This document shows positions 1-42,631 of a DNA stretch of 42,631 bases, in pieces. Made by a program: the position numbers and the translations under genes. Where the stretch lies: NCBI GenBank assembly GCA_011620555.1, contig WOYY01000075.1, positions 1 through 42,631 of the forward strand. The letters run 5' to 3'. The first letter of the stretch is position 1. Every line of letters begins with the position of its first letter. The stretch comes from Anaerolineaceae bacterium. GTDB lineage: Bacteria > Chloroflexota > Anaerolineae > Anaerolineales > Anaerolineaceae. The notes below the pieces were generated by a model. It ran no database searches and was not told the origin of the DNA. It saw only the letters and a program-made list of their open reading frames with translations.

Positions 1-25
1 AATCATATTTGTCCACTTATGTGAA

Positions 26-55
26 GGGGCTGTCCCTTACTTTTGGGACAGCCCC
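26..55. terminator. Perfect inverted repeat, possible terminator
   Basis: An 11-bp perfect stem (GGGGCTGTCCC, 26-36, with its complement at 45-55) encloses an 8-base loop. It lies just past the 3' end of the decayed minus-strand gene ending at 84. Neither flank has a clear T-run, so the terminator role is inferred from position. It could also be a dispersed repeat. Confidence 0.45.
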
Positions 56-83
56 AAATTGCTGCTTCTTTTGATCTGCCGGG

Positions 84-593
84 TCAGGTATCTATTTTAA
101 TTTGGGTTTTGGTCTCTTTGATGAACCCGGCATAAAGGCAATAAAGGTGCTTGATCGGTTCAACCACCAGGCCGAAGATGGCCGGGCCGGTCTGGATGGC
201 GAAATTCACGGCGATCTTGAGCAGGTTGGTCAGGCCCTCGGCGCCGGTGGTCAGCTTATCCCTGCCAAGGACAGGGTGACGATGCCAAAGGCTGTGAACA
301 GGCCGCTGATCAGCGACCCGACGATCGGGAGGACGGCTTCCAGCATGCCGCTGTCAAACCCCGAGTGGTTGACGATGGCGATGATCAGGCGATCACATTG
401 AAGGCCGCGACGACAATCAGTACGATCCGCAGGACTTCCTTCACCGTCTTTTCGCTGGGCTTTTCGGCCGGTTGGGGGTTGCGGTCTTCGATCCTATTCA
501 TCAGCGTGGAGTTGATCTCTTTGAGGATGTCCTCCCGGTTGCGGGGGGCAGGTTTTGCCGGGCCTGGTCCAAATAAAGGTCTAGTAATTTCAT
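84..593 (-). pseudogene. Decayed HAAS-type (permease-prefix) membrane protein
   Basis: Reading the minus strand from an ATG at 593, which overlaps the stop of the PadR remnant as ATGA, gives an N-terminus MKLLDLYLDQARQNLP. The reading then needs a shift in a run of six C to continue as RNREDILKEINSTLMNRIED, which is typical of the HAAS domain found beside PadR regulators. A hydrophobic stretch follows (LRIVLIVVAAFNVI). A second shift near 385 gives LIIAIVNHSG and a further hydrophobic run ending at a stop near 250. A third frame carries LTNLLKIAVNFAIQTG to a stop at 84. No single frame spans the gene, so it is broken by at least three frameshifts, unless the assembly has indel errors here. 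The function would have been a small membrane protein partnered with PadR. Confidence 0.6.
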
Positions 594-911
594 TTTTCGT
601 TCTCCTTTTCTTCATCCAACAAATGATCCACAGTTGTTGATCGGCTCCACTCCGCGGCCATCTCGCCGAGCACCTGGCTGCCGAAGGCGCTGAGGACGGA
701 GTAACGGCGCGGGCGGGTTGTGTCCGTCCGCCAGCTGCTTTTTCCAGCAGTCCCTGCTCTTCCATCCGGCGGAGCAGGGGGTAGAGCGTCCCCTGATCGA
801 CCTGCATGGCCTGGCCTTCCAAACGTTTCATCGGCTCGTAGCCATATTGCTCGGTGTGGAGCTGGCTGAGGACGGCCAGGACGATAGTGTGGATAACACA
901 ACACAGTATGT
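590..911 (-). pseudogene. Frameshifted PadR-family transcriptional regulator
   Basis: One minus-strand frame reads HTIVLAVLSQLHTEQYGYEP, then DQGTLYPLLRRMEEQGLLE. This is the winged-helix core of PadR regulators, with helix-turn-helix and wing (GTLYPLL, LEEQGLL). The rest of the wing and C-terminus (SSWRTDTTRPRRYSVLSAFG, then GEMAAEWSR) continues in another frame. The switch lies in a run of five A within the codons for LLEK, consistent with loss of one A. There is no clear ATG for the N-terminus. The stop at 590 overlaps the start of the HAAS remnant, the usual PadR-HAAS operon arrangement. A homopolymer sequencing error could produce the same picture. Confidence 0.65.
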
Positions 912-985
912 CAAGAAATTTTAAGTTGGACCGATTTGAGAGCTTGGTTGTTAGCTTGAAGCAGGATGATGTTAAAATGGGGGGT

Positions 986-1840
986 ATGGAAAATAAAATC
1001 ATTTTTGAGGACAACCTGCCGGCCCTGCAAGCGATGCCCAGCGAATCGGTGGACCTGATCTACATCGACCCGCCCTTCAACACCGGGAAAGAGCAGGCCC
1101 GCAAGCAGATCCGGGTGGAAAAGGCCGAGGACGGGGACCGGATCGGCTTCGGCGGGAACCGTTACCAAACCGAGGTGATCGGTGAGCGGGCTTATCGGGA
1201 TTATTTTGATGACTATCTGGGGTTTCTTGAACCCCGATTGCTGGAAGCGTACCGGGTGCTCAGGCCGGACGGCAGCCTTTATTTCCACATTGATTACCGG
1301 GAAGTGCACTATTGCAAGGTCTTGCTCGATGAGATATTTGGGCGGGAGTCTTTCCTGAATGAGATCATCTGGGCTTATGATTTTGGCGGCCGGTCCAAAA
1401 CGCGCTGGCCGGCCAAGCACGACAACATCCTGTATTACGCCAAAGATCCAAGCCACTACACTTTCAACCGGGACGAGGTTGACCGGATTCCCTACATGGC
1501 GCCGGGCCTGGTGGGCCAGCAAAAAGCGGAGCGGGGCAAGTTCCCGACGGATACCTGGTGGCACACCATCGTGGGGACCAACAGCAAGGAGAAAACTGGC
1601 TATCCCACCCAGAAACCGGTGGGCGTGCTGCGCCGGATCGTGGCGGCCTCTTCCCAGCCCGGCGGCCTGGTGCTGGATTTCTTCGCGGGCAGCGGCACGA
1701 TTGGCGAGGTTTGCCTGGAACTGGGGCGGCGTTTTATCCTGGTGGATAACAATCCTCAGGCGATTGCCGTGATGCAGGAACGGTTTTCAGATGTTCATTC
1801 AATTGAATGGGTGGGGGTTCAGCCTCAGTCCGCGTCGTAA
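986..1840 (+). CDS. Orphan beta-class DNA (N4-cytosine/N6-adenine) methyltransferase
   Basis: This 284-residue protein would transfer a methyl group from S-adenosylmethionine to an exocyclic amino group in DNA. The catalytic motif IV, DPPFN, comes first (about residue 29) and the SAM-binding motif I, DFFAGSGTIGEV, lies near the C-terminus. That order defines the beta class of N4/N6 methylases (PF01555). The region between is short, so the target recognition domain is small. The start at 986 (MENKIIFEDN) was chosen because motif IV normally lies close to the N-terminus and a G-rich stretch precedes it; ATGs at 977 and 908 are alternatives. No restriction endonuclease is visible nearby, so it looks solitary. 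Its 3' end overlaps the convergent gene by 16 bases. Target sequence and base cannot be told from sequence alone. Confidence 0.88.
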   Translation: MENKIIFEDNLPALQAMPSESVDLIYIDPPFNTGKEQARKQIRVEKAEDGDRIGFGGNRYQTEVIGERAYRDYFDDYLGFLEPRLLEAYRVLRPDGSLYFHIDYREVHYCKVLLDEIFGRESFLNEIIWAYDFGGRSKTRWPAKHDNILYYAKDPSHYTFNRDEVDRIPYMAPGLVGQQKAERGKFPTDTWWHTIVGTNSKEKTGYPTQKPVGVLRRIVAASSQPGGLVLDFFAGSGTIGEVCLELGRRFILVDNNPQAIAVMQERFSDVHSIEWVGVQPQSAS

Positions 1841-3288
1841 AAGAGCGGGTGCCGGCGGAGCCGCCAGGCGATCTCCCGGTTGAGGGTGAGGGCCTGGCCT
1901 TTTTCCAGCGGGTTATCAATCCCGCTGAAGTTGACCAGTTGCTCGATGATGGCCTGCACCAGGCGTTTGAGGTCGGCGCTCAGTGCGGACCAGGCGAGCA
2001 GCACGCAGGCATGCGGTGAGGCGGGGGCCATGATCATCCCAGGGATGCCCGAACTGATCGCTTCCAATTCCAGGGTTTCTTCCCCTGCCTGTTTCAGAAT
2101 ATGTTCGACCATGCCAACATTGAGTGCGCGGGGGTTGGTGATCGAATCGGCGATCATATAGCTGGAATCCGCCAGATCGGTCTCCACCCGGACGGTCCTG
2201 AACGTTTCCAGTTCATCCGGCGCAGCCTGGATCACGCAGATCCTGCCGCATTTCAGGCTGAGCGGGGTGAGGAAGTGGTTCAGGCCCTCCCGGATAGCCG
2301 CAAAGAAGGCGTCCGTTTTTACGGGGTCGTTGAAGCGCTCATCCGAGACCGCGACCCAGAAGTTCAGATCCATGGCCTGGGTGTCGAGCGCCCGGCCGGA
2401 GCGGATGACGACATGGATTTCCTCCAGGTCGGTATTCTCGGCGGTTTCAAACCGGAAGCGGTAGTCGCCGGGCTGGAGCGCCTGGCTATTGATCCGGGGG
2501 TAGAAAAAACAAAGCTCGCCGTGTTCTCCGGTGATGGGTTTGGAGCAGAAGTTACTCTCCAGGGCGCCAGTCTGGGGATCATAGTGGTAGAGCGATTGCC
2601 CGCCCGGGGCATGGACCTCGGTGAGCCGCACCTGGCTGAAGGGGTCCTGTGAGCGGGCCGCCAGCAGCAGGGAGACATCGCCTTTTTCCACATGCAGGAT
2701 GAACTCATCCTCCCTGCGGAAATCCTGGAAGGTCTCAAAAGTCAGGTCCGGGAACTCATCCACCGGCGCTTCGCTCTCCTCAGGGCGGAAACGGGGGTAG
2801 AACCGCACCCGGGATTTGACGGCCTCAAAGACGGCCCGGCCCTGGCTCTCCCAATATTCGGCGGAAGAGATCACTAAAATAAAGAAATATTGGTTGATGT
2901 GCGGCGAGCATGTCAGGGCCAGCCCCCGGCCTTCCTCCTCCGCGTTCTTGAAGTGCAGGTCATTCAGGAAGCCGGTGATCTCCTGGACCGTGTCCGTGCC
3001 GGCCTCCTCCACGTGGAACTCATCAAAATTCGCCATGAATTCGGAAGCGAGCAGATCATTCAGCTCGGCGATGGACATATTTTCCTTCAGCTCACCCCCC
3101 ACAAGGCTGATCTCAATATTGCCATCTTCGGAATACATATAGACGGAACCGTCGATCTCGAGTTCAAAGCCTTCGACGGGGCGGAAGATGAAGCCGCCGT
3201 CTTCAATATCGACTTCTGCCCCGAACTGAAAATGAGACTGTTCGGGATTGGGCTGGTTATTCTCAGGTTGGGAGGTTGGTTCTACCAT
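1825..3288 (-). CDS. Protein of unknown function, acidic, 487 residues
   Basis: I do not recognise the family. The protein is acidic, has no signal peptide and no clear membrane segment. The N-terminus is rich in Glu, Gln, Pro and Asn, and is followed by mixed beta-strand-like sequence (FQFGAEVDIEDGGFIFRPVEGFELEI). The first 170 residues (SVYMYSEDGNIEISLVGGEL, later FFILVISSAEYWESQGRAVFEAVKSRVRFY) loosely resemble the DcrB/PsbP-like fold seen in proteins measuring membrane or stress effects; this is a weak impression only. The ATG at 3288 is preceded by AGGAG at short spacing; an upstream in-frame TTG at 3306 lacks a site. It converges on the methyltransferase gene. Confidence 0.75.
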   Translation of the reverse strand: MVEPTSQPENNQPNPEQSHFQFGAEVDIEDGGFIFRPVEGFELEIDGSVYMYSEDGNIEISLVGGELKENMSIAELNDLLASEFMANFDEFHVEEAGTDTVQEITGFLNDLHFKNAEEEGRGLALTCSPHINQYFFILVISSAEYWESQGRAVFEAVKSRVRFYPRFRPEESEAPVDEFPDLTFETFQDFRREDEFILHVEKGDVSLLLAARSQDPFSQVRLTEVHAPGGQSLYHYDPQTGALESNFCSKPITGEHGELCFFYPRINSQALQPGDYRFRFETAENTDLEEIHVVIRSGRALDTQAMDLNFWVAVSDERFNDPVKTDAFFAAIREGLNHFLTPLSLKCGRICVIQAAPDELETFRTVRVETDLADSSYMIADSITNPRALNVGMVEHILKQAGEETLELEAISSGIPGMIMAPASPHACVLLAWSALSADLKRLVQAIIEQLVNFSGIDNPLEKGQALTLNREIAWRLRRHPLFYDAD

Positions 3289-3450
3289 AATCTCCTGCTC
3301 ATTCAAGGGCGTTCACTTGTGTGTCTGATTTTACACCAGAAATGGACTTTCCAGCCAAAAGGCGTCCATAATCATTTATACTAAGAAAAACCAGATACTA
3401 GAAAGGACTCTCTGGCCTGCTCTGCAGGGCGTCCATTGGAGGCTGATGAA

Positions 3451-4218
3451 ATGGAAGAGCATGCTCTGCCCATCCTCGAATATGACAGCACCCGGGAAGC
3501 GATCCTGGAGCCTTCCAGGGTCGTGGACTCTATTGACGCGCCCGAGCATTGCGTGATCTGCTTCTTTGCGGAGGTGGTCGAATCGCTCGTGGAGAACCAT
3601 GCGGCCAAAGTGCTGGCTTATTCCATTTCGCAGATCGGCAAACACCCGCTTTATGAGATCGACTATCAGGGCCGGCGGCTGGCTTTCTTCCATCCAGGGA
3701 TCGGCGCGCCGCTGGCCATTGGCCTGCTGGAGGAGGCGATCGCCCGGGGCTGCCGGAAGTTCATCGTTTGCGGCGGCTGCGGCGTGCTGGATCGGTCGGT
3801 CGCCGTGGGGCATCTCTTGGTCCCGGAGGCCGCCCTGCGGGATGAGGGCGTTTCCTACCATTACCTGCCGCCCGCCCGAGAGGTCGCCATGAACCCCAGG
3901 GCATTGGCCGCCATTGAAAAGGTGCTGCAAAGTCACGGGCTGGACTACCTGCGGACCAAAACTTGGACGACGGACGCCATCTACCGCGAGACCCGGGACA
4001 AAGCCGCGGCCTACCGGGCAGAGGGCTGTCTGGCCGTTGAAATGGAAGCGGCGGCCTTCTTTGCCGTTGCCCAGTTCCGGGAGGTGCTGCTGGGGCAGAT
4101 TCTCTATGGCGGCGATGCCGTCCTGCAGGAAGCCTGGGATGGGCGCAGCTGGTCTTCCCGCGGGGAAATCCGCCGGAACCTCTTTTGGCTGGCGGCTGAG
4201 GCCGCGCTGGAGCTTTAG
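3451..4218 (+). CDS. Nucleoside phosphorylase (PNP/UDP family)
   Basis: This 255-residue enzyme would cleave the N-glycosidic bond of a nucleoside with phosphate, in purine or pyrimidine salvage. The sequence shows the phosphorylase fold: HPGIGAPLAIGLLEEAIARG (phosphate and ribose side), the GGCGVLDRSVAVGHLLVP strand-loop that follows in uridine phosphorylases, and VEMEAAAFFAVAQFR, where the Glu-Met-Glu contacts ribose. It is closest in style to the uridine phosphorylase/MTAN superfamily PF01048; substrate is not resolved. The ATG at 3451 has GGAGG at 3438-3442 with eight bases of spacing, so I prefer it over the in-frame TTG at 3436. The phosphodiesterase gene follows after 79 bases in the same direction. 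Confidence 0.85.
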   Translation: MEEHALPILEYDSTREAILEPSRVVDSIDAPEHCVICFFAEVVESLVENHAAKVLAYSISQIGKHPLYEIDYQGRRLAFFHPGIGAPLAIGLLEEAIARGCRKFIVCGGCGVLDRSVAVGHLLVPEAALRDEGVSYHYLPPAREVAMNPRALAAIEKVLQSHGLDYLRTKTWTTDAIYRETRDKAAAYRAEGCLAVEMEAAAFFAVAQFREVLLGQILYGGDAVLQEAWDGRSWSSRGEIRRNLFWLAAEAALEL

Positions 4219-4297
4219 ACTGTACTTTGCTCCCGGCAGGGGGTAGACTGCTCTGTGGCTGTTTGTAAGATGATTTAATAGACAAAAAGGAACGCAA

Positions 4298-5587
4298 ATG
4301 AGCGATCTGATCGCCAAGACTTTGGACCGAATTGACCAAAACCACAACCCTGAACTGCCGCTGGATGGGGACCTGATCTTGCCTTTTTATGACGGGCTTT
4401 CGCTGGTCAACCTCCCGGGGACGGTGGCACGTTTGCTGGACGCCCCCGCTTTTGGGCAGCCGCCGCTGGATGAGTCCCTGTTGAAACCGCTGGGCGGCCC
4501 TTATAAGAAAGTGGTGTTCCTGCTGGTGGACGCTCTGGGCTATACCCTGCTCACCAGGCTGATGGCGAGCGTGCCCGGCCTGGTCTGGACTGAACTGCGG
4601 GAGAAGGGGGTCTTTGCGCCGATCACCAGCGTCTGTCCCAGCACGACGGCCTCCGCCCTGACGACACTTTGGACGGGCACGGCCCCGGCCTGTCACGGGA
4701 TCATCGGGTATGAGATGTGGGCCAAGGAATACGGCGTTGTGATGAACAATATCCTCCACTCGCCGGCGATGGCCCGGGGCGACGTGGGCGGGCTGACCCG
4801 GATGGGTTTCTCACCGCATGATCTCCTCAACTGCCCCCTGTTCGGCACCCACCTCCTGGAGAACGGCATCCGGCCGACGGCCTTTATCCATTATTCCATT
4901 GCCCATTCCGGACTGTCCGTGATGCAGATGGAGGATGTGGACCTTAACCCCTATGTGGATGAAGCGGACCTGAGCATCACGCTGGCCGATTTTCTCAACG
5001 GGCGCGCAGGGGAGCGGGACTACGTTTATGTCTATTACAGCGATGTGGATACCCTGATGCACCGTTTCAGCGCGGACGATGAGCGGGTGGACCTGCAGTT
5101 CACCGCCTTTTCCGATCTGTTCCGCAAGGGGTTCCTGGACCGGCTTTCCCCTGAAGTGGCGGAGGAGACGATCCTGATCCTGGCGGCCGATCACGGCTCC
5201 AAGCTGACGGAGATCGATCCCCGCTATGACCTGGCCAACCACCCGGAACTGAAGTCCTACCTGGTGATGCAGCCGACCTGTGAACACCGGCTGACTTTCT
5301 TCTACACCAAACCTGGGATGGCTGACGCCGTCCGGGCCTATATCGAGCGGACCTGGCCGGGAGAGTTCCTGGTGCTGGAGTCGCAGGCCGCGCTGGAAGC
5401 GGGCCTGTTCGGCGAGGGCGGGATAAAAGAACAGGCTCCCGACCGGGTGGGCGATTTGATCGCCGTGGCCCGGGGGGGAGCCTATTTCTGGTGGGCGCCG
5501 ACGCCTAACCACATGCTCGGCCGGCATGGCGGACTCAGCCGGGAAGAGATGCTGGTGCCCTTCCTGGCCGTGCCTTTGGGCCGTTAG
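4298..5587 (+). CDS. Type I phosphodiesterase / alkaline-phosphatase-superfamily hydrolase
   Basis: The 429-residue protein belongs to the alkaline phosphatase superfamily, nucleotide pyrophosphatase/phosphodiesterase type (PF01663). The two-metal site residues are in order: Asp in VFLLVDALGY, the nucleophile Thr in CPSTTASALTTLWTG, Asp and His in SDVDTLMHRF, Asp-His in AADHGSK, and a late His in GRHGG. There is no signal peptide, so a cytoplasmic role is likely. AAGGA lies upstream of the ATG. It follows the nucleoside phosphorylase in the same direction, which fits a shared part in nucleotide or phosphoester salvage, but the substrate cannot be read from sequence. It converges on glnA with 35 bases between stops. 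Confidence 0.85.
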   Translation: MSDLIAKTLDRIDQNHNPELPLDGDLILPFYDGLSLVNLPGTVARLLDAPAFGQPPLDESLLKPLGGPYKKVVFLLVDALGYTLLTRLMASVPGLVWTELREKGVFAPITSVCPSTTASALTTLWTGTAPACHGIIGYEMWAKEYGVVMNNILHSPAMARGDVGGLTRMGFSPHDLLNCPLFGTHLLENGIRPTAFIHYSIAHSGLSVMQMEDVDLNPYVDEADLSITLADFLNGRAGERDYVYVYYSDVDTLMHRFSADDERVDLQFTAFSDLFRKGFLDRLSPEVAEETILILAADHGSKLTEIDPRYDLANHPELKSYLVMQPTCEHRLTFFYTKPGMADAVRAYIERTWPGEFLVLESQAALEAGLFGEGGIKEQAPDRVGDLIAVARGGAYFWWAPTPNHMLGRHGGLSREEMLVPFLAVPLGR

Positions 5588-5622
5588 GCGTCAGCGCTTT
5601 CTGAAACCTGCTTCAGCGGCAT

Positions 5623-6963
5623 TTAGGCTGAGGTCAGGTAGCGGTTTAATTCCCAATCGGTGACATGGGTGCGGAACTCTTCCCACTCCGTCATCCGGGA
5701 TTTAAGGAAGGCTTCCGTCAGGATGCTGCCCAGAGCGGAATGCAGGACGCTGTCTGACTCGAAGGCGACCAGGGCTTCAAAGAGGGAGCCGGGCAGCATT
5801 TCGATGCCCAGGTCGATCCGCTCTTCATCCGTCAATTCGTAAACATTCATCTGGTTCAAGGGCTTGGGGCAGGCCAGGCCCTTTTCGATTCCATCCAGGC
5901 CAGCGGCCAGCATGACATTGAAGGCCAGATAGGGGTTGGTGGAGGGATCAGGGAAGCGCAGTTCCAGCCGTACGGTCTTGGGATTGTTGGCCATCGGCTG
6001 CGGAATGCGGATCAGGGCGGAGCGGTTCACCTGCGCCCAGCCGATATAGACGGGGGCCTCATAACCGGGCACCAGACGCTTGTAGGAGTTGACCGTGGGG
6101 GCGACCACGGCGGTCAGCGAGCGGGCGTGGTTCAGAACGCCGGCGATGTATTGGTAGGCCAGGGGGGACAGCTTGAAGGCGTCATCCCTGTCATAGAACA
6201 GGTTGTTGCCGTCCAGGTCGAAGATTGACTGGTGGCAGTGCATGCCGGAGCCGTTGATGCCGTAGACGGGCTTGGGCATGAACGAAGCGATCAGCCCGTG
6301 CTGGGCGGCGATCGCTTTGACGGCGTATTTGAGCGTGAGCACGTTGTCGGCCGTCTTCAGGGCGTCCGCGAAGCGGAAGTCGATCTCATGCTGTCCCAGA
6401 GCGACCTCATGGTGGCCCATTTCGATCTCAAGCCCCATCAGGCTGAGGGCGTCCATTAGCTCCGTCCGCACGCGGACAGCCTCGTCATTGGCGGAGAAAT
6501 CGAAATAGCCGCCGATGTCGTGGGGGACGGGGTGAACGGTCTCGTTGCCGTTACGCAGGAACAGGAAGAACTCCGGCTCGGGGCCGATGTTCAGGATCCA
6601 TTTGCGGTTCTCCTTCAGGCTGGCCAGGCGCCGCTTGAGGGAGCCGCGCGGGTCGCCATCAAAGGGTTCGCCATTGGGGTGGTAGATGTCGCAAAGGATC
6701 CGGGCGCGTTTGAATTCGTCCGGCGACCAGGGCAGGATCGCGTAGGTGTCCGGGTCGATGACCAGCTGCATGTCGCTTTCCTGGATCCGGGCAAAGCCTT
6801 CCACAGAAGAGCCATCAAAGAAAATCCCGTTATCCAGGGCCGAGGGGACCTGGTTGATGGGCAAGTCTACGCTCTTGACCACGCCGTTCACGTCCGTGAA
6901 CTGGAACGAGACGAACTTGATCCCATCTTGCTTAATTCGTTCTAAAACATCATTTTTATCCAT
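5623..6963 (-). CDS. glnA: Glutamine synthetase, type I
   Basis: This 446-residue enzyme makes glutamine from glutamate, ammonia and ATP and is normally a dodecamer in the cytoplasm. Diagnostic parts are FDGSSVEGF, NIGPEPEFFLF, GHHEVALGQHEIDFR (metal and glutamate site), MPKPVYGINGSGMHCHQS (ATP-binding signature), NSYKRLVPGYEAPVYIGWA and RLELRFPDPSTNPYLAF. The length and absence of the beta-subdivision insertion suggest the GSI-alpha type, close to Bacillus GlnA in style. The consensus adenylylation loop is not evident, so control is probably by feedback or at the RNA level. The ATG at 6963 has GGAGG five bases upstream; the frame extends further but without a site. The 5' leader of about 375 bases carries the ribozyme described separately. 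Confidence 0.97.
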   Translation of the reverse strand: MDKNDVLERIKQDGIKFVSFQFTDVNGVVKSVDLPINQVPSALDNGIFFDGSSVEGFARIQESDMQLVIDPDTYAILPWSPDEFKRARILCDIYHPNGEPFDGDPRGSLKRRLASLKENRKWILNIGPEPEFFLFLRNGNETVHPVPHDIGGYFDFSANDEAVRVRTELMDALSLMGLEIEMGHHEVALGQHEIDFRFADALKTADNVLTLKYAVKAIAAQHGLIASFMPKPVYGINGSGMHCHQSIFDLDGNNLFYDRDDAFKLSPLAYQYIAGVLNHARSLTAVVAPTVNSYKRLVPGYEAPVYIGWAQVNRSALIRIPQPMANNPKTVRLELRFPDPSTNPYLAFNVMLAAGLDGIEKGLACPKPLNQMNVYELTDEERIDLGIEMLPGSLFEALVAFESDSVLHSALGSILTEAFLKSRMTEWEEFRTHVTDWELNRYLTSA

Positions 6964-7068
6964 AACATCCTCCAGTAGAAACACGAATCAGAATTTTCCA
7001 AAGAGCGCACAATTTAAGCTAAGGTACCCGAACTTAGCGCCGGGAAAGGTTTTCCTGGCTTGCTCACT

Positions 7069-7266
7069 ATGGCTGCTTTGGCCTGCTTGTCGCCAAACAG
7101 TTTTGAACATCCATTTTGGAAAAGAGAACTTAGACCCGTGTTCAGGCCCAGGAGGCATCCGCTGATCTATCGATTTTCCCCGGTGGAAACCGGGTTAGCA
7201 CTTCCTTCGCAAGAAGGAACCTCCACCTCGTTATCTCGGCCCTGGAGGGGGCGAGACTCAGCCGCT
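7069..7266 (-). ncRNA. glmS ribozyme: glmS-type self-cleaving ribozyme in the glnA leader
   Basis: Read on the minus strand, the segment matches the conserved core of the glucosamine-6-phosphate-activated glmS ribozyme in order. (1) The cleavage-site consensus A|GCG at 7266/7265. (2) A P1 hairpin, TCTCG-C-CCC with GGG-C-CGAGA (about 7256-7233). (3) AACGAGGTGGAGG at 7232-7220. (4) AATCGA, then CAGCGGATGCCTCC at 7164-7151, the near-invariant glmS block. (5) A short P3-like hairpin followed by TAAG. (6) A helix CTGTTT/AAGCAG around GGCGAC, followed by CCAAAG, matching the P4-domain pattern helix-GGUGAC-helix-AACAAAG. Base-pair support: GCTGA after the cleavage site is complementary to TCAGC before GGATG, and GGAGG pairs with CCTCC. 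Two hairpins are inserted between GGAGG and ATCGA. The downstream gene is glnA, not glmS. Confidence 0.85.
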
Positions 7267-7344
7267 TGTTTCTTTTTATTCAGTTGGGGGTGAGATTTAA
7301 ACTTGAAGCGTCATCCATCCCAAAAGGAAGGATTAATTGGGTTA

Positions 7345-7373
7345 TTTATAACATTTTTTAGCGCAAGAGTCAG
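7345..7373 (-). promoter_or_regulatory. Candidate glnA promoter
   Basis: On the minus strand CTGACT (7373-7368) and TATAAA (7350-7345) are separated by 17 bases. Transcription would begin near 7338, about 70 bases before the ribozyme cleavage site, and include the whole ribozyme. The -10 match is good and the -35 match is partial. Confidence 0.45.
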
Positions 7374-7426
7374 GTGATTTTGGTTAAGAAATGGTAAAAG
7401 GAATCCAGCAAAAGGAATCCAGCCTC

Positions 7427-7454
7427 TTGACATAGAACAGAAGTTCTGTATAAT
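7427..7454 (+). promoter_or_regulatory. Strong sigma-70-type promoter of the SOS-box operon
   Basis: TTGACA at 7427-7432 and TATAAT at 7449-7454 are perfect consensus hexamers 16 bases apart. Transcription should start near 7461. This places the ATG at 7474 too close to the start for a ribosome site and favours the ATG at 7492. Confidence 0.8.
7434..7447. promoter_or_regulatory. LexA/SOS-type box 1 (AGAAC-AGAA-GTTCT)
   Basis: A 14-base inverted repeat fits the GAAC-N4-GTTC box of Bacillus/actinobacterial-type LexA (DinR). It fills the spacer between the -35 and -10 hexamers, where a bound repressor would block RNA polymerase. Confidence 0.7.
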
Positions 7455-7456
7455 AT

Positions 7457-7470
7457 AGAACATAAGTTCG
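7457..7470. promoter_or_regulatory. LexA/SOS-type box 2 (AGAAC-ATAA-GTTCG)
   Basis: A second GAAC-N4-GTTC site starts three bases after the -10 hexamer and covers the expected transcription start. Its centre is 23 bases from that of box 1, so two dimers could sit about two helical turns apart. Confidence 0.7.
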
Positions 7471-7491
7471 GTTATGGAAAGAGAGTATAAA

Positions 7492-8343
7492 ATGGACCTT
7501 CCCCAAATCTTATCAGACACTTTTAGCCCTCCATTAAAAGTCCTGCCCGGTATGCGGGTGGGCGATCGGGCTGTTCATCCAAAGTCAGAATCAATTCGCC
7601 GGCGGAAGACGGCCGTGACGGTCAATTCACTGATGGAGGCCCTTGAACCGCTCCCCCAGCAGGCTGTCCTTTTGGGGCGCTGTGCCGATGGGCTGCCCTT
7701 CCTGATGGCGCTGGGGGACCCGGAACTCGGCGCGATCCTGATCTCCTGCGAGCAGGGGCATGGCAAGACCCATCACCTCCAAAGCCTGGTCGATTCTGCC
7801 CTTCAGACCCATTCCCCCCGCCAGCTGCAGGTTGCTGTGCTGACTCTCAACCCCACTGAATGGACCCGGCTCACCGGGCGGGCAGCGGTGCGGAACTATC
7901 TGCAGGGGGTGGCCGCCTGGTATGACCCGCAGGCCGTGGCGCTGATTGCCAGCCTGACGGAACTGGCGGAATCCCGCCGGGAGGGGCGGCAACGCGGGCC
8001 GGACGTCCTGCTGGCGCTGGACGATCTGCCGGCTCTGCAGGACCTCCCTTGGGAAGCCCAGGTGAATCTGCGCTGGCTGCTGGAATACGGCGCGCAGTCG
8101 GGCATCTGGGTGGTGGCGACGGTCAATGCCGCCGAGGTGGTGGATTTCCGGTATTGGATCGAGACTTTCCGCACCCGGATTTTGGGCCGGGTGGGGGATG
8201 AGGCTGCGGCCGAGGTCCTGGCATTGAACGAAACCGAGGCGATGAAGAACCTTTCCCCCGGCGAATTCCGGGCCTGGACGGGCGCGGAATGGGTTGGGTA
8301 TACCCTGCCCCTGTTGGGCGAAGTGCGGACGAGGGAGGGTTAG
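7492..8343 (+). CDS. FtsK/HerA-like P-loop ATPase fragment-type protein, SOS-box controlled
   Basis: This 283-residue protein looks like a stand-alone motor-type ATPase domain. It has a Walker A-like loop (SCEQGHGKTH, with Cys where Ala or Gly is usual), a hydrophobic strand with an acidic pair typical of Walker B (VLLALDDLP), and later WLLEYGAQSGIWVVATVNAAEVV, which resembles the sensor strand of FtsK/HerA ATPases. There are no membrane segments, and it is much shorter than the 751-residue FtsK in this window. The start at 7492 is chosen because the promoter would start transcription near 7461 and GGAAAGAGAG precedes 7492. The 75-residue gene follows after one base. Two SOS-type boxes in its promoter suggest induction by DNA damage; the actual role is unknown. 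Confidence 0.78.
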   Translation: MDLPQILSDTFSPPLKVLPGMRVGDRAVHPKSESIRRRKTAVTVNSLMEALEPLPQQAVLLGRCADGLPFLMALGDPELGAILISCEQGHGKTHHLQSLVDSALQTHSPRQLQVAVLTLNPTEWTRLTGRAAVRNYLQGVAAWYDPQAVALIASLTELAESRREGRQRGPDVLLALDDLPALQDLPWEAQVNLRWLLEYGAQSGIWVVATVNAAEVVDFRYWIETFRTRILGRVGDEAAAEVLALNETEAMKNLSPGEFRAWTGAEWVGYTLPLLGEVRTREG

Positions 8344-8344
8344 G

Positions 8345-8572
8345 ATGGAGATTGGCCTGCTCTGGTTTGATAATGACCCCGCGGCTGATTTGGCCAGCAA
8401 AATCTCCCGGGCGGCGGAATATTACCGGGTGAAATATGGCGAAGACCCCAACCTATGCTTCGTGCACCCCAGCATGCTGGCGGACCACAAGCGGTCCCGG
8501 GCTGGCACGGTGGCGATCCGTTCCAACAGCACCGTCCTGCCCCATCATTTTTGGATAGGTGTCCAGCAATAA
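8345..8572 (+). CDS. Small conserved-looking protein, second gene of the SOS-box operon
   Basis: A 75-residue protein starts one base after the stop of the ATPase gene, with GGGAGGGTTAGG just before its ATG, so the two are surely co-transcribed. The sequence is well-structured rather than random: GLLWFDNDPAADLASKISRA, then AAEYYRVKYGEDPNLCFVHP, and a C-terminal VAIRSNSTVLPHHFWIGV. I have the impression that similar short proteins recur in Anaerolineae genomes, but I cannot check this. No known domain is recognised. The aromatic, histidine-rich end (PHHFW) is a possible interaction surface. Given its neighbour and promoter it may act with the ATPase after DNA damage. Confidence 0.75.
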   Translation: MEIGLLWFDNDPAADLASKISRAAEYYRVKYGEDPNLCFVHPSMLADHKRSRAGTVAIRSNSTVLPHHFWIGVQQ

Positions 8573-8614
8573 AATCAACCAACCCCTGACTCCTTCGGTG
8601 GGCACCTATTCAAA

Positions 8615-8687
8615 CAGCCAGGCTGCTCTGGTTTGCTGAGTTGTTGTTCCTGCGTAGGAAGAAATTTGCCATCCGGCAGCCTGGCTG
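8615..8687. repeat. Long-range 12-bp inverted repeat with nested hairpin
   Basis: CAGCCAGGCTGC (8615-8626) is perfectly complementary to 8676-8687. Inside the 49-base loop, TTCCT-GCGT-AGGAA (8647-8660) can form a second hairpin. It follows the SOS-box operon. No T-run follows on the plus strand, so it may stabilise the 3' end of the mRNA or be a small structured RNA. Confidence 0.5.
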
Positions 8688-8691
8688 AAGC

Positions 8692-8727
8692 AAAAAGCAT
8701 CCCCCAGTCTTAGGGATTGGGGGATGC
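8692..8727 (-). terminator. Rho-independent terminator of the M16/AcpS/phosphoesterase operon
   Basis: On the minus strand a 10-bp perfect stem (8727-8718 with 8706-8697) with an 11-base loop is followed by five T (8696-8692). The stem starts inside the last codons of the phosphoesterase gene. Confidence 0.8.
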
Positions 8728-9414
8728 TGCGTCTTCTGCTTTTTGCGAGAGGTCCCGAGGCTTCGGCCTGGGATAGGCCGCGAGGTCGGGGAGGGTCAGC
8801 TTGCGGTAACCGTAGGTGTTGAGCACCACCGTCCGGCCGACTTTGGTTTCAGTCTTCACGCCCGGCCGGTAAAAATGGATGTGGCCGTGGATGTGAAGGG
8901 TTGGCTGAAAGGTTTCGATCAGCCAGTTGAAAGCCTTGACGCCCTGATGGGCTGGGTCATTGTCATCGTGGATGCCCCAGGGCGGGGCATGGGTGACGAA
9001 GATATCGAGATAGCGGCCATAGCGGATCTTGTTCCACATCAGTGCGGGCACCAGATGGAACACCATCGACCACATCTCCGCCTGGGTGTATTGGTATCTG
9101 CCCCGGTTGTAGACCAGCGATCCTTCGATCCCTGCCAGCAGCAGGCCGGTTTTGGGGTCCTGAACGACTTTCTTATGCAAGTCCACAGCGCCCCAGGGTT
9201 CGGTGCGCGACCCGCCGACGCCATATTCCACGGTTTTGGCGTGGTTGCCGCGGACGAAATACAGGGGAATATCGAGGGTGCTGATGATGTACTCGAGATA
9301 ATAATATGAAAGGTCCCCGCTGCTGACGGCCAGATCCATATCCTTGAACCGGTCCTTGATCTGGGGACTGTAGATGATGGGGATCTCTTTGTCGCTGACC
9401 GTTAACAATTTCAT
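8710..9414 (-). CDS. Metallophosphoesterase (calcineurin-like)
   Basis: This 234-residue protein has the calcineurin-like phosphoesterase motifs in order: VSSGDLSYYYLEY (metal-bridging Asp), FVRGNHAK (Asn-His), FVTHAPPWGIHD (His) and LHIHGHIHFY (His pair). The first motif, normally Asp-x-His, is VSDKE here, so one metal ligand differs, as in some family branches. Substrate is unknown; RNA, cyclic nucleotides or phosphoproteins are all possible. I take the ATG at 9414 (MKLLTVSD); an ATG at 9432 is an alternative. It is the last gene of a four-gene minus-strand run and ends in a terminator. Confidence 0.83.
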   Translation of the reverse strand: MKLLTVSDKEIPIIYSPQIKDRFKDMDLAVSSGDLSYYYLEYIISTLDIPLYFVRGNHAKTVEYGVGGSRTEPWGAVDLHKKVVQDPKTGLLLAGIEGSLVYNRGRYQYTQAEMWSMVFHLVPALMWNKIRYGRYLDIFVTHAPPWGIHDDNDPAHQGVKAFNWLIETFQPTLHIHGHIHFYRPGVKTETKVGRTVVLNTYGYRKLTLPDLAAYPRPKPRDLSQKAEDAASPNP

Positions 9415-9457
9415 AATCTCATTGTAAGGCATAAAAAACAAAAATGTTAGTTGGTTC

Positions 9458-9826
9458 TTATTCCCCCAGGGCGACGGCCAGGGCGATGGCCTTGGTGCGG
9501 TCGTGACTGATGCTGACAGACCACTCCTTTAATCCCAGTTTATCGGCGACCAATTTGGCGTTGCCGTGCAGCTGGACGGTGGGCTGGCCGGTGGGCAGGT
9601 GGATGATCTCGATATCGCGCCAATGGACAAAACCGATCCCCGTCCCGAGCGCTTTGGAGACGGCCTCCTTGGCGGCAAAGACGCCGCTGAGGGCGTCATT
9701 GTTGTCGCGGGACTGGGCGGTTTCAGTCTCCGTAAACACCCGCTGGATAAAGCGTGCGCGGATGGCCGGGCGGATTTCCGCCAGGCGGGAAATTTCAATG
9801 GTGTCGATTCCGCTGCGCAGGGTCAT
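9458..9826 (-). CDS. acpS: Holo-[acyl-carrier-protein] synthase
   Basis: The 122-residue enzyme attaches 4'-phosphopantetheine from coenzyme A to a serine of acyl carrier protein, needed for fatty acid synthesis. It shows the AcpS signature: SGIDTIEISRL with the metal-binding Asp near the N-terminus, then FAAKEAVSKALGTG with the second acidic ligand and Lys, and the C-terminal WSVSISHDRTKAIALAVA strand. Length matches the family. The coding start is either the ATG at 9826 or the GTG at 9832, which overlaps the stop of the upstream M16 gene; both imply translational coupling. Confidence 0.93.
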   Translation of the reverse strand: MTLRSGIDTIEISRLAEIRPAIRARFIQRVFTETETAQSRDNNDALSGVFAAKEAVSKALGTGIGFVHWRDIEIIHLPTGQPTVQLHGNAKLVADKLGLKEWSVSISHDRTKAIALAVALGE

Positions 9827-9828
9827 GG

Positions 9829-11115
9829 TCACGGCCCTGCCACCGCGATCGCGAGCTTTTCAGGGTCGAGATAGCGGCGGGTGGCTTCGAGGATCTCTCC
9901 GGCGGTGACGGACTGGATCTTGGCGGGATACCGGAGGAAGTAGTCCAGACCCAGGTCGAATCTTTCCATGTTCAGCAATGAAACGGCGACGCCGCCGTTG
10001 GACTCGAGCATTAGCGGCAGGCGGCCCAGGAAGAGGGATTTGCTGTCGTCCAGTTCCTCAGCGCTGACCGGTTCGGCGACGAAGCGCTGGATTTCGGCCG
10101 TCATCAGGTCAATCGCCTGGTCCACATTGCGGGGGTTGACTCCGGCGACCATCTCCCAGGCCCCCGGCCCGAGGCTGGAGGAAAGGGAGGAATAGACATA
10201 GTAGGCCAGCCCGGAATCTTCCCGAACGCTCTTGCCCAGCCGCCCCATCATCCCGAATTCCCCAAGGATGTTATTCCCAATCAGCAGGGGGAAGTAGTCC
10301 GGCGAGGGCCTTTCCGGCGCCTGGCAGCCCATGTCAATATCCGCCTGGGATTTGCCGGGGATGGCAAGGCTCTTGCGCGCCGCCTGGCTGATCGGGTCCA
10401 GAGGCGGCAGTTCCGGCAAGGCTTCCTGATTGGGGTTGACCCAATCCCCCAGCGCGGCCTTGACGGCCTCCACTGCGGCTTGGGGGTCCACCGCGCCAAC
10501 GATGGCGATCGTCAGCCCTTGGGGTCCGTAGGTGCGCCGGTAGAATTGTTCCAGGTCTTCGCGTTCGATGGCCTGGACGGTCTCAAAATAGCCGTCATCC
10601 GGCCGCTCGTAGGGGTGCCCGGCATAGATGATCTGATCAAAGAGCAGGGAGGCCATAGCCGCGGTATCCTGAGCGCGGATAGCCAGGCCGGTGAGCATCT
10701 GCTTCTTCAGGCGGTTGAATTCCCGCTCCGGGAAAGTGGGGTTGCGCAGGCAGTCCGCCAGAAGGCCGAGAACCAGGTCCAGGTCTTCGCTGAGGGAATG
10801 GGCGCTGAGGGAGGACGTGAGCGTGCCGGAGGCGAAACTGATCCTGGCGCCCACGGATTCGATCGCATTGTAAAGCCCCTGAAAATCGTGATGCTGTGTG
10901 CCGGAGGTCAGGCTGTTGGCGGTCAGATAGCTCAGGCCCAGTTTTTCATCCGGGTCAAAGAGGCTCCCGCTGGGGAAATAGCCCCGGATGGATAGGGTCG
11001 GGCTGTTGAAGTTGGACCGGGCCAGGATGGTGATCCCGTTGGGGAGGGTTTCCCGGGTGATGTCATCCGGGCTGGGCATGGCCGTGGTTTGGGGGGTGAA
11101 GGGTGCCTTGTTCAT
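9829..11115 (-). CDS. M16 peptidase-like protein, non-catalytic partner
   Basis: A 428-residue member of the M16 (pitrilysin/insulinase) family. The first half aligns in layout with its upstream neighbour (TLPNGITILAR, then the position where HxxEH should be reads LSYLTANSLTSG), so the zinc motif is missing. A conserved C-terminal M16 region is seen (QADIDMGCQAPERPSPDYFPLLIGNNILG, then GRLGKSVREDSGLAYYVYS). In M16B enzymes a catalytic and a non-catalytic subunit form a clamshell that digests small peptides. It starts two bases after the stop of the active subunit, so equal expression is expected. No signal peptide is seen. Confidence 0.88.
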   Translation of the reverse strand: MNKAPFTPQTTAMPSPDDITRETLPNGITILARSNFNSPTLSIRGYFPSGSLFDPDEKLGLSYLTANSLTSGTQHHDFQGLYNAIESVGARISFASGTLTSSLSAHSLSEDLDLVLGLLADCLRNPTFPEREFNRLKKQMLTGLAIRAQDTAAMASLLFDQIIYAGHPYERPDDGYFETVQAIEREDLEQFYRRTYGPQGLTIAIVGAVDPQAAVEAVKAALGDWVNPNQEALPELPPLDPISQAARKSLAIPGKSQADIDMGCQAPERPSPDYFPLLIGNNILGEFGMMGRLGKSVREDSGLAYYVYSSLSSSLGPGAWEMVAGVNPRNVDQAIDLMTAEIQRFVAEPVSAEELDDSKSLFLGRLPLMLESNGGVAVSLLNMERFDLGLDYFLRYPAKIQSVTAGEILEATRRYLDPEKLAIAVAGP

Positions 11116-11117
11116 AG

Positions 11118-12404
11118 TTAACTTTGACTTTCTTCTGGCAGGTAGAAACCAACCACCCGATTATCCGGGTTCAGCGCGCTGCGGGCGATCCGCAGGACCT
11201 CGTCCGGCGTGACGCGGGCCAGGTGGTTGACGTAATTTTCGAACCAATCGTAATCGGCGAACATTTCCGGGTAGCCGAGCCAGAAGGCCTGGTTGGAGAT
11301 ATTTTCGCTGCTGTAGGCGAAGAGGGCTTTGGCCTGCTTGATGGCTCGGGCGATCTCCTCTTCGGTGACGGGCGAATCCATGACCTTCTTCAGTTCATCA
11401 TCCACGGCCCGCAGGACTTCTTCCGGAGTGCGGTCGGGATGGACGGTCAGGTTGATGGCATAAAGATAGGGGTCGTGAGTGGCCTGCAGCGTGCCAAAGC
11501 AGGATACGGCAATTTCCCCTTCCACCAGGGCGCGGTAGAGCCGGCTGGTCTTATTGGTTGTGCCGCCCGAGCCGAACATATTCAAGCTGCTGGGGCCGGT
11601 GAGCAGGGAGTCCAGGACTGTCAGCCCGAAGAAATCCAGGTCGCTGGCGCTGGGCGCCCGATAGGAAATCTGAACATAGGCTGTCTGGCCGGGACCGCCC
11701 ACGGTCACCCGCCGTTCACCGCCCAGAGGCGTTTCAGCCGGAAAATCCACCTGCGGCGTGCCCTGGGTGGGGATCGCGCCGAAATGGGCTTCGATCTTCG
11801 CCCGCATCTCGCTGATCTCAAAATCCCCGGCCAGCGCGAGGACGGCATTGGCGGGGTCATAGTAGCGCTTGTAATGCTGATAGAGTTGGTCGCGGGTAAT
11901 CGTTTCGAGGTCACCCTTCAACCCGATCACCTCGTAGTGGTAGGGGTGCCGGTCGAAGGCGGCTGCCTGGATAGCCTCATTCAGCAGGAAGTAGGGCTGG
12001 TTTTCATTGCCTTCCCGTTCTGAGATGACCACGGTCCGTTCAAGATCCACCTCATCCGGCAGGAATTGGCTGTTGACCATCCGGTTGGCTTCCAGAGAAA
12101 GGCTGAGGTCCGCCATCGCCGCGGGCAAGGTCTCGAAATAGGTGGTCCAATCGAGGTAGGTCATCGCGTTCCAGATGCCGCCGACGCGGGAAATTTCCCG
12201 GTCCAGATAGCCGGCCGGGAATTTCTCGGTGCCCTTGAATTGCATGTGTTCGACCCAGTGGGAAATGCCGGTGATCCCGGGGTGTTCGTTGCGGGAACCC
12301 ACTTTGTACCAGACCCAACTGCTGATGATCGGTGCGGTGTGGATTTCCTTGAGGTGGACGGTCAGCCCGTTGGGCAGGGTGTCAAAATGGGTTTGATTGG
12401 TCAT
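11118..12404 (-). CDS. M16 zinc peptidase, catalytic subunit
   Basis: A 428-residue processing-peptidase-like protein with the inverted zinc motif HxxEH at residues 49-53 (HWVEH) and the downstream acidic ligand region (VVISEREGNENQPYFLLNEA). It would act as a zinc endopeptidase on short peptides, probably with the non-catalytic partner encoded immediately downstream. It is the first gene of a minus-strand operon with the partner, acpS and a metallophosphoesterase. No export signal is visible. The start is an ATG with a weak GAGAAC upstream. Confidence 0.93.
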   Translation of the reverse strand: MTNQTHFDTLPNGLTVHLKEIHTAPIISSWVWYKVGSRNEHPGITGISHWVEHMQFKGTEKFPAGYLDREISRVGGIWNAMTYLDWTTYFETLPAAMADLSLSLEANRMVNSQFLPDEVDLERTVVISEREGNENQPYFLLNEAIQAAAFDRHPYHYEVIGLKGDLETITRDQLYQHYKRYYDPANAVLALAGDFEISEMRAKIEAHFGAIPTQGTPQVDFPAETPLGGERRVTVGGPGQTAYVQISYRAPSASDLDFFGLTVLDSLLTGPSSLNMFGSGGTTNKTSRLYRALVEGEIAVSCFGTLQATHDPYLYAINLTVHPDRTPEEVLRAVDDELKKVMDSPVTEEEIARAIKQAKALFAYSSENISNQAFWLGYPEMFADYDWFENYVNHLARVTPDEVLRIARSALNPDNRVVGFYLPEESQS

Positions 12405-12464
12405 AGAGTTCTCAAAGTGTTGAAATGATTGCGGATGGACTATTCTGAAACTGGGTCAATCCAG

Positions 12465-12470
12465 TATAAT
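12465..12470 (+). promoter_or_regulatory. Candidate -10 element upstream of the ferredoxin reductase gene
   Basis: TATAAT at 12465-12470 is a perfect -10; TTCTGA 16 bases upstream is a poor -35. Transcription from it would pass through the terminator-like hairpin at 12509-12530 before reaching the coding region. Confidence 0.4.
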
Positions 12471-12508
12471 GCAGAGGATTTAACTCCACTTTATTATATG
12501 CCATAAAT

Positions 12509-12530
12509 CAAGCCCATCGGCTTGTTTTTT
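12509..12530 (+). terminator. Terminator-like hairpin in the leader of the reductase gene (possible attenuator)
   Basis: CAAGCC-CATC-GGCTTG is a 6-bp stem with a four-base loop followed at once by six T (12525-12530). It lies only 14 bases before the TTG start codon and between the -10 and the gene. No plus-strand gene lies upstream for it to end, so premature termination in the leader is a natural reading. Confidence 0.6.
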
Positions 12531-12544
12531 GAGTGAGGTGACGC

Positions 12545-13882
12545 TTGACAAAGCCTGAACAAAATTCCCATCTGGTCGCCGTGATCGGTGCAGGGCCGGC
12601 CGGCCTCTATGCTGCGCAATATTTGGCGCGGGCCGGCGTCCAGGTTGCGCTCTTTAACCGCGATATCAAGCCGGGCGGCCTGGCGGAATATGGGATTTTC
12701 CCCGATAAACACAAGATGCGCCAGGGTTTAATGCGCCAGTTTGACCGCATTCTGAATATGCCCAACGTCCGCTATGTGGGGAATGTGACGATCGGGCAGC
12801 AGGGCGACCTGAAACTAGACCAGCTTCGCCAGGCCGGTTTTCAGGCGTTCATGGTCACGGTCGGCGCGCAGATGAACCATTGGCTGGGCCTGCCGGGTGA
12901 GGACCTGGCCGGAGTTTACCAGGCGAATGATGTGGTCTTCCATTACACCCAGCTGCCGGAGAAGGCCGGCTGGCAGCCCGAGATTGGCGAGAATGTGGGC
13001 GTGATTGGGATGGGGAATGTGATGCTGGACATCGTCCATTACCTCAAGGAGGCGAAGGCGCCCCGCCGGGTGACGGCCTTTGCCCGCCGCGGGCCGACCG
13101 AAGTGAAATTTGATAAGCAGACCCTCGAGCCGGTGGCCAGCTGCCTGGACCTGGCGGAAATCCGCGCCGCTGTGGATGAGGCCGCCCGGCAGACGCAGGA
13201 GGTCGGCAAGGATGTGGAAGCGTTTTATGAGCTTTTGGCGCAGGCCCGGGAGAATGCCGAGGACTGCGATTCGGGGATTGATTTTGGACTGAAGTTCCTG
13301 CGCTCTCCGCGCCGAATCCTGGGCGATGCTCAGGGGCGGGTGCGAGCGGTGGTCTTCGAGGTCAACCAGCTGGTCCGTGAAGGGGATCAGATCAAATCCC
13401 GAGGCACGGGTCAGTTGGAGGAAATTCCTCTGGATACGGTGATCTTCTCGATCGGTTCCAGGGTGGATGACGGTTTTGGCCTGCCGGTGGTCCAGGGGCA
13501 TTTCGCCACCACCGACGCCCCACGCTACCCGGTGGATGGCATTTCTTATGAGATTTATAACCCGGAACTATGCGCGCAGTGCGAGGACATCTTCGTCAGC
13601 GGCTGGGCCAGAGTGCCGGGCGAGGGGATTGTCGGCCTGGCCCGCAAGGATGCGGAGCGCGGCGCGCGAGCCGTCCTGGGCTACCTGGATACTTTGCCCG
13701 CAAGCGCGCTGACTGCTGACCAGGCGGTCCAAAAATTGCCGCCGGTGGAGGCGCGCCTGGTGAATCTTGAGGATTTGAAAAAGCTGGATGCCGTGGAACA
13801 AAAAATGGCAGCCTCAAAGGGTCTGCCGGCTTTTAAGTTTGGAACTCGAGAGGAGATGCTGGACGCGATCGATCAGGCCTGA
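12545..13882 (+). CDS. Ferredoxin/adrenodoxin-type NADP+ reductase, FAD-dependent
   Basis: This 445-residue flavoprotein moves electrons between NADP(H) and a ferredoxin-like partner. It has the FAD-binding Rossmann motif VIGAGPAGLYAAQYLARAG at residues 11-29, PGGLAEYGIFPDKHKMR typical of the adrenodoxin reductase and glutamate synthase small-subunit family, and an NADP-binding motif VGVIGMGNVMLDIVHYL with FARRGPTEVKF. A late FAD contact, DIFVSGWARVPGEGIVGLARKDAERG, is also present. It lacks the N-terminal iron-sulfur domain of GltD, so ferredoxin--NADP+ reductase is the better name. The TTG start follows GAGGTG at proper spacing. Its end overlaps a convergent gene by 10 bases. Confidence 0.87.
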   Translation: MTKPEQNSHLVAVIGAGPAGLYAAQYLARAGVQVALFNRDIKPGGLAEYGIFPDKHKMRQGLMRQFDRILNMPNVRYVGNVTIGQQGDLKLDQLRQAGFQAFMVTVGAQMNHWLGLPGEDLAGVYQANDVVFHYTQLPEKAGWQPEIGENVGVIGMGNVMLDIVHYLKEAKAPRRVTAFARRGPTEVKFDKQTLEPVASCLDLAEIRAAVDEAARQTQEVGKDVEAFYELLAQARENAEDCDSGIDFGLKFLRSPRRILGDAQGRVRAVVFEVNQLVREGDQIKSRGTGQLEEIPLDTVIFSIGSRVDDGFGLPVVQGHFATTDAPRYPVDGISYEIYNPELCAQCEDIFVSGWARVPGEGIVGLARKDAERGARAVLGYLDTLPASALTADQAVQKLPPVEARLVNLEDLKKLDAVEQKMAASKGLPAFKFGTREEMLDAIDQA

Positions 13883-14484
13883 CTCGTCTGAGTGAGGTGG
13901 GGGTTTTCAGGCGTCTGTTTTTCGGCGGGTTTCTTTTCATTGACCTGTTTGGATTTGCCGGGGCGGGTGTTTTCATCCTCGGGGTGGCGGTAACGGATGA
14001 GCAGCAGGAAGCCCAACGCGATCGTCGCCATTCCCACCGCGACGCCGCGGGCTTGCAGCGGCCCAAAGAACACATCGGGGAGACGGTGGCTGCCGAGGCC
14101 GAAGATATCCGCCATCGCCGTGAACACGCAGATCACATAGCCCGTGCTGACGACCCGGCTACCGAGGTCCGCCGCAATGGTTTTCTTCCCATTGGGCCAA
14201 AAAGCGTTCAAGGTCAGGTAACTGCCCAACACGATAGCCCCCAGGCCGATCAGGAAAACGGAAATCTGCACAAAGCCGATCACCCGGCTGCGATCCAGAT
14301 TGAAAAGGCTGGGCCGCACGCCCAGAAGGAAGATCAGATAGCCAAAGACAACCATGGTCAGGCCCAGTTTGATCCGTCCCCTGGGGAAGGGGGATGGGCC
14401 ATTGGCTTTTTTTTCGTTGTCGGCCAGCAGGACTTGTCTGTTATTTTTATCTTCTGTGGGGTCGTTTGTGGGTTTTTCAGTCAT
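13873..14484 (-). CDS. Membrane protein of unknown function
   Basis: The 203-residue protein has four hydrophobic segments: LGLTMVVFGYLIFLLGV, IGFVQISVFLIGLGAIVLGSY, VVSTGYVICVFTAMADIFGLG and GVAVGMATIALGFLLLIRY. Charged Lys/Glu/Pro-rich tails flank both ends. I do not recognise the family. Its ATG overlaps the stop of the M19 dipeptidase gene as ATGA, so it is translationally coupled to it. Confidence 0.75.
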   Translation of the reverse strand: MTEKPTNDPTEDKNNRQVLLADNEKKANGPSPFPRGRIKLGLTMVVFGYLIFLLGVRPSLFNLDRSRVIGFVQISVFLIGLGAIVLGSYLTLNAFWPNGKKTIAADLGSRVVSTGYVICVFTAMADIFGLGSHRLPDVFFGPLQARGVAVGMATIALGFLLLIRYRHPEDENTRPGKSKQVNEKKPAEKQTPENPHLTQTSQA

Positions 14485-15581
14485 GATGAAGGTAGATTCT
14501 TTTGCAGGATCCGGTGCCAGTTACCGCTGAAGATCCGGGCAACATCCTCTTGATTGTAACCCTTTTTCTTTAAAAGGGGGGCCAACTTGGTGAGATCTGC
14601 GATGGAATCCAGGCCCAGGGGGACAGATTCGACGCCGAATCCGCCATCGAAATCCGTGCCCAGGGCGACATGCCGGGTATCGCCGGCCAGCTGGCAGACA
14701 TAATCAATCTGGGCGACAATGAGGTCCAGGGACATGGCCTCCCGGCCGCCGCGGCTGCGCCACTGCCAATCCAGAAATCCGTTCAGGGGCACAATACCCA
14801 TCACGCCGTCCCGCTCGATCAGCGGGTGGATGGTGGCGTCTTTCAGGTGGCGGTTGGTGGGGATGTCCTTGATGAGCGCTTCGGCGTTGGCGTGCGAGGC
14901 GATCACCTGTCCGGAATAGTGATCGAGGGCCTGCCGGGCGGATTCGTGATCCATGTGGCTGATATCCAGGATGAAGCCTTGGTCCGCCATCCGGTCGAGG
15001 AGTTCACGGCCCAGTTTGGTCAGCGGGCCAGGTTCCCGGGTGCCGCCGCAGTAACGGTTGCCCGCCCAAGCGGGGCCGATCAGGCGCAGGCCCCATTCGA
15101 ACCAATCCGCTACTTCGGCCGGTTCCACCACGCCCTCAGCGCCTTCCATCAGGACCACAATCCCGGTGGGCGGGGCGGGCAGAGTCTCATCGGCATCATA
15201 AGCCTCCCAGGCCTGCCAGTGGACGGCCAGGTCGGCTTGGGAGCGGATCAGCCGGAAATCGCCCGGGTGGGAATCGGTCAGACGATAGTAGGCATCCAAT
15301 TGTTTGCGATAGACGGAGTGGGCCTGTTGCGGGGTTTCGTAGTTCTCAACCGGATATTTCCCTTCATCCAGGCGACGGGGGTTGGCAAAGAGGGTGCCAA
15401 AGACGATGGCGACCTTGCCCTGAATGTATTCAGGCCGGCCAAGCAGGGTATTGCCGTTGTAGGCTGGAACAGGGCCGCTCTTTTCAAGGTTTCGGGTCTC
15501 GAAGGCTGAGCGGGTGTAATCCCGCGCCAGGTTGACCATATTCCAGGCCAGGTCTTCGTGAGAGTCAATGATCAGTGTCAT
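14481..15581 (-). CDS. Membrane dipeptidase family (M19) zinc hydrolase
   Basis: A 366-residue member of the renal-dipeptidase family, which hydrolyses dipeptides, including ones with D-amino acids. Metal-site signatures are IIDSHEDLAWNM (His-x-Asp), VVLMEGAEGV (bridging Glu), DISHMDHESARQAL and VIASHANAEAL (His residues), and ALGTDFDGGFG (late Asp). There is no signal peptide. I chose the ATG at 15581 because the family begins with the HxD strand and because the ATG at 15605 directly abuts a strong hairpin; neither has a clear ribosome site. The next gene overlaps by four bases. Confidence 0.9.
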   Translation of the reverse strand: MTLIIDSHEDLAWNMVNLARDYTRSAFETRNLEKSGPVPAYNGNTLLGRPEYIQGKVAIVFGTLFANPRRLDEGKYPVENYETPQQAHSVYRKQLDAYYRLTDSHPGDFRLIRSQADLAVHWQAWEAYDADETLPAPPTGIVVLMEGAEGVVEPAEVADWFEWGLRLIGPAWAGNRYCGGTREPGPLTKLGRELLDRMADQGFILDISHMDHESARQALDHYSGQVIASHANAEALIKDIPTNRHLKDATIHPLIERDGVMGIVPLNGFLDWQWRSRGGREAMSLDLIVAQIDYVCQLAGDTRHVALGTDFDGGFGVESVPLGLDSIADLTKLAPLLKKKGYNQEDVARIFSGNWHRILQKNLPSS

Positions 15582-15605
15582 GGGATGGCTTTGCTTTAAA
15601 TGCAT

Positions 15606-15630
15606 GGCGCACCGGGCAAACCGGTGCGCC
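15606..15630. repeat. Strong intercistronic hairpin between the S1 gene and the dipeptidase gene
   Basis: A 10-bp GC-rich perfect stem (15606-15615 with 15621-15630) with a five-base loop lies directly after the S1-protein stop. There is no T-run, so it is more likely an RNA-stability or processing element than a terminator. Confidence 0.55.
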
Positions 15631-15645
15631 TTAGGGTTTCAGAAA

Positions 15646-17112
15646 TTAAGCTTCTTCCTCGGGTTCGCTGGCTTCTTCGACAGCTGCTTTCTCGACAACC
15701 GCTTCTTCGACAGCTTCATCGGCCTCCTCGACAACAGCCTCAGCGACCTCTTCAACAGCGGCAACTTCTTCCGCAGCCTCTTCGACTTCAGCGACAACGT
15801 CTTCAGCTTCGACAACCGCTTCCTCGGCAACTGTTTCTTCGACAGCTGCTTTTTCGGCAGGCTCTTCAGCGGTTTCCTCTTCCGGAACGGAATCGGTCAT
15901 GCTGTCAACGTCAAATTCTTCGGTCAGGGTTTTCCAATCCAGGTCGGTGTAGGCGGGGGAATCCACGCGGCGCATGCTCAGTCCGATTCGGTGGGTATCC
16001 TCTTCGATCTTGATGATCCGCAGGGTGACGACATCCCCTTCGTGCAGGACCTCTTTGGGATGCTCGATCCGGCGTTCGCTGATCTCGGAGATGTGGATCA
16101 GACCTTCAAGGTCGCCTTCCAAATTGTCGAGGAGCAGGCGGGCAAAAGCACCGAAGTTGGTCAGACGGGTGATCCGGCCTTCGACGAGCTGACCTTCGGT
16201 CAGCGCGGCGACCTGGTCTTCCCAGGGATCGTCCTTGAGGCGGCGGATGGAGAGGCCAATGCGTTTGCGCTCGGCATCAATGCTGATCACTTTCACTTTG
16301 ACTTCCTGCCCGACCTCCAAGACCTCACTGGGATGATTGATATGTTCCCAGGAAAGCTCGGAAAGGTGCACCAGGCCATCTGCGCCGTTGATATTGACGA
16401 AAGCGCCAAAGTCGGCAAGGCTGGTCACCCGGCCCGTGCGGATTTCGCCCTCTTTCAGCTCGTCGATCACGCGTTCCTTGATGGATTCGCGGGTCTCGCT
16501 GCTGGCAGCCCGTTCCGAAAGGATCAGGCGGCGGCGGTCACGGTCAACTTCGATCACACAGACTTCAATGGTTTCACCAACCATTTCGCTGTAGCGTTCC
16601 TCGGGAGAATTCCCGGTGATGGTCAGTCGACGCCCCAGGCCAATTTGAGAAGCGGGGACAAAGCCGCGAATGGTGCCCAAGGGGACCAACAGGCCGCCCT
16701 TGTTATACCCTTCGATCTTGGATTCGAAAGAGTCTTCCGATTCCATGAGTTCTTCAGCTTTTTGCCAGTTCTCTTCTTCCAGGGCACGGTTATAAGAAAG
16801 GATCAGGTTACCGTTTGAGTCCTCTGGCGTAACAACATAGACGGTGATCTCTTCGCCTTCTTCCAAAGCGTTGCGAGTGGCTTCATCAATTGAATCAAAT
16901 TCTTTACCAGCAATGATTCCTTCTGATTTTGCACCAACACTGACGAGGATCTGTCCGTTGTTAATACTGGCGATAGTTCCTTTACGGATTTCGCCACGCT
17001 TGGGAAAGTCAATAATGAGACCTTCCGCTTCCAGTAGGGCTTCCATTTTATTGGTTGGCTGTTCCTGGCTTTCTTCTTCCCCCTGGGTTTTCATAACATC
17101 ATCTTGGTTCAT
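15646..17112 (-). CDS. rpsA: S1-domain RNA-binding protein, ribosomal protein S1 type
   Basis: A 488-residue protein with four S1 (OB-fold) domains, each starting with a GxIRKGTIxSINN or GEIRTGRVTSLADFGAFV type strand: about residues 37-110, 125-195, 205-285 and 295-385. RLILSERAA and RIGLSIRRL are the usual domain ends. It probably binds mRNA at the ribosome, like S1, although four domains is fewer than in E. coli. The final 90 residues are a low-complexity tail made almost only of Glu, Ala and Val. I use the ATG at 17112; ATGs at 17121 and 17094 are alternatives. Two promoters lie upstream. Confidence 0.88.
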   Translation of the reverse strand: MNQDDVMKTQGEEESQEQPTNKMEALLEAEGLIIDFPKRGEIRKGTIASINNGQILVSVGAKSEGIIAGKEFDSIDEATRNALEEGEEITVYVVTPEDSNGNLILSYNRALEEENWQKAEELMESEDSFESKIEGYNKGGLLVPLGTIRGFVPASQIGLGRRLTITGNSPEERYSEMVGETIEVCVIEVDRDRRRLILSERAASSETRESIKERVIDELKEGEIRTGRVTSLADFGAFVNINGADGLVHLSELSWEHINHPSEVLEVGQEVKVKVISIDAERKRIGLSIRRLKDDPWEDQVAALTEGQLVEGRITRLTNFGAFARLLLDNLEGDLEGLIHISEISERRIEHPKEVLHEGDVVTLRIIKIEEDTHRIGLSMRRVDSPAYTDLDWKTLTEEFDVDSMTDSVPEEETAEEPAEKAAVEETVAEEAVVEAEDVVAEVEEAAEEVAAVEEVAEAVVEEADEAVEEAVVEKAAVEEASEPEEEA

Positions 17113-17147
17113 AAAATACATAACTCCACAGTTGAATTTTCAAACTG

Positions 17148-17176
17148 ATTATAAGGGTTAAACATCAACTTGGCAA
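17148..17176 (-). promoter_or_regulatory. Promoter of the S1 gene, proximal
   Basis: On the minus strand TTGCCA (17176-17171), 17 bases, then TATAAT (17153-17148). The start would fall about 30 bases before the coding region. Confidence 0.65.
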
Positions 17177-17228
17177 TACTCAATTACCCCAGGATTGCCA
17201 CGGAAAACCCTGGTAACCAATTTGATTA

Positions 17229-17256
17229 ATTTTACCGTAGCTTGGGCGGTTGTCAA
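17229..17256 (-). promoter_or_regulatory. Promoter of the S1 gene, distal
   Basis: On the minus strand TTGACA (17256-17251), 16 bases, then TAAAAT (17234-17229). Transcripts from here would carry a leader with an imperfect hairpin (TTACCAGG with CCTGGGGTAA), a possible autoregulation site. Confidence 0.5.
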
Positions 17257-17270
17257 ATGCGATTAACCCA

Positions 17271-19526
17271 TTAACTTTCGTTGTCATCCTCCGGCAGGAT
17301 TTCCCGAATCTGGGTTCGCGGGTCTGGCGGGCCGACGATGCCCTTCTCTTCCATCTTGTCGATCATCCGCGCCGAGCGAGTGTAGCCGATCCGCATTTTG
17401 CGCTGGAGCAGGGAGATGGAGGCCTGGCCTTCTTCCCGGACGATGTCCACGGCTTCGTGGAACTTCGGGTCGAGGTCGTTCTCCTCTTCCATCTCCTCCC
17501 AGAGCGGGGTTTGCTTGAGCGCCACGCCGTGGTGGTCAGTCTGGAAGGCGGCGGATTGGTCGGGGCGTTCCGGCGCGTTCTGGCTGACGGTGAAGCCCCG
17601 CCAATAAGCGGCCAGGCGGTTGATTTCCTGATCGGAGATGTAGGCGCCCTGGATGCGCACCGGGGCGGCGGCATCCGGCGCCTGGAAGAGCATGTCACCC
17701 CGCCCCAGCAGGCGCTCGGCGCCGGGCTGGTCGAGGATCACGCGGCTATCGACCGAGGAGGCGACCGCAAAGGCGATCCGGGCGGGGAAGTTGGCCTTGA
17801 TCAGGCCGGTGAGGATGTCGATTGAAGGCCGCTGGGTGGCGATGATCAGGTGGATGCCGGTGGCGCGGGCCAGCTGGGCCAAGCGGGTGATGGAACGCTC
17901 GGTCTCGTCCGGGGCCAGCATCATCAGGTCGGCCAGCTCATCAATCACGATCACCAGATAGGGCAGGGGCTTTTCGCCCTCGGCTTCGCGCATGGCGTTG
18001 TAATCGGCGATGTTGCGGGTGTGCGATTCGGAAAATTTGCGGTAACGGTTGTCCATCTCGCGCATCATCCATTGCAGCGCGCCGACGACGTGCTCGGCTT
18101 CCACGATCACCGGGGAGAGCAGGTGCGGGATGCCGTTATAGCCGGTCAGCTCCACCCGCTTGGGGTCCACCAGGATCAGGCGCAGCTGGTCGGGCGTCAT
18201 ATTCAGCAGGAAGCAGGTCAGGATGTCATTGATGCAGACCGACTTGCCGGCGCCGGTCGTCCCGGCGATCAGCAGGTGGGGCATGGCGGTCAGGTCGGCC
18301 GCAACCGGGTTGCCGGAGACGTCTTTGCCCAGGGCGACTTTCAGCGGAGAATTTAATTTTTCATAGGCGTTGCTCTGGATGATGTCCTGCAGCGCCACCA
18401 GGGCCACCTGGCGGTTCGGCACTTCGATGCCGATATAGCCTTTGCCGGGCACCGGAGCCTGAATGCGGATCCGGGAGGCGGCCAGCGCCAGGGCCAGGTC
18501 ATCGGCCAGGGACGTGATCTTGGAGACGCGGACCCGGGTCTTGCCGTTGCGCGTCTCGACAAAATCGGGTTCGATGCCGAAGAGCGTGATGGTGGGGCCG
18601 CGCTTGATCTCCACGACATGGGCCGGCGCGCCGAAGGAGCGCAGGGTCTCTTCGATCACCCGGGCGCGCTGGCGGTCGTTTTCGCTGTCATCTTCGGGCT
18701 GGACTCCCGGCTCCAAAATCTCATGGATATCCGGCAGAACCCAGACGGGCTGGCTGGGCGGGTTATGGTTGGGGAGCTGAGTCTGGTCTACTTTACCGGG
18801 AACAGCGCTGGCGGGCCTTTGGGCGGGCGGGCGGCTCGTTTGGCCGGGCGCTGCGTCGGCTGGCTGGGCAGGCGCAGAAGGCGCGGAGGGAGCGGCTTTT
18901 TTGCCCCAGCGTTCTTCAACGAACTGGGCAATCGCTTCGTAGGCCTTATAGATCAGGTTGCCGAGGTTCTTGAGCAGGCTGGCTATGGAAAGGTCAAGCA
19001 TCAAGATCAGACTGATGAGCAGCCAGGCGATCAGGGCGATCACCGCACCCGGCTTGCCGAGCGTGCGCACCAGGGTGATCTTGAAGAACGCGCCCACATA
19101 GCCGCCGCCCGTGCCGAGTTTGGCCTCTGGGAAGCCGCCGTCAATGAAGAGATGGAACCAGGCGGTGAGGTTGATGAAAAAAAGCAGGAACCCAACGATC
19201 CGTTCTGCGGAAAGCTGGGGCAGCTTATCCATGTTGGGCAGGAGCATCCAGGCGCCGATGCCGGCCAGGGTCAGCGGCAGCAGGTAGATATCCCAGCCCA
19301 TCGCCATGCTGAGGTTTTTAACCCACCAGCCGGTGATGCTGCCCGTGGTCTGCGTGAAAAGGCTGACCAGGGTCAGCAGACCGATCAATAGCAGGATGAT
19401 GCCGAAGATGTCGATCCGCCTTTGCGGCGGAATACGGGCCAGGATCGGCTCTCGTTTGACCTGTTTGGCGCTGGGTTTGCTTGTCCGCTTTTTTGAGCTT
19501 GGTTTCTTTGAGGTTCGACGAGCCAT
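17271..19526 (-). CDS. ftsK: DNA translocase FtsK/SpoIIIE
   Basis: The 751-residue protein pumps DNA through the closing division septum. A basic N-terminal tail (ARRTSKKPSSKKRTSK) is followed by four to five membrane segments (roughly residues 35-190), a Pro/Ala-rich linker, then the motor: RGPTITLFGIEP (alpha domain), Walker A GTTGAGKSV near residue 420, Walker B LVIVIDELADLMM, and LARATGIHLIIATQRPSIDILTG. The C-terminal gamma domain (ISLLQRKMRIGYTRSARMIDKMEEKGIVG) is the winged helix that reads KOPS-like DNA sites. The ATG at 19526 has AGGAG six to eight bases upstream; longer frames lack one. It is transcribed divergently from rho. Confidence 0.96.
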   Translation of the reverse strand: MARRTSKKPSSKKRTSKPSAKQVKREPILARIPPQRRIDIFGIILLLIGLLTLVSLFTQTTGSITGWWVKNLSMAMGWDIYLLPLTLAGIGAWMLLPNMDKLPQLSAERIVGFLLFFINLTAWFHLFIDGGFPEAKLGTGGGYVGAFFKITLVRTLGKPGAVIALIAWLLISLILMLDLSIASLLKNLGNLIYKAYEAIAQFVEERWGKKAAPSAPSAPAQPADAAPGQTSRPPAQRPASAVPGKVDQTQLPNHNPPSQPVWVLPDIHEILEPGVQPEDDSENDRQRARVIEETLRSFGAPAHVVEIKRGPTITLFGIEPDFVETRNGKTRVRVSKITSLADDLALALAASRIRIQAPVPGKGYIGIEVPNRQVALVALQDIIQSNAYEKLNSPLKVALGKDVSGNPVAADLTAMPHLLIAGTTGAGKSVCINDILTCFLLNMTPDQLRLILVDPKRVELTGYNGIPHLLSPVIVEAEHVVGALQWMMREMDNRYRKFSESHTRNIADYNAMREAEGEKPLPYLVIVIDELADLMMLAPDETERSITRLAQLARATGIHLIIATQRPSIDILTGLIKANFPARIAFAVASSVDSRVILDQPGAERLLGRGDMLFQAPDAAAPVRIQGAYISDQEINRLAAYWRGFTVSQNAPERPDQSAAFQTDHHGVALKQTPLWEEMEEENDLDPKFHEAVDIVREEGQASISLLQRKMRIGYTRSARMIDKMEEKGIVGPPDPRTQIREILPEDDNES

Positions 19527-19568
19527 GGGTTTCTCCTGAAGGCTGTAAACAGGGTCCTTCTGGAATGG

Positions 19569-19577
19569 ATTATAGCA
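19569..19577 (-). promoter_or_regulatory. Candidate extended -10 promoter for ftsK
   Basis: On the minus strand TG-C-TATAAT (extended -10; TATAAT at 19574-19569) lies about 45 bases before the ftsK start. No good -35 is present, as is common for extended -10 promoters. Confidence 0.45.
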
Positions 19578-19676
19578 TAGCCCCCTTTCCAAACCAGCCT
19601 TTGAATGGCGGGCGGGTGCTTTCTGGTGGGTGATCAATAACGACAAAAGAGGTGAATTTCTGCGCGTTCCTTTGCC

Positions 19677-19705
19677 TTGCCGACTGTTTTAAAACCTGTT
19701 ATAAT
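19677..19705 (+). promoter_or_regulatory. Promoter for rho, distal
   Basis: TTGCCG (19677-19682), 17 bases, then TATAAT (19700-19705). It gives an untranslated leader of about 290 bases before rho. The leader contains TGCCA-AAA-TGGCA (19818-19830). Long rho leaders are often sites of autogenous termination. A second, weaker promoter (TTGACC, 16 bases, TATTCT; 19929-19956) may add a short transcript. Confidence 0.6.
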
Positions 19706-19998
19706 ATTTTCGCTACCCAGATTTTATTAAATCAGCTGAGAAATCGCCCATATTTATGTCTCGGTTGATGCGTGAAAGTTTGTTTCCCTAATGTCCTTTT
19801 CTAAAAATGGCACATTTTGCCAAAATGGCATCAGCGTACGGTGGGCGGCGCGCGGAATAGTCCTGGATTGATCGAGAGGACCTCTGCGTTCTTTCAAAAC
19901 TTGTCGTATTAAATCAATTGTTTATTCATTGACCTTGAGGGGCAATCCCATATTCTATGGCGCCTTGGAGATATTAAAAAGAAGAGAATAGTAAGACT

Positions 19999-21273
19999 AT
20001 GGATATTTTAGGTTTAGAAAAGAAATCACTGACTGAATTACGATCAATGGCTACCGAGATGGGGCTCACCCGACCGCAGCGCAGCAAAAAGGAAGCTTTG
20101 ATCCTGGACCTGGCCAGAGCAATGGGCGAATCGGAAGGCCTTGAAATTCGCGGCGGCGTTTTGGAGATTATGAACGAGGGGATCGGCTTTCTCCGGCAAG
20201 ACTATCGGGTTGGCCCGGAGGATGTATATGTCTCCCAGGCCCAACTCCGCCGCTATGAATTGCGATCCGGTGATATGGTGATCGGCCATGTCCGCCCCCC
20301 CCGGGAATCCGAACGTCATTATGGTTTATTAAAAGTTGAATACATCAACGGCCTGAGCCCGGATGAAGCCCGCCGCAGGCCCCGTTTTGAAAAACTCACT
20401 CCCATTTTCCCCAGCCAGCGCTTTAATCTCGAATACGACCCCACTGTTTTATCCACCCGGATCATCAACCTGATCGCGCCGATCGGCCGCGGCCAGCGCG
20501 GGATGATCGTTTCACCTCCCAAGGCCGGCAAGACCACCATCCTGAAAGAGATCGCTAACGCCATCTCTGTCAACCACCCTGATGTGCGCCAGATCATGTC
20601 CCTGATCGGCGAGCGCCCGGAGGAGGTGACGGATATCGACCGCTCGGTGGATGCGGAAGTGGTCGCCTCCACCTTTGATGAGCCGGTGACGGCCCATGTG
20701 CGCATGGCGGAGATCGCCCTGGAACGGGCGAAGCGGCTTGTTGAATCCGGACTCGATGTGGTAATCTTGATGGACTCATTAACAAGGTTGGCGCGGGCTT
20801 ATAACCTGGTGGTCAATCCCTCTGGACGGACGCTTTCCGGTGGTTTGGACCCCTCAGCCCTCTACCCGCCAAAACGCTTCTTCGGCGCTGCCCGGAACCT
20901 GGAAGAAGGCGGTTCCCTTTCGATCATTGCGACCTCGCTGATTGATACCGGTTCCCGCCTGGACGATGTTGTCTATGAGGAATTTAAGGGTACCGGCAAC
21001 ATGGAATTGCACCTTTCCCGCCGCTTGCAAGAGCGACGGATTTTCCCGGCGATTGACATTGAACGTTCGTCCACCCGCCGAGAAGACCTCCTGCTTGGCC
21101 CCGATATTCTGAAGCGAGCCTGGCTGATGCGCCGTATGTACCTGCAGATGATCAGTGCGCCGCCGCAGGGCGCCGGCATGGATATCGCAGTGGCGACGGA
21201 AGCCGTTGTCCAGCAGGTGGCGCGGGCAAAGACCAACCTTGAATTTCTGGAGACTTTGACCGGAGAAGTCTAA
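19999..21273 (+). CDS. rho: Transcription termination factor Rho
   Basis: The 424-residue hexameric helicase ends transcription at untranslated RNA. The order is typical: N-terminal LTELRSMATEMGLTRPQRSKKEALI (Rho-N, residues 10-45), RNA-binding cold-shock-like domain (GVLEIMNEGIGFLRQDYRVGPEDVYVS), then the ATPase core with Walker A PPKAGKTT at 173-180, GERPEEVTDIDR, Walker B VVILMDSLTRLARAYN, the Q-loop region and YEEFKGTGNMELHLSR. Compared with E. coli Rho it has no large insertions. It is led by a long untranslated leader and followed 23 bases later by the LysM/M23 gene, probably in one transcript. Confidence 0.97.
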   Translation: MDILGLEKKSLTELRSMATEMGLTRPQRSKKEALILDLARAMGESEGLEIRGGVLEIMNEGIGFLRQDYRVGPEDVYVSQAQLRRYELRSGDMVIGHVRPPRESERHYGLLKVEYINGLSPDEARRRPRFEKLTPIFPSQRFNLEYDPTVLSTRIINLIAPIGRGQRGMIVSPPKAGKTTILKEIANAISVNHPDVRQIMSLIGERPEEVTDIDRSVDAEVVASTFDEPVTAHVRMAEIALERAKRLVESGLDVVILMDSLTRLARAYNLVVNPSGRTLSGGLDPSALYPPKRFFGAARNLEEGGSLSIIATSLIDTGSRLDDVVYEEFKGTGNMELHLSRRLQERRIFPAIDIERSSTRREDLLLGPDILKRAWLMRRMYLQMISAPPQGAGMDIAVATEAVVQQVARAKTNLEFLETLTGEV

Positions 21274-21296
21274 AACGAAATTTCGAGGTGAAAACT

Positions 21297-22391
21297 TTGG
21301 AAACTTCAGCACAAGACAAACAACAGCCTGAGCAAAAGCCTCAGGGTAAACCGATGTGGATTTCCTGGGCTGCGACAGCCGGATTGGTCGCGGTCCTGGT
21401 TTCTGTTCTGTATTGGCAGCCGATCCTTGCCCGTCAACTGGATGAGCAGGCGCCGGCAGCCGTGGTTATTGGCCCGGCGGCGGATGTTTCCTCGGAAGCC
21501 CTGGCGAGCATGCCCTATTTCCAGGTGGAGGAATCGGATCCATACCTCCTGCGCCGGCCTGAAACGCATACGATCGCGCCCACCCGGCCGCGCAGCGAAC
21601 CGGTGGAATACACGGTGGAATCAGGTGATGCGATCTTCAGCATCGCTTCGAAATATAATATTTCACCCGAATCCCTGCTTTGGTCCAATTATGAGGTCCT
21701 CAAGGATGATCCCCACTCCATCCGCCCCGGTCAGATCCTGACCATTCCGCCGACGGACGGGATCCTCTATGAATGGCAGGAGGGCGACACCGTCGAAACC
21801 GTGGCCGCCGAATTTGAGGCCAATGTGGATGACATTCTGAGTTGGTCGGGCAATAATCTGGACCTTACCAATCCGGAGATTGATCCAGGCGATGTCGTGA
21901 TGATCCCTGGCGGCGAGCGCGAGTTCCAGCAATGGGTCGTCCCGACCTATTCCGTCGGCGGCGACGGCGTTTTGGCCAACCTTCCGAGCGGCTGTTCCGC
22001 CACGGACGGCGTTTATTACGCGGGCGCCGGTTTCTTCATCTGGCCGGCCGCCAACCACTATCTTTCCGGCAATGACTATTGGTCCGGCCACCTGGCAATT
22101 GACATCGCGGCGGGCCTGGGGATGCCGATTTATGCGGCGGATTCAGGCGTGGTCGTGTTTGCGGGCTGGAACAGCAATGGCTATGGCAATGTGGTGATGA
22201 TTGACCATTTGAACGGCTATACCACGCTTTATGCCCACCTGAGTGCGACCAATGTCGCTTGCGGCAGTTCAGTTTATCAGGGCCAATTGATCGGCAACGC
22301 CGGTTCAACCGGCAACTCCACCGGCGCTCACCTGCACTTTGAGGTCCGGTATCTGGGCGGCTTCCTCAACCCCTGGACGGTCCTGCCCTGA
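21297..22391 (+). CDS. LysM-domain M23 metallopeptidase, membrane-anchored
   Basis: A 364-residue cell-envelope endopeptidase. After a polar start a membrane anchor (WISWAATAGLVAVLVSVLYW, residues 17-36) leads to two LysM repeats (VEYTVESGDAIFSIASKYNI and YEWQEGDTVETVAAEFEANV), which bind peptidoglycan glycan. The C-terminal LytM/M23 domain carries the zinc ligands in GHLAIDIAAG (His, Asp) and AHLHFEV (His-x-His). It would cut peptide cross-links, or regulate such enzymes, outside the membrane. The TTG at 21297 has GAGGTG six bases upstream and is preferred to the GTG at 21288. It follows rho closely. Confidence 0.92.
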   Translation: METSAQDKQQPEQKPQGKPMWISWAATAGLVAVLVSVLYWQPILARQLDEQAPAAVVIGPAADVSSEALASMPYFQVEESDPYLLRRPETHTIAPTRPRSEPVEYTVESGDAIFSIASKYNISPESLLWSNYEVLKDDPHSIRPGQILTIPPTDGILYEWQEGDTVETVAAEFEANVDDILSWSGNNLDLTNPEIDPGDVVMIPGGEREFQQWVVPTYSVGGDGVLANLPSGCSATDGVYYAGAGFFIWPAANHYLSGNDYWSGHLAIDIAAGLGMPIYAADSGVVVFAGWNSNGYGNVVMIDHLNGYTTLYAHLSATNVACGSSVYQGQLIGNAGSTGNSTGAHLHFEVRYLGGFLNPWTVLP

Positions 22392-22402
22392 TCGAACTAT
22401 GA

Positions 22403-22408
22403 TATAAT
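22403..22408 (+). promoter_or_regulatory. -10 element of the tRNA-Arg promoter
   Basis: TATAAT lies 13 bases before the tRNA 5' end. The -35 region overlaps the end of the M23 gene and matches poorly. Confidence 0.45.
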
Positions 22409-22421
22409 CGCTATCCAGAAT

Positions 22422-22495
22422 GCTCCAGTGGCTCAAATGGATAGAGCAAGGCACTCCTAACGCCTAGGTTGGGGGTTCGAGTCCCTCCTGGAGCA
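22422..22495 (+). tRNA. tRNA-Arg, anticodon CCT
   Basis: The acceptor stem GCTCCAG (22422-22428) pairs with CTGGAGC (22488-22494), with discriminator A. The D arm (GGCTCAAATGGATAGAGC), an anticodon loop CTCCTAA giving anticodon CCT, and a T arm with GGTTCGAGTCC are all present. CCA is not encoded. One mismatch closes the anticodon stem. The tRNA reads AGG codons. Confidence 0.95.
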
Positions 22496-22509
22496 TCAAA
22501 GTTAAATGA

Positions 22510-22536
22510 AAAAGCGCCCGAATTTTGGGCGCTTTT
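22510..22536. terminator. Bidirectional Rho-independent terminator
   Basis: AAAAGCGCCC (22510-22519) pairs with GGGCGCTTTT (22527-22536), with T-runs in both directions. It ends the tRNA-Arg transcript on the plus strand and the poly-Asp protein gene on the minus strand. Confidence 0.85.
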
Positions 22537-22553
22537 GGTATTTAAGGTTTTGT

Positions 22554-22976
22554 TTACCAATTCAGATCGTCATCATAACCATCGTCATCATCGTCATCGT
22601 CGTCGAAATCGAGGTCCAGGTCATCCAGATCGTCCAGGTCATCTTCGTTGTCTTCCGGCTCCCTGCGGACCCAGAGGACCAGCAGGCTGCCATCCGCTGA
22701 ATCGACCGCCTGGGCGGCGACAATTGGGATTTCCCTGGTCAGACCGATCGAGTCCCGATATTCCAGGAACATGGTGGCCTTATTGGCCCAGGCTTTATGG
22801 CATCGTTCCAGCAGGGCGTCCCCATTAAAGGTGCGCAAAGTGGTCCGGGCCGTGTCATAAAGGTAGGGGCCTTCACTCAAACCGGCGGTCCAGCCATTCA
22901 TGCCCATGATGATGTCGGTTTCAACAGAGTCAAAATTCGGCGTGGGGCCTTCAATGATTGTGATTTTGTTGTTCAT
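22554..22976 (-). CDS. Small protein with a poly-aspartate C-terminus, unknown function
   Basis: A 140-residue soluble protein in two parts. Residues 1-105 look like a folded domain: ITIIEGPTPNFDSVE, LRTFNGDALLERCHKAWANK, ATMFLEYRDSIGLTREIPIV, LLVLWVRRE. I believe relatives occur in other Anaerolineae but cannot verify this. Residues 106-140 are mostly Asp, with eight in a row, ending GYDDDLNW. The tail could bind divalent metal or basic partners. There is no signal peptide or membrane segment. It stands alone and ends at the shared terminator. Confidence 0.8.
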   Translation of the reverse strand: MNNKITIIEGPTPNFDSVETDIIMGMNGWTAGLSEGPYLYDTARTTLRTFNGDALLERCHKAWANKATMFLEYRDSIGLTREIPIVAAQAVDSADGSLLVLWVRREPEDNEDDLDDLDDLDLDFDDDDDDDDGYDDDLNW

Positions 22977-23067
22977 TCTTCATATCCTCGAGAGGATATT
23001 ACCACATAAAATGGTGGCGGGCTAGATATCCAAAGCCGGTTTTAAGGAGTGTTTTGCGGCCCAAATT

Positions 23068-24414
23068 TTAGGGCTCGGTGCTGTTATCGAACCAGTTGTA
23101 GGCATAAAATCCGCCCACGGTGGATTCCAGCCGGATCGCGATCTGGGCTTCGCCCTGCAACGCGGCGGGGATGGTGAAGGTCTCGCTGAAGGCGCCACCC
23201 TCTGCGGAGGAAACGGTCGCTACTTCGGTGCCGCCCACGCCTCGGGTCCCCATTTTGCCCATTAATACCTTCCATTCAAGCCCGGCCGGGAAGTTGCTGG
23301 TTTGGATCGTGACTTTGCTGTCCGCCACCACCGCGCTGATGGCGAAGGTGGGAATTCCGGTATATCCTGGGAGGGCTGTCGCCCCGCCGGAGGCCGGCGC
23401 GGCACCCGGGCTGTTGTAGAACCAGTCATAGGAATAGAAAGTGTTATCGGCGGTTTGCAGCCGGATGGCGATCTGGGTAGCGCCTTTCAATTCTTCGGGG
23501 ATATCAAAGGAGGCCTCAAAGCTGCCGCCGTCGCCGGAGTTGATCGTGGTCACCAGGATGCCGCCCACGCCGCGGGTGCCGATCTTGCCCATCAGGACCT
23601 GGAAGTCCTTATCGGCTGGGTAGTTGCTGGTCTTGATGGTGACATCCTCGTCCTCGTTCACTTCGAGGATTGAGATTGTGGGAATACCGTAGTAGGCGGT
23701 CACCGGGCCGCCCATCCCGCCGCTGACGCCGGCAGCGTTATCAAACCAGGTGCTGAGCGCCAGGCTGCTGTCTTCGGATTCGAAGCGGACGGCGATCTTC
23801 GCGTCGTCCTGCAGGTCAAAGGGGATCGGGTAGGTCTGTTTGAGGAAGCCATCCGAATCGGGTTCAACCGTGGCGATCAACTCTCCATCAATGCCCTGGG
23901 TGCCGTAGACGCCCATCCGAACCTGGAAGGACTCATCCGCCGGCAGGTTGTTGGCGATGATCACAGCATATTCACCGGGGTTGACCGCCGTGACGGTGAT
24001 GGAGGGGCCAGCGGTGGCTTCGTCGATCGGCACGCCCCCGGTGTGAGTGCCGGAATCAGTATTGGTGAACCAGTTATACGAATAGTAACCGCCCAGGGTC
24101 GATTGCAGCCGGATGGCGATCGCCGATTCGGACTGGAGCGCGGCGGGGATGGGGAAAGTCCATTTCAGGCTGCCGCCCGAACCGGAATTGACCGTCCCGA
24201 TCAGGACCCCGTCCACGCCCTTGGTGCCAAACAGCCCCATCCGGACTTCAAAATCATATCCGGCCGGGAAGTTGGCGGTCACAATGGTGACTTTGTCATT
24301 TGCCGTGACGCCCTGAATTTCAAAGGTGGGAATGGTCAGAGCCTGCACCTGACCATTGACGACCAGCAGGACGGCAAGCAGCGCGACCAATGCGATCAGA
24401 GGTAGTTTTTTCAT
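23068..24414 (-). CDS. Secreted protein with four tandem repeats
   Basis: The 448-residue protein has a signal peptide (MKKLPLIALVALLAVLLVVN, likely cleaved after VQA near residue 25) and four copies of a domain of about 90-100 residues. Each copy carries the pattern IPTF-I--V--ND-VTI-T-NFPAG--F-V-MG--GT-GV-G, then GGS, IP--L, IAIRL and, in copies 1, 3 and 4, YY-YNWF-N. The domain looks all-beta. No enzymatic motif is seen, so a surface or binding role is likely. The ATG at 24414 has AAGGA eight bases upstream and is preferred to one nine bases earlier. The ParA-like remnant lies 39 bases upstream in the same direction. Confidence 0.82.
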   Translation of the reverse strand: MKKLPLIALVALLAVLLVVNGQVQALTIPTFEIQGVTANDKVTIVTANFPAGYDFEVRMGLFGTKGVDGVLIGTVNSGSGGSLKWTFPIPAALQSESAIAIRLQSTLGGYYSYNWFTNTDSGTHTGGVPIDEATAGPSITVTAVNPGEYAVIIANNLPADESFQVRMGVYGTQGIDGELIATVEPDSDGFLKQTYPIPFDLQDDAKIAVRFESEDSSLALSTWFDNAAGVSGGMGGPVTAYYGIPTISILEVNEDEDVTIKTSNYPADKDFQVLMGKIGTRGVGGILVTTINSGDGGSFEASFDIPEELKGATQIAIRLQTADNTFYSYDWFYNSPGAAPASGGATALPGYTGIPTFAISAVVADSKVTIQTSNFPAGLEWKVLMGKMGTRGVGGTEVATVSSAEGGAFSETFTIPAALQGEAQIAIRLESTVGGFYAYNWFDNSTEP

Positions 24415-24453
24415 TTCTTTCATCCTTTTGGTAGATGCTTTTTCCGTTATTTA

Positions 24454-24672
24454 TTAATAATACCCAGTATTTCCTGGGTGAGAGCATGGAATTGCTGGGT
24501 GGCTCTGGCCCTGGGCAGGGGCCAGGTTCAGCGGCAGGAGATCCCTGCCCCGGCGGGCAAGCTCCGCGCCGAGGCGGGCCGCAGCCGTGGTTTTACCGAC
24601 GCCTCCCTTTTGCTGGCAGAGGGCGATGGTGTAGGGTGAATATGAAGGTTCTCCAGCCTTGCCCGGTGTCAT
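24454..24672 (-). pseudogene. Truncated ParA/MinD-type ATPase remnant
   Basis: The 72-residue frame contains YTIALCQQKGGVGKTTAAAR, the deviant Walker A of ParA/Soj/MinD ATPases, and LGAELARRGRD, the helix that follows. The expected next strand with Asp (usually VLLID-DPQG) is replaced by LLPLNLAPAQGQ, and the frame stops soon after, so all later motifs are missing. It starts at an ATG after GAGGGGAGTG. It is either a decayed copy or a truncated leftover of a plasmid or chromosome partition gene. Confidence 0.65.
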
Positions 24673-24787
24673 CCGGTCACTCCCCTCAGGTGGTTGAAGA
24701 TTAAGATGATACCAGAATCCCATCCTCACTTCAATGTGACGGTCTTTCTTTGAATTTGATATTCGCGCCGGTGATGTTGTTTAAATA

Positions 24788-24813
24788 TAAAAACCGCCTC
24801 GGTAATGAGGCGG
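24788..24813 (-). terminator. Terminator of the hsp20 gene
   Basis: On the minus strand CCGCCTC-ATTACC-GAGGCGG (24813-24794) is followed by TTTTTATATTT. It starts 19 bases after the stop codon. Confidence 0.85.
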
Positions 24814-24831
24814 CTGGGGTCTGTTGGATGT

Positions 24832-25248
24832 TTATTTGGTCTTGATTTTGATCGTCCGGGGTTTGGCCTCTTCGGCTTTTGGGACGATGAGGGTCAGGAT
24901 GCCGTTCTCGAGGCTGGCTTCCACATCGGTCGCATTCAGCGGCGTGGGGAGAGTGATCACCCGGTGGAACTTGCCGTTTGGGATCTCAGCGAGCAGGTAG
25001 TTCGAGTTCTCATTGCGGGCGACTTTGAGTTCGCCGGAAATGGTGACATTCTCATTGACGATCTGGATGTCCAGAGCGTCCGGGTTGATCCCCGGAATCA
25101 AGGCCTTGATCGTGAAGGCATTGTTATCGGCCACGACATCAATCGGGAAAGTCAGTTCTGAAGTGTAGTTTTCATCCCAGTTTCGCATCATATCTTCCAA
25201 GATATAGCGCCGGTTCGCTCGACGGGTGGGTGTAACATATAAGGTCAT
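24832..25248 (-). CDS. Small heat-shock protein, Hsp20/alpha-crystallin family
   Basis: A 138-residue ATP-independent chaperone that holds unfolding proteins. After an N-terminal arm (RRYILEDMMRNWDENY) the alpha-crystallin domain runs from about residue 35 to 130. It includes PIDVVADNNAFTIKALIPGI, the strand-loop NENVTISGEL, FHRVITLPTPLNATDVEASLENGILTLIVPK with the family's A-x-x-x-N-G-V/I-L-T-I-x-x-P motif, and a C-terminal IKI that docks between subunits. GGAGG precedes the ATG at 25248. It is a single-gene transcript with its own terminator. Confidence 0.93.
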   Translation of the reverse strand: MTLYVTPTRRANRRYILEDMMRNWDENYTSELTFPIDVVADNNAFTIKALIPGINPDALDIQIVNENVTISGELKVARNENSNYLLAEIPNGKFHRVITLPTPLNATDVEASLENGILTLIVPKAEEAKPRTIKIKTK

Positions 25249-25353
25249 TTCGTCCTCCATTTACTTTTGGTTTTCGAATTGTCTTAATTTTAAATCGCTT
25301 GTGTTAACGCTGGATAAGTGAAAAATTGGAGGTGTATAAGATTTTCTCAGGAT

Positions 25354-25382
25354 TTGGCTTTGGAGGCGGTTTTTGTTACAAT
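25354..25382 (+). promoter_or_regulatory. Promoter of the second M23 gene
   Basis: TTGGCT (25354-25359), 17 bases, then TACAAT (25377-25382). This implies a short leader of about 25 bases and supports the start at 25413. Confidence 0.5.
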
Positions 25383-25412
25383 GACCAGGATCTAAGGATA
25401 AGGATAAGAAAA

Positions 25413-26129
25413 ATGAAACTCTTGAAGAAAAAATGGTTCCTGGCAGGCGGCATTGCCGTCATTTTGGTGGCGGTCGGTCTGTTCCTGGTCTATCGCAGCT
25501 ATCTTTCGCCCAGCGGCCGCACCCGCAAGGTCATTGCATTCATCACCGACCCGGCGCAGTCCATTGAACCTCGGGTTGAGGCACTCTCGCGGTGCGGGGA
25601 GGCGCCCTTTGTCCTGCCAACCTCCGGGATGATCGGCTTTATCTGGGGCGATTCCTTCCGACCCGGGCACCACCACGCGGGCATTGATATCTTCGCGGGG
25701 ACGGAGCCGGGCGTGACTCCCGTCTACGCGGCCTATGACGGCTATCTGACCCGGCTGGCCGATTGGAAATCTTCGCTGATCATCCGCATCCCCGAAGACC
25801 CTCTGCAGCCCGAACGCCAGATTTGGACCTATTACACCCACCTGGCCGACCCGCAGGGCGTTTCCCTGATCGATCCCGCCTTTCCCCCTGGCACGGCGAA
25901 GGTCTTCGTGCCGGCCGGGACTTTGCTGGGCTATCAGGGGAATTATTCCGGCACTCCCGGCAGCCCCACCGGGGTCCACCTGCACTTTTCCGTGGTGCTG
26001 GACGATGGAGAAGGCCACTTTCTGAATGAGTTGGAGATCCGTAACACACTTGACCCATCCCCCTATTTCAACCTGGCTCTGAACGAAAAGGATAACCCGG
26101 AACAGATTCCGGGCTGTCTCCTGCCCTAA
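25413..26129 (+). CDS. M23 family metallopeptidase, membrane-anchored
   Basis: A 238-residue envelope protein with an N-terminal anchor (WFLAGGIAVILVAVGLFLVY, residues 7-26) and a LytM/M23 domain: GHHHAGIDIFAG carries the first His and Asp ligands and GVHLHFSV the final His-x-His. A small insertion (PEDPLQPERQIWTYYTHLAD) lies between them, in which the His of YTHL is also a usual active-site residue. It lacks LysM repeats, unlike the copy downstream of rho. AAGGATAAG precedes the ATG at 25413. The likely substrate is peptidoglycan peptide. Confidence 0.9.
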   Translation: MKLLKKKWFLAGGIAVILVAVGLFLVYRSYLSPSGRTRKVIAFITDPAQSIEPRVEALSRCGEAPFVLPTSGMIGFIWGDSFRPGHHHAGIDIFAGTEPGVTPVYAAYDGYLTRLADWKSSLIIRIPEDPLQPERQIWTYYTHLADPQGVSLIDPAFPPGTAKVFVPAGTLLGYQGNYSGTPGSPTGVHLHFSVVLDDGEGHFLNELEIRNTLDPSPYFNLALNEKDNPEQIPGCLLP

Positions 26130-26205
26130 GGCGCCAAGGAGGGGGGTTTAATCGTATAATTAACTACGTCGGGGCGGAAGATCGGGTTCAAGAACGGAGT
26201 GTCTG

Positions 26206-27069
26206 ATGGACGCAATTTCCAAGCATACCTACCTAGAAAGTGGCTATCCGGGTGTCGTCCTGGGCGCCGTGCAAACCAGGCGGGGTTTGTTCCTGGTGGA
26301 TGCGCCCTTCAGGGAGGAGGACCAGCAGGACTGGCGCTTGGCCCTGGCCAGGCTGAACGCCGGTCGGGAGCGTCTTTTGGTGATGCTGGACCCGCACATC
26401 GACCGCACTTTGGGCGTCCGGGGGATGGAGGCCGAGGTGCTTGGTCAGGAGAACAGCGTCCCGATCCTCTGCAGCCGGCCGACGGCTTTCCGCAGTCAGG
26501 AGCTAGACGCCGGCTCCGATTGGGAGCCTTTCAGCCTGCCAGCCAACCTGCGCTGGGCGATCCCCGAAATGACCTATTCCGACACGCTGAAGATCTATTG
26601 GGACGACCTGCCCATCGTTTTGGAACACCACCCCGGCTCGCATGTGGCGGGGACCTGGCTCAAGGTGGTGGAAGATTCGGTGGTCTTCGTTGGCGACACC
26701 GTGGTGACTCACCAGCCGCCCTTCCTGGGCTATGGGGACCTGGATGCCTGGCTGGCGGACCTGGACCTGCTGCTTTCGGAACCCTATAAGGGGTTCAAGA
26801 TCGTCACCGGGCGGAATGCCGTCGTGCGCGCCCGCTCGATTGAAATGATGCGCAATTTCCTTGAGAAGACCCGCAACAAGGTCGAAGCCTTCGCCGCTCA
26901 CCCCGGCGAAGTTGGAGACTTGCTGAGCGAAGTTCCCGGTTTATTGCGGGGCCTCAGCTTCAACAAAGGACTCACTCAGCGGTATCATAACCGGCTGGCC
27001 TGGGGGCTGGAGCAATATTACAAGAGGCATTACCTTCACATTGAAGAAGAACATAAAGGAGAGAATTAA
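26206..27069 (+). CDS. Metallo-beta-lactamase-fold protein with altered metal motif
   Basis: The 287-residue protein keeps the MBL layout: GVVLGAVQTRRGLFLVDAPF (first strands with Asp), VMLDPHIDRTLG where the family normally has THxHxDHxGG, EHHPGSHVAGTWLKVVEDSVVFVGDTVV (the second-half His and bridging Asp), and a C-terminal helical region (residues 205-287) unlike the core. Several metal ligands of the first motif are changed, so catalytic activity is doubtful or the metal set differs. GGAG lies six bases before the ATG. Its last base is shared with the ATG of the asparaginase gene, so the two are coupled. Confidence 0.8.
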   Translation: MDAISKHTYLESGYPGVVLGAVQTRRGLFLVDAPFREEDQQDWRLALARLNAGRERLLVMLDPHIDRTLGVRGMEAEVLGQENSVPILCSRPTAFRSQELDAGSDWEPFSLPANLRWAIPEMTYSDTLKIYWDDLPIVLEHHPGSHVAGTWLKVVEDSVVFVGDTVVTHQPPFLGYGDLDAWLADLDLLLSEPYKGFKIVTGRNAVVRARSIEMMRNFLEKTRNKVEAFAAHPGEVGDLLSEVPGLLRGLSFNKGLTQRYHNRLAWGLEQYYKRHYLHIEEEHKGEN

Positions 27070-28124
27070 TGCTGGCAAAAGACTGTGTTCCCCTGGTAGA
27101 GGTGACCCGGGGTGAGATCGTCGAATCGATCCACTTCGGGGCTTTTATCGTCGCGGACTCGCGCGGGAAAATCTGGGCTTCGGCGGGCAACCCGGATCTG
27201 ATGACCTATCCCCGCAGCTCGATGAAGCCCTTTCAGGCTCTGCCCTTTGTGGAGCGGGGCGGGGTGGAGCGCTTTGGGCTGACGGATCAGGAATTGGCGA
27301 TCATCTGCGCCTCCCATTCCGGGACCGACCTGCACAAAGCGGTGCTGGAAGGGATGCACGCCAAGATCGGGATCTCGGAAGCCGATCTGGCCTGCGGGGT
27401 GCATTGGCCTTCCGATGCGGAGACCAGAGACGCGCTGAAAGCCGCGGGGCAGGAACCGACCCCCTTCCGGCATAACTGCTCCGGCAAACACACCGGGATG
27501 CTGGCGCATGCCGTGCTGCGCGGGCTTGAAAAAGAGGATTATCTCAACCCGGCGCACCCCGTGCAGGTGACGATCCGCGAGACGCTGGCTGAGATGGTGG
27601 GCATGGACCCGGCGGAGATGCCGCTGGGACGAGATGGCTGTTCGGCGCCCGTCTACGGCATCCCGCTGGTCAAAATGGCGCGGGGCGTCGCCCAGCTGGC
27701 GGACCCCCAGGCCCTCGCGCCGGGGCGGGCGGAGGCCTGCCGCAGGATCACCCGGGCGATGATGGCCTATCCGGTGATGGTGGCCGGGCCGCGGCAGTTC
27801 GATACTGACCTGATGACCGCGGCCAGTGGCAGGCTCTTCTGCAAGGGCGGCGCGGAGGGTTATCAGATCATCGGCGTGATGCCCGGTGTGCTGGGCGCGG
27901 ATTCGCCGGGGCTGGGGATCGCGATCAAGATCTCGGACGGCGACCCCAACGGACGGGCGCGGGAGAGCGTCAGTCTGACGATTTTGCAGGCTTTGGGTGC
28001 GCTGGATTCGACCGGTCTGGCGGCTTTGACCGGGTATGGCAACCAGCCGGTGAAGAACTGGCGGGGTTTTGAGGTCGGGGAGGTCCGGCCGGCATTTAAT
28101 GTCTCTGTGAAGGCGCAGGCGTGA
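27069..28124 (+). CDS. L-asparaginase, type II thermolabile family (PF06089)
   Basis: A 351-residue protein of the Asparaginase_II family named from Rhizobium AnsA, distinct from the E. coli enzymes. Typical segments are RSSMKPFQALPFVERGGVERFGL, IICASHSGTDLH, FRHNCSGKHTGMLA, GRDGCSAPVYGIPL and YPVMVAGPRQFDTDLM. It would hydrolyse asparagine to aspartate and ammonia in the cytoplasm. It shares a base with the upstream MBL stop and overlaps the downstream endonuclease start, forming a tight three-gene unit whose joint logic is unclear. Confidence 0.9.
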   Translation: MLAKDCVPLVEVTRGEIVESIHFGAFIVADSRGKIWASAGNPDLMTYPRSSMKPFQALPFVERGGVERFGLTDQELAIICASHSGTDLHKAVLEGMHAKIGISEADLACGVHWPSDAETRDALKAAGQEPTPFRHNCSGKHTGMLAHAVLRGLEKEDYLNPAHPVQVTIRETLAEMVGMDPAEMPLGRDGCSAPVYGIPLVKMARGVAQLADPQALAPGRAEACRRITRAMMAYPVMVAGPRQFDTDLMTAASGRLFCKGGAEGYQIIGVMPGVLGADSPGLGIAIKISDGDPNGRARESVSLTILQALGALDSTGLAALTGYGNQPVKNWRGFEVGEVRPAFNVSVKAQA

Positions 28125-28822
28125 TGCTGAGGGCAGAAGACCGGCAGGATTTTGCGCAGCGGATCACTGCGATCCGGGAGGCGTTGATTGAGGCTTACGG
28201 GCAGCCCGTCTGGCGGACGCCTTTGCCGCCGGTGGATGAACTGGTCTCCACGATCCTTTCGCAAAATACGAACGACGTCAACCGGGATAAGGCTTTTAAT
28301 ACGCTCAAAGCGCGCTTCCCGACCTGGGAAGAAGTGATGACTGCGGACGCGGACGAAGTGATCGACGCAGTGCGGATTGCCGGACTGGCGAACCATAAAG
28401 GCCCGCGGCTCCAACAGGCCCTGCGGGAGATCGCCGAGCAGACCGGCGGCAGCCTGGACCTGGCATTCCTCCGTGATAAACCGGTGGAAGAAGCCCGAGG
28501 GTGGCTGATGGCGATCAAGGGGGTGGGGCCAAAGACGGCCGCGATCGTGCTGCTTTTCGCGATGGGCATTCCGGCTTTCCCGGTGGATACCCACATTTAC
28601 CGCGTGACGGGGCGGCTGGGGCTGCGGCCGCTGGAGTTGAGCCGCGAGCAGACTCACACCTATCTGGAAGAACGCATCCCACCGGAATATTTTTACGACC
28701 TGCATCTGAACATCATCCGGCTGGGGCGGGAGGTCTGCGGCGCGCGCAGGTGGGACTGCGCCCGCTGTCCGGTGGAACATCTTTGCCCGTTTGAAAATAA
28801 AAACCTGCCCTCCGAGGATTAA
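28121..28822 (+). CDS. nth: Endonuclease III family DNA glycosylase/AP lyase
   Basis: A 233-residue base-excision repair enzyme. It has the helix-hairpin-helix LMAIKGVGPKTAAIVLLFAMG with the catalytic Lys, the catalytic Asp in FPVDTHIYRV, and four Cys ligands for a [4Fe-4S] cluster at residues 206, 213, 216 and 222 (spacing 6, 2, 5, as in Nth). It would remove oxidised pyrimidines and cut the DNA backbone; MutY- or archaeal-type variants cannot be excluded. GTG at 28121 or ATG at 28124 are both possible starts, overlapping the asparaginase stop. A terminator follows. Confidence 0.92.
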   Translation: MMLRAEDRQDFAQRITAIREALIEAYGQPVWRTPLPPVDELVSTILSQNTNDVNRDKAFNTLKARFPTWEEVMTADADEVIDAVRIAGLANHKGPRLQQALREIAEQTGGSLDLAFLRDKPVEEARGWLMAIKGVGPKTAAIVLLFAMGIPAFPVDTHIYRVTGRLGLRPLELSREQTHTYLEERIPPEYFYDLHLNIIRLGREVCGARRWDCARCPVEHLCPFENKNLPSED

Positions 28823-28845
28823 TGCCTGGGGGCAGGTTCATTTTT
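28802..28845 (+). terminator. Terminator of the MBL-asparaginase-nth operon
   Basis: AACCTGCCC (28802-28810) pairs with GGGCAGGTT (28830-28838), followed by CA and five T. The stem begins inside the last codons of the endonuclease gene. Confidence 0.7.
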
Positions 28846-28865
28846 CCAATTGAAACGCAACTGAA

Positions 28866-30179
28866 TCAGGCCGGTTCGCCGATCATCGACCAGGGACCGG
28901 TCCAGGTGATGCGGACCAGGCGTTCCTCACCCAATAGGTCCTGATCGCTTTCCACGAAGACCAGCTTGTTGGTGGGCGTGCGGCCGCGCCAGCGCCCGCG
29001 GGATTGCTCCTCAAAAAGCACCGAGACGGTTTCGCCCAGATAGCGGATGTTGATCTCGGCTGAGATTTCTTCCTGAAGGTCTTCCAGCAGGCGGAAGCGC
29101 CGCATCTTTTCCTCGGCGGGGACATTGTCTTCCAGGTTGCGGGCCGAGGTGGTGCCTTCGCGGGGGGAATAGCGCGCCAGGTGGGCAACATCCAGCCGCA
29201 GGTCTTCCAGCACCTTGTGGGTCTGTTCGAACTGCTCTTCCGTCTCACCGGGGAAGCCGACGATGATGTCGGTGGCGATGGAGACGCCGGGGATGCGCTC
29301 TCTGATCCGCTGAACGAGGTCCCGGTAGGTCTGGTTGGTGTAGCCGCGGCGCATGGCCTGCAGCACCTCGTCATCTCCGGCCTGGATCGGCACTTCGATA
29401 TGCGGGCAGACTTTGGGCAGCTCCGCCACCGCATCCAGGAGGTCATCCGTCATCCAGTTGGGGTGGGAGGTGAGGAAGCGGATGCGCTTCAGCCCTTCCA
29501 TCTCGTTCAGGTCCCGCAGCAGCATCGCCAGGGTGGGCTTTTCGGGCAGGTCCAGGCCGTAGCGGTCCACGATCTGCCCGAGCAGGGTCAGTTCCTTCAC
29601 GCCCTGACGGACGAGGCTTTGGGCCTCTTCAAGGATCTCCGCATAGGGCCGGGAGTGTTCCCGCCCGCGCTTGGAAGGGATGATGCAGTAGCTGCAGGCA
29701 TGGGAGCAGCCGTAGACGATCGGGATATAGGCGGAGACCAGTTTGCCCTGCTCGTGCTGGGGCAGCATCAGGTCGCCATCCAGAAGGGCATTTTGCGTTT
29801 CCGTCTGATTGGCCGCGGCGGTCTTGCCGTGGCGCTCGGAGAGCAGCCGCAGGAGCGGCTCCGGGTCGGAGGGGGGCGAGACGACATCCACCCAGGGGAA
29901 TTTTTGCTGGATCTTGCTGTTGCCGCGCACGCCGATCAGGCAGCCCATCAGGTTGATGACCAGGTTGGGGTTTTTGTCCTTCAGCGGGCGCAGCGAACTG
30001 AGCCGTCCCACGGCTTTGTCTTCCGCGCTCTGACGGACCACACAGGTGTTCAGGACGATCACGTCCGCGTTATCGGGCGCGGCGGTTGGCTCGAAGCCCA
30101 TCTTTTCAAGTGAAGATGCCAGGCGACGGGAATCTGCCACGTTCATCTGACATCCTTCAGTCCAAATGTGATATTTCAT
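28866..30179 (-). CDS. miaB: tRNA-2-methylthio-N6-dimethylallyladenosine synthase (MiaB)
   Basis: The 437-residue radical-SAM methylthiotransferase adds a methylthio group to i6A37 of tRNAs that read UNN codons. The N-terminal UPF0004 domain has three Cys (TEGCQMN, LNTCVVR, LMGCLIG) for one [4Fe-4S] cluster. The radical-SAM motif is in IVYGCSHACSYCIIPSKRGREHSR for the second. GFPGETEEQFEQT follows, and the C-terminal TRAM domain ends with WRGRTPTNKLVFVE. The GQNV-SYG motif reads GQIVDRYG. MiaB is preferred to RimO on the N-terminal and TRAM features; the MtaB group is the main alternative. Confidence 0.92.
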   Translation of the reverse strand: MKYHIWTEGCQMNVADSRRLASSLEKMGFEPTAAPDNADVIVLNTCVVRQSAEDKAVGRLSSLRPLKDKNPNLVINLMGCLIGVRGNSKIQQKFPWVDVVSPPSDPEPLLRLLSERHGKTAAANQTETQNALLDGDLMLPQHEQGKLVSAYIPIVYGCSHACSYCIIPSKRGREHSRPYAEILEEAQSLVRQGVKELTLLGQIVDRYGLDLPEKPTLAMLLRDLNEMEGLKRIRFLTSHPNWMTDDLLDAVAELPKVCPHIEVPIQAGDDEVLQAMRRGYTNQTYRDLVQRIRERIPGVSIATDIIVGFPGETEEQFEQTHKVLEDLRLDVAHLARYSPREGTTSARNLEDNVPAEEKMRRFRLLEDLQEEISAEINIRYLGETVSVLFEEQSRGRWRGRTPTNKLVFVESDQDLLGEERLVRITWTGPWSMIGEPA

Positions 30180-30302
30180 AGGCGTTTATTATACTCGAAG
30201 GGGCAAGGGTGGTTCCAGGGCGGGGATAAAAAGCCCTGCAAAAGGATGAGAAAAGCGGACCGATCCCATCCCCGGGTACGATGTTTTCAGGGGGTTTTAA
30301 GT

Positions 30303-30308
30303 TATAAT
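30303..30308 (+). promoter_or_regulatory. -10 element upstream of the STAS gene
   Basis: TATAAT lies 45 bases before the start codon. No convincing -35 is seen. Confidence 0.4.
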
Positions 30309-30352
30309 AGCGTAGGTGTACCGTTGTCGTCGTCTTTTACGGAGAAAGTGCT

Positions 30353-30688
30353 ATGGATTTTGAAATAACTGAATATAAGCGAAGTACAGTGATCTACACC
30401 AGCGGCCGGATTGATAGTTATACTGCTCCGGAAGTTGAAGAAGCCTTGAACCAGCTGATCGAAAAAGGCCAATATAACATCATTTTTGACATGCGGGATG
30501 TGACCTTCGTCTCCAGCGCAGGCTGGTGGGCCTTGATCCGGATCCAGAAAGAAGTCAAAAAGATGAACCGGGGCGAACTGGTTTTGGTGAAAATTGATGA
30601 GCGCATCAAAGAATCCATGGACCTGGTCGGGATCAGCACCTATTTCAAGGTTTACAACGAACTGATCGATGCGATCGGCAGCTTCTGA
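30353..30688 (+). CDS. STAS-domain anti-sigma factor antagonist
   Basis: A 111-residue single STAS domain, as in SpoIIAA/RsbV, which binds a serine-kinase anti-sigma factor in its unphosphorylated form. The core is VIYTSGRIDSYTAPEVEEAL, then IIFDMRDVTFVSSAGWWALI, with the serine pair at the usual phosphorylation site. GGAGAAAGTGCT precedes the ATG. No kinase or sigma factor gene is adjacent, so partners are encoded elsewhere. The fold is also used in other signal relays. Confidence 0.9.
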   Translation: MDFEITEYKRSTVIYTSGRIDSYTAPEVEEALNQLIEKGQYNIIFDMRDVTFVSSAGWWALIRIQKEVKKMNRGELVLVKIDERIKESMDLVGISTYFKVYNELIDAIGSF

Positions 30689-30714
30689 GCCGCTTTTTCC
30701 ATTGACATGATAAC

Positions 30715-30739
30715 AAACTGTCCTCAGCGAGGGCAGTTT
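30715..30739 (+). terminator. Terminator of the STAS gene
   Basis: AAACTGTCCTC-AGC-GAGGGCAGTTT forms an 11-bp stem with one G-T pair and a 3-base loop, followed by TTCTTTT. Confidence 0.85.
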
Positions 30740-30760
30740 TTCTTTTAAGGCTCAAGTTCT

Positions 30761-31015
30761 CTATTTGCTTGGGTTTACGTCGAATGATTTCGTATAGCGC
30801 TTAGTTGGTTCCGGATACCCGTGCAAGGCGCAGTTGGGGCGGCTCACTCTCCCCGCGGGACGAGTTTCACCTGGGCAGGCCGCGCTCTGGCGGGTGGTGG
30901 GCGTGGGCTGGCTGACCACTGCCTCGGTGGATTCCGGGGTTAGGGTGGGTTCCAGAGTGGCTGAGGGGGCCGCGGCCAGCTGGGTCGAGGCGGGCTGGAG
31001 GCGTCCATAGCTCAT
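30761..31015 (-). CDS. Short Pro/Thr-rich open frame downstream of the metallopeptidase, doubtful
   Basis: An 84-residue frame starts with an ATGA overlap at the stop of the large metallopeptidase, which would couple translation. The middle is a Pro/Thr/Glu linker-like stretch (ATLEPTLTPESTEAVV, then SQPTPTTRQ), as found between domains of exported proteins. The rest has no recognisable fold and could be a decayed or frameshifted end. I do not recognise it. It may equally be untranslated sequence. Confidence 0.3.
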   Translation of the reverse strand: MSYGRLQPASTQLAAAPSATLEPTLTPESTEAVVSQPTPTTRQSAACPGETRPAGRVSRPNCALHGYPEPTKRYTKSFDVNPSK

Positions 31016-33018
31016 TCCATTTCGACCTGGTAGACGGCCTCCTGGTTGGTGAAGGGCGTTGTCCCGCTGACCACGATGATGACCTGGTCACTCGCTTTTA
31101 GGGTCAGGTCCAGGCTGGCGGTGTTGGTGTCGGAGAGGTCCAGGGTGGTGACGGTGGTGTCCTTGCCCGTCACGATCACAGAAACCTTGAAGGTCTGCGG
31201 CAGCAGATTCGTCACCCGGGCAAAGCCCTGGGCATCCCAGCCGCCAGCGTCGGTCTCGAAGTCGCTGGTGTAGCCGATCGCGGGGATGCTGACATCGTCC
31301 AGCAGCAGCCCTTCGCCGTTGACGGCGGCGTCGGTGATGTATTCAAAGCGCAGAGTGACCTGCTCGCCCGCAAACCGGGAGAGGTCCACGGTCTCGGTGA
31401 TCCATCCGCCGGATTCGCCGTTGTAACCGCAGCCGTAGCTGTTGCCCGAGGGGTCCAGCGTGGTGCAGGAGGGCGTGGTCAGGATCTGCCAGGTCTCGCC
31501 GTCGGTGGAGGCCTCCAGATAGAGGTAGTCGTAATCCTTTTCGAGGTCATACCAGGTCTGGTAGCTCAGTTCGATGGGGCCATCCACACCCGTCAAGTCA
31601 AAGGTCTGGGTGAGGGTCATATCCGATTCATCGCCTTTGTTGGCATAAAAGGCGTAGGCGCCGGAATAGGCGCTCTCGGGCAGGAGGCTCACAGTGGTGG
31701 ACCCGGTGAAGGTCAGGATCTGGTCGCCGGAGAGGCCCGTGAAGGCGATGCTGTCCACGCCGTATTGGTGCACGTAGCGGCGGATCGGCTCTGTGGGCGG
31801 CTCTGAGAAGGTCTCGGTGATGCCGGCCGGGAAGGGATTGTAATTGGAATAGTCATAGCGGCCGTCGCCGACGGAGGGGTCCAGCAGCAGGTTGGTCACT
31901 GCCCAATCCGCGAAGACATCATCCGCGGTGATCGGCTCGCCGGTCTGGGGGTCGCGGATGCCCATTTCAGCGAGCACATGGGTGATTGATTCCATCGAGT
32001 TATCCGGGGCGGCGACCAAGGCCTGGGTGGCTTCTTCGCCAAAGCGGTCGAGGAAATAGGACATGAAGAGGAACGACGCACCGTAATAGGGCGAGTTCGT
32101 GCCGACTTCGTCGCCCCAATCGGTCAGTTGGACGTCGGTCTGGACCAGGTAGCTGTAGTCGTGCCCGCCGATGTCATAGCCGTTGAGCAGCTCAGCCAGC
32201 ATGGAGAAGCCCTCGTTCATCCAGGTCGATTCGTTGCGGTCGGTGTGCCAGTGGATCATGTGCTGGAATTCGTGGGCCAGCACGCCGTAGATGTAGCTAT
32301 CCCATAGGGGGATGTTGTCGGCGTTGATCAGGAACATCTCATGGGCGTTGGAGTACTCATGCGCCAGGGGGTTGAGTTCATCGGCGGAGGAGAAATAACC
32401 GGCCAGCGAGTCGCCCAGCCCGGAGGCATAGAGCACGTAAATATGCGGGTCGCCATCGACGCCGGGGTTCCATTCCGAACCGAAGAATTCACGGTCCACC
32501 GGGACGATCTGCTGATCGAAGGTGTCGCCCAGGGTTTCGAGGTCGCTGGGGTCATATTCCACCCCGTCTTCCACCCAGAAATAGCTGTTTTCGCCGACGT
32601 ATTGCAGCACGGCCTCGATCTGGAAGTTTCGGTTGGTGTCCACATTGCTGACCCAGAAGGTCTTGCGGGCGCCCATGGCGTAGGGGGCGTCCGGATCGAT
32701 CAGGGTCTCGGGGACGTCCTGCTTGCCGCCCAGGCGCTCGGCCAGTTCCACCGGGTCATTGATCGGGACGGTGGTGTCTTCGAGGGTGGCCAGCGTCTCA
32801 TCAGCGGCAGCGGGTGCGGGTTCGCTGGAAGTTTCCTCGGGGGTCGCTTCCGGTGTGGTGATTTCAACGGTGGGGCTGGTGACGGTGGCATTTTCACTGA
32901 TCTGCTTGGTCAGCCAGGAGCCGCCGGCGAGCAGAACAACGCTGACGACGATGCAGCATAGCACAATGACCAGGAGGACGATCAAGACAATGGGTAAGGT
33001 TTTCGATTTTCGTTCCAT
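31012..33018 (-). CDS. Large secreted M6/immune-inhibitor-A-like zinc metallopeptidase
   Basis: The 668-residue protein has an N-terminal membrane segment (LPIVLIVLLVIVLCCIVVSVVLL, residues 8-30) and a Thr/Glu/Pro linker to about residue 80. The zinc peptidase core has HEFQH at 249-253 and the downstream Glu in WMNEGFSMLAELL, a gluzincin-like layout also used in M6 and related secreted peptidases. After residue 430 a beta-sandwich resembling MAM/jelly-roll domains (LSYQTWYDLEKDYDYLYLEA and SGGWITETVDLSRFAGEQVTLRFEY) is followed by a second beta-rich end. It probably degrades proteins outside the cell while anchored. The ATG at 33018 was chosen because it directly precedes the basic-hydrophobic anchor. 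Confidence 0.85.
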   Translation of the reverse strand: MERKSKTLPIVLIVLLVIVLCCIVVSVVLLAGGSWLTKQISENATVTSPTVEITTPEATPEETSSEPAPAAADETLATLEDTTVPINDPVELAERLGGKQDVPETLIDPDAPYAMGARKTFWVSNVDTNRNFQIEAVLQYVGENSYFWVEDGVEYDPSDLETLGDTFDQQIVPVDREFFGSEWNPGVDGDPHIYVLYASGLGDSLAGYFSSADELNPLAHEYSNAHEMFLINADNIPLWDSYIYGVLAHEFQHMIHWHTDRNESTWMNEGFSMLAELLNGYDIGGHDYSYLVQTDVQLTDWGDEVGTNSPYYGASFLFMSYFLDRFGEEATQALVAAPDNSMESITHVLAEMGIRDPQTGEPITADDVFADWAVTNLLLDPSVGDGRYDYSNYNPFPAGITETFSEPPTEPIRRYVHQYGVDSIAFTGLSGDQILTFTGSTTVSLLPESAYSGAYAFYANKGDESDMTLTQTFDLTGVDGPIELSYQTWYDLEKDYDYLYLEASTDGETWQILTTPSCTTLDPSGNSYGCGYNGESGGWITETVDLSRFAGEQVTLRFEYITDAAVNGEGLLLDDVSIPAIGYTSDFETDAGGWDAQGFARVTNLLPQTFKVSVIVTGKDTTVTTLDLSDTNTASLDLTLKASDQVIIVVSGTTPFTNQEAVYQVEME

Positions 33019-33212
33019 TTTTAAATTCTCTACTTTAGTGTTTATAAGTGCGAAAAGCGGGCGGATTTGATCGGGGTGTGAAAAGACAATTGAAAGTTCA
33101 GGGCAGTGGCTCGCCAGACCGATCAAACAGCCTCGTATTAAAAGTATTTATACCTTAGTTTATCCAATTAATCACGAATTGAGAGCTTGAATCTGGGCTG
33201 AACCAGATACGA

Positions 33213-33218
33213 TATAAT
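33213..33218 (+). promoter_or_regulatory. -10 element upstream of the Wzz-type gene
   Basis: TATAAT lies 42 bases before the chosen start. A TTGAAT at 33187-33192 is 20 bases away, too far for a standard -35. Confidence 0.4.
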
Positions 33219-33259
33219 AGGTTCGTTCATTATGCAATTTTATGGAAAAAGGGTATCCC

Positions 33260-33913
33260 ATGAGTGATTCGATGAATCCCCTGGCATCTTTACAAAATAT
33301 CTTCCGCAACTGGTGGAAGATTGTTCTGATCGCCTATCTCTGCGCGTTGATCGGTTTGGTGGCCTCCTACCTGCTGCCCGCCAAATATCAGGCCGAGGCG
33401 GTGTTCAGCTCCAGCCTGGATTTCACGGAGATCAATTTTGAGAACCTGGTCACCGATACGGGCGCGCCGGTTGTGTTTACCCAATATGACGAGGACCTGG
33501 CCGTCCAGGTCGTCCAGCGCTATCTGATTAAGAAACAGGCCGCGGCCCTGGCCTACGCCCAGGCCCTGGATTCAACGATCACGCCGGAGGCTTTTGCGAG
33601 GGACAGCCAGATCTCGCGCTACCATGCCCTTTGGACTCTGCGCTTCCGCCATGCCAACCCGGAGATCGCCCAGCAGGTGGTCAATTATTGGGCGAATGAA
33701 GCGCTGAGAGACCTGAAAGCGGCCCAGGCTGCCGGAGAAGCGGAGACCTTTGTGATCGTGGATTTGACCCGGGAGGCGCCTTTGCCCACCGAACCCACCT
33801 ATCAAAACCGGGGCACCCTCGTGCTGGCCGGTGCGCTGATCGGCCTGGTGGTAGGCATCCTCGTGGTGGATGGCAAGTTCCGGTTTAGCCCGGAAGGCGA
33901 CCCAGAGGACTGA
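33260..33913 (+). CDS. Wzz/chain-length-determinant family membrane protein
   Basis: A 217-residue polysaccharide co-polymerase-like protein with two membrane segments framing an outside domain: NWWKIVLIAYLCALIGLVASYLL near residues 17-39 and GTLVLAGALIGLVVGILVVDG near residues 185-205. PAKYQAEAVFSSSLDF after the first segment and PLPTEPTYQNR before the second, with a Pro-rich motif, are typical of Wzz proteins. It lacks a tyrosine-kinase domain. AAAGGG lies seven bases before the ATG at 33260. The ligase/polymerase-like gene begins two bases after its stop, so the pair probably sets chain length and joining of an exopolysaccharide. Confidence 0.85.
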   Translation: MSDSMNPLASLQNIFRNWWKIVLIAYLCALIGLVASYLLPAKYQAEAVFSSSLDFTEINFENLVTDTGAPVVFTQYDEDLAVQVVQRYLIKKQAAALAYAQALDSTITPEAFARDSQISRYHALWTLRFRHANPEIAQQVVNYWANEALRDLKAAQAAGEAETFVIVDLTREAPLPTEPTYQNRGTLVLAGALIGLVVGILVVDGKFRFSPEGDPED

Positions 33914-33915
33914 CC

Positions 33916-35472
33916 ATGCTGACTTCACTTTCCAGGAATTCCTTCTATCGGCTGGCCCGGACCGTGCTTTGGTTCCTGGTGCTGGTAGGCTTGCCGCTGA
34001 CCAGTTTTCCCCTGCTCAGCCGCCTGACGGGCGCGATCGTCGCCCCTTTCTCTTTTATCCCTTTGGTCGCGCTATTGGTGATCTGGCTGGCGCCTTTTGT
34101 TTTGGAAAAAGGCAAGCTCCCGGCCGAGATGGTGCCGTTTTTCTATTTTGTGCTGGTGGCCATTGCCGTCTCAGGCCTGGCTTTTTTCCTGAATGGGTTT
34201 TATGACCTCGGCCAGGATTTCTTTGGGCAGACCCTGAGGGCTTTCATCACCCTGGCAATTGGGATGAGCTTTTATCTGGTCTTTGCCACCTATCCTCAGG
34301 ATGAAAAACGTCTGCGCCAGACTTTGATCTTTGTGTATATCGGCGGCGTTTTATTGATCGCCTGGACTTTTGTGGAAGCCTTTTTGATCCGCAAATACGG
34401 CATCGTGCGCGATATGCCGGAATGGGTGACGCGCTTCAGATCGGTCCTCGTTACTCAATCCCCGAATATCTATTATTCCAACCGGGTGAGCGGCTTTGCC
34501 TATGAACCCTCCTGGTTCGTCCGTGAATTCAACCTGGTGCTGTTCCCCATCTGGCTGGCAGCGATCTACCAGCGGAAATCTTTGTTCAAATTCCGCCTGT
34601 GGATCTTCCAGGTTGAGGATTTTCTGATGCTGGCGGGGCTGGTCGCCTTCGGGTTCAGCTCCCCCCGGGTGGGTCTGCTGGCTTTTTTGGCCTCCCTGGC
34701 TTATCTGGGGATATTGTTTCTGGGCCGGGTCCATGGCTGGTTGATCGGCCGGGTGCTTAAGGGGCGGAAAAAGCCAGTCAAGCATCTCGGGTGGATGAAG
34801 TTCCTTTTGGCCGTTTTGCTGGTCGTTGTTTTGATTGTGATCGCGGGGGGTGCCGTGTTGGGCTATGTCGTGGTTGCCAGCGGTTGGGATAACCGCTATC
34901 AACTGTTGCTTTCAGCCGGGGTCCTGGACCGGGTTGATCTCTTCCCCCTCACGGAAGATTCCTTCATCGCGCTCTCAGGCGAGCTTGCCTTTTTGGAGCG
35001 CGTGGTGTATTGGTTCGGCGGCTGGCATGTTTTCAGCGATTATCCCTTGGGCGTCGGCCTGGGGAACAGCGGCTTTTATATGGTGGATCGGTTGAATGGG
35101 CAGGGATTAGGATCCCTGGAAATTCGGAATCTGGTCTACCGCGCGGGGTACCTGCCCAACAGCAAGAACTTGTGGACCCGGCTGTTATCCGAAACCGGGG
35201 TCCTGGGCTTTGCCACCTTTGCGGTCTGGCTGTTCGTGCTCTGGCGCTCCAGCGCGCTGACCCGCAAGAGCGAGTCCCAGGTGCTGCAGATCGTGGGGCT
35301 GGCCGGGCAGCTTTTTCTGATGGCCTATCTGGTGGAGGGGCTGAGCATGGATTCCTTTGCCATGCCCTACCAATGGCTGATGGCCGGGCTGATCTCGGCG
35401 GCGGGGCTGCTGGCGCGGAAGGAGCTGGCCGCGAAGGGGAAAGCGGCGAAGGGGCAGCCAGCGGAGGGGTAG
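33916..35472 (+). CDS. O-antigen ligase/polymerase-type membrane protein
   Basis: A 518-residue protein with about ten to twelve hydrophobic segments and a large outside loop (about residues 315-415) holding RYQLLLSAGVLDRVDLFPLT and GGWHVFSDYPLGVGLGNSGFYM. The latter is the Wzy_C-type motif region seen in O-antigen ligases and polymerases (PF04932). The C-terminal tail is Lys/Ala-rich. It would polymerise or transfer polysaccharide repeat units at the outer face of the membrane together with the Wzz-type neighbour. No glycosyltransferases are nearby, so other steps lie elsewhere. Confidence 0.82.
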   Translation: MLTSLSRNSFYRLARTVLWFLVLVGLPLTSFPLLSRLTGAIVAPFSFIPLVALLVIWLAPFVLEKGKLPAEMVPFFYFVLVAIAVSGLAFFLNGFYDLGQDFFGQTLRAFITLAIGMSFYLVFATYPQDEKRLRQTLIFVYIGGVLLIAWTFVEAFLIRKYGIVRDMPEWVTRFRSVLVTQSPNIYYSNRVSGFAYEPSWFVREFNLVLFPIWLAAIYQRKSLFKFRLWIFQVEDFLMLAGLVAFGFSSPRVGLLAFLASLAYLGILFLGRVHGWLIGRVLKGRKKPVKHLGWMKFLLAVLLVVVLIVIAGGAVLGYVVVASGWDNRYQLLLSAGVLDRVDLFPLTEDSFIALSGELAFLERVVYWFGGWHVFSDYPLGVGLGNSGFYMVDRLNGQGLGSLEIRNLVYRAGYLPNSKNLWTRLLSETGVLGFATFAVWLFVLWRSSALTRKSESQVLQIVGLAGQLFLMAYLVEGLSMDSFAMPYQWLMAGLISAAGLLARKELAAKGKAAKGQPAEG

Positions 35473-36016
35473 GACTGTGCTTTTTCTTTCAGCTTTTATT
35501 AGTGAATTTTAGCGAGAAAGTCCTGTATTGCGGTTGTTTTAATGAAAAAATTTTGGGGTATTAAATGGGGAATTCCATATTTATTAGAATTCCACGAGCT
35601 GAAGTAAGCTTATTCTTGGTGAAGCCTCTTTGAGGTAGCCTGGAAGGTTAAAGAATGCCGTGTTGGGCGGCGACCATTCGAGTAAACCATTTCTTCGTTA
35701 ATTTTTAATTGAGCCTCAGATAGGTTATAAATTAAGTGTTAGGGATAGGCATTTATTGGGCTTGGATTACGTCTCCAAGGTAAGTTTGGGCATATTAAAA
35801 AGGGAGGCATAGAATCCAGCTCATTCGGAGGGGGCAATGCGTTCCGAATTAGGAAATACCCCGGGAGTTCTCCATGGAAAAGTGCTTTTTGTAGGTGTTA
35901 CTACAAAATATCGTGAAATTAAAACTAAAAAGCATTTATGAGTAACAAGTTCCAACGTAAAGAATTGTTCTCAAGATAAACTCGGATGTATCATAACGGA
36001 AAAACCAAGGCGTCAA
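35473..36016. other. AT-rich intergenic region ahead of the ABC block
   Basis: No convincing gene is seen in these 544 bases. Base composition turns clearly AT-rich just after the ligase stop. It contains GGAATTC-N11-GAATTCC near 35571-35595 and the TTTTGTAG palindrome described separately. A hallmark attachment site or integrase was not found. Confidence 0.5.
35887..35908. promoter_or_regulatory. Palindromic candidate operator for the ABC genes
   Basis: TTTTGTAG-N6-CTACAAAA is a perfect 8-bp inverted repeat about 110 bases upstream of the ATPase start. GntR-type repressors that control ABC exporters bind sites of this kind, but no such regulator gene is present here. Confidence 0.45.
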
Positions 36017-36721
36017 ATGTTATTAAAAATTACTCAACTTCATAAAGCCTATGGCGAGAATGTCGTACTGAATGATTTAAACTACCAGTTTGAAGAAGGA
36101 AAAATCTATGGCATCGTTGGCCGTAATGGCGCGGGAAAAACAACGCTCTTCAATTGTATTAACCGCGATATCAGTTTTGAACAAGGGAGAGTGACCCTCG
36201 TTGATGGTGAAGTGGAAAGCGAACTGACCTTTGAAGAGACGGGTATGGTGTCAGCCTCACCGATCCTGCCGGAGTTCCTGACCGGATATGAGTTTATCCA
36301 TTACTTTCTCTCATTCAATGATCGTCATTCTGTCCCAGACGAGGCTGTTGTTAACAATTACTTTGATTTGTTTAGGATCCAAGAGAATGACCGGCATAAA
36401 CTGATTAAGAACTATTCCTATGGGATGAAGAACAAATTGCAGCTTTTGTGTTGCCTGATCCGACAACCGAAGGTGATCCTCCTTGATGAACCGCTCTCTT
36501 CATTTGATATTATCGTTTCGCATGACATCAAAGAGCGGCTGATTGAGATGAAGCATAACCATATCATCCTGATGTCAACGCATATCCTGCAGCTTGCAAC
36601 GGATGTGAGTGATGAAATCCTCTTGCTGAAGAATGGCACCTTGACGGGTTTTGTTTGGAAAGGAGATCAACGCGAGGTTTACGAAAAACGCTTGATGGAC
36701 GCACTAGAAGAGGATGAATAA
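36017..36721 (+). CDS. ABC transporter ATP-binding protein
   Basis: A 234-residue ATPase that would power the permease encoded next. Walker A is GRNGAGKTTLFNC (residues 36-48), the signature is YSYGMKNKL in place of LSGGQ, Walker B is KVILLDEPLSSFD, and the switch His is in MSTHILQ. The divergent signature resembles ABC-2-type drug or bacteriocin exporters of low-GC Gram-positives. Its AT-rich codon use (many AAA, GAA, TTT) contrasts with GC-rich neighbours on both sides, which suggests acquisition by transfer. The permease start overlaps or abuts its stop. Confidence 0.92.
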   Translation: MLLKITQLHKAYGENVVLNDLNYQFEEGKIYGIVGRNGAGKTTLFNCINRDISFEQGRVTLVDGEVESELTFEETGMVSASPILPEFLTGYEFIHYFLSFNDRHSVPDEAVVNNYFDLFRIQENDRHKLIKNYSYGMKNKLQLLCCLIRQPKVILLDEPLSSFDIIVSHDIKERLIEMKHNHIILMSTHILQLATDVSDEILLLKNGTLTGFVWKGDQREVYEKRLMDALEEDE

Positions 36722-36722
36722 G

Positions 36723-38309
36723 ATGCGGAACCTTTCTGTTTATCTGAAAGTCATGCTGACGATTAATGCGAACAGTTTTCTGTACTTTCTGAGTAAGCTT
36801 CCAATCATTAATCGCTTAATAACGCCCACTCTCTACAAAAACACACAACTAAAACAGGTTTTCAGCCTTTTCGGTACAATTTTCGATTTTCTCAAAGCCG
36901 CTCTAGGACAGTCCATCCTGGTGGTTGTGCTTATTCGCTACCTGCCGCTCCTGTTGCAAGGGCAAAATTGGCGCGGCTCTCCTGCTTTAGGGCTGCAGGT
37001 TTCGCTTTTTATCATTCTCATGTGCATCTTACCCGCTTTCCTGCAAAGCTCAATATTCAAAGCCAGTAAAGAAGATTTCATTTTTCTGAACCATTTCTCA
37101 TTGAATCCAGATGAGTATTATCGGGTGAAAACAGGAATGGGATTGGTTCGCCAAGTTTTCTCATTATTTCCCATACTGCTTATCTCTTTCCATGATTTTT
37201 TCACGGCCTTCATGTTAGTGAGTATTAAGGTTGCATTTGTGATGGTGGGGAACATATTCTTTCTGAATCAATATAAAAACAGGCGAAAGTTAACCGACAT
37301 CAAGATCCGCATGTTGGTTATTCTATCTGCTGTCGTTTTTACGTATGTCGGGGTGTACTTCGACCGCATTCCCAGTCTCTACCCCTCACGTTTCTGGGCA
37401 ATAGTGATCTCCCTGGTTTCACTCGCCATCGTCGCCTCTGCGTGGCGTTATGTCACAAGTTACCGGAATTTCAAAGAGGTGGCAGTTCAATTTGCGAGTA
37501 AGGATGTGCTTACGCTACAGGTTTCAGTTACCACCATGCTCAACGAAGGCACCACTGGATTAGAGGTCTTTGATTGGCCAACAAATAAGCAGTTCTGGGA
37601 GAAGAACAAAACAGAAGAGCCGGCAAATTATATTGAGCATGCCCTCAACAAAAGGTTCAGTAAAACAATCTGGAGTTTCACTAAACAAACTATCATCCAA
37701 AACCTGATTATCTTCAGCGTGGTAGGGTTACTGATTAGATCAGATCTGATTAAACTGGATGAGTCTCATCTTTTGGATTATTCGCCAATTTTGATGAGCC
37801 TTGTGATAAGCATGACCTATGGCTTATCCTATTTACAGCTTTGTTTTAGGAACCTAGATCTACCTTTGCTCTATCACCATCTCTATTCGCAAAAAAGAAT
37901 CATTCAGTCCATGAAAAAAAGAGCGTCATTCCTCTTTAAAAATGGTGTGTTGCACCTTTCTTCTTTCGCTGTAAGCCTATATCTCTTTCTTCAAATAGCG
38001 AGATTGCGCCTCAGTCCAAACATTTTTTTCGGTCTTTTAATCGTTTATTCCCTCGTTTTCCTGATTTATGAGCTATTCCATTTCCTGACTTACTATGCCC
38101 TCCAACCTTATTCCACAGAGTTAACCGTTAAAAGCCCCTTGTTTACGGTACTCTCCATTGCCCAATACCTGTTTAGTGTCTATTTCCTCTTTGCCCGGGT
38201 GAATGTCTTATCCCTGACCAGGCCCTTGATTATCATTGCAGTAGTGCTGATCCTTTGTTGTGTGCTATTAACGAATTTTGTCGAACAAACCTTTAAGTTG
38301 CGATATTAA
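36723..38309 (+). CDS. ABC transporter permease, ABC-2-like, unknown substrate
   Basis: A 528-residue integral membrane protein with many hydrophobic segments, for example SILVVVLIRYLPLLL, VSLFIILMCILPAF, MLVSIKVAFVMVGNIFFL, IVISLVSLAIVASAW and PLIIIAVVLILCCVLL. It is paired with the ATPase just upstream. I do not recognise a specific family; layout resembles export systems of Firmicutes. The ATG at 36723 has GAGG nine bases upstream; the ATG at 36714 overlaps the ATPase gene but abuts the ribosome site. Codon use is AT-rich like the ATPase. Confidence 0.85.
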   Translation: MRNLSVYLKVMLTINANSFLYFLSKLPIINRLITPTLYKNTQLKQVFSLFGTIFDFLKAALGQSILVVVLIRYLPLLLQGQNWRGSPALGLQVSLFIILMCILPAFLQSSIFKASKEDFIFLNHFSLNPDEYYRVKTGMGLVRQVFSLFPILLISFHDFFTAFMLVSIKVAFVMVGNIFFLNQYKNRRKLTDIKIRMLVILSAVVFTYVGVYFDRIPSLYPSRFWAIVISLVSLAIVASAWRYVTSYRNFKEVAVQFASKDVLTLQVSVTTMLNEGTTGLEVFDWPTNKQFWEKNKTEEPANYIEHALNKRFSKTIWSFTKQTIIQNLIIFSVVGLLIRSDLIKLDESHLLDYSPILMSLVISMTYGLSYLQLCFRNLDLPLLYHHLYSQKRIIQSMKKRASFLFKNGVLHLSSFAVSLYLFLQIARLRLSPNIFFGLLIVYSLVFLIYELFHFLTYYALQPYSTELTVKSPLFTVLSIAQYLFSVYFLFARVNVLSLTRPLIIIAVVLILCCVLLTNFVEQTFKLRY

Positions 38310-38400
38310 GAGTTGGCATCTCATTTACCTGGTCTTATCTCTATAAAAAAGAGCCTTCTAATTTTAACAGTCAGACAGCCCCATCAGCTTAAATAAAAGG

Positions 38401-38496
38401 CGGGAATGGATGGGAGTCGAACCCACCACGGCTCGCCACGCGACCCGACAACCGATTTTGAAGACCGGGAGGCCCACCGGGACCTAACCATTCCCA
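38401..38496 (-). tRNA. selC: tRNA-Sec, anticodon TCA
   Basis: On the minus strand the acceptor GGGAATGG pairs with CCATTCCC over eight bases. An unusually long D stem (GTCCCGG with CCTCCCGG), an anticodon stem CCGGT/ATCGG with loop CTTCAAA giving TCA, a long variable arm, and a T arm with GGTTCGACTCC follow. Together these are specific to selenocysteine tRNA. Its 3' end reads G then CC without the final A. It implies that the organism decodes UGA as selenocysteine. Confidence 0.95.
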
Positions 38497-38502
38497 CGGT
38501 TA

Positions 38503-38531
38503 AGCATAACCAGCCGTCCCCCGGATGTCAA
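38503..38531 (-). promoter_or_regulatory. Promoter of selC
   Basis: On the minus strand TTGACA (38531-38526), 17 bases, then TATGCT (38508-38503), just before the tRNA-Sec 5' end. The hexamer TTGACA overlaps the stop codon of the 58-residue frame upstream. Confidence 0.75.
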
Positions 38532-38704
38532 CCTTTTTTCAGCCTTTCAGGTTCTTTTCCGCTTGGCTTTCCTGGCGGCCTCTTTGCCGCGTTTTGCGCG
38601 GCGCGGAAGATCACGATCTGGGCGATCAGGGCCAGAGGGAGGGGCTGGTCATTCGGGAAGCCGGCGAAGTATTCATCGAGGGTGGAGAAGGTGGAGTTGG
38701 ACAT
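38528..38704 (-). CDS. Small open frame upstream of selC, 58 residues
   Basis: The minus-strand frame runs from an ATG at 38704, preceded by AAGGA seven bases upstream, to a TGA at 38528. The sequence begins MSNSTFSTLDEYFAGFPNDQ, has a hydrophobic middle (PLPLALIAQIVIF) and a basic, Pro-rich end (RPPGKPSGKEPERLKKG). I do not recognise it. The good ribosome site and codon use support a real gene, but it is short and lies beside a decayed transposase. Confidence 0.45.
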   Translation of the reverse strand: MSNSTFSTLDEYFAGFPNDQPLPLALIAQIVIFRAAQNAAKRPPGKPSGKEPERLKKG

Positions 38705-38739
38705 CCAAAGTTCCTTTGTTCGGGCAAGTGCAAAAGGGT

Positions 38740-39060
38740 GTGATGCAGTTGAGCCGGATGGGTGCGGTGGTCGAAGCGTGTTGGTGCGAGATTCCGGCGC
38801 ACTTCCCGCAGGTCCGTAATCCGGTTTTCGTGGTGATGCTCACTCCCCATTCCCTCGGCGCGAATGTGAGGTCATTCAAATCAGCCGTTTCTCGGCGAAT
38901 CCATCCAATGCCAGAATTTGAGAATGTTCAAATTTGGCAGCGCAATTATGATGAGCGCATCCTTCGAGGTCAGAGAGATTACGACAGGATCGCCGTGTAT
39001 ATCCAGGCCAACCCTGTAAATTGGTCATTGGATCGGGAAAGCCAGGGTCGAACCCGTTAA
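38740..39060 (+). pseudogene. Remnant of a REP-associated tyrosine transposase (RAYT, Y1 family)
   Basis: The frame carries fragments of the Y1 transposase family in order: VVEACWCEIPAHFPQVR, then FVVM directly followed by SLGANVRSFKSAVSRRI, and the C-terminal IWQRNYDERILRGQRDYDRI and YIQANPVNW. The segment that should hold the HUH metal motif (MPNHIHGI) is deleted, and the N-terminal strand with FVTI is missing, so it cannot be active. It ends at 39060, before the glycosidase gene. Confidence 0.75.
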
Positions 39061-39155
39061 GAAATCTGTTAAATCCGAACCGGCTTTTAGGGCAGCTGGA
39101 CTTCAATGGTAAAATTCATCTGTTCATTGACAATCAACAGGAGACTCCTTACGCA

Positions 39156-40613
39156 ATGACTGAGCAGACGCATACACCTGACTGGGTCAAAAACGCGATT
39201 TTTTACCAAATTTTTCCCGACCGTTTTGCAAAATCCGATTATCTTGAAAAGCCCACCTATATCGAACCTTGGGATGCACCACTGACGCGTGCAGGTTTCA
39301 AGGGCGGGGACCTGCTGGGCGTCTATGAGAAACTGGACTATTTGCAGGACCTCGGGGTCAACGCGCTCTACTTCAACCCGATCTTCATGTCCACCGCTAA
39401 CCACCGCTACCACACCTATGATTACTGGCATGTGGACCCAATTTTGGGGGAGAACCCGGTCTTCTTCAAACTGCTGAATGAGGCCCACCGGCGCGGGATG
39501 CACGTCATTTTGGATGGCGTTTTCAACCATGCCAGCCGGGGCTTTTTCCAGTTCAACCATATCCTCGAGAACGGCGAAAAATCGCCCTACCTCGACTGGT
39601 TCCATGTCTACGGCTTTCCGATGAATGCCTATCAGGGCAAGCCGAATTATTCCTGCTGGTGGAACCTGCCCGCGCTGCCCCAGTTCAACACCGATAACCC
39701 CCAGGTCCGCAAGTTCCTGTTTGAGGTGGCCAAGCACTGGATCGAGCAGGGCGCCGATGGCTGGCGGCTGGATGTCCCCTTTGAGATCAAGGATGAATCC
39801 TTCTGGCGCCAGTTCCGGGCGGCAACCAAGCTGGCCAATCCGGATGCTTACCTGGTGGGCGAGATCCCCTCCGAAGCCCAGGAGTGGCTGCAGGGTGATA
39901 TGTTCGATGGCGTGATGAATTATCAATTCTCGGCCGCCCTGGTCGGCTTTTTCGGGACGGGGTTCCGGGATGAGGCGATGATCTCCGGGATGATGAGCTT
40001 ACCCGAAGTGCCTATCCTGGAGGCGGGCGAGTTTCTGCAGCGGGCCAAGGTGCTGCTGGAGATCTACCCCCGGCAGAACGCCCTGGCGCAGCTCAACCTG
40101 CTGGACAGCCACGATATGCCCCGCTTTCTATCGATGGTCAGTGAGAATAAGGACATCTTCCGCCTGGCGACTCTGTTTCAGATGACTTATCCCGGCGCGC
40201 CCTGCATCTACTATGGCAATGAGATCGGGATGACGGGCGGGCGCGACCCTGAGAACCGCAAGCCCTTCCCCTGGGATGAATCCCGCTGGGATCATGAGCT
40301 GCGCACTGCCGTCAAGACCTATGCCCATCTGCGGCTGGACCATTCCGTGCTGCGCACGGGCGAGTTCGTGCCGGTTTATGGCGAGGGGCGCACGATCGCC
40401 TATCTGCGCCACCTGGGCCGGGAGCGGTTGCTGGTGGCGATCAATGCCGGGGGCACGCCCTGGGAGGTCAATATCCCCGTCACGCCGCATCTGGCCGAAG
40501 GGATGGTGGTGGAAGACCTTTTGGGCGGGGGCGGCGCAGTGGTGGAAGAGGGGAACCTGCGCAAGGTGACCATCCCGCCGTGGCAGGGCGCGGTTTTCAG
40601 CCCGACGGTGTAA
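39156..40613 (+). CDS. Alpha-glycosidase, GH13 family (neopullulanase/cyclomaltodextrinase-like)
   Basis: A 485-residue cytoplasmic enzyme that would hydrolyse alpha-glucosidic bonds in maltodextrins. It begins with WVKNAIFYQIFPDRF, and the GH13 motifs follow: VILDGVFNHAS (region I), GWRLDVPFEI (nucleophile Asp), YLVGEIPSEA (acid/base Glu) and NLLDSHDMPR (third acid). It lacks the N-terminal starch-binding-like domain of classic neopullulanases. The start at 39156 has AGGAG 12 bases upstream. It is a single gene followed by a strong terminator. Confidence 0.92.
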   Translation: MTEQTHTPDWVKNAIFYQIFPDRFAKSDYLEKPTYIEPWDAPLTRAGFKGGDLLGVYEKLDYLQDLGVNALYFNPIFMSTANHRYHTYDYWHVDPILGENPVFFKLLNEAHRRGMHVILDGVFNHASRGFFQFNHILENGEKSPYLDWFHVYGFPMNAYQGKPNYSCWWNLPALPQFNTDNPQVRKFLFEVAKHWIEQGADGWRLDVPFEIKDESFWRQFRAATKLANPDAYLVGEIPSEAQEWLQGDMFDGVMNYQFSAALVGFFGTGFRDEAMISGMMSLPEVPILEAGEFLQRAKVLLEIYPRQNALAQLNLLDSHDMPRFLSMVSENKDIFRLATLFQMTYPGAPCIYYGNEIGMTGGRDPENRKPFPWDESRWDHELRTAVKTYAHLRLDHSVLRTGEFVPVYGEGRTIAYLRHLGRERLLVAINAGGTPWEVNIPVTPHLAEGMVVEDLLGGGGAVVEEGNLRKVTIPPWQGAVFSPTV

Positions 40614-40627
40614 GGATTAAACCAAAG

Positions 40628-40658
40628 ACCGGTCAGTCCCTCTGACCGGTTTCTTTTT
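40628..40658 (+). terminator. Terminator of the GH13 gene
   Basis: ACCGGTCAG-TCCCT-CTGACCGGT (40628-40650) is a perfect 9-bp stem followed by TTCTTTTT. Confidence 0.9.
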
Positions 40659-40672
40659 AACTTGTGAATCCC

Positions 40673-41671
40673 TTAGCGCCGTTCATCCTTGCGGAACACA
40701 TTCAGGATGGCGATCTTGGTGGGGTGATTGAAGGGGGCCGGGTCCACCGGGGGCCTAGCGACGATGGTGTCCGGGAAGCCGGTGAGGTCCTCGGGGATGG
40801 GGATGATCTCCCGAAAGGCGAGGTATTCGGACTGGCAGAGGGCGTCCAGCTCGGCCATGAAATCCGCCCCGGAGAGGAAGAGGCTGTTATTGATGACCAC
40901 CAGTTGGCCGCCGTGCCCCACCAGCGGCCGGACCTTGTTAATCAGCCGGGTGATTTGATTTTGCCAATCCAGGCGGCCGGCCCGGGTGGCCGAAAAGAAG
41001 GGGGGATCGAGGATCACGATGTCAAAGAGCCGCTCCTGACGGCGGAGCCGGTCGGTCACTTTGAAGAAGTCGCCTGGTTGAATTTGAGTCCTGGATAATT
41101 CCAATTCGTTTAATTCCCAGGATTTAATCGCGAACTCAAGGAATTTTTGGTCCAGATCGGTTTGGAGCACCTGTTCAGCGCCGCCTGCGCCGGCCGCCAC
41201 GCCCAAACTACCGGTGTAGGCGAAGGTATTGAGTACCTTTTTATCGGCGGCATGCTGACGGAGCCAGCCGCGCAGCTGGCGGGTGTCGAGGTAGAAACCG
41301 GCATCCTGATTCATCTTTAGGTCCAGGGCGTAGCGAAGGCCCTCTTCGGTGATCTGCGTGGGCAGGGATGCGCCTGCCAGCAGGGCGCCGTTGCGGCGGG
41401 CGGGGTCCTGGGCTTGGCGCTGTTTGAGCAGGACGGCGTCAATTCCCAGATCAGCGCCCAGCGCCCACTCTGCCAGTTCCTGAAAAGGGAGGTCGCAGTC
41501 CGGCGCGAGGCCGTGATCCAGAATAACCAGCGCGTGCCCATAGCGGTCCAGCGCCAAGCCCGGGCAGCCTTCATAGAACCCATTGAACAGCCGGTAGGCA
41601 TTGGTGGCGCCGCTTAAATGGCGGCGGTGTTGGGCGGCCTGCTTGATGGTATTGCTGAGGTCTTGGTCCAT
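40673..41671 (-). CDS. Class I SAM-dependent rRNA methyltransferase, RlmI-like
   Basis: The 332-residue protein resembles the RlmI/RlmK family of 23S rRNA cytosine/guanine methyltransferases. It has an N-terminal region with RLFNGFYEGCPGLALDRYG, the linker region and a Rossmann domain with motif I VLNTFAYTGSLGVAAGAGGAEQVLQTDLDQ, and the catalytic-loop motif FDIVILDPPFFS. The N-terminal PUA domain of RlmI is only partly present. The target RNA base is not determined. It is transcribed divergently from the ZIP gene. Confidence 0.85.
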   Translation of the reverse strand: MDQDLSNTIKQAAQHRRHLSGATNAYRLFNGFYEGCPGLALDRYGHALVILDHGLAPDCDLPFQELAEWALGADLGIDAVLLKQRQAQDPARRNGALLAGASLPTQITEEGLRYALDLKMNQDAGFYLDTRQLRGWLRQHAADKKVLNTFAYTGSLGVAAGAGGAEQVLQTDLDQKFLEFAIKSWELNELELSRTQIQPGDFFKVTDRLRRQERLFDIVILDPPFFSATRAGRLDWQNQITRLINKVRPLVGHGGQLVVINNSLFLSGADFMAELDALCQSEYLAFREIIPIPEDLTGFPDTIVARPPVDPAPFNHPTKIAILNVFRKDERR

Positions 41672-41709
41672 GCCTCCATTTTACCTCAGTAATCATTTTG
41701 TAATTAGCT

Positions 41710-41725
41710 ATACCTAAATAGGTAT
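41710..41725. promoter_or_regulatory. Candidate metal-regulator operator (ATACCT-AAAT-AGGTAT)
   Basis: A perfect 6-4-6 inverted repeat overlaps the first base of the -35 hexamer of the ZIP promoter, so a bound repressor would block transcription. A DtxR/MntR- or Fur/Zur-like regulator is plausible because the gene moves metal. No regulator gene is adjacent. Confidence 0.5.
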
Positions 41726-41753
41726 TTACATCACACTAACGGCATGCTATAAT
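41725..41753 (+). promoter_or_regulatory. Promoter of the ZIP transporter gene
   Basis: TTTACA (41725-41730), 17 bases, then TATAAT (41748-41753) with an upstream TG-C extension. Transcription would start near 41760. Confidence 0.8.
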
Positions 41754-41789
41754 CGGGTGAGTGTTAAGAAATAATAAGGAGTTCAAAGT

Positions 41790-42602
41790 ATGATCGCTTT
41801 TTTGGGACAATATTCACCTATCATCCAGGCCTTATTTGGAACGCTTTTCACCTGGGGGATGACGGCAATCGGCGCGGGGATGATCTTTTTCACCCGAGAG
41901 GTCAGCCGGAAGTTATTGGATGGCATGCTGGGATTTGCCTCCGGCGTGATGATCGCGGCCAGTTATTGGTCGCTGCTGGCGCCGGCGATTGAAATGTCCG
42001 AAGGATTGAACGTGCCCTCCTGGTTCCCGGCGACTGCGGGTTTTCTGCTAGGGGGCGGCTTCCTCTTCGCGGTGGATAAGCTTTTGCCCCACCTGCACCA
42101 AGGGCTGGAAGATTCTTATACGGAGGGGCTGAAATCCTCCTGGCAGCGCAGCGTCCTGCTGGTGACGGCCATCACGCTGCACAACATCCCGGAAGGCCTG
42201 GCTGTTGGGGTCGCCTTTGGGGCGGCTTCGGCCGGGGTGGGGGATGCCGGCCTGGCTTCGGCCGTTGCGCTGGCGATAGGGATCGGGCTCCAGAACTTCC
42301 CCGAAGGGCTGGCGGTCTCAGCGCCCTTGCGGCGGGAAGGCTGGAAACTGGGCAAAGCCTTCTTGTATGGCCAGGCTTCCGGCATCGTCGAGCCGATTGC
42401 GGCCGTGATCGGCGCGGCGGCGACCCTGTGGATGCGCCCGATCCTGCCCTATGCTCTGGCCTTTGCGGCGGGCGCGATGATCTATGTGGTGGCTGAGGAG
42501 TTGATCCCCGAATCCAAACGGGAGGGCCACTCGGACATCCCGACCATCGGCGTGATGCTCGGATTTGCCATGATGATGCTCCTGGATGTGGCTTTGGGAT
42601 AG
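41790..42602 (+). CDS. ZIP family divalent metal transporter
   Basis: A 270-residue inner-membrane carrier with eight likely membrane segments. The metal site of the family is seen in [17 protein letters not shown] (fourth segment, His-Asn-x-Pro-Glu-Gly) and [17 protein letters not shown] (fifth segment, Asn and Glu); a His-containing loop between segments three and four ([16 protein letters not shown]) is also typical. It likely imports zinc, iron or manganese. Closest in style to the ZupT/GufA subfamily. The promoter carries a palindromic site that may respond to metal. Confidence 0.93.
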
Positions 42603-42631
42603 GGGCTCCCCAGGGACAATCGAGAGCAAAA

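Follow-up and report, generated by a model that had tools for sequence, protein, structure and literature searches.

The glmS ribozyme (RF00234), described from Bacillus subtilis and Thermoanaerobacter tengcongensis, is presented as a device for glmS in the available portions of PMC2258182 and PMC11477304, and cut glmS messages decay via RNase J1 according to the accessible part of PMC7125110. Glutamine synthetase is tied to a different RNA, the glutamine riboswitch (glnA RNA, RF01739; PMC3766115 and PMC11477304, in the portions available).

The element described here lies in a 42,631-nucleotide stretch of Anaerolineaceae DNA, which we call the window and to which all unprefixed coordinates refer. 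It resembles the glmS ribozyme in its covariance match, its double-pseudoknot core, its A/G cleavage dinucleotide, its helices P1 to P4 and the GNRA loop in P4, but differs in the gene that follows, since it precedes glnA and not glmS (placement before glmS is a habit of the class and no structural criterion). With the glutamine riboswitch it shares the tie to glutamine synthetase; that riboswitch, however, is of another family, with glutamine as its ligand, and was absent among the three gathering-level matches of the whole window. Variant riboswitch classes with an altered ligand exist, the ykkC variants among them, and are comparable in combining a known fold, a consistent change in a subgroup and a new gene context; they differ in that the glnA-side ribozyme keeps its pocket residues unchanged. 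In the open-access literature searched, we found no report of a glmS-class RNA before glnA or glutamate synthase. The abstract of McCown 2011 reportedly places all but two of 463 glmS ribozymes within glmS messages, and those two exceptions could be of the glnA-side kind.

The glnA leader and its ribozyme

The ribozyme-bearing stretch lies on the minus strand between a divergent gene starting at 7474 and glnA (5623-6963), which is preceded by the ribosome binding site GGAGGA (6968-6973) and encodes a type I glutamine synthetase of 446 amino acids. The initial annotation, made from the letters alone, had called this gene secure, and Pfam bears it out (Gln-synt_C, E 5.7e-125, with Gln-synt_N); a PF00120 search of the 96%-complete genome gave a single match, the glnA downstream of the ribozyme. 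The ordered glmS-ribozyme motifs recognised in that annotation are indeed present on the minus strand, and the RF00234 covariance model, which it had proposed as a check, gives a significant match at 7277-7059 (39.6 bits against a gathering cut-off of 37, E 5.9e-6) that covers the model end to end. The break that it predicted between 7266 and 7265 agrees with homology to the class, by which A(-1) is 7266 and G1 is 7265; the predicted cut would fall 302 nt from the glnA start codon.

Upstream of the ribozyme is a candidate extended -10 promoter element, TGTTATAAA (7345-7353, minus strand), of the form TGnTATAA. This form recurs 5' of the ribozyme in all 14 glnA leaders of the window's genus; a sigma-70 scanner did not call the candidate at 7345-7353. 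A second motif, AACTGAAT (7278-7285, minus strand), sits just 5' of many glnA-side ribozymes, its GAATA core occurring in 15 of the 30 glnA leaders counted. A pairing of AACTGAAT with AGTG behind P4 was considered and failed when read against other leaders.

The whole element spans 7059-7277 on the minus strand and was delimited by RF00234 and by covariation in 27 relatives; residues are numbered as in PMC7125110, by a mapping made in this analysis. Directly behind the predicted cleavage site (7265-7266) comes the 5' strand of P2.2 (C2-A8, 7258-7264), in which residue counts over 41 glnA copies mark position 4 (7262) as bulged. It is followed by the P1 hairpin (7234-7256), where five of six pairs show changes on both sides, and by the active-site strand ACGAGG (A27-G32, 7226-7231), which includes the 5' strand of P2.1 and is the same in 41 of 41 glnA copies. 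The P2 5' strand GGAGG (7220-7224) then leads into two hairpins with both-side changes, P2a (7201-7216, five of six pairs) and P2b (7179-7194, five of five). AATCG (7171-7175) forms the 3' strand of P2.1 and the cofactor pocket, the latter role being assigned from the accessible text of PMC7125110, in which residues 43-45 and C28 line the pocket; U43, C44 and G45 are found in 41 of 41 glnA copies. The 3' strand of P2.2 is TCAGCGG (U51-G56 plus G57, 7159-7165), also invariant in 41 of 41, and is followed by the P2 3' strand CCTCC (7151-7155), identified from the pairing table of 27 copies, by the P3 hairpin (7131-7150, both-side changes in five of six pairs) and by the upper stem of P4 (7083-7100, seven of seven), which carries a GCGA loop of the GNRA type at 7093-7090.

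Pairing was examined over 27 glnA copies, leaving out of the alignments the four truncated ones among 31 (G021, G027, G040 and G056), for ten helices including both pseudoknots, or 54 pairs and 1444 cells. Standard pairs occupied 94.3% of cells, against 38-48% when partners were slid by one to three columns, and 36 of the 54 pairs had changed on both sides; the conservation of paired positions in relatives that the initial annotation had called for is thus borne out. P2.1, whose pairs are invariant, and P2 paired in 100% of cells, P3 in 98.1%, the P4 upper stem in 91.0%, and P2.2 in 98.1% when a single nucleotide is bulged at position 4. Two helices had been put forward at the outset on the strength of base changes that keep pairing. 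GGAGG/CCTCC holds, pairing in every cell; GCTGA/TCAGC is unlikely to be one contiguous helix, because position 4 is A or U in eight of 41 glnA copies and A cannot pair with C55.

Residues were tabulated, and a tree built, from 99 chosen loci giving 100 rows (41 glnA, 53 glmS, three glutamate synthase, two DegT, one CofD). G1, C2, G3, A27, C28, G29, A30, G31, G32, U43, C44, G45 and U51-G57 are invariant in 41 of 41 glnA copies, in an alignment that leans towards the glnA copies because it was fitted to a model built from them. In the screen of PMC7125110, according to its accessible part, ten single mutants that do not cleave, at G1, C2, G3, A27, C28, G56 and G57, served as references; the window and all 41 glnA copies carry the class residues at these seven positions. 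A further helix, P0, would join the leader 5' of the cut to the stretch that follows P3. It is weak in glnA copies (mean longest match 6.21, 5.87 when swapped) and clear in glmS-side copies (6.97, 5.65 swapped). Own over swapped P0 pairing brings a clear gain in the 58 rows outside the glnA branch (L001 and L027, for example) and a slight one in the 42 rows within it.

From these comparisons we conclude that the window element is a glmS-class RNA with an intact core and a conserved placement. A chance match was set aside on covariation and synteny, and an assembly accident on the same gene order in 30 further genomes and four named records, two sets that may overlap.

Copies in relatives and the P2.2 bulge

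At E <=1 the window's own genome holds two RF00234 matches, the window copy and one ahead of glmS on contig C88 (C88:51925-52034, 40.3 bits). The latter is of the same class and differs in its placement, in its P2.2 form (GCGCCAGG/TCGGCGG) and in falling on another branch of the tree than the glnA copies. This second copy had gone unmentioned in the initial annotation, as had the shift of the P2.2 bulge, the terminator-like hairpins seen in relatives and the other target genes.

We then searched 61 genomes (the window's own and those of 60 relatives) with RF00234 at E <=0.05, seeking GlmS and GlnA downstream by tblastn. There were 79 matches in 54 genomes, followed on the same strand by glmS in 47 cases, by glnA in 31 and by neither in one (G057). 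Counted by genome, 25 had both copies, 22 the glmS copy only, six the glnA copy only, one neither and seven no match; two of these seven (G041 and G044) match a more sensitive custom model, R1, in both cases ahead of glmS. R1 also gives a 134-bit match directly ahead of glnA in G054 (family f6) that RF00234 missed. The glnA copy is present in 14 of the 16 genomes from the window's genus; the other two, G014 and G005 (70% complete), gave no GlnA match at 1e-50. Among named genomes, four of the best 80 of 589 GlnA loci have the element ahead of glnA, namely those of Bellilinea sp. KatS3mg047, one Anaerolineaceae MAG and two Chloroflexota MAGs, so that the same RNA before glnA, which the initial annotation had expected in other Anaerolineae, is found both in relatives and in named records. 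The element was not matched at the other 76 of these 80 loci, many of them from Firmicutes and archaea. Within the DNA searched, several relatives have GlnA with no ribozyme, for example Leptolinea tardivitalis, whose strain YMTK-2 has GlnA and no ribozyme match ahead of glnA. The Rfam cut-off is passed by 13 of the 31 glnA copies and missed by 18, so that many would escape routine annotation. A gap in R1 scores that seemed to divide glnA from glmS copies was dropped, since some glnA-side copies of family f12 score 80-88 bits, below some glmS copies.

The tree was drawn from 147 columns, a small number, and 100 rows, with the trait columns kept in and 26 of 97 inner branches left open. All 41 glnA rows, together with the glutamate-synthase row of G057, form one starred branch (98/93), and the glnA label requires two changes on the tree against 31.9 in shuffles. 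Read most simply, the glnA branch would have arisen once. The G057 row is a long one, and where exactly it belongs in the tree is unsure.

What sets the glnA copies apart is the bulge in P2.2. Homology pairs C2 with G56 and G3 with C55 and sets C5-U6-G7-A8 opposite G54-A53-C52-U51. Position 4 in the 41 glnA copies is G in 33, A in six and U in two (the U4-A5 rows L056 and L060, both of family f5), and never C; in glmS copies it is C in 51 of 53, and the other two look misaligned. In the glmS copies C4 can form a pair with G54, C5 occurs in each of the 14 rows that have G53, and A5 in 36 of 53 rows, which places their bulge at position 6 or 5. Of the 41 glnA copies, 39 have C5 and all 41 have U6 together with A53, which places theirs at 4. 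The glnA copies, with their bulge at 4, thus depart from the canonical position 6, as given in the available text of PMC7125110, and from the position 5 of many Anaerolineae glmS copies.

The accessible portion of that paper bears on the shift in several ways: C4G by itself is rated highly detrimental, A6C rescues C4A about 24-fold, and bulges moved toward the middle of P2.2 are inferred there to beat mismatches (PMC7125110). We infer that the glnA copy would be an active but slower or weaker ribozyme. If the finding holds, two natural copies within one cell differ by a single bulge in the active-site helix, and the published mutant landscape could be tested on such pairs.

Proposed control of glnA and competing readings

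The explanation that fits best, and which we consider probable, is that the glnA leader carries a GlcN6P-responsive ribozyme that lowers glnA expression, is paralogous to the glmS copy and is tuned in a graded manner. As GlcN6P accumulates, it would bind the conserved pocket and act as catalytic cofactor, and the leader would be cut at 7266/7265. The new 5'-OH end would be degraded, probably by RNase J; a gene of the RNase J family is present in the genome (TIGR00649, 564 bits). Decay of the message at its cut leader would therefore lower glutamine synthetase, and less amide nitrogen would pass into GlcN6P. Through its two copies, GlcN6P would restrain both the glutamine-spending enzyme (GlmS) and the glutamine-making one. 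The P2.2 bulge at position 4 probably slows or desensitises the glnA copy, and glnA would therefore be lowered only at high GlcN6P. We infer the cleavage, the ligand, the decay route and the weaker tuning of the glnA copy. Taken together, the arrangement suggests that cell-wall sugar supply may feed back on nitrogen assimilation in a Chloroflexota group. If true, several families of one order use a catalytic RNA to couple ammonia assimilation to the supply of cell-wall precursors, and two ribozymes per cell raise the question of whether one metabolite is read at two thresholds.

Cleavage in response to GlcN6P is weakened as a reading by the highly detrimental rating of C4G in the available part of PMC7125110, because all glnA copies lack C4. 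It is also weakened because 18 of 31 glnA copies fall below the cut-off and the glnA of some relatives has no ribozyme. In other families, a terminator-like hairpin suggests an additional or other mechanism. By a criterion of at least seven stem pairs and a T-rich tail behind the ribozyme, with limits set after the hairpin had been seen, such hairpins occur in 12 of 19 glnA leaders outside the genus and in ten of ten f12 leaders (22 of 29 together), against one of 44 glmS leaders, none between ribozyme and glnA in the 14 leaders of the window's genus, and 0.08-0.3 per group in shuffled leaders. Their stems have changed on both sides. A simple scanner made a lone terminator call near the window's glnA, which is helix P3 within the ribozyme. 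If the terminator of the glnA branch is real, this would be the first glmS-class RNA to have an expression platform in addition to self-cleavage.

These hairpins raise an alternative in which the GlcN6P-sensing RNA works through transcription across much of the order. Whether the hairpin terminates would depend on the ribozyme domain's state, and in the window's genus, which lacks the hairpin, only cleavage would be left. Their frequency outside the genus, their rarity in glmS leaders and the two-sided stem changes speak for it. The hairpin is nevertheless missing from the window and its genus, its limits were chosen after it was seen, no antiterminator was settled on by eye in the hairpin-bearing leaders, and the cleavage core, which attenuation alone would not need, has been kept. 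We regard this alternative as unlikely.

It is improbable that the glnA branch has kept the cleavage mechanism and changed its ligand, for example to an amine such as glutamine. The P2.2 difference runs through the whole glnA class and adjoins the active site, and a glnA leader would most obviously sense glutamine; yet pocket residues 43-45 and C28 are unchanged in 41 of 41 glnA copies, and the bulge shift is partly compatible with GlcN6P-driven cleavage on the available text of PMC7125110.

Family f12 differs in its gene order. In all ten f12 loci read by eye, an ada-like open frame comes next after the glnA-type ribozyme, and in G270, where Pfam was applied, the order is ribozyme, a gene for an AraC helix-turn-helix and methylguanine methyltransferase protein, and an EamA gene; from the end of this transporter gene to glnA is 62 nt. 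In 11 of the 13 f12 genomes compared, ribozyme and glnA share a strand, with glnA 2.2-2.7 kb downstream; G350 and G060 have them on separate contigs, and in G222 the ribozyme is directly ahead of glnA. The two intervening genes of f12, the terminator-like hairpins outside the genus and a 6S RNA gene directly upstream in six of 20 loci would all suit an element that is mainly an independent short RNA, ending ahead of glnA and exerting no control in cis. We nevertheless hold this very improbable, as the genus has no terminator-like site, placement before glnA is kept in 31 genomes of the relatives search, and ribozyme and glnA follow one another on one strand in those 11 of 13 f12 genomes. That the element is a functionless decayed copy of the glmS ribozyme, as scores below most of the class might suggest, is scarcely credible and was rejected on its invariant core, which is identical in 41 of 41 while the peripheral helices covary.

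Other target genes and neighbouring arrangements

Ribozymes of the class also lie ahead of other genes. Three further genomes (G057, G341 and G093) carry a ribozyme ahead of glutamate synthase. The G057 copy has a glnA-type P2.2 and precedes glutamate-synthase genes, and no GlnA match at 1e-50 was found in that genome; its core reads AACGGC in place of AATCGA and does not fit, a stretch that may be misaligned within a very long P2b insert. In G341 the downstream genes encode a glutamate synthase (PF01645, E 5.4e-102) and a glutamine amidotransferase protein, and in G093 an FAD/iron-sulphur/Glu_synthase fusion, a second Glu_synthase protein and a glutamine synthetase with 50% identity to that of the window. 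In a fourth genome, G301, the gene behind the ribozyme encodes a CofD-family protein with fused phosphoglucomutase/phosphomannomutase domains, which may be a GlmR-GlmM fusion. G341, G093 and G301 each also have a copy ahead of glmS.

Of 56 further matches (36 from the class and 20 from the phylum outside it), which were chosen down score-ordered lists among the matches listed and not at random, 54 have GlmS downstream and two (G118 and G454) a DegT/DnrJ/EryC1/StrS aminotransferase. GlmS is likewise downstream in 27 of the best 30 RF00234 loci of the class search, the exceptions being the CofD case (L103), a locus cut by a contig end (L092) and L088, where the frames look transposase-like by eye. 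L088 (G356:C3:1368265-1368519) is an RF00234 match of 74 bits followed by these open frames and not by glmS. Outside the order, then, glmS downstream is the rule among the loci sampled. A broader reading, in which GlcN6P signals to nitrogen assimilation across the Anaerolineae, glmS-class RNAs have been recruited repeatedly (to glnA, glutamate synthase, the CofD-phosphohexomutase fusion and DegT) and the glnA branch has gained a terminator in several families of the order, is one that we advance tentatively and would sooner doubt than assert.

One locus in family f1 (G385, L162:395-4485) carries ribozyme, glnA, a second ribozyme and glmS in that order on one strand, a possible picture of how a glnA copy could arise or spread. 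Two adjoining R1 matches lie ahead of glmS in G301 (C50:16171-16504) and two overlapping ones in G251 (C29:21990-22248); the weaker of each pair scores 25-26 bits, and these may be tandem or rearranged ribozymes. In the 90 nt before the ribozyme match, 24 of 46 glmS leaders have a GGAGG resembling a ribosome binding site, against two of 30 glnA leaders; cleavage would remove this site from the message. Six of the 20 loci scanned (L057, L063, L116, L117, L118 and L123), and also L249, have the 6S RNA gene (RF00013) noted above just upstream of the glnA-type ribozyme and in the same orientation; in the window's genome 6S RNA is on another contig, C24. Elsewhere in the window, a selenocysteine tRNA gene lies at 38402-38495 on the minus strand (63.9 bits).
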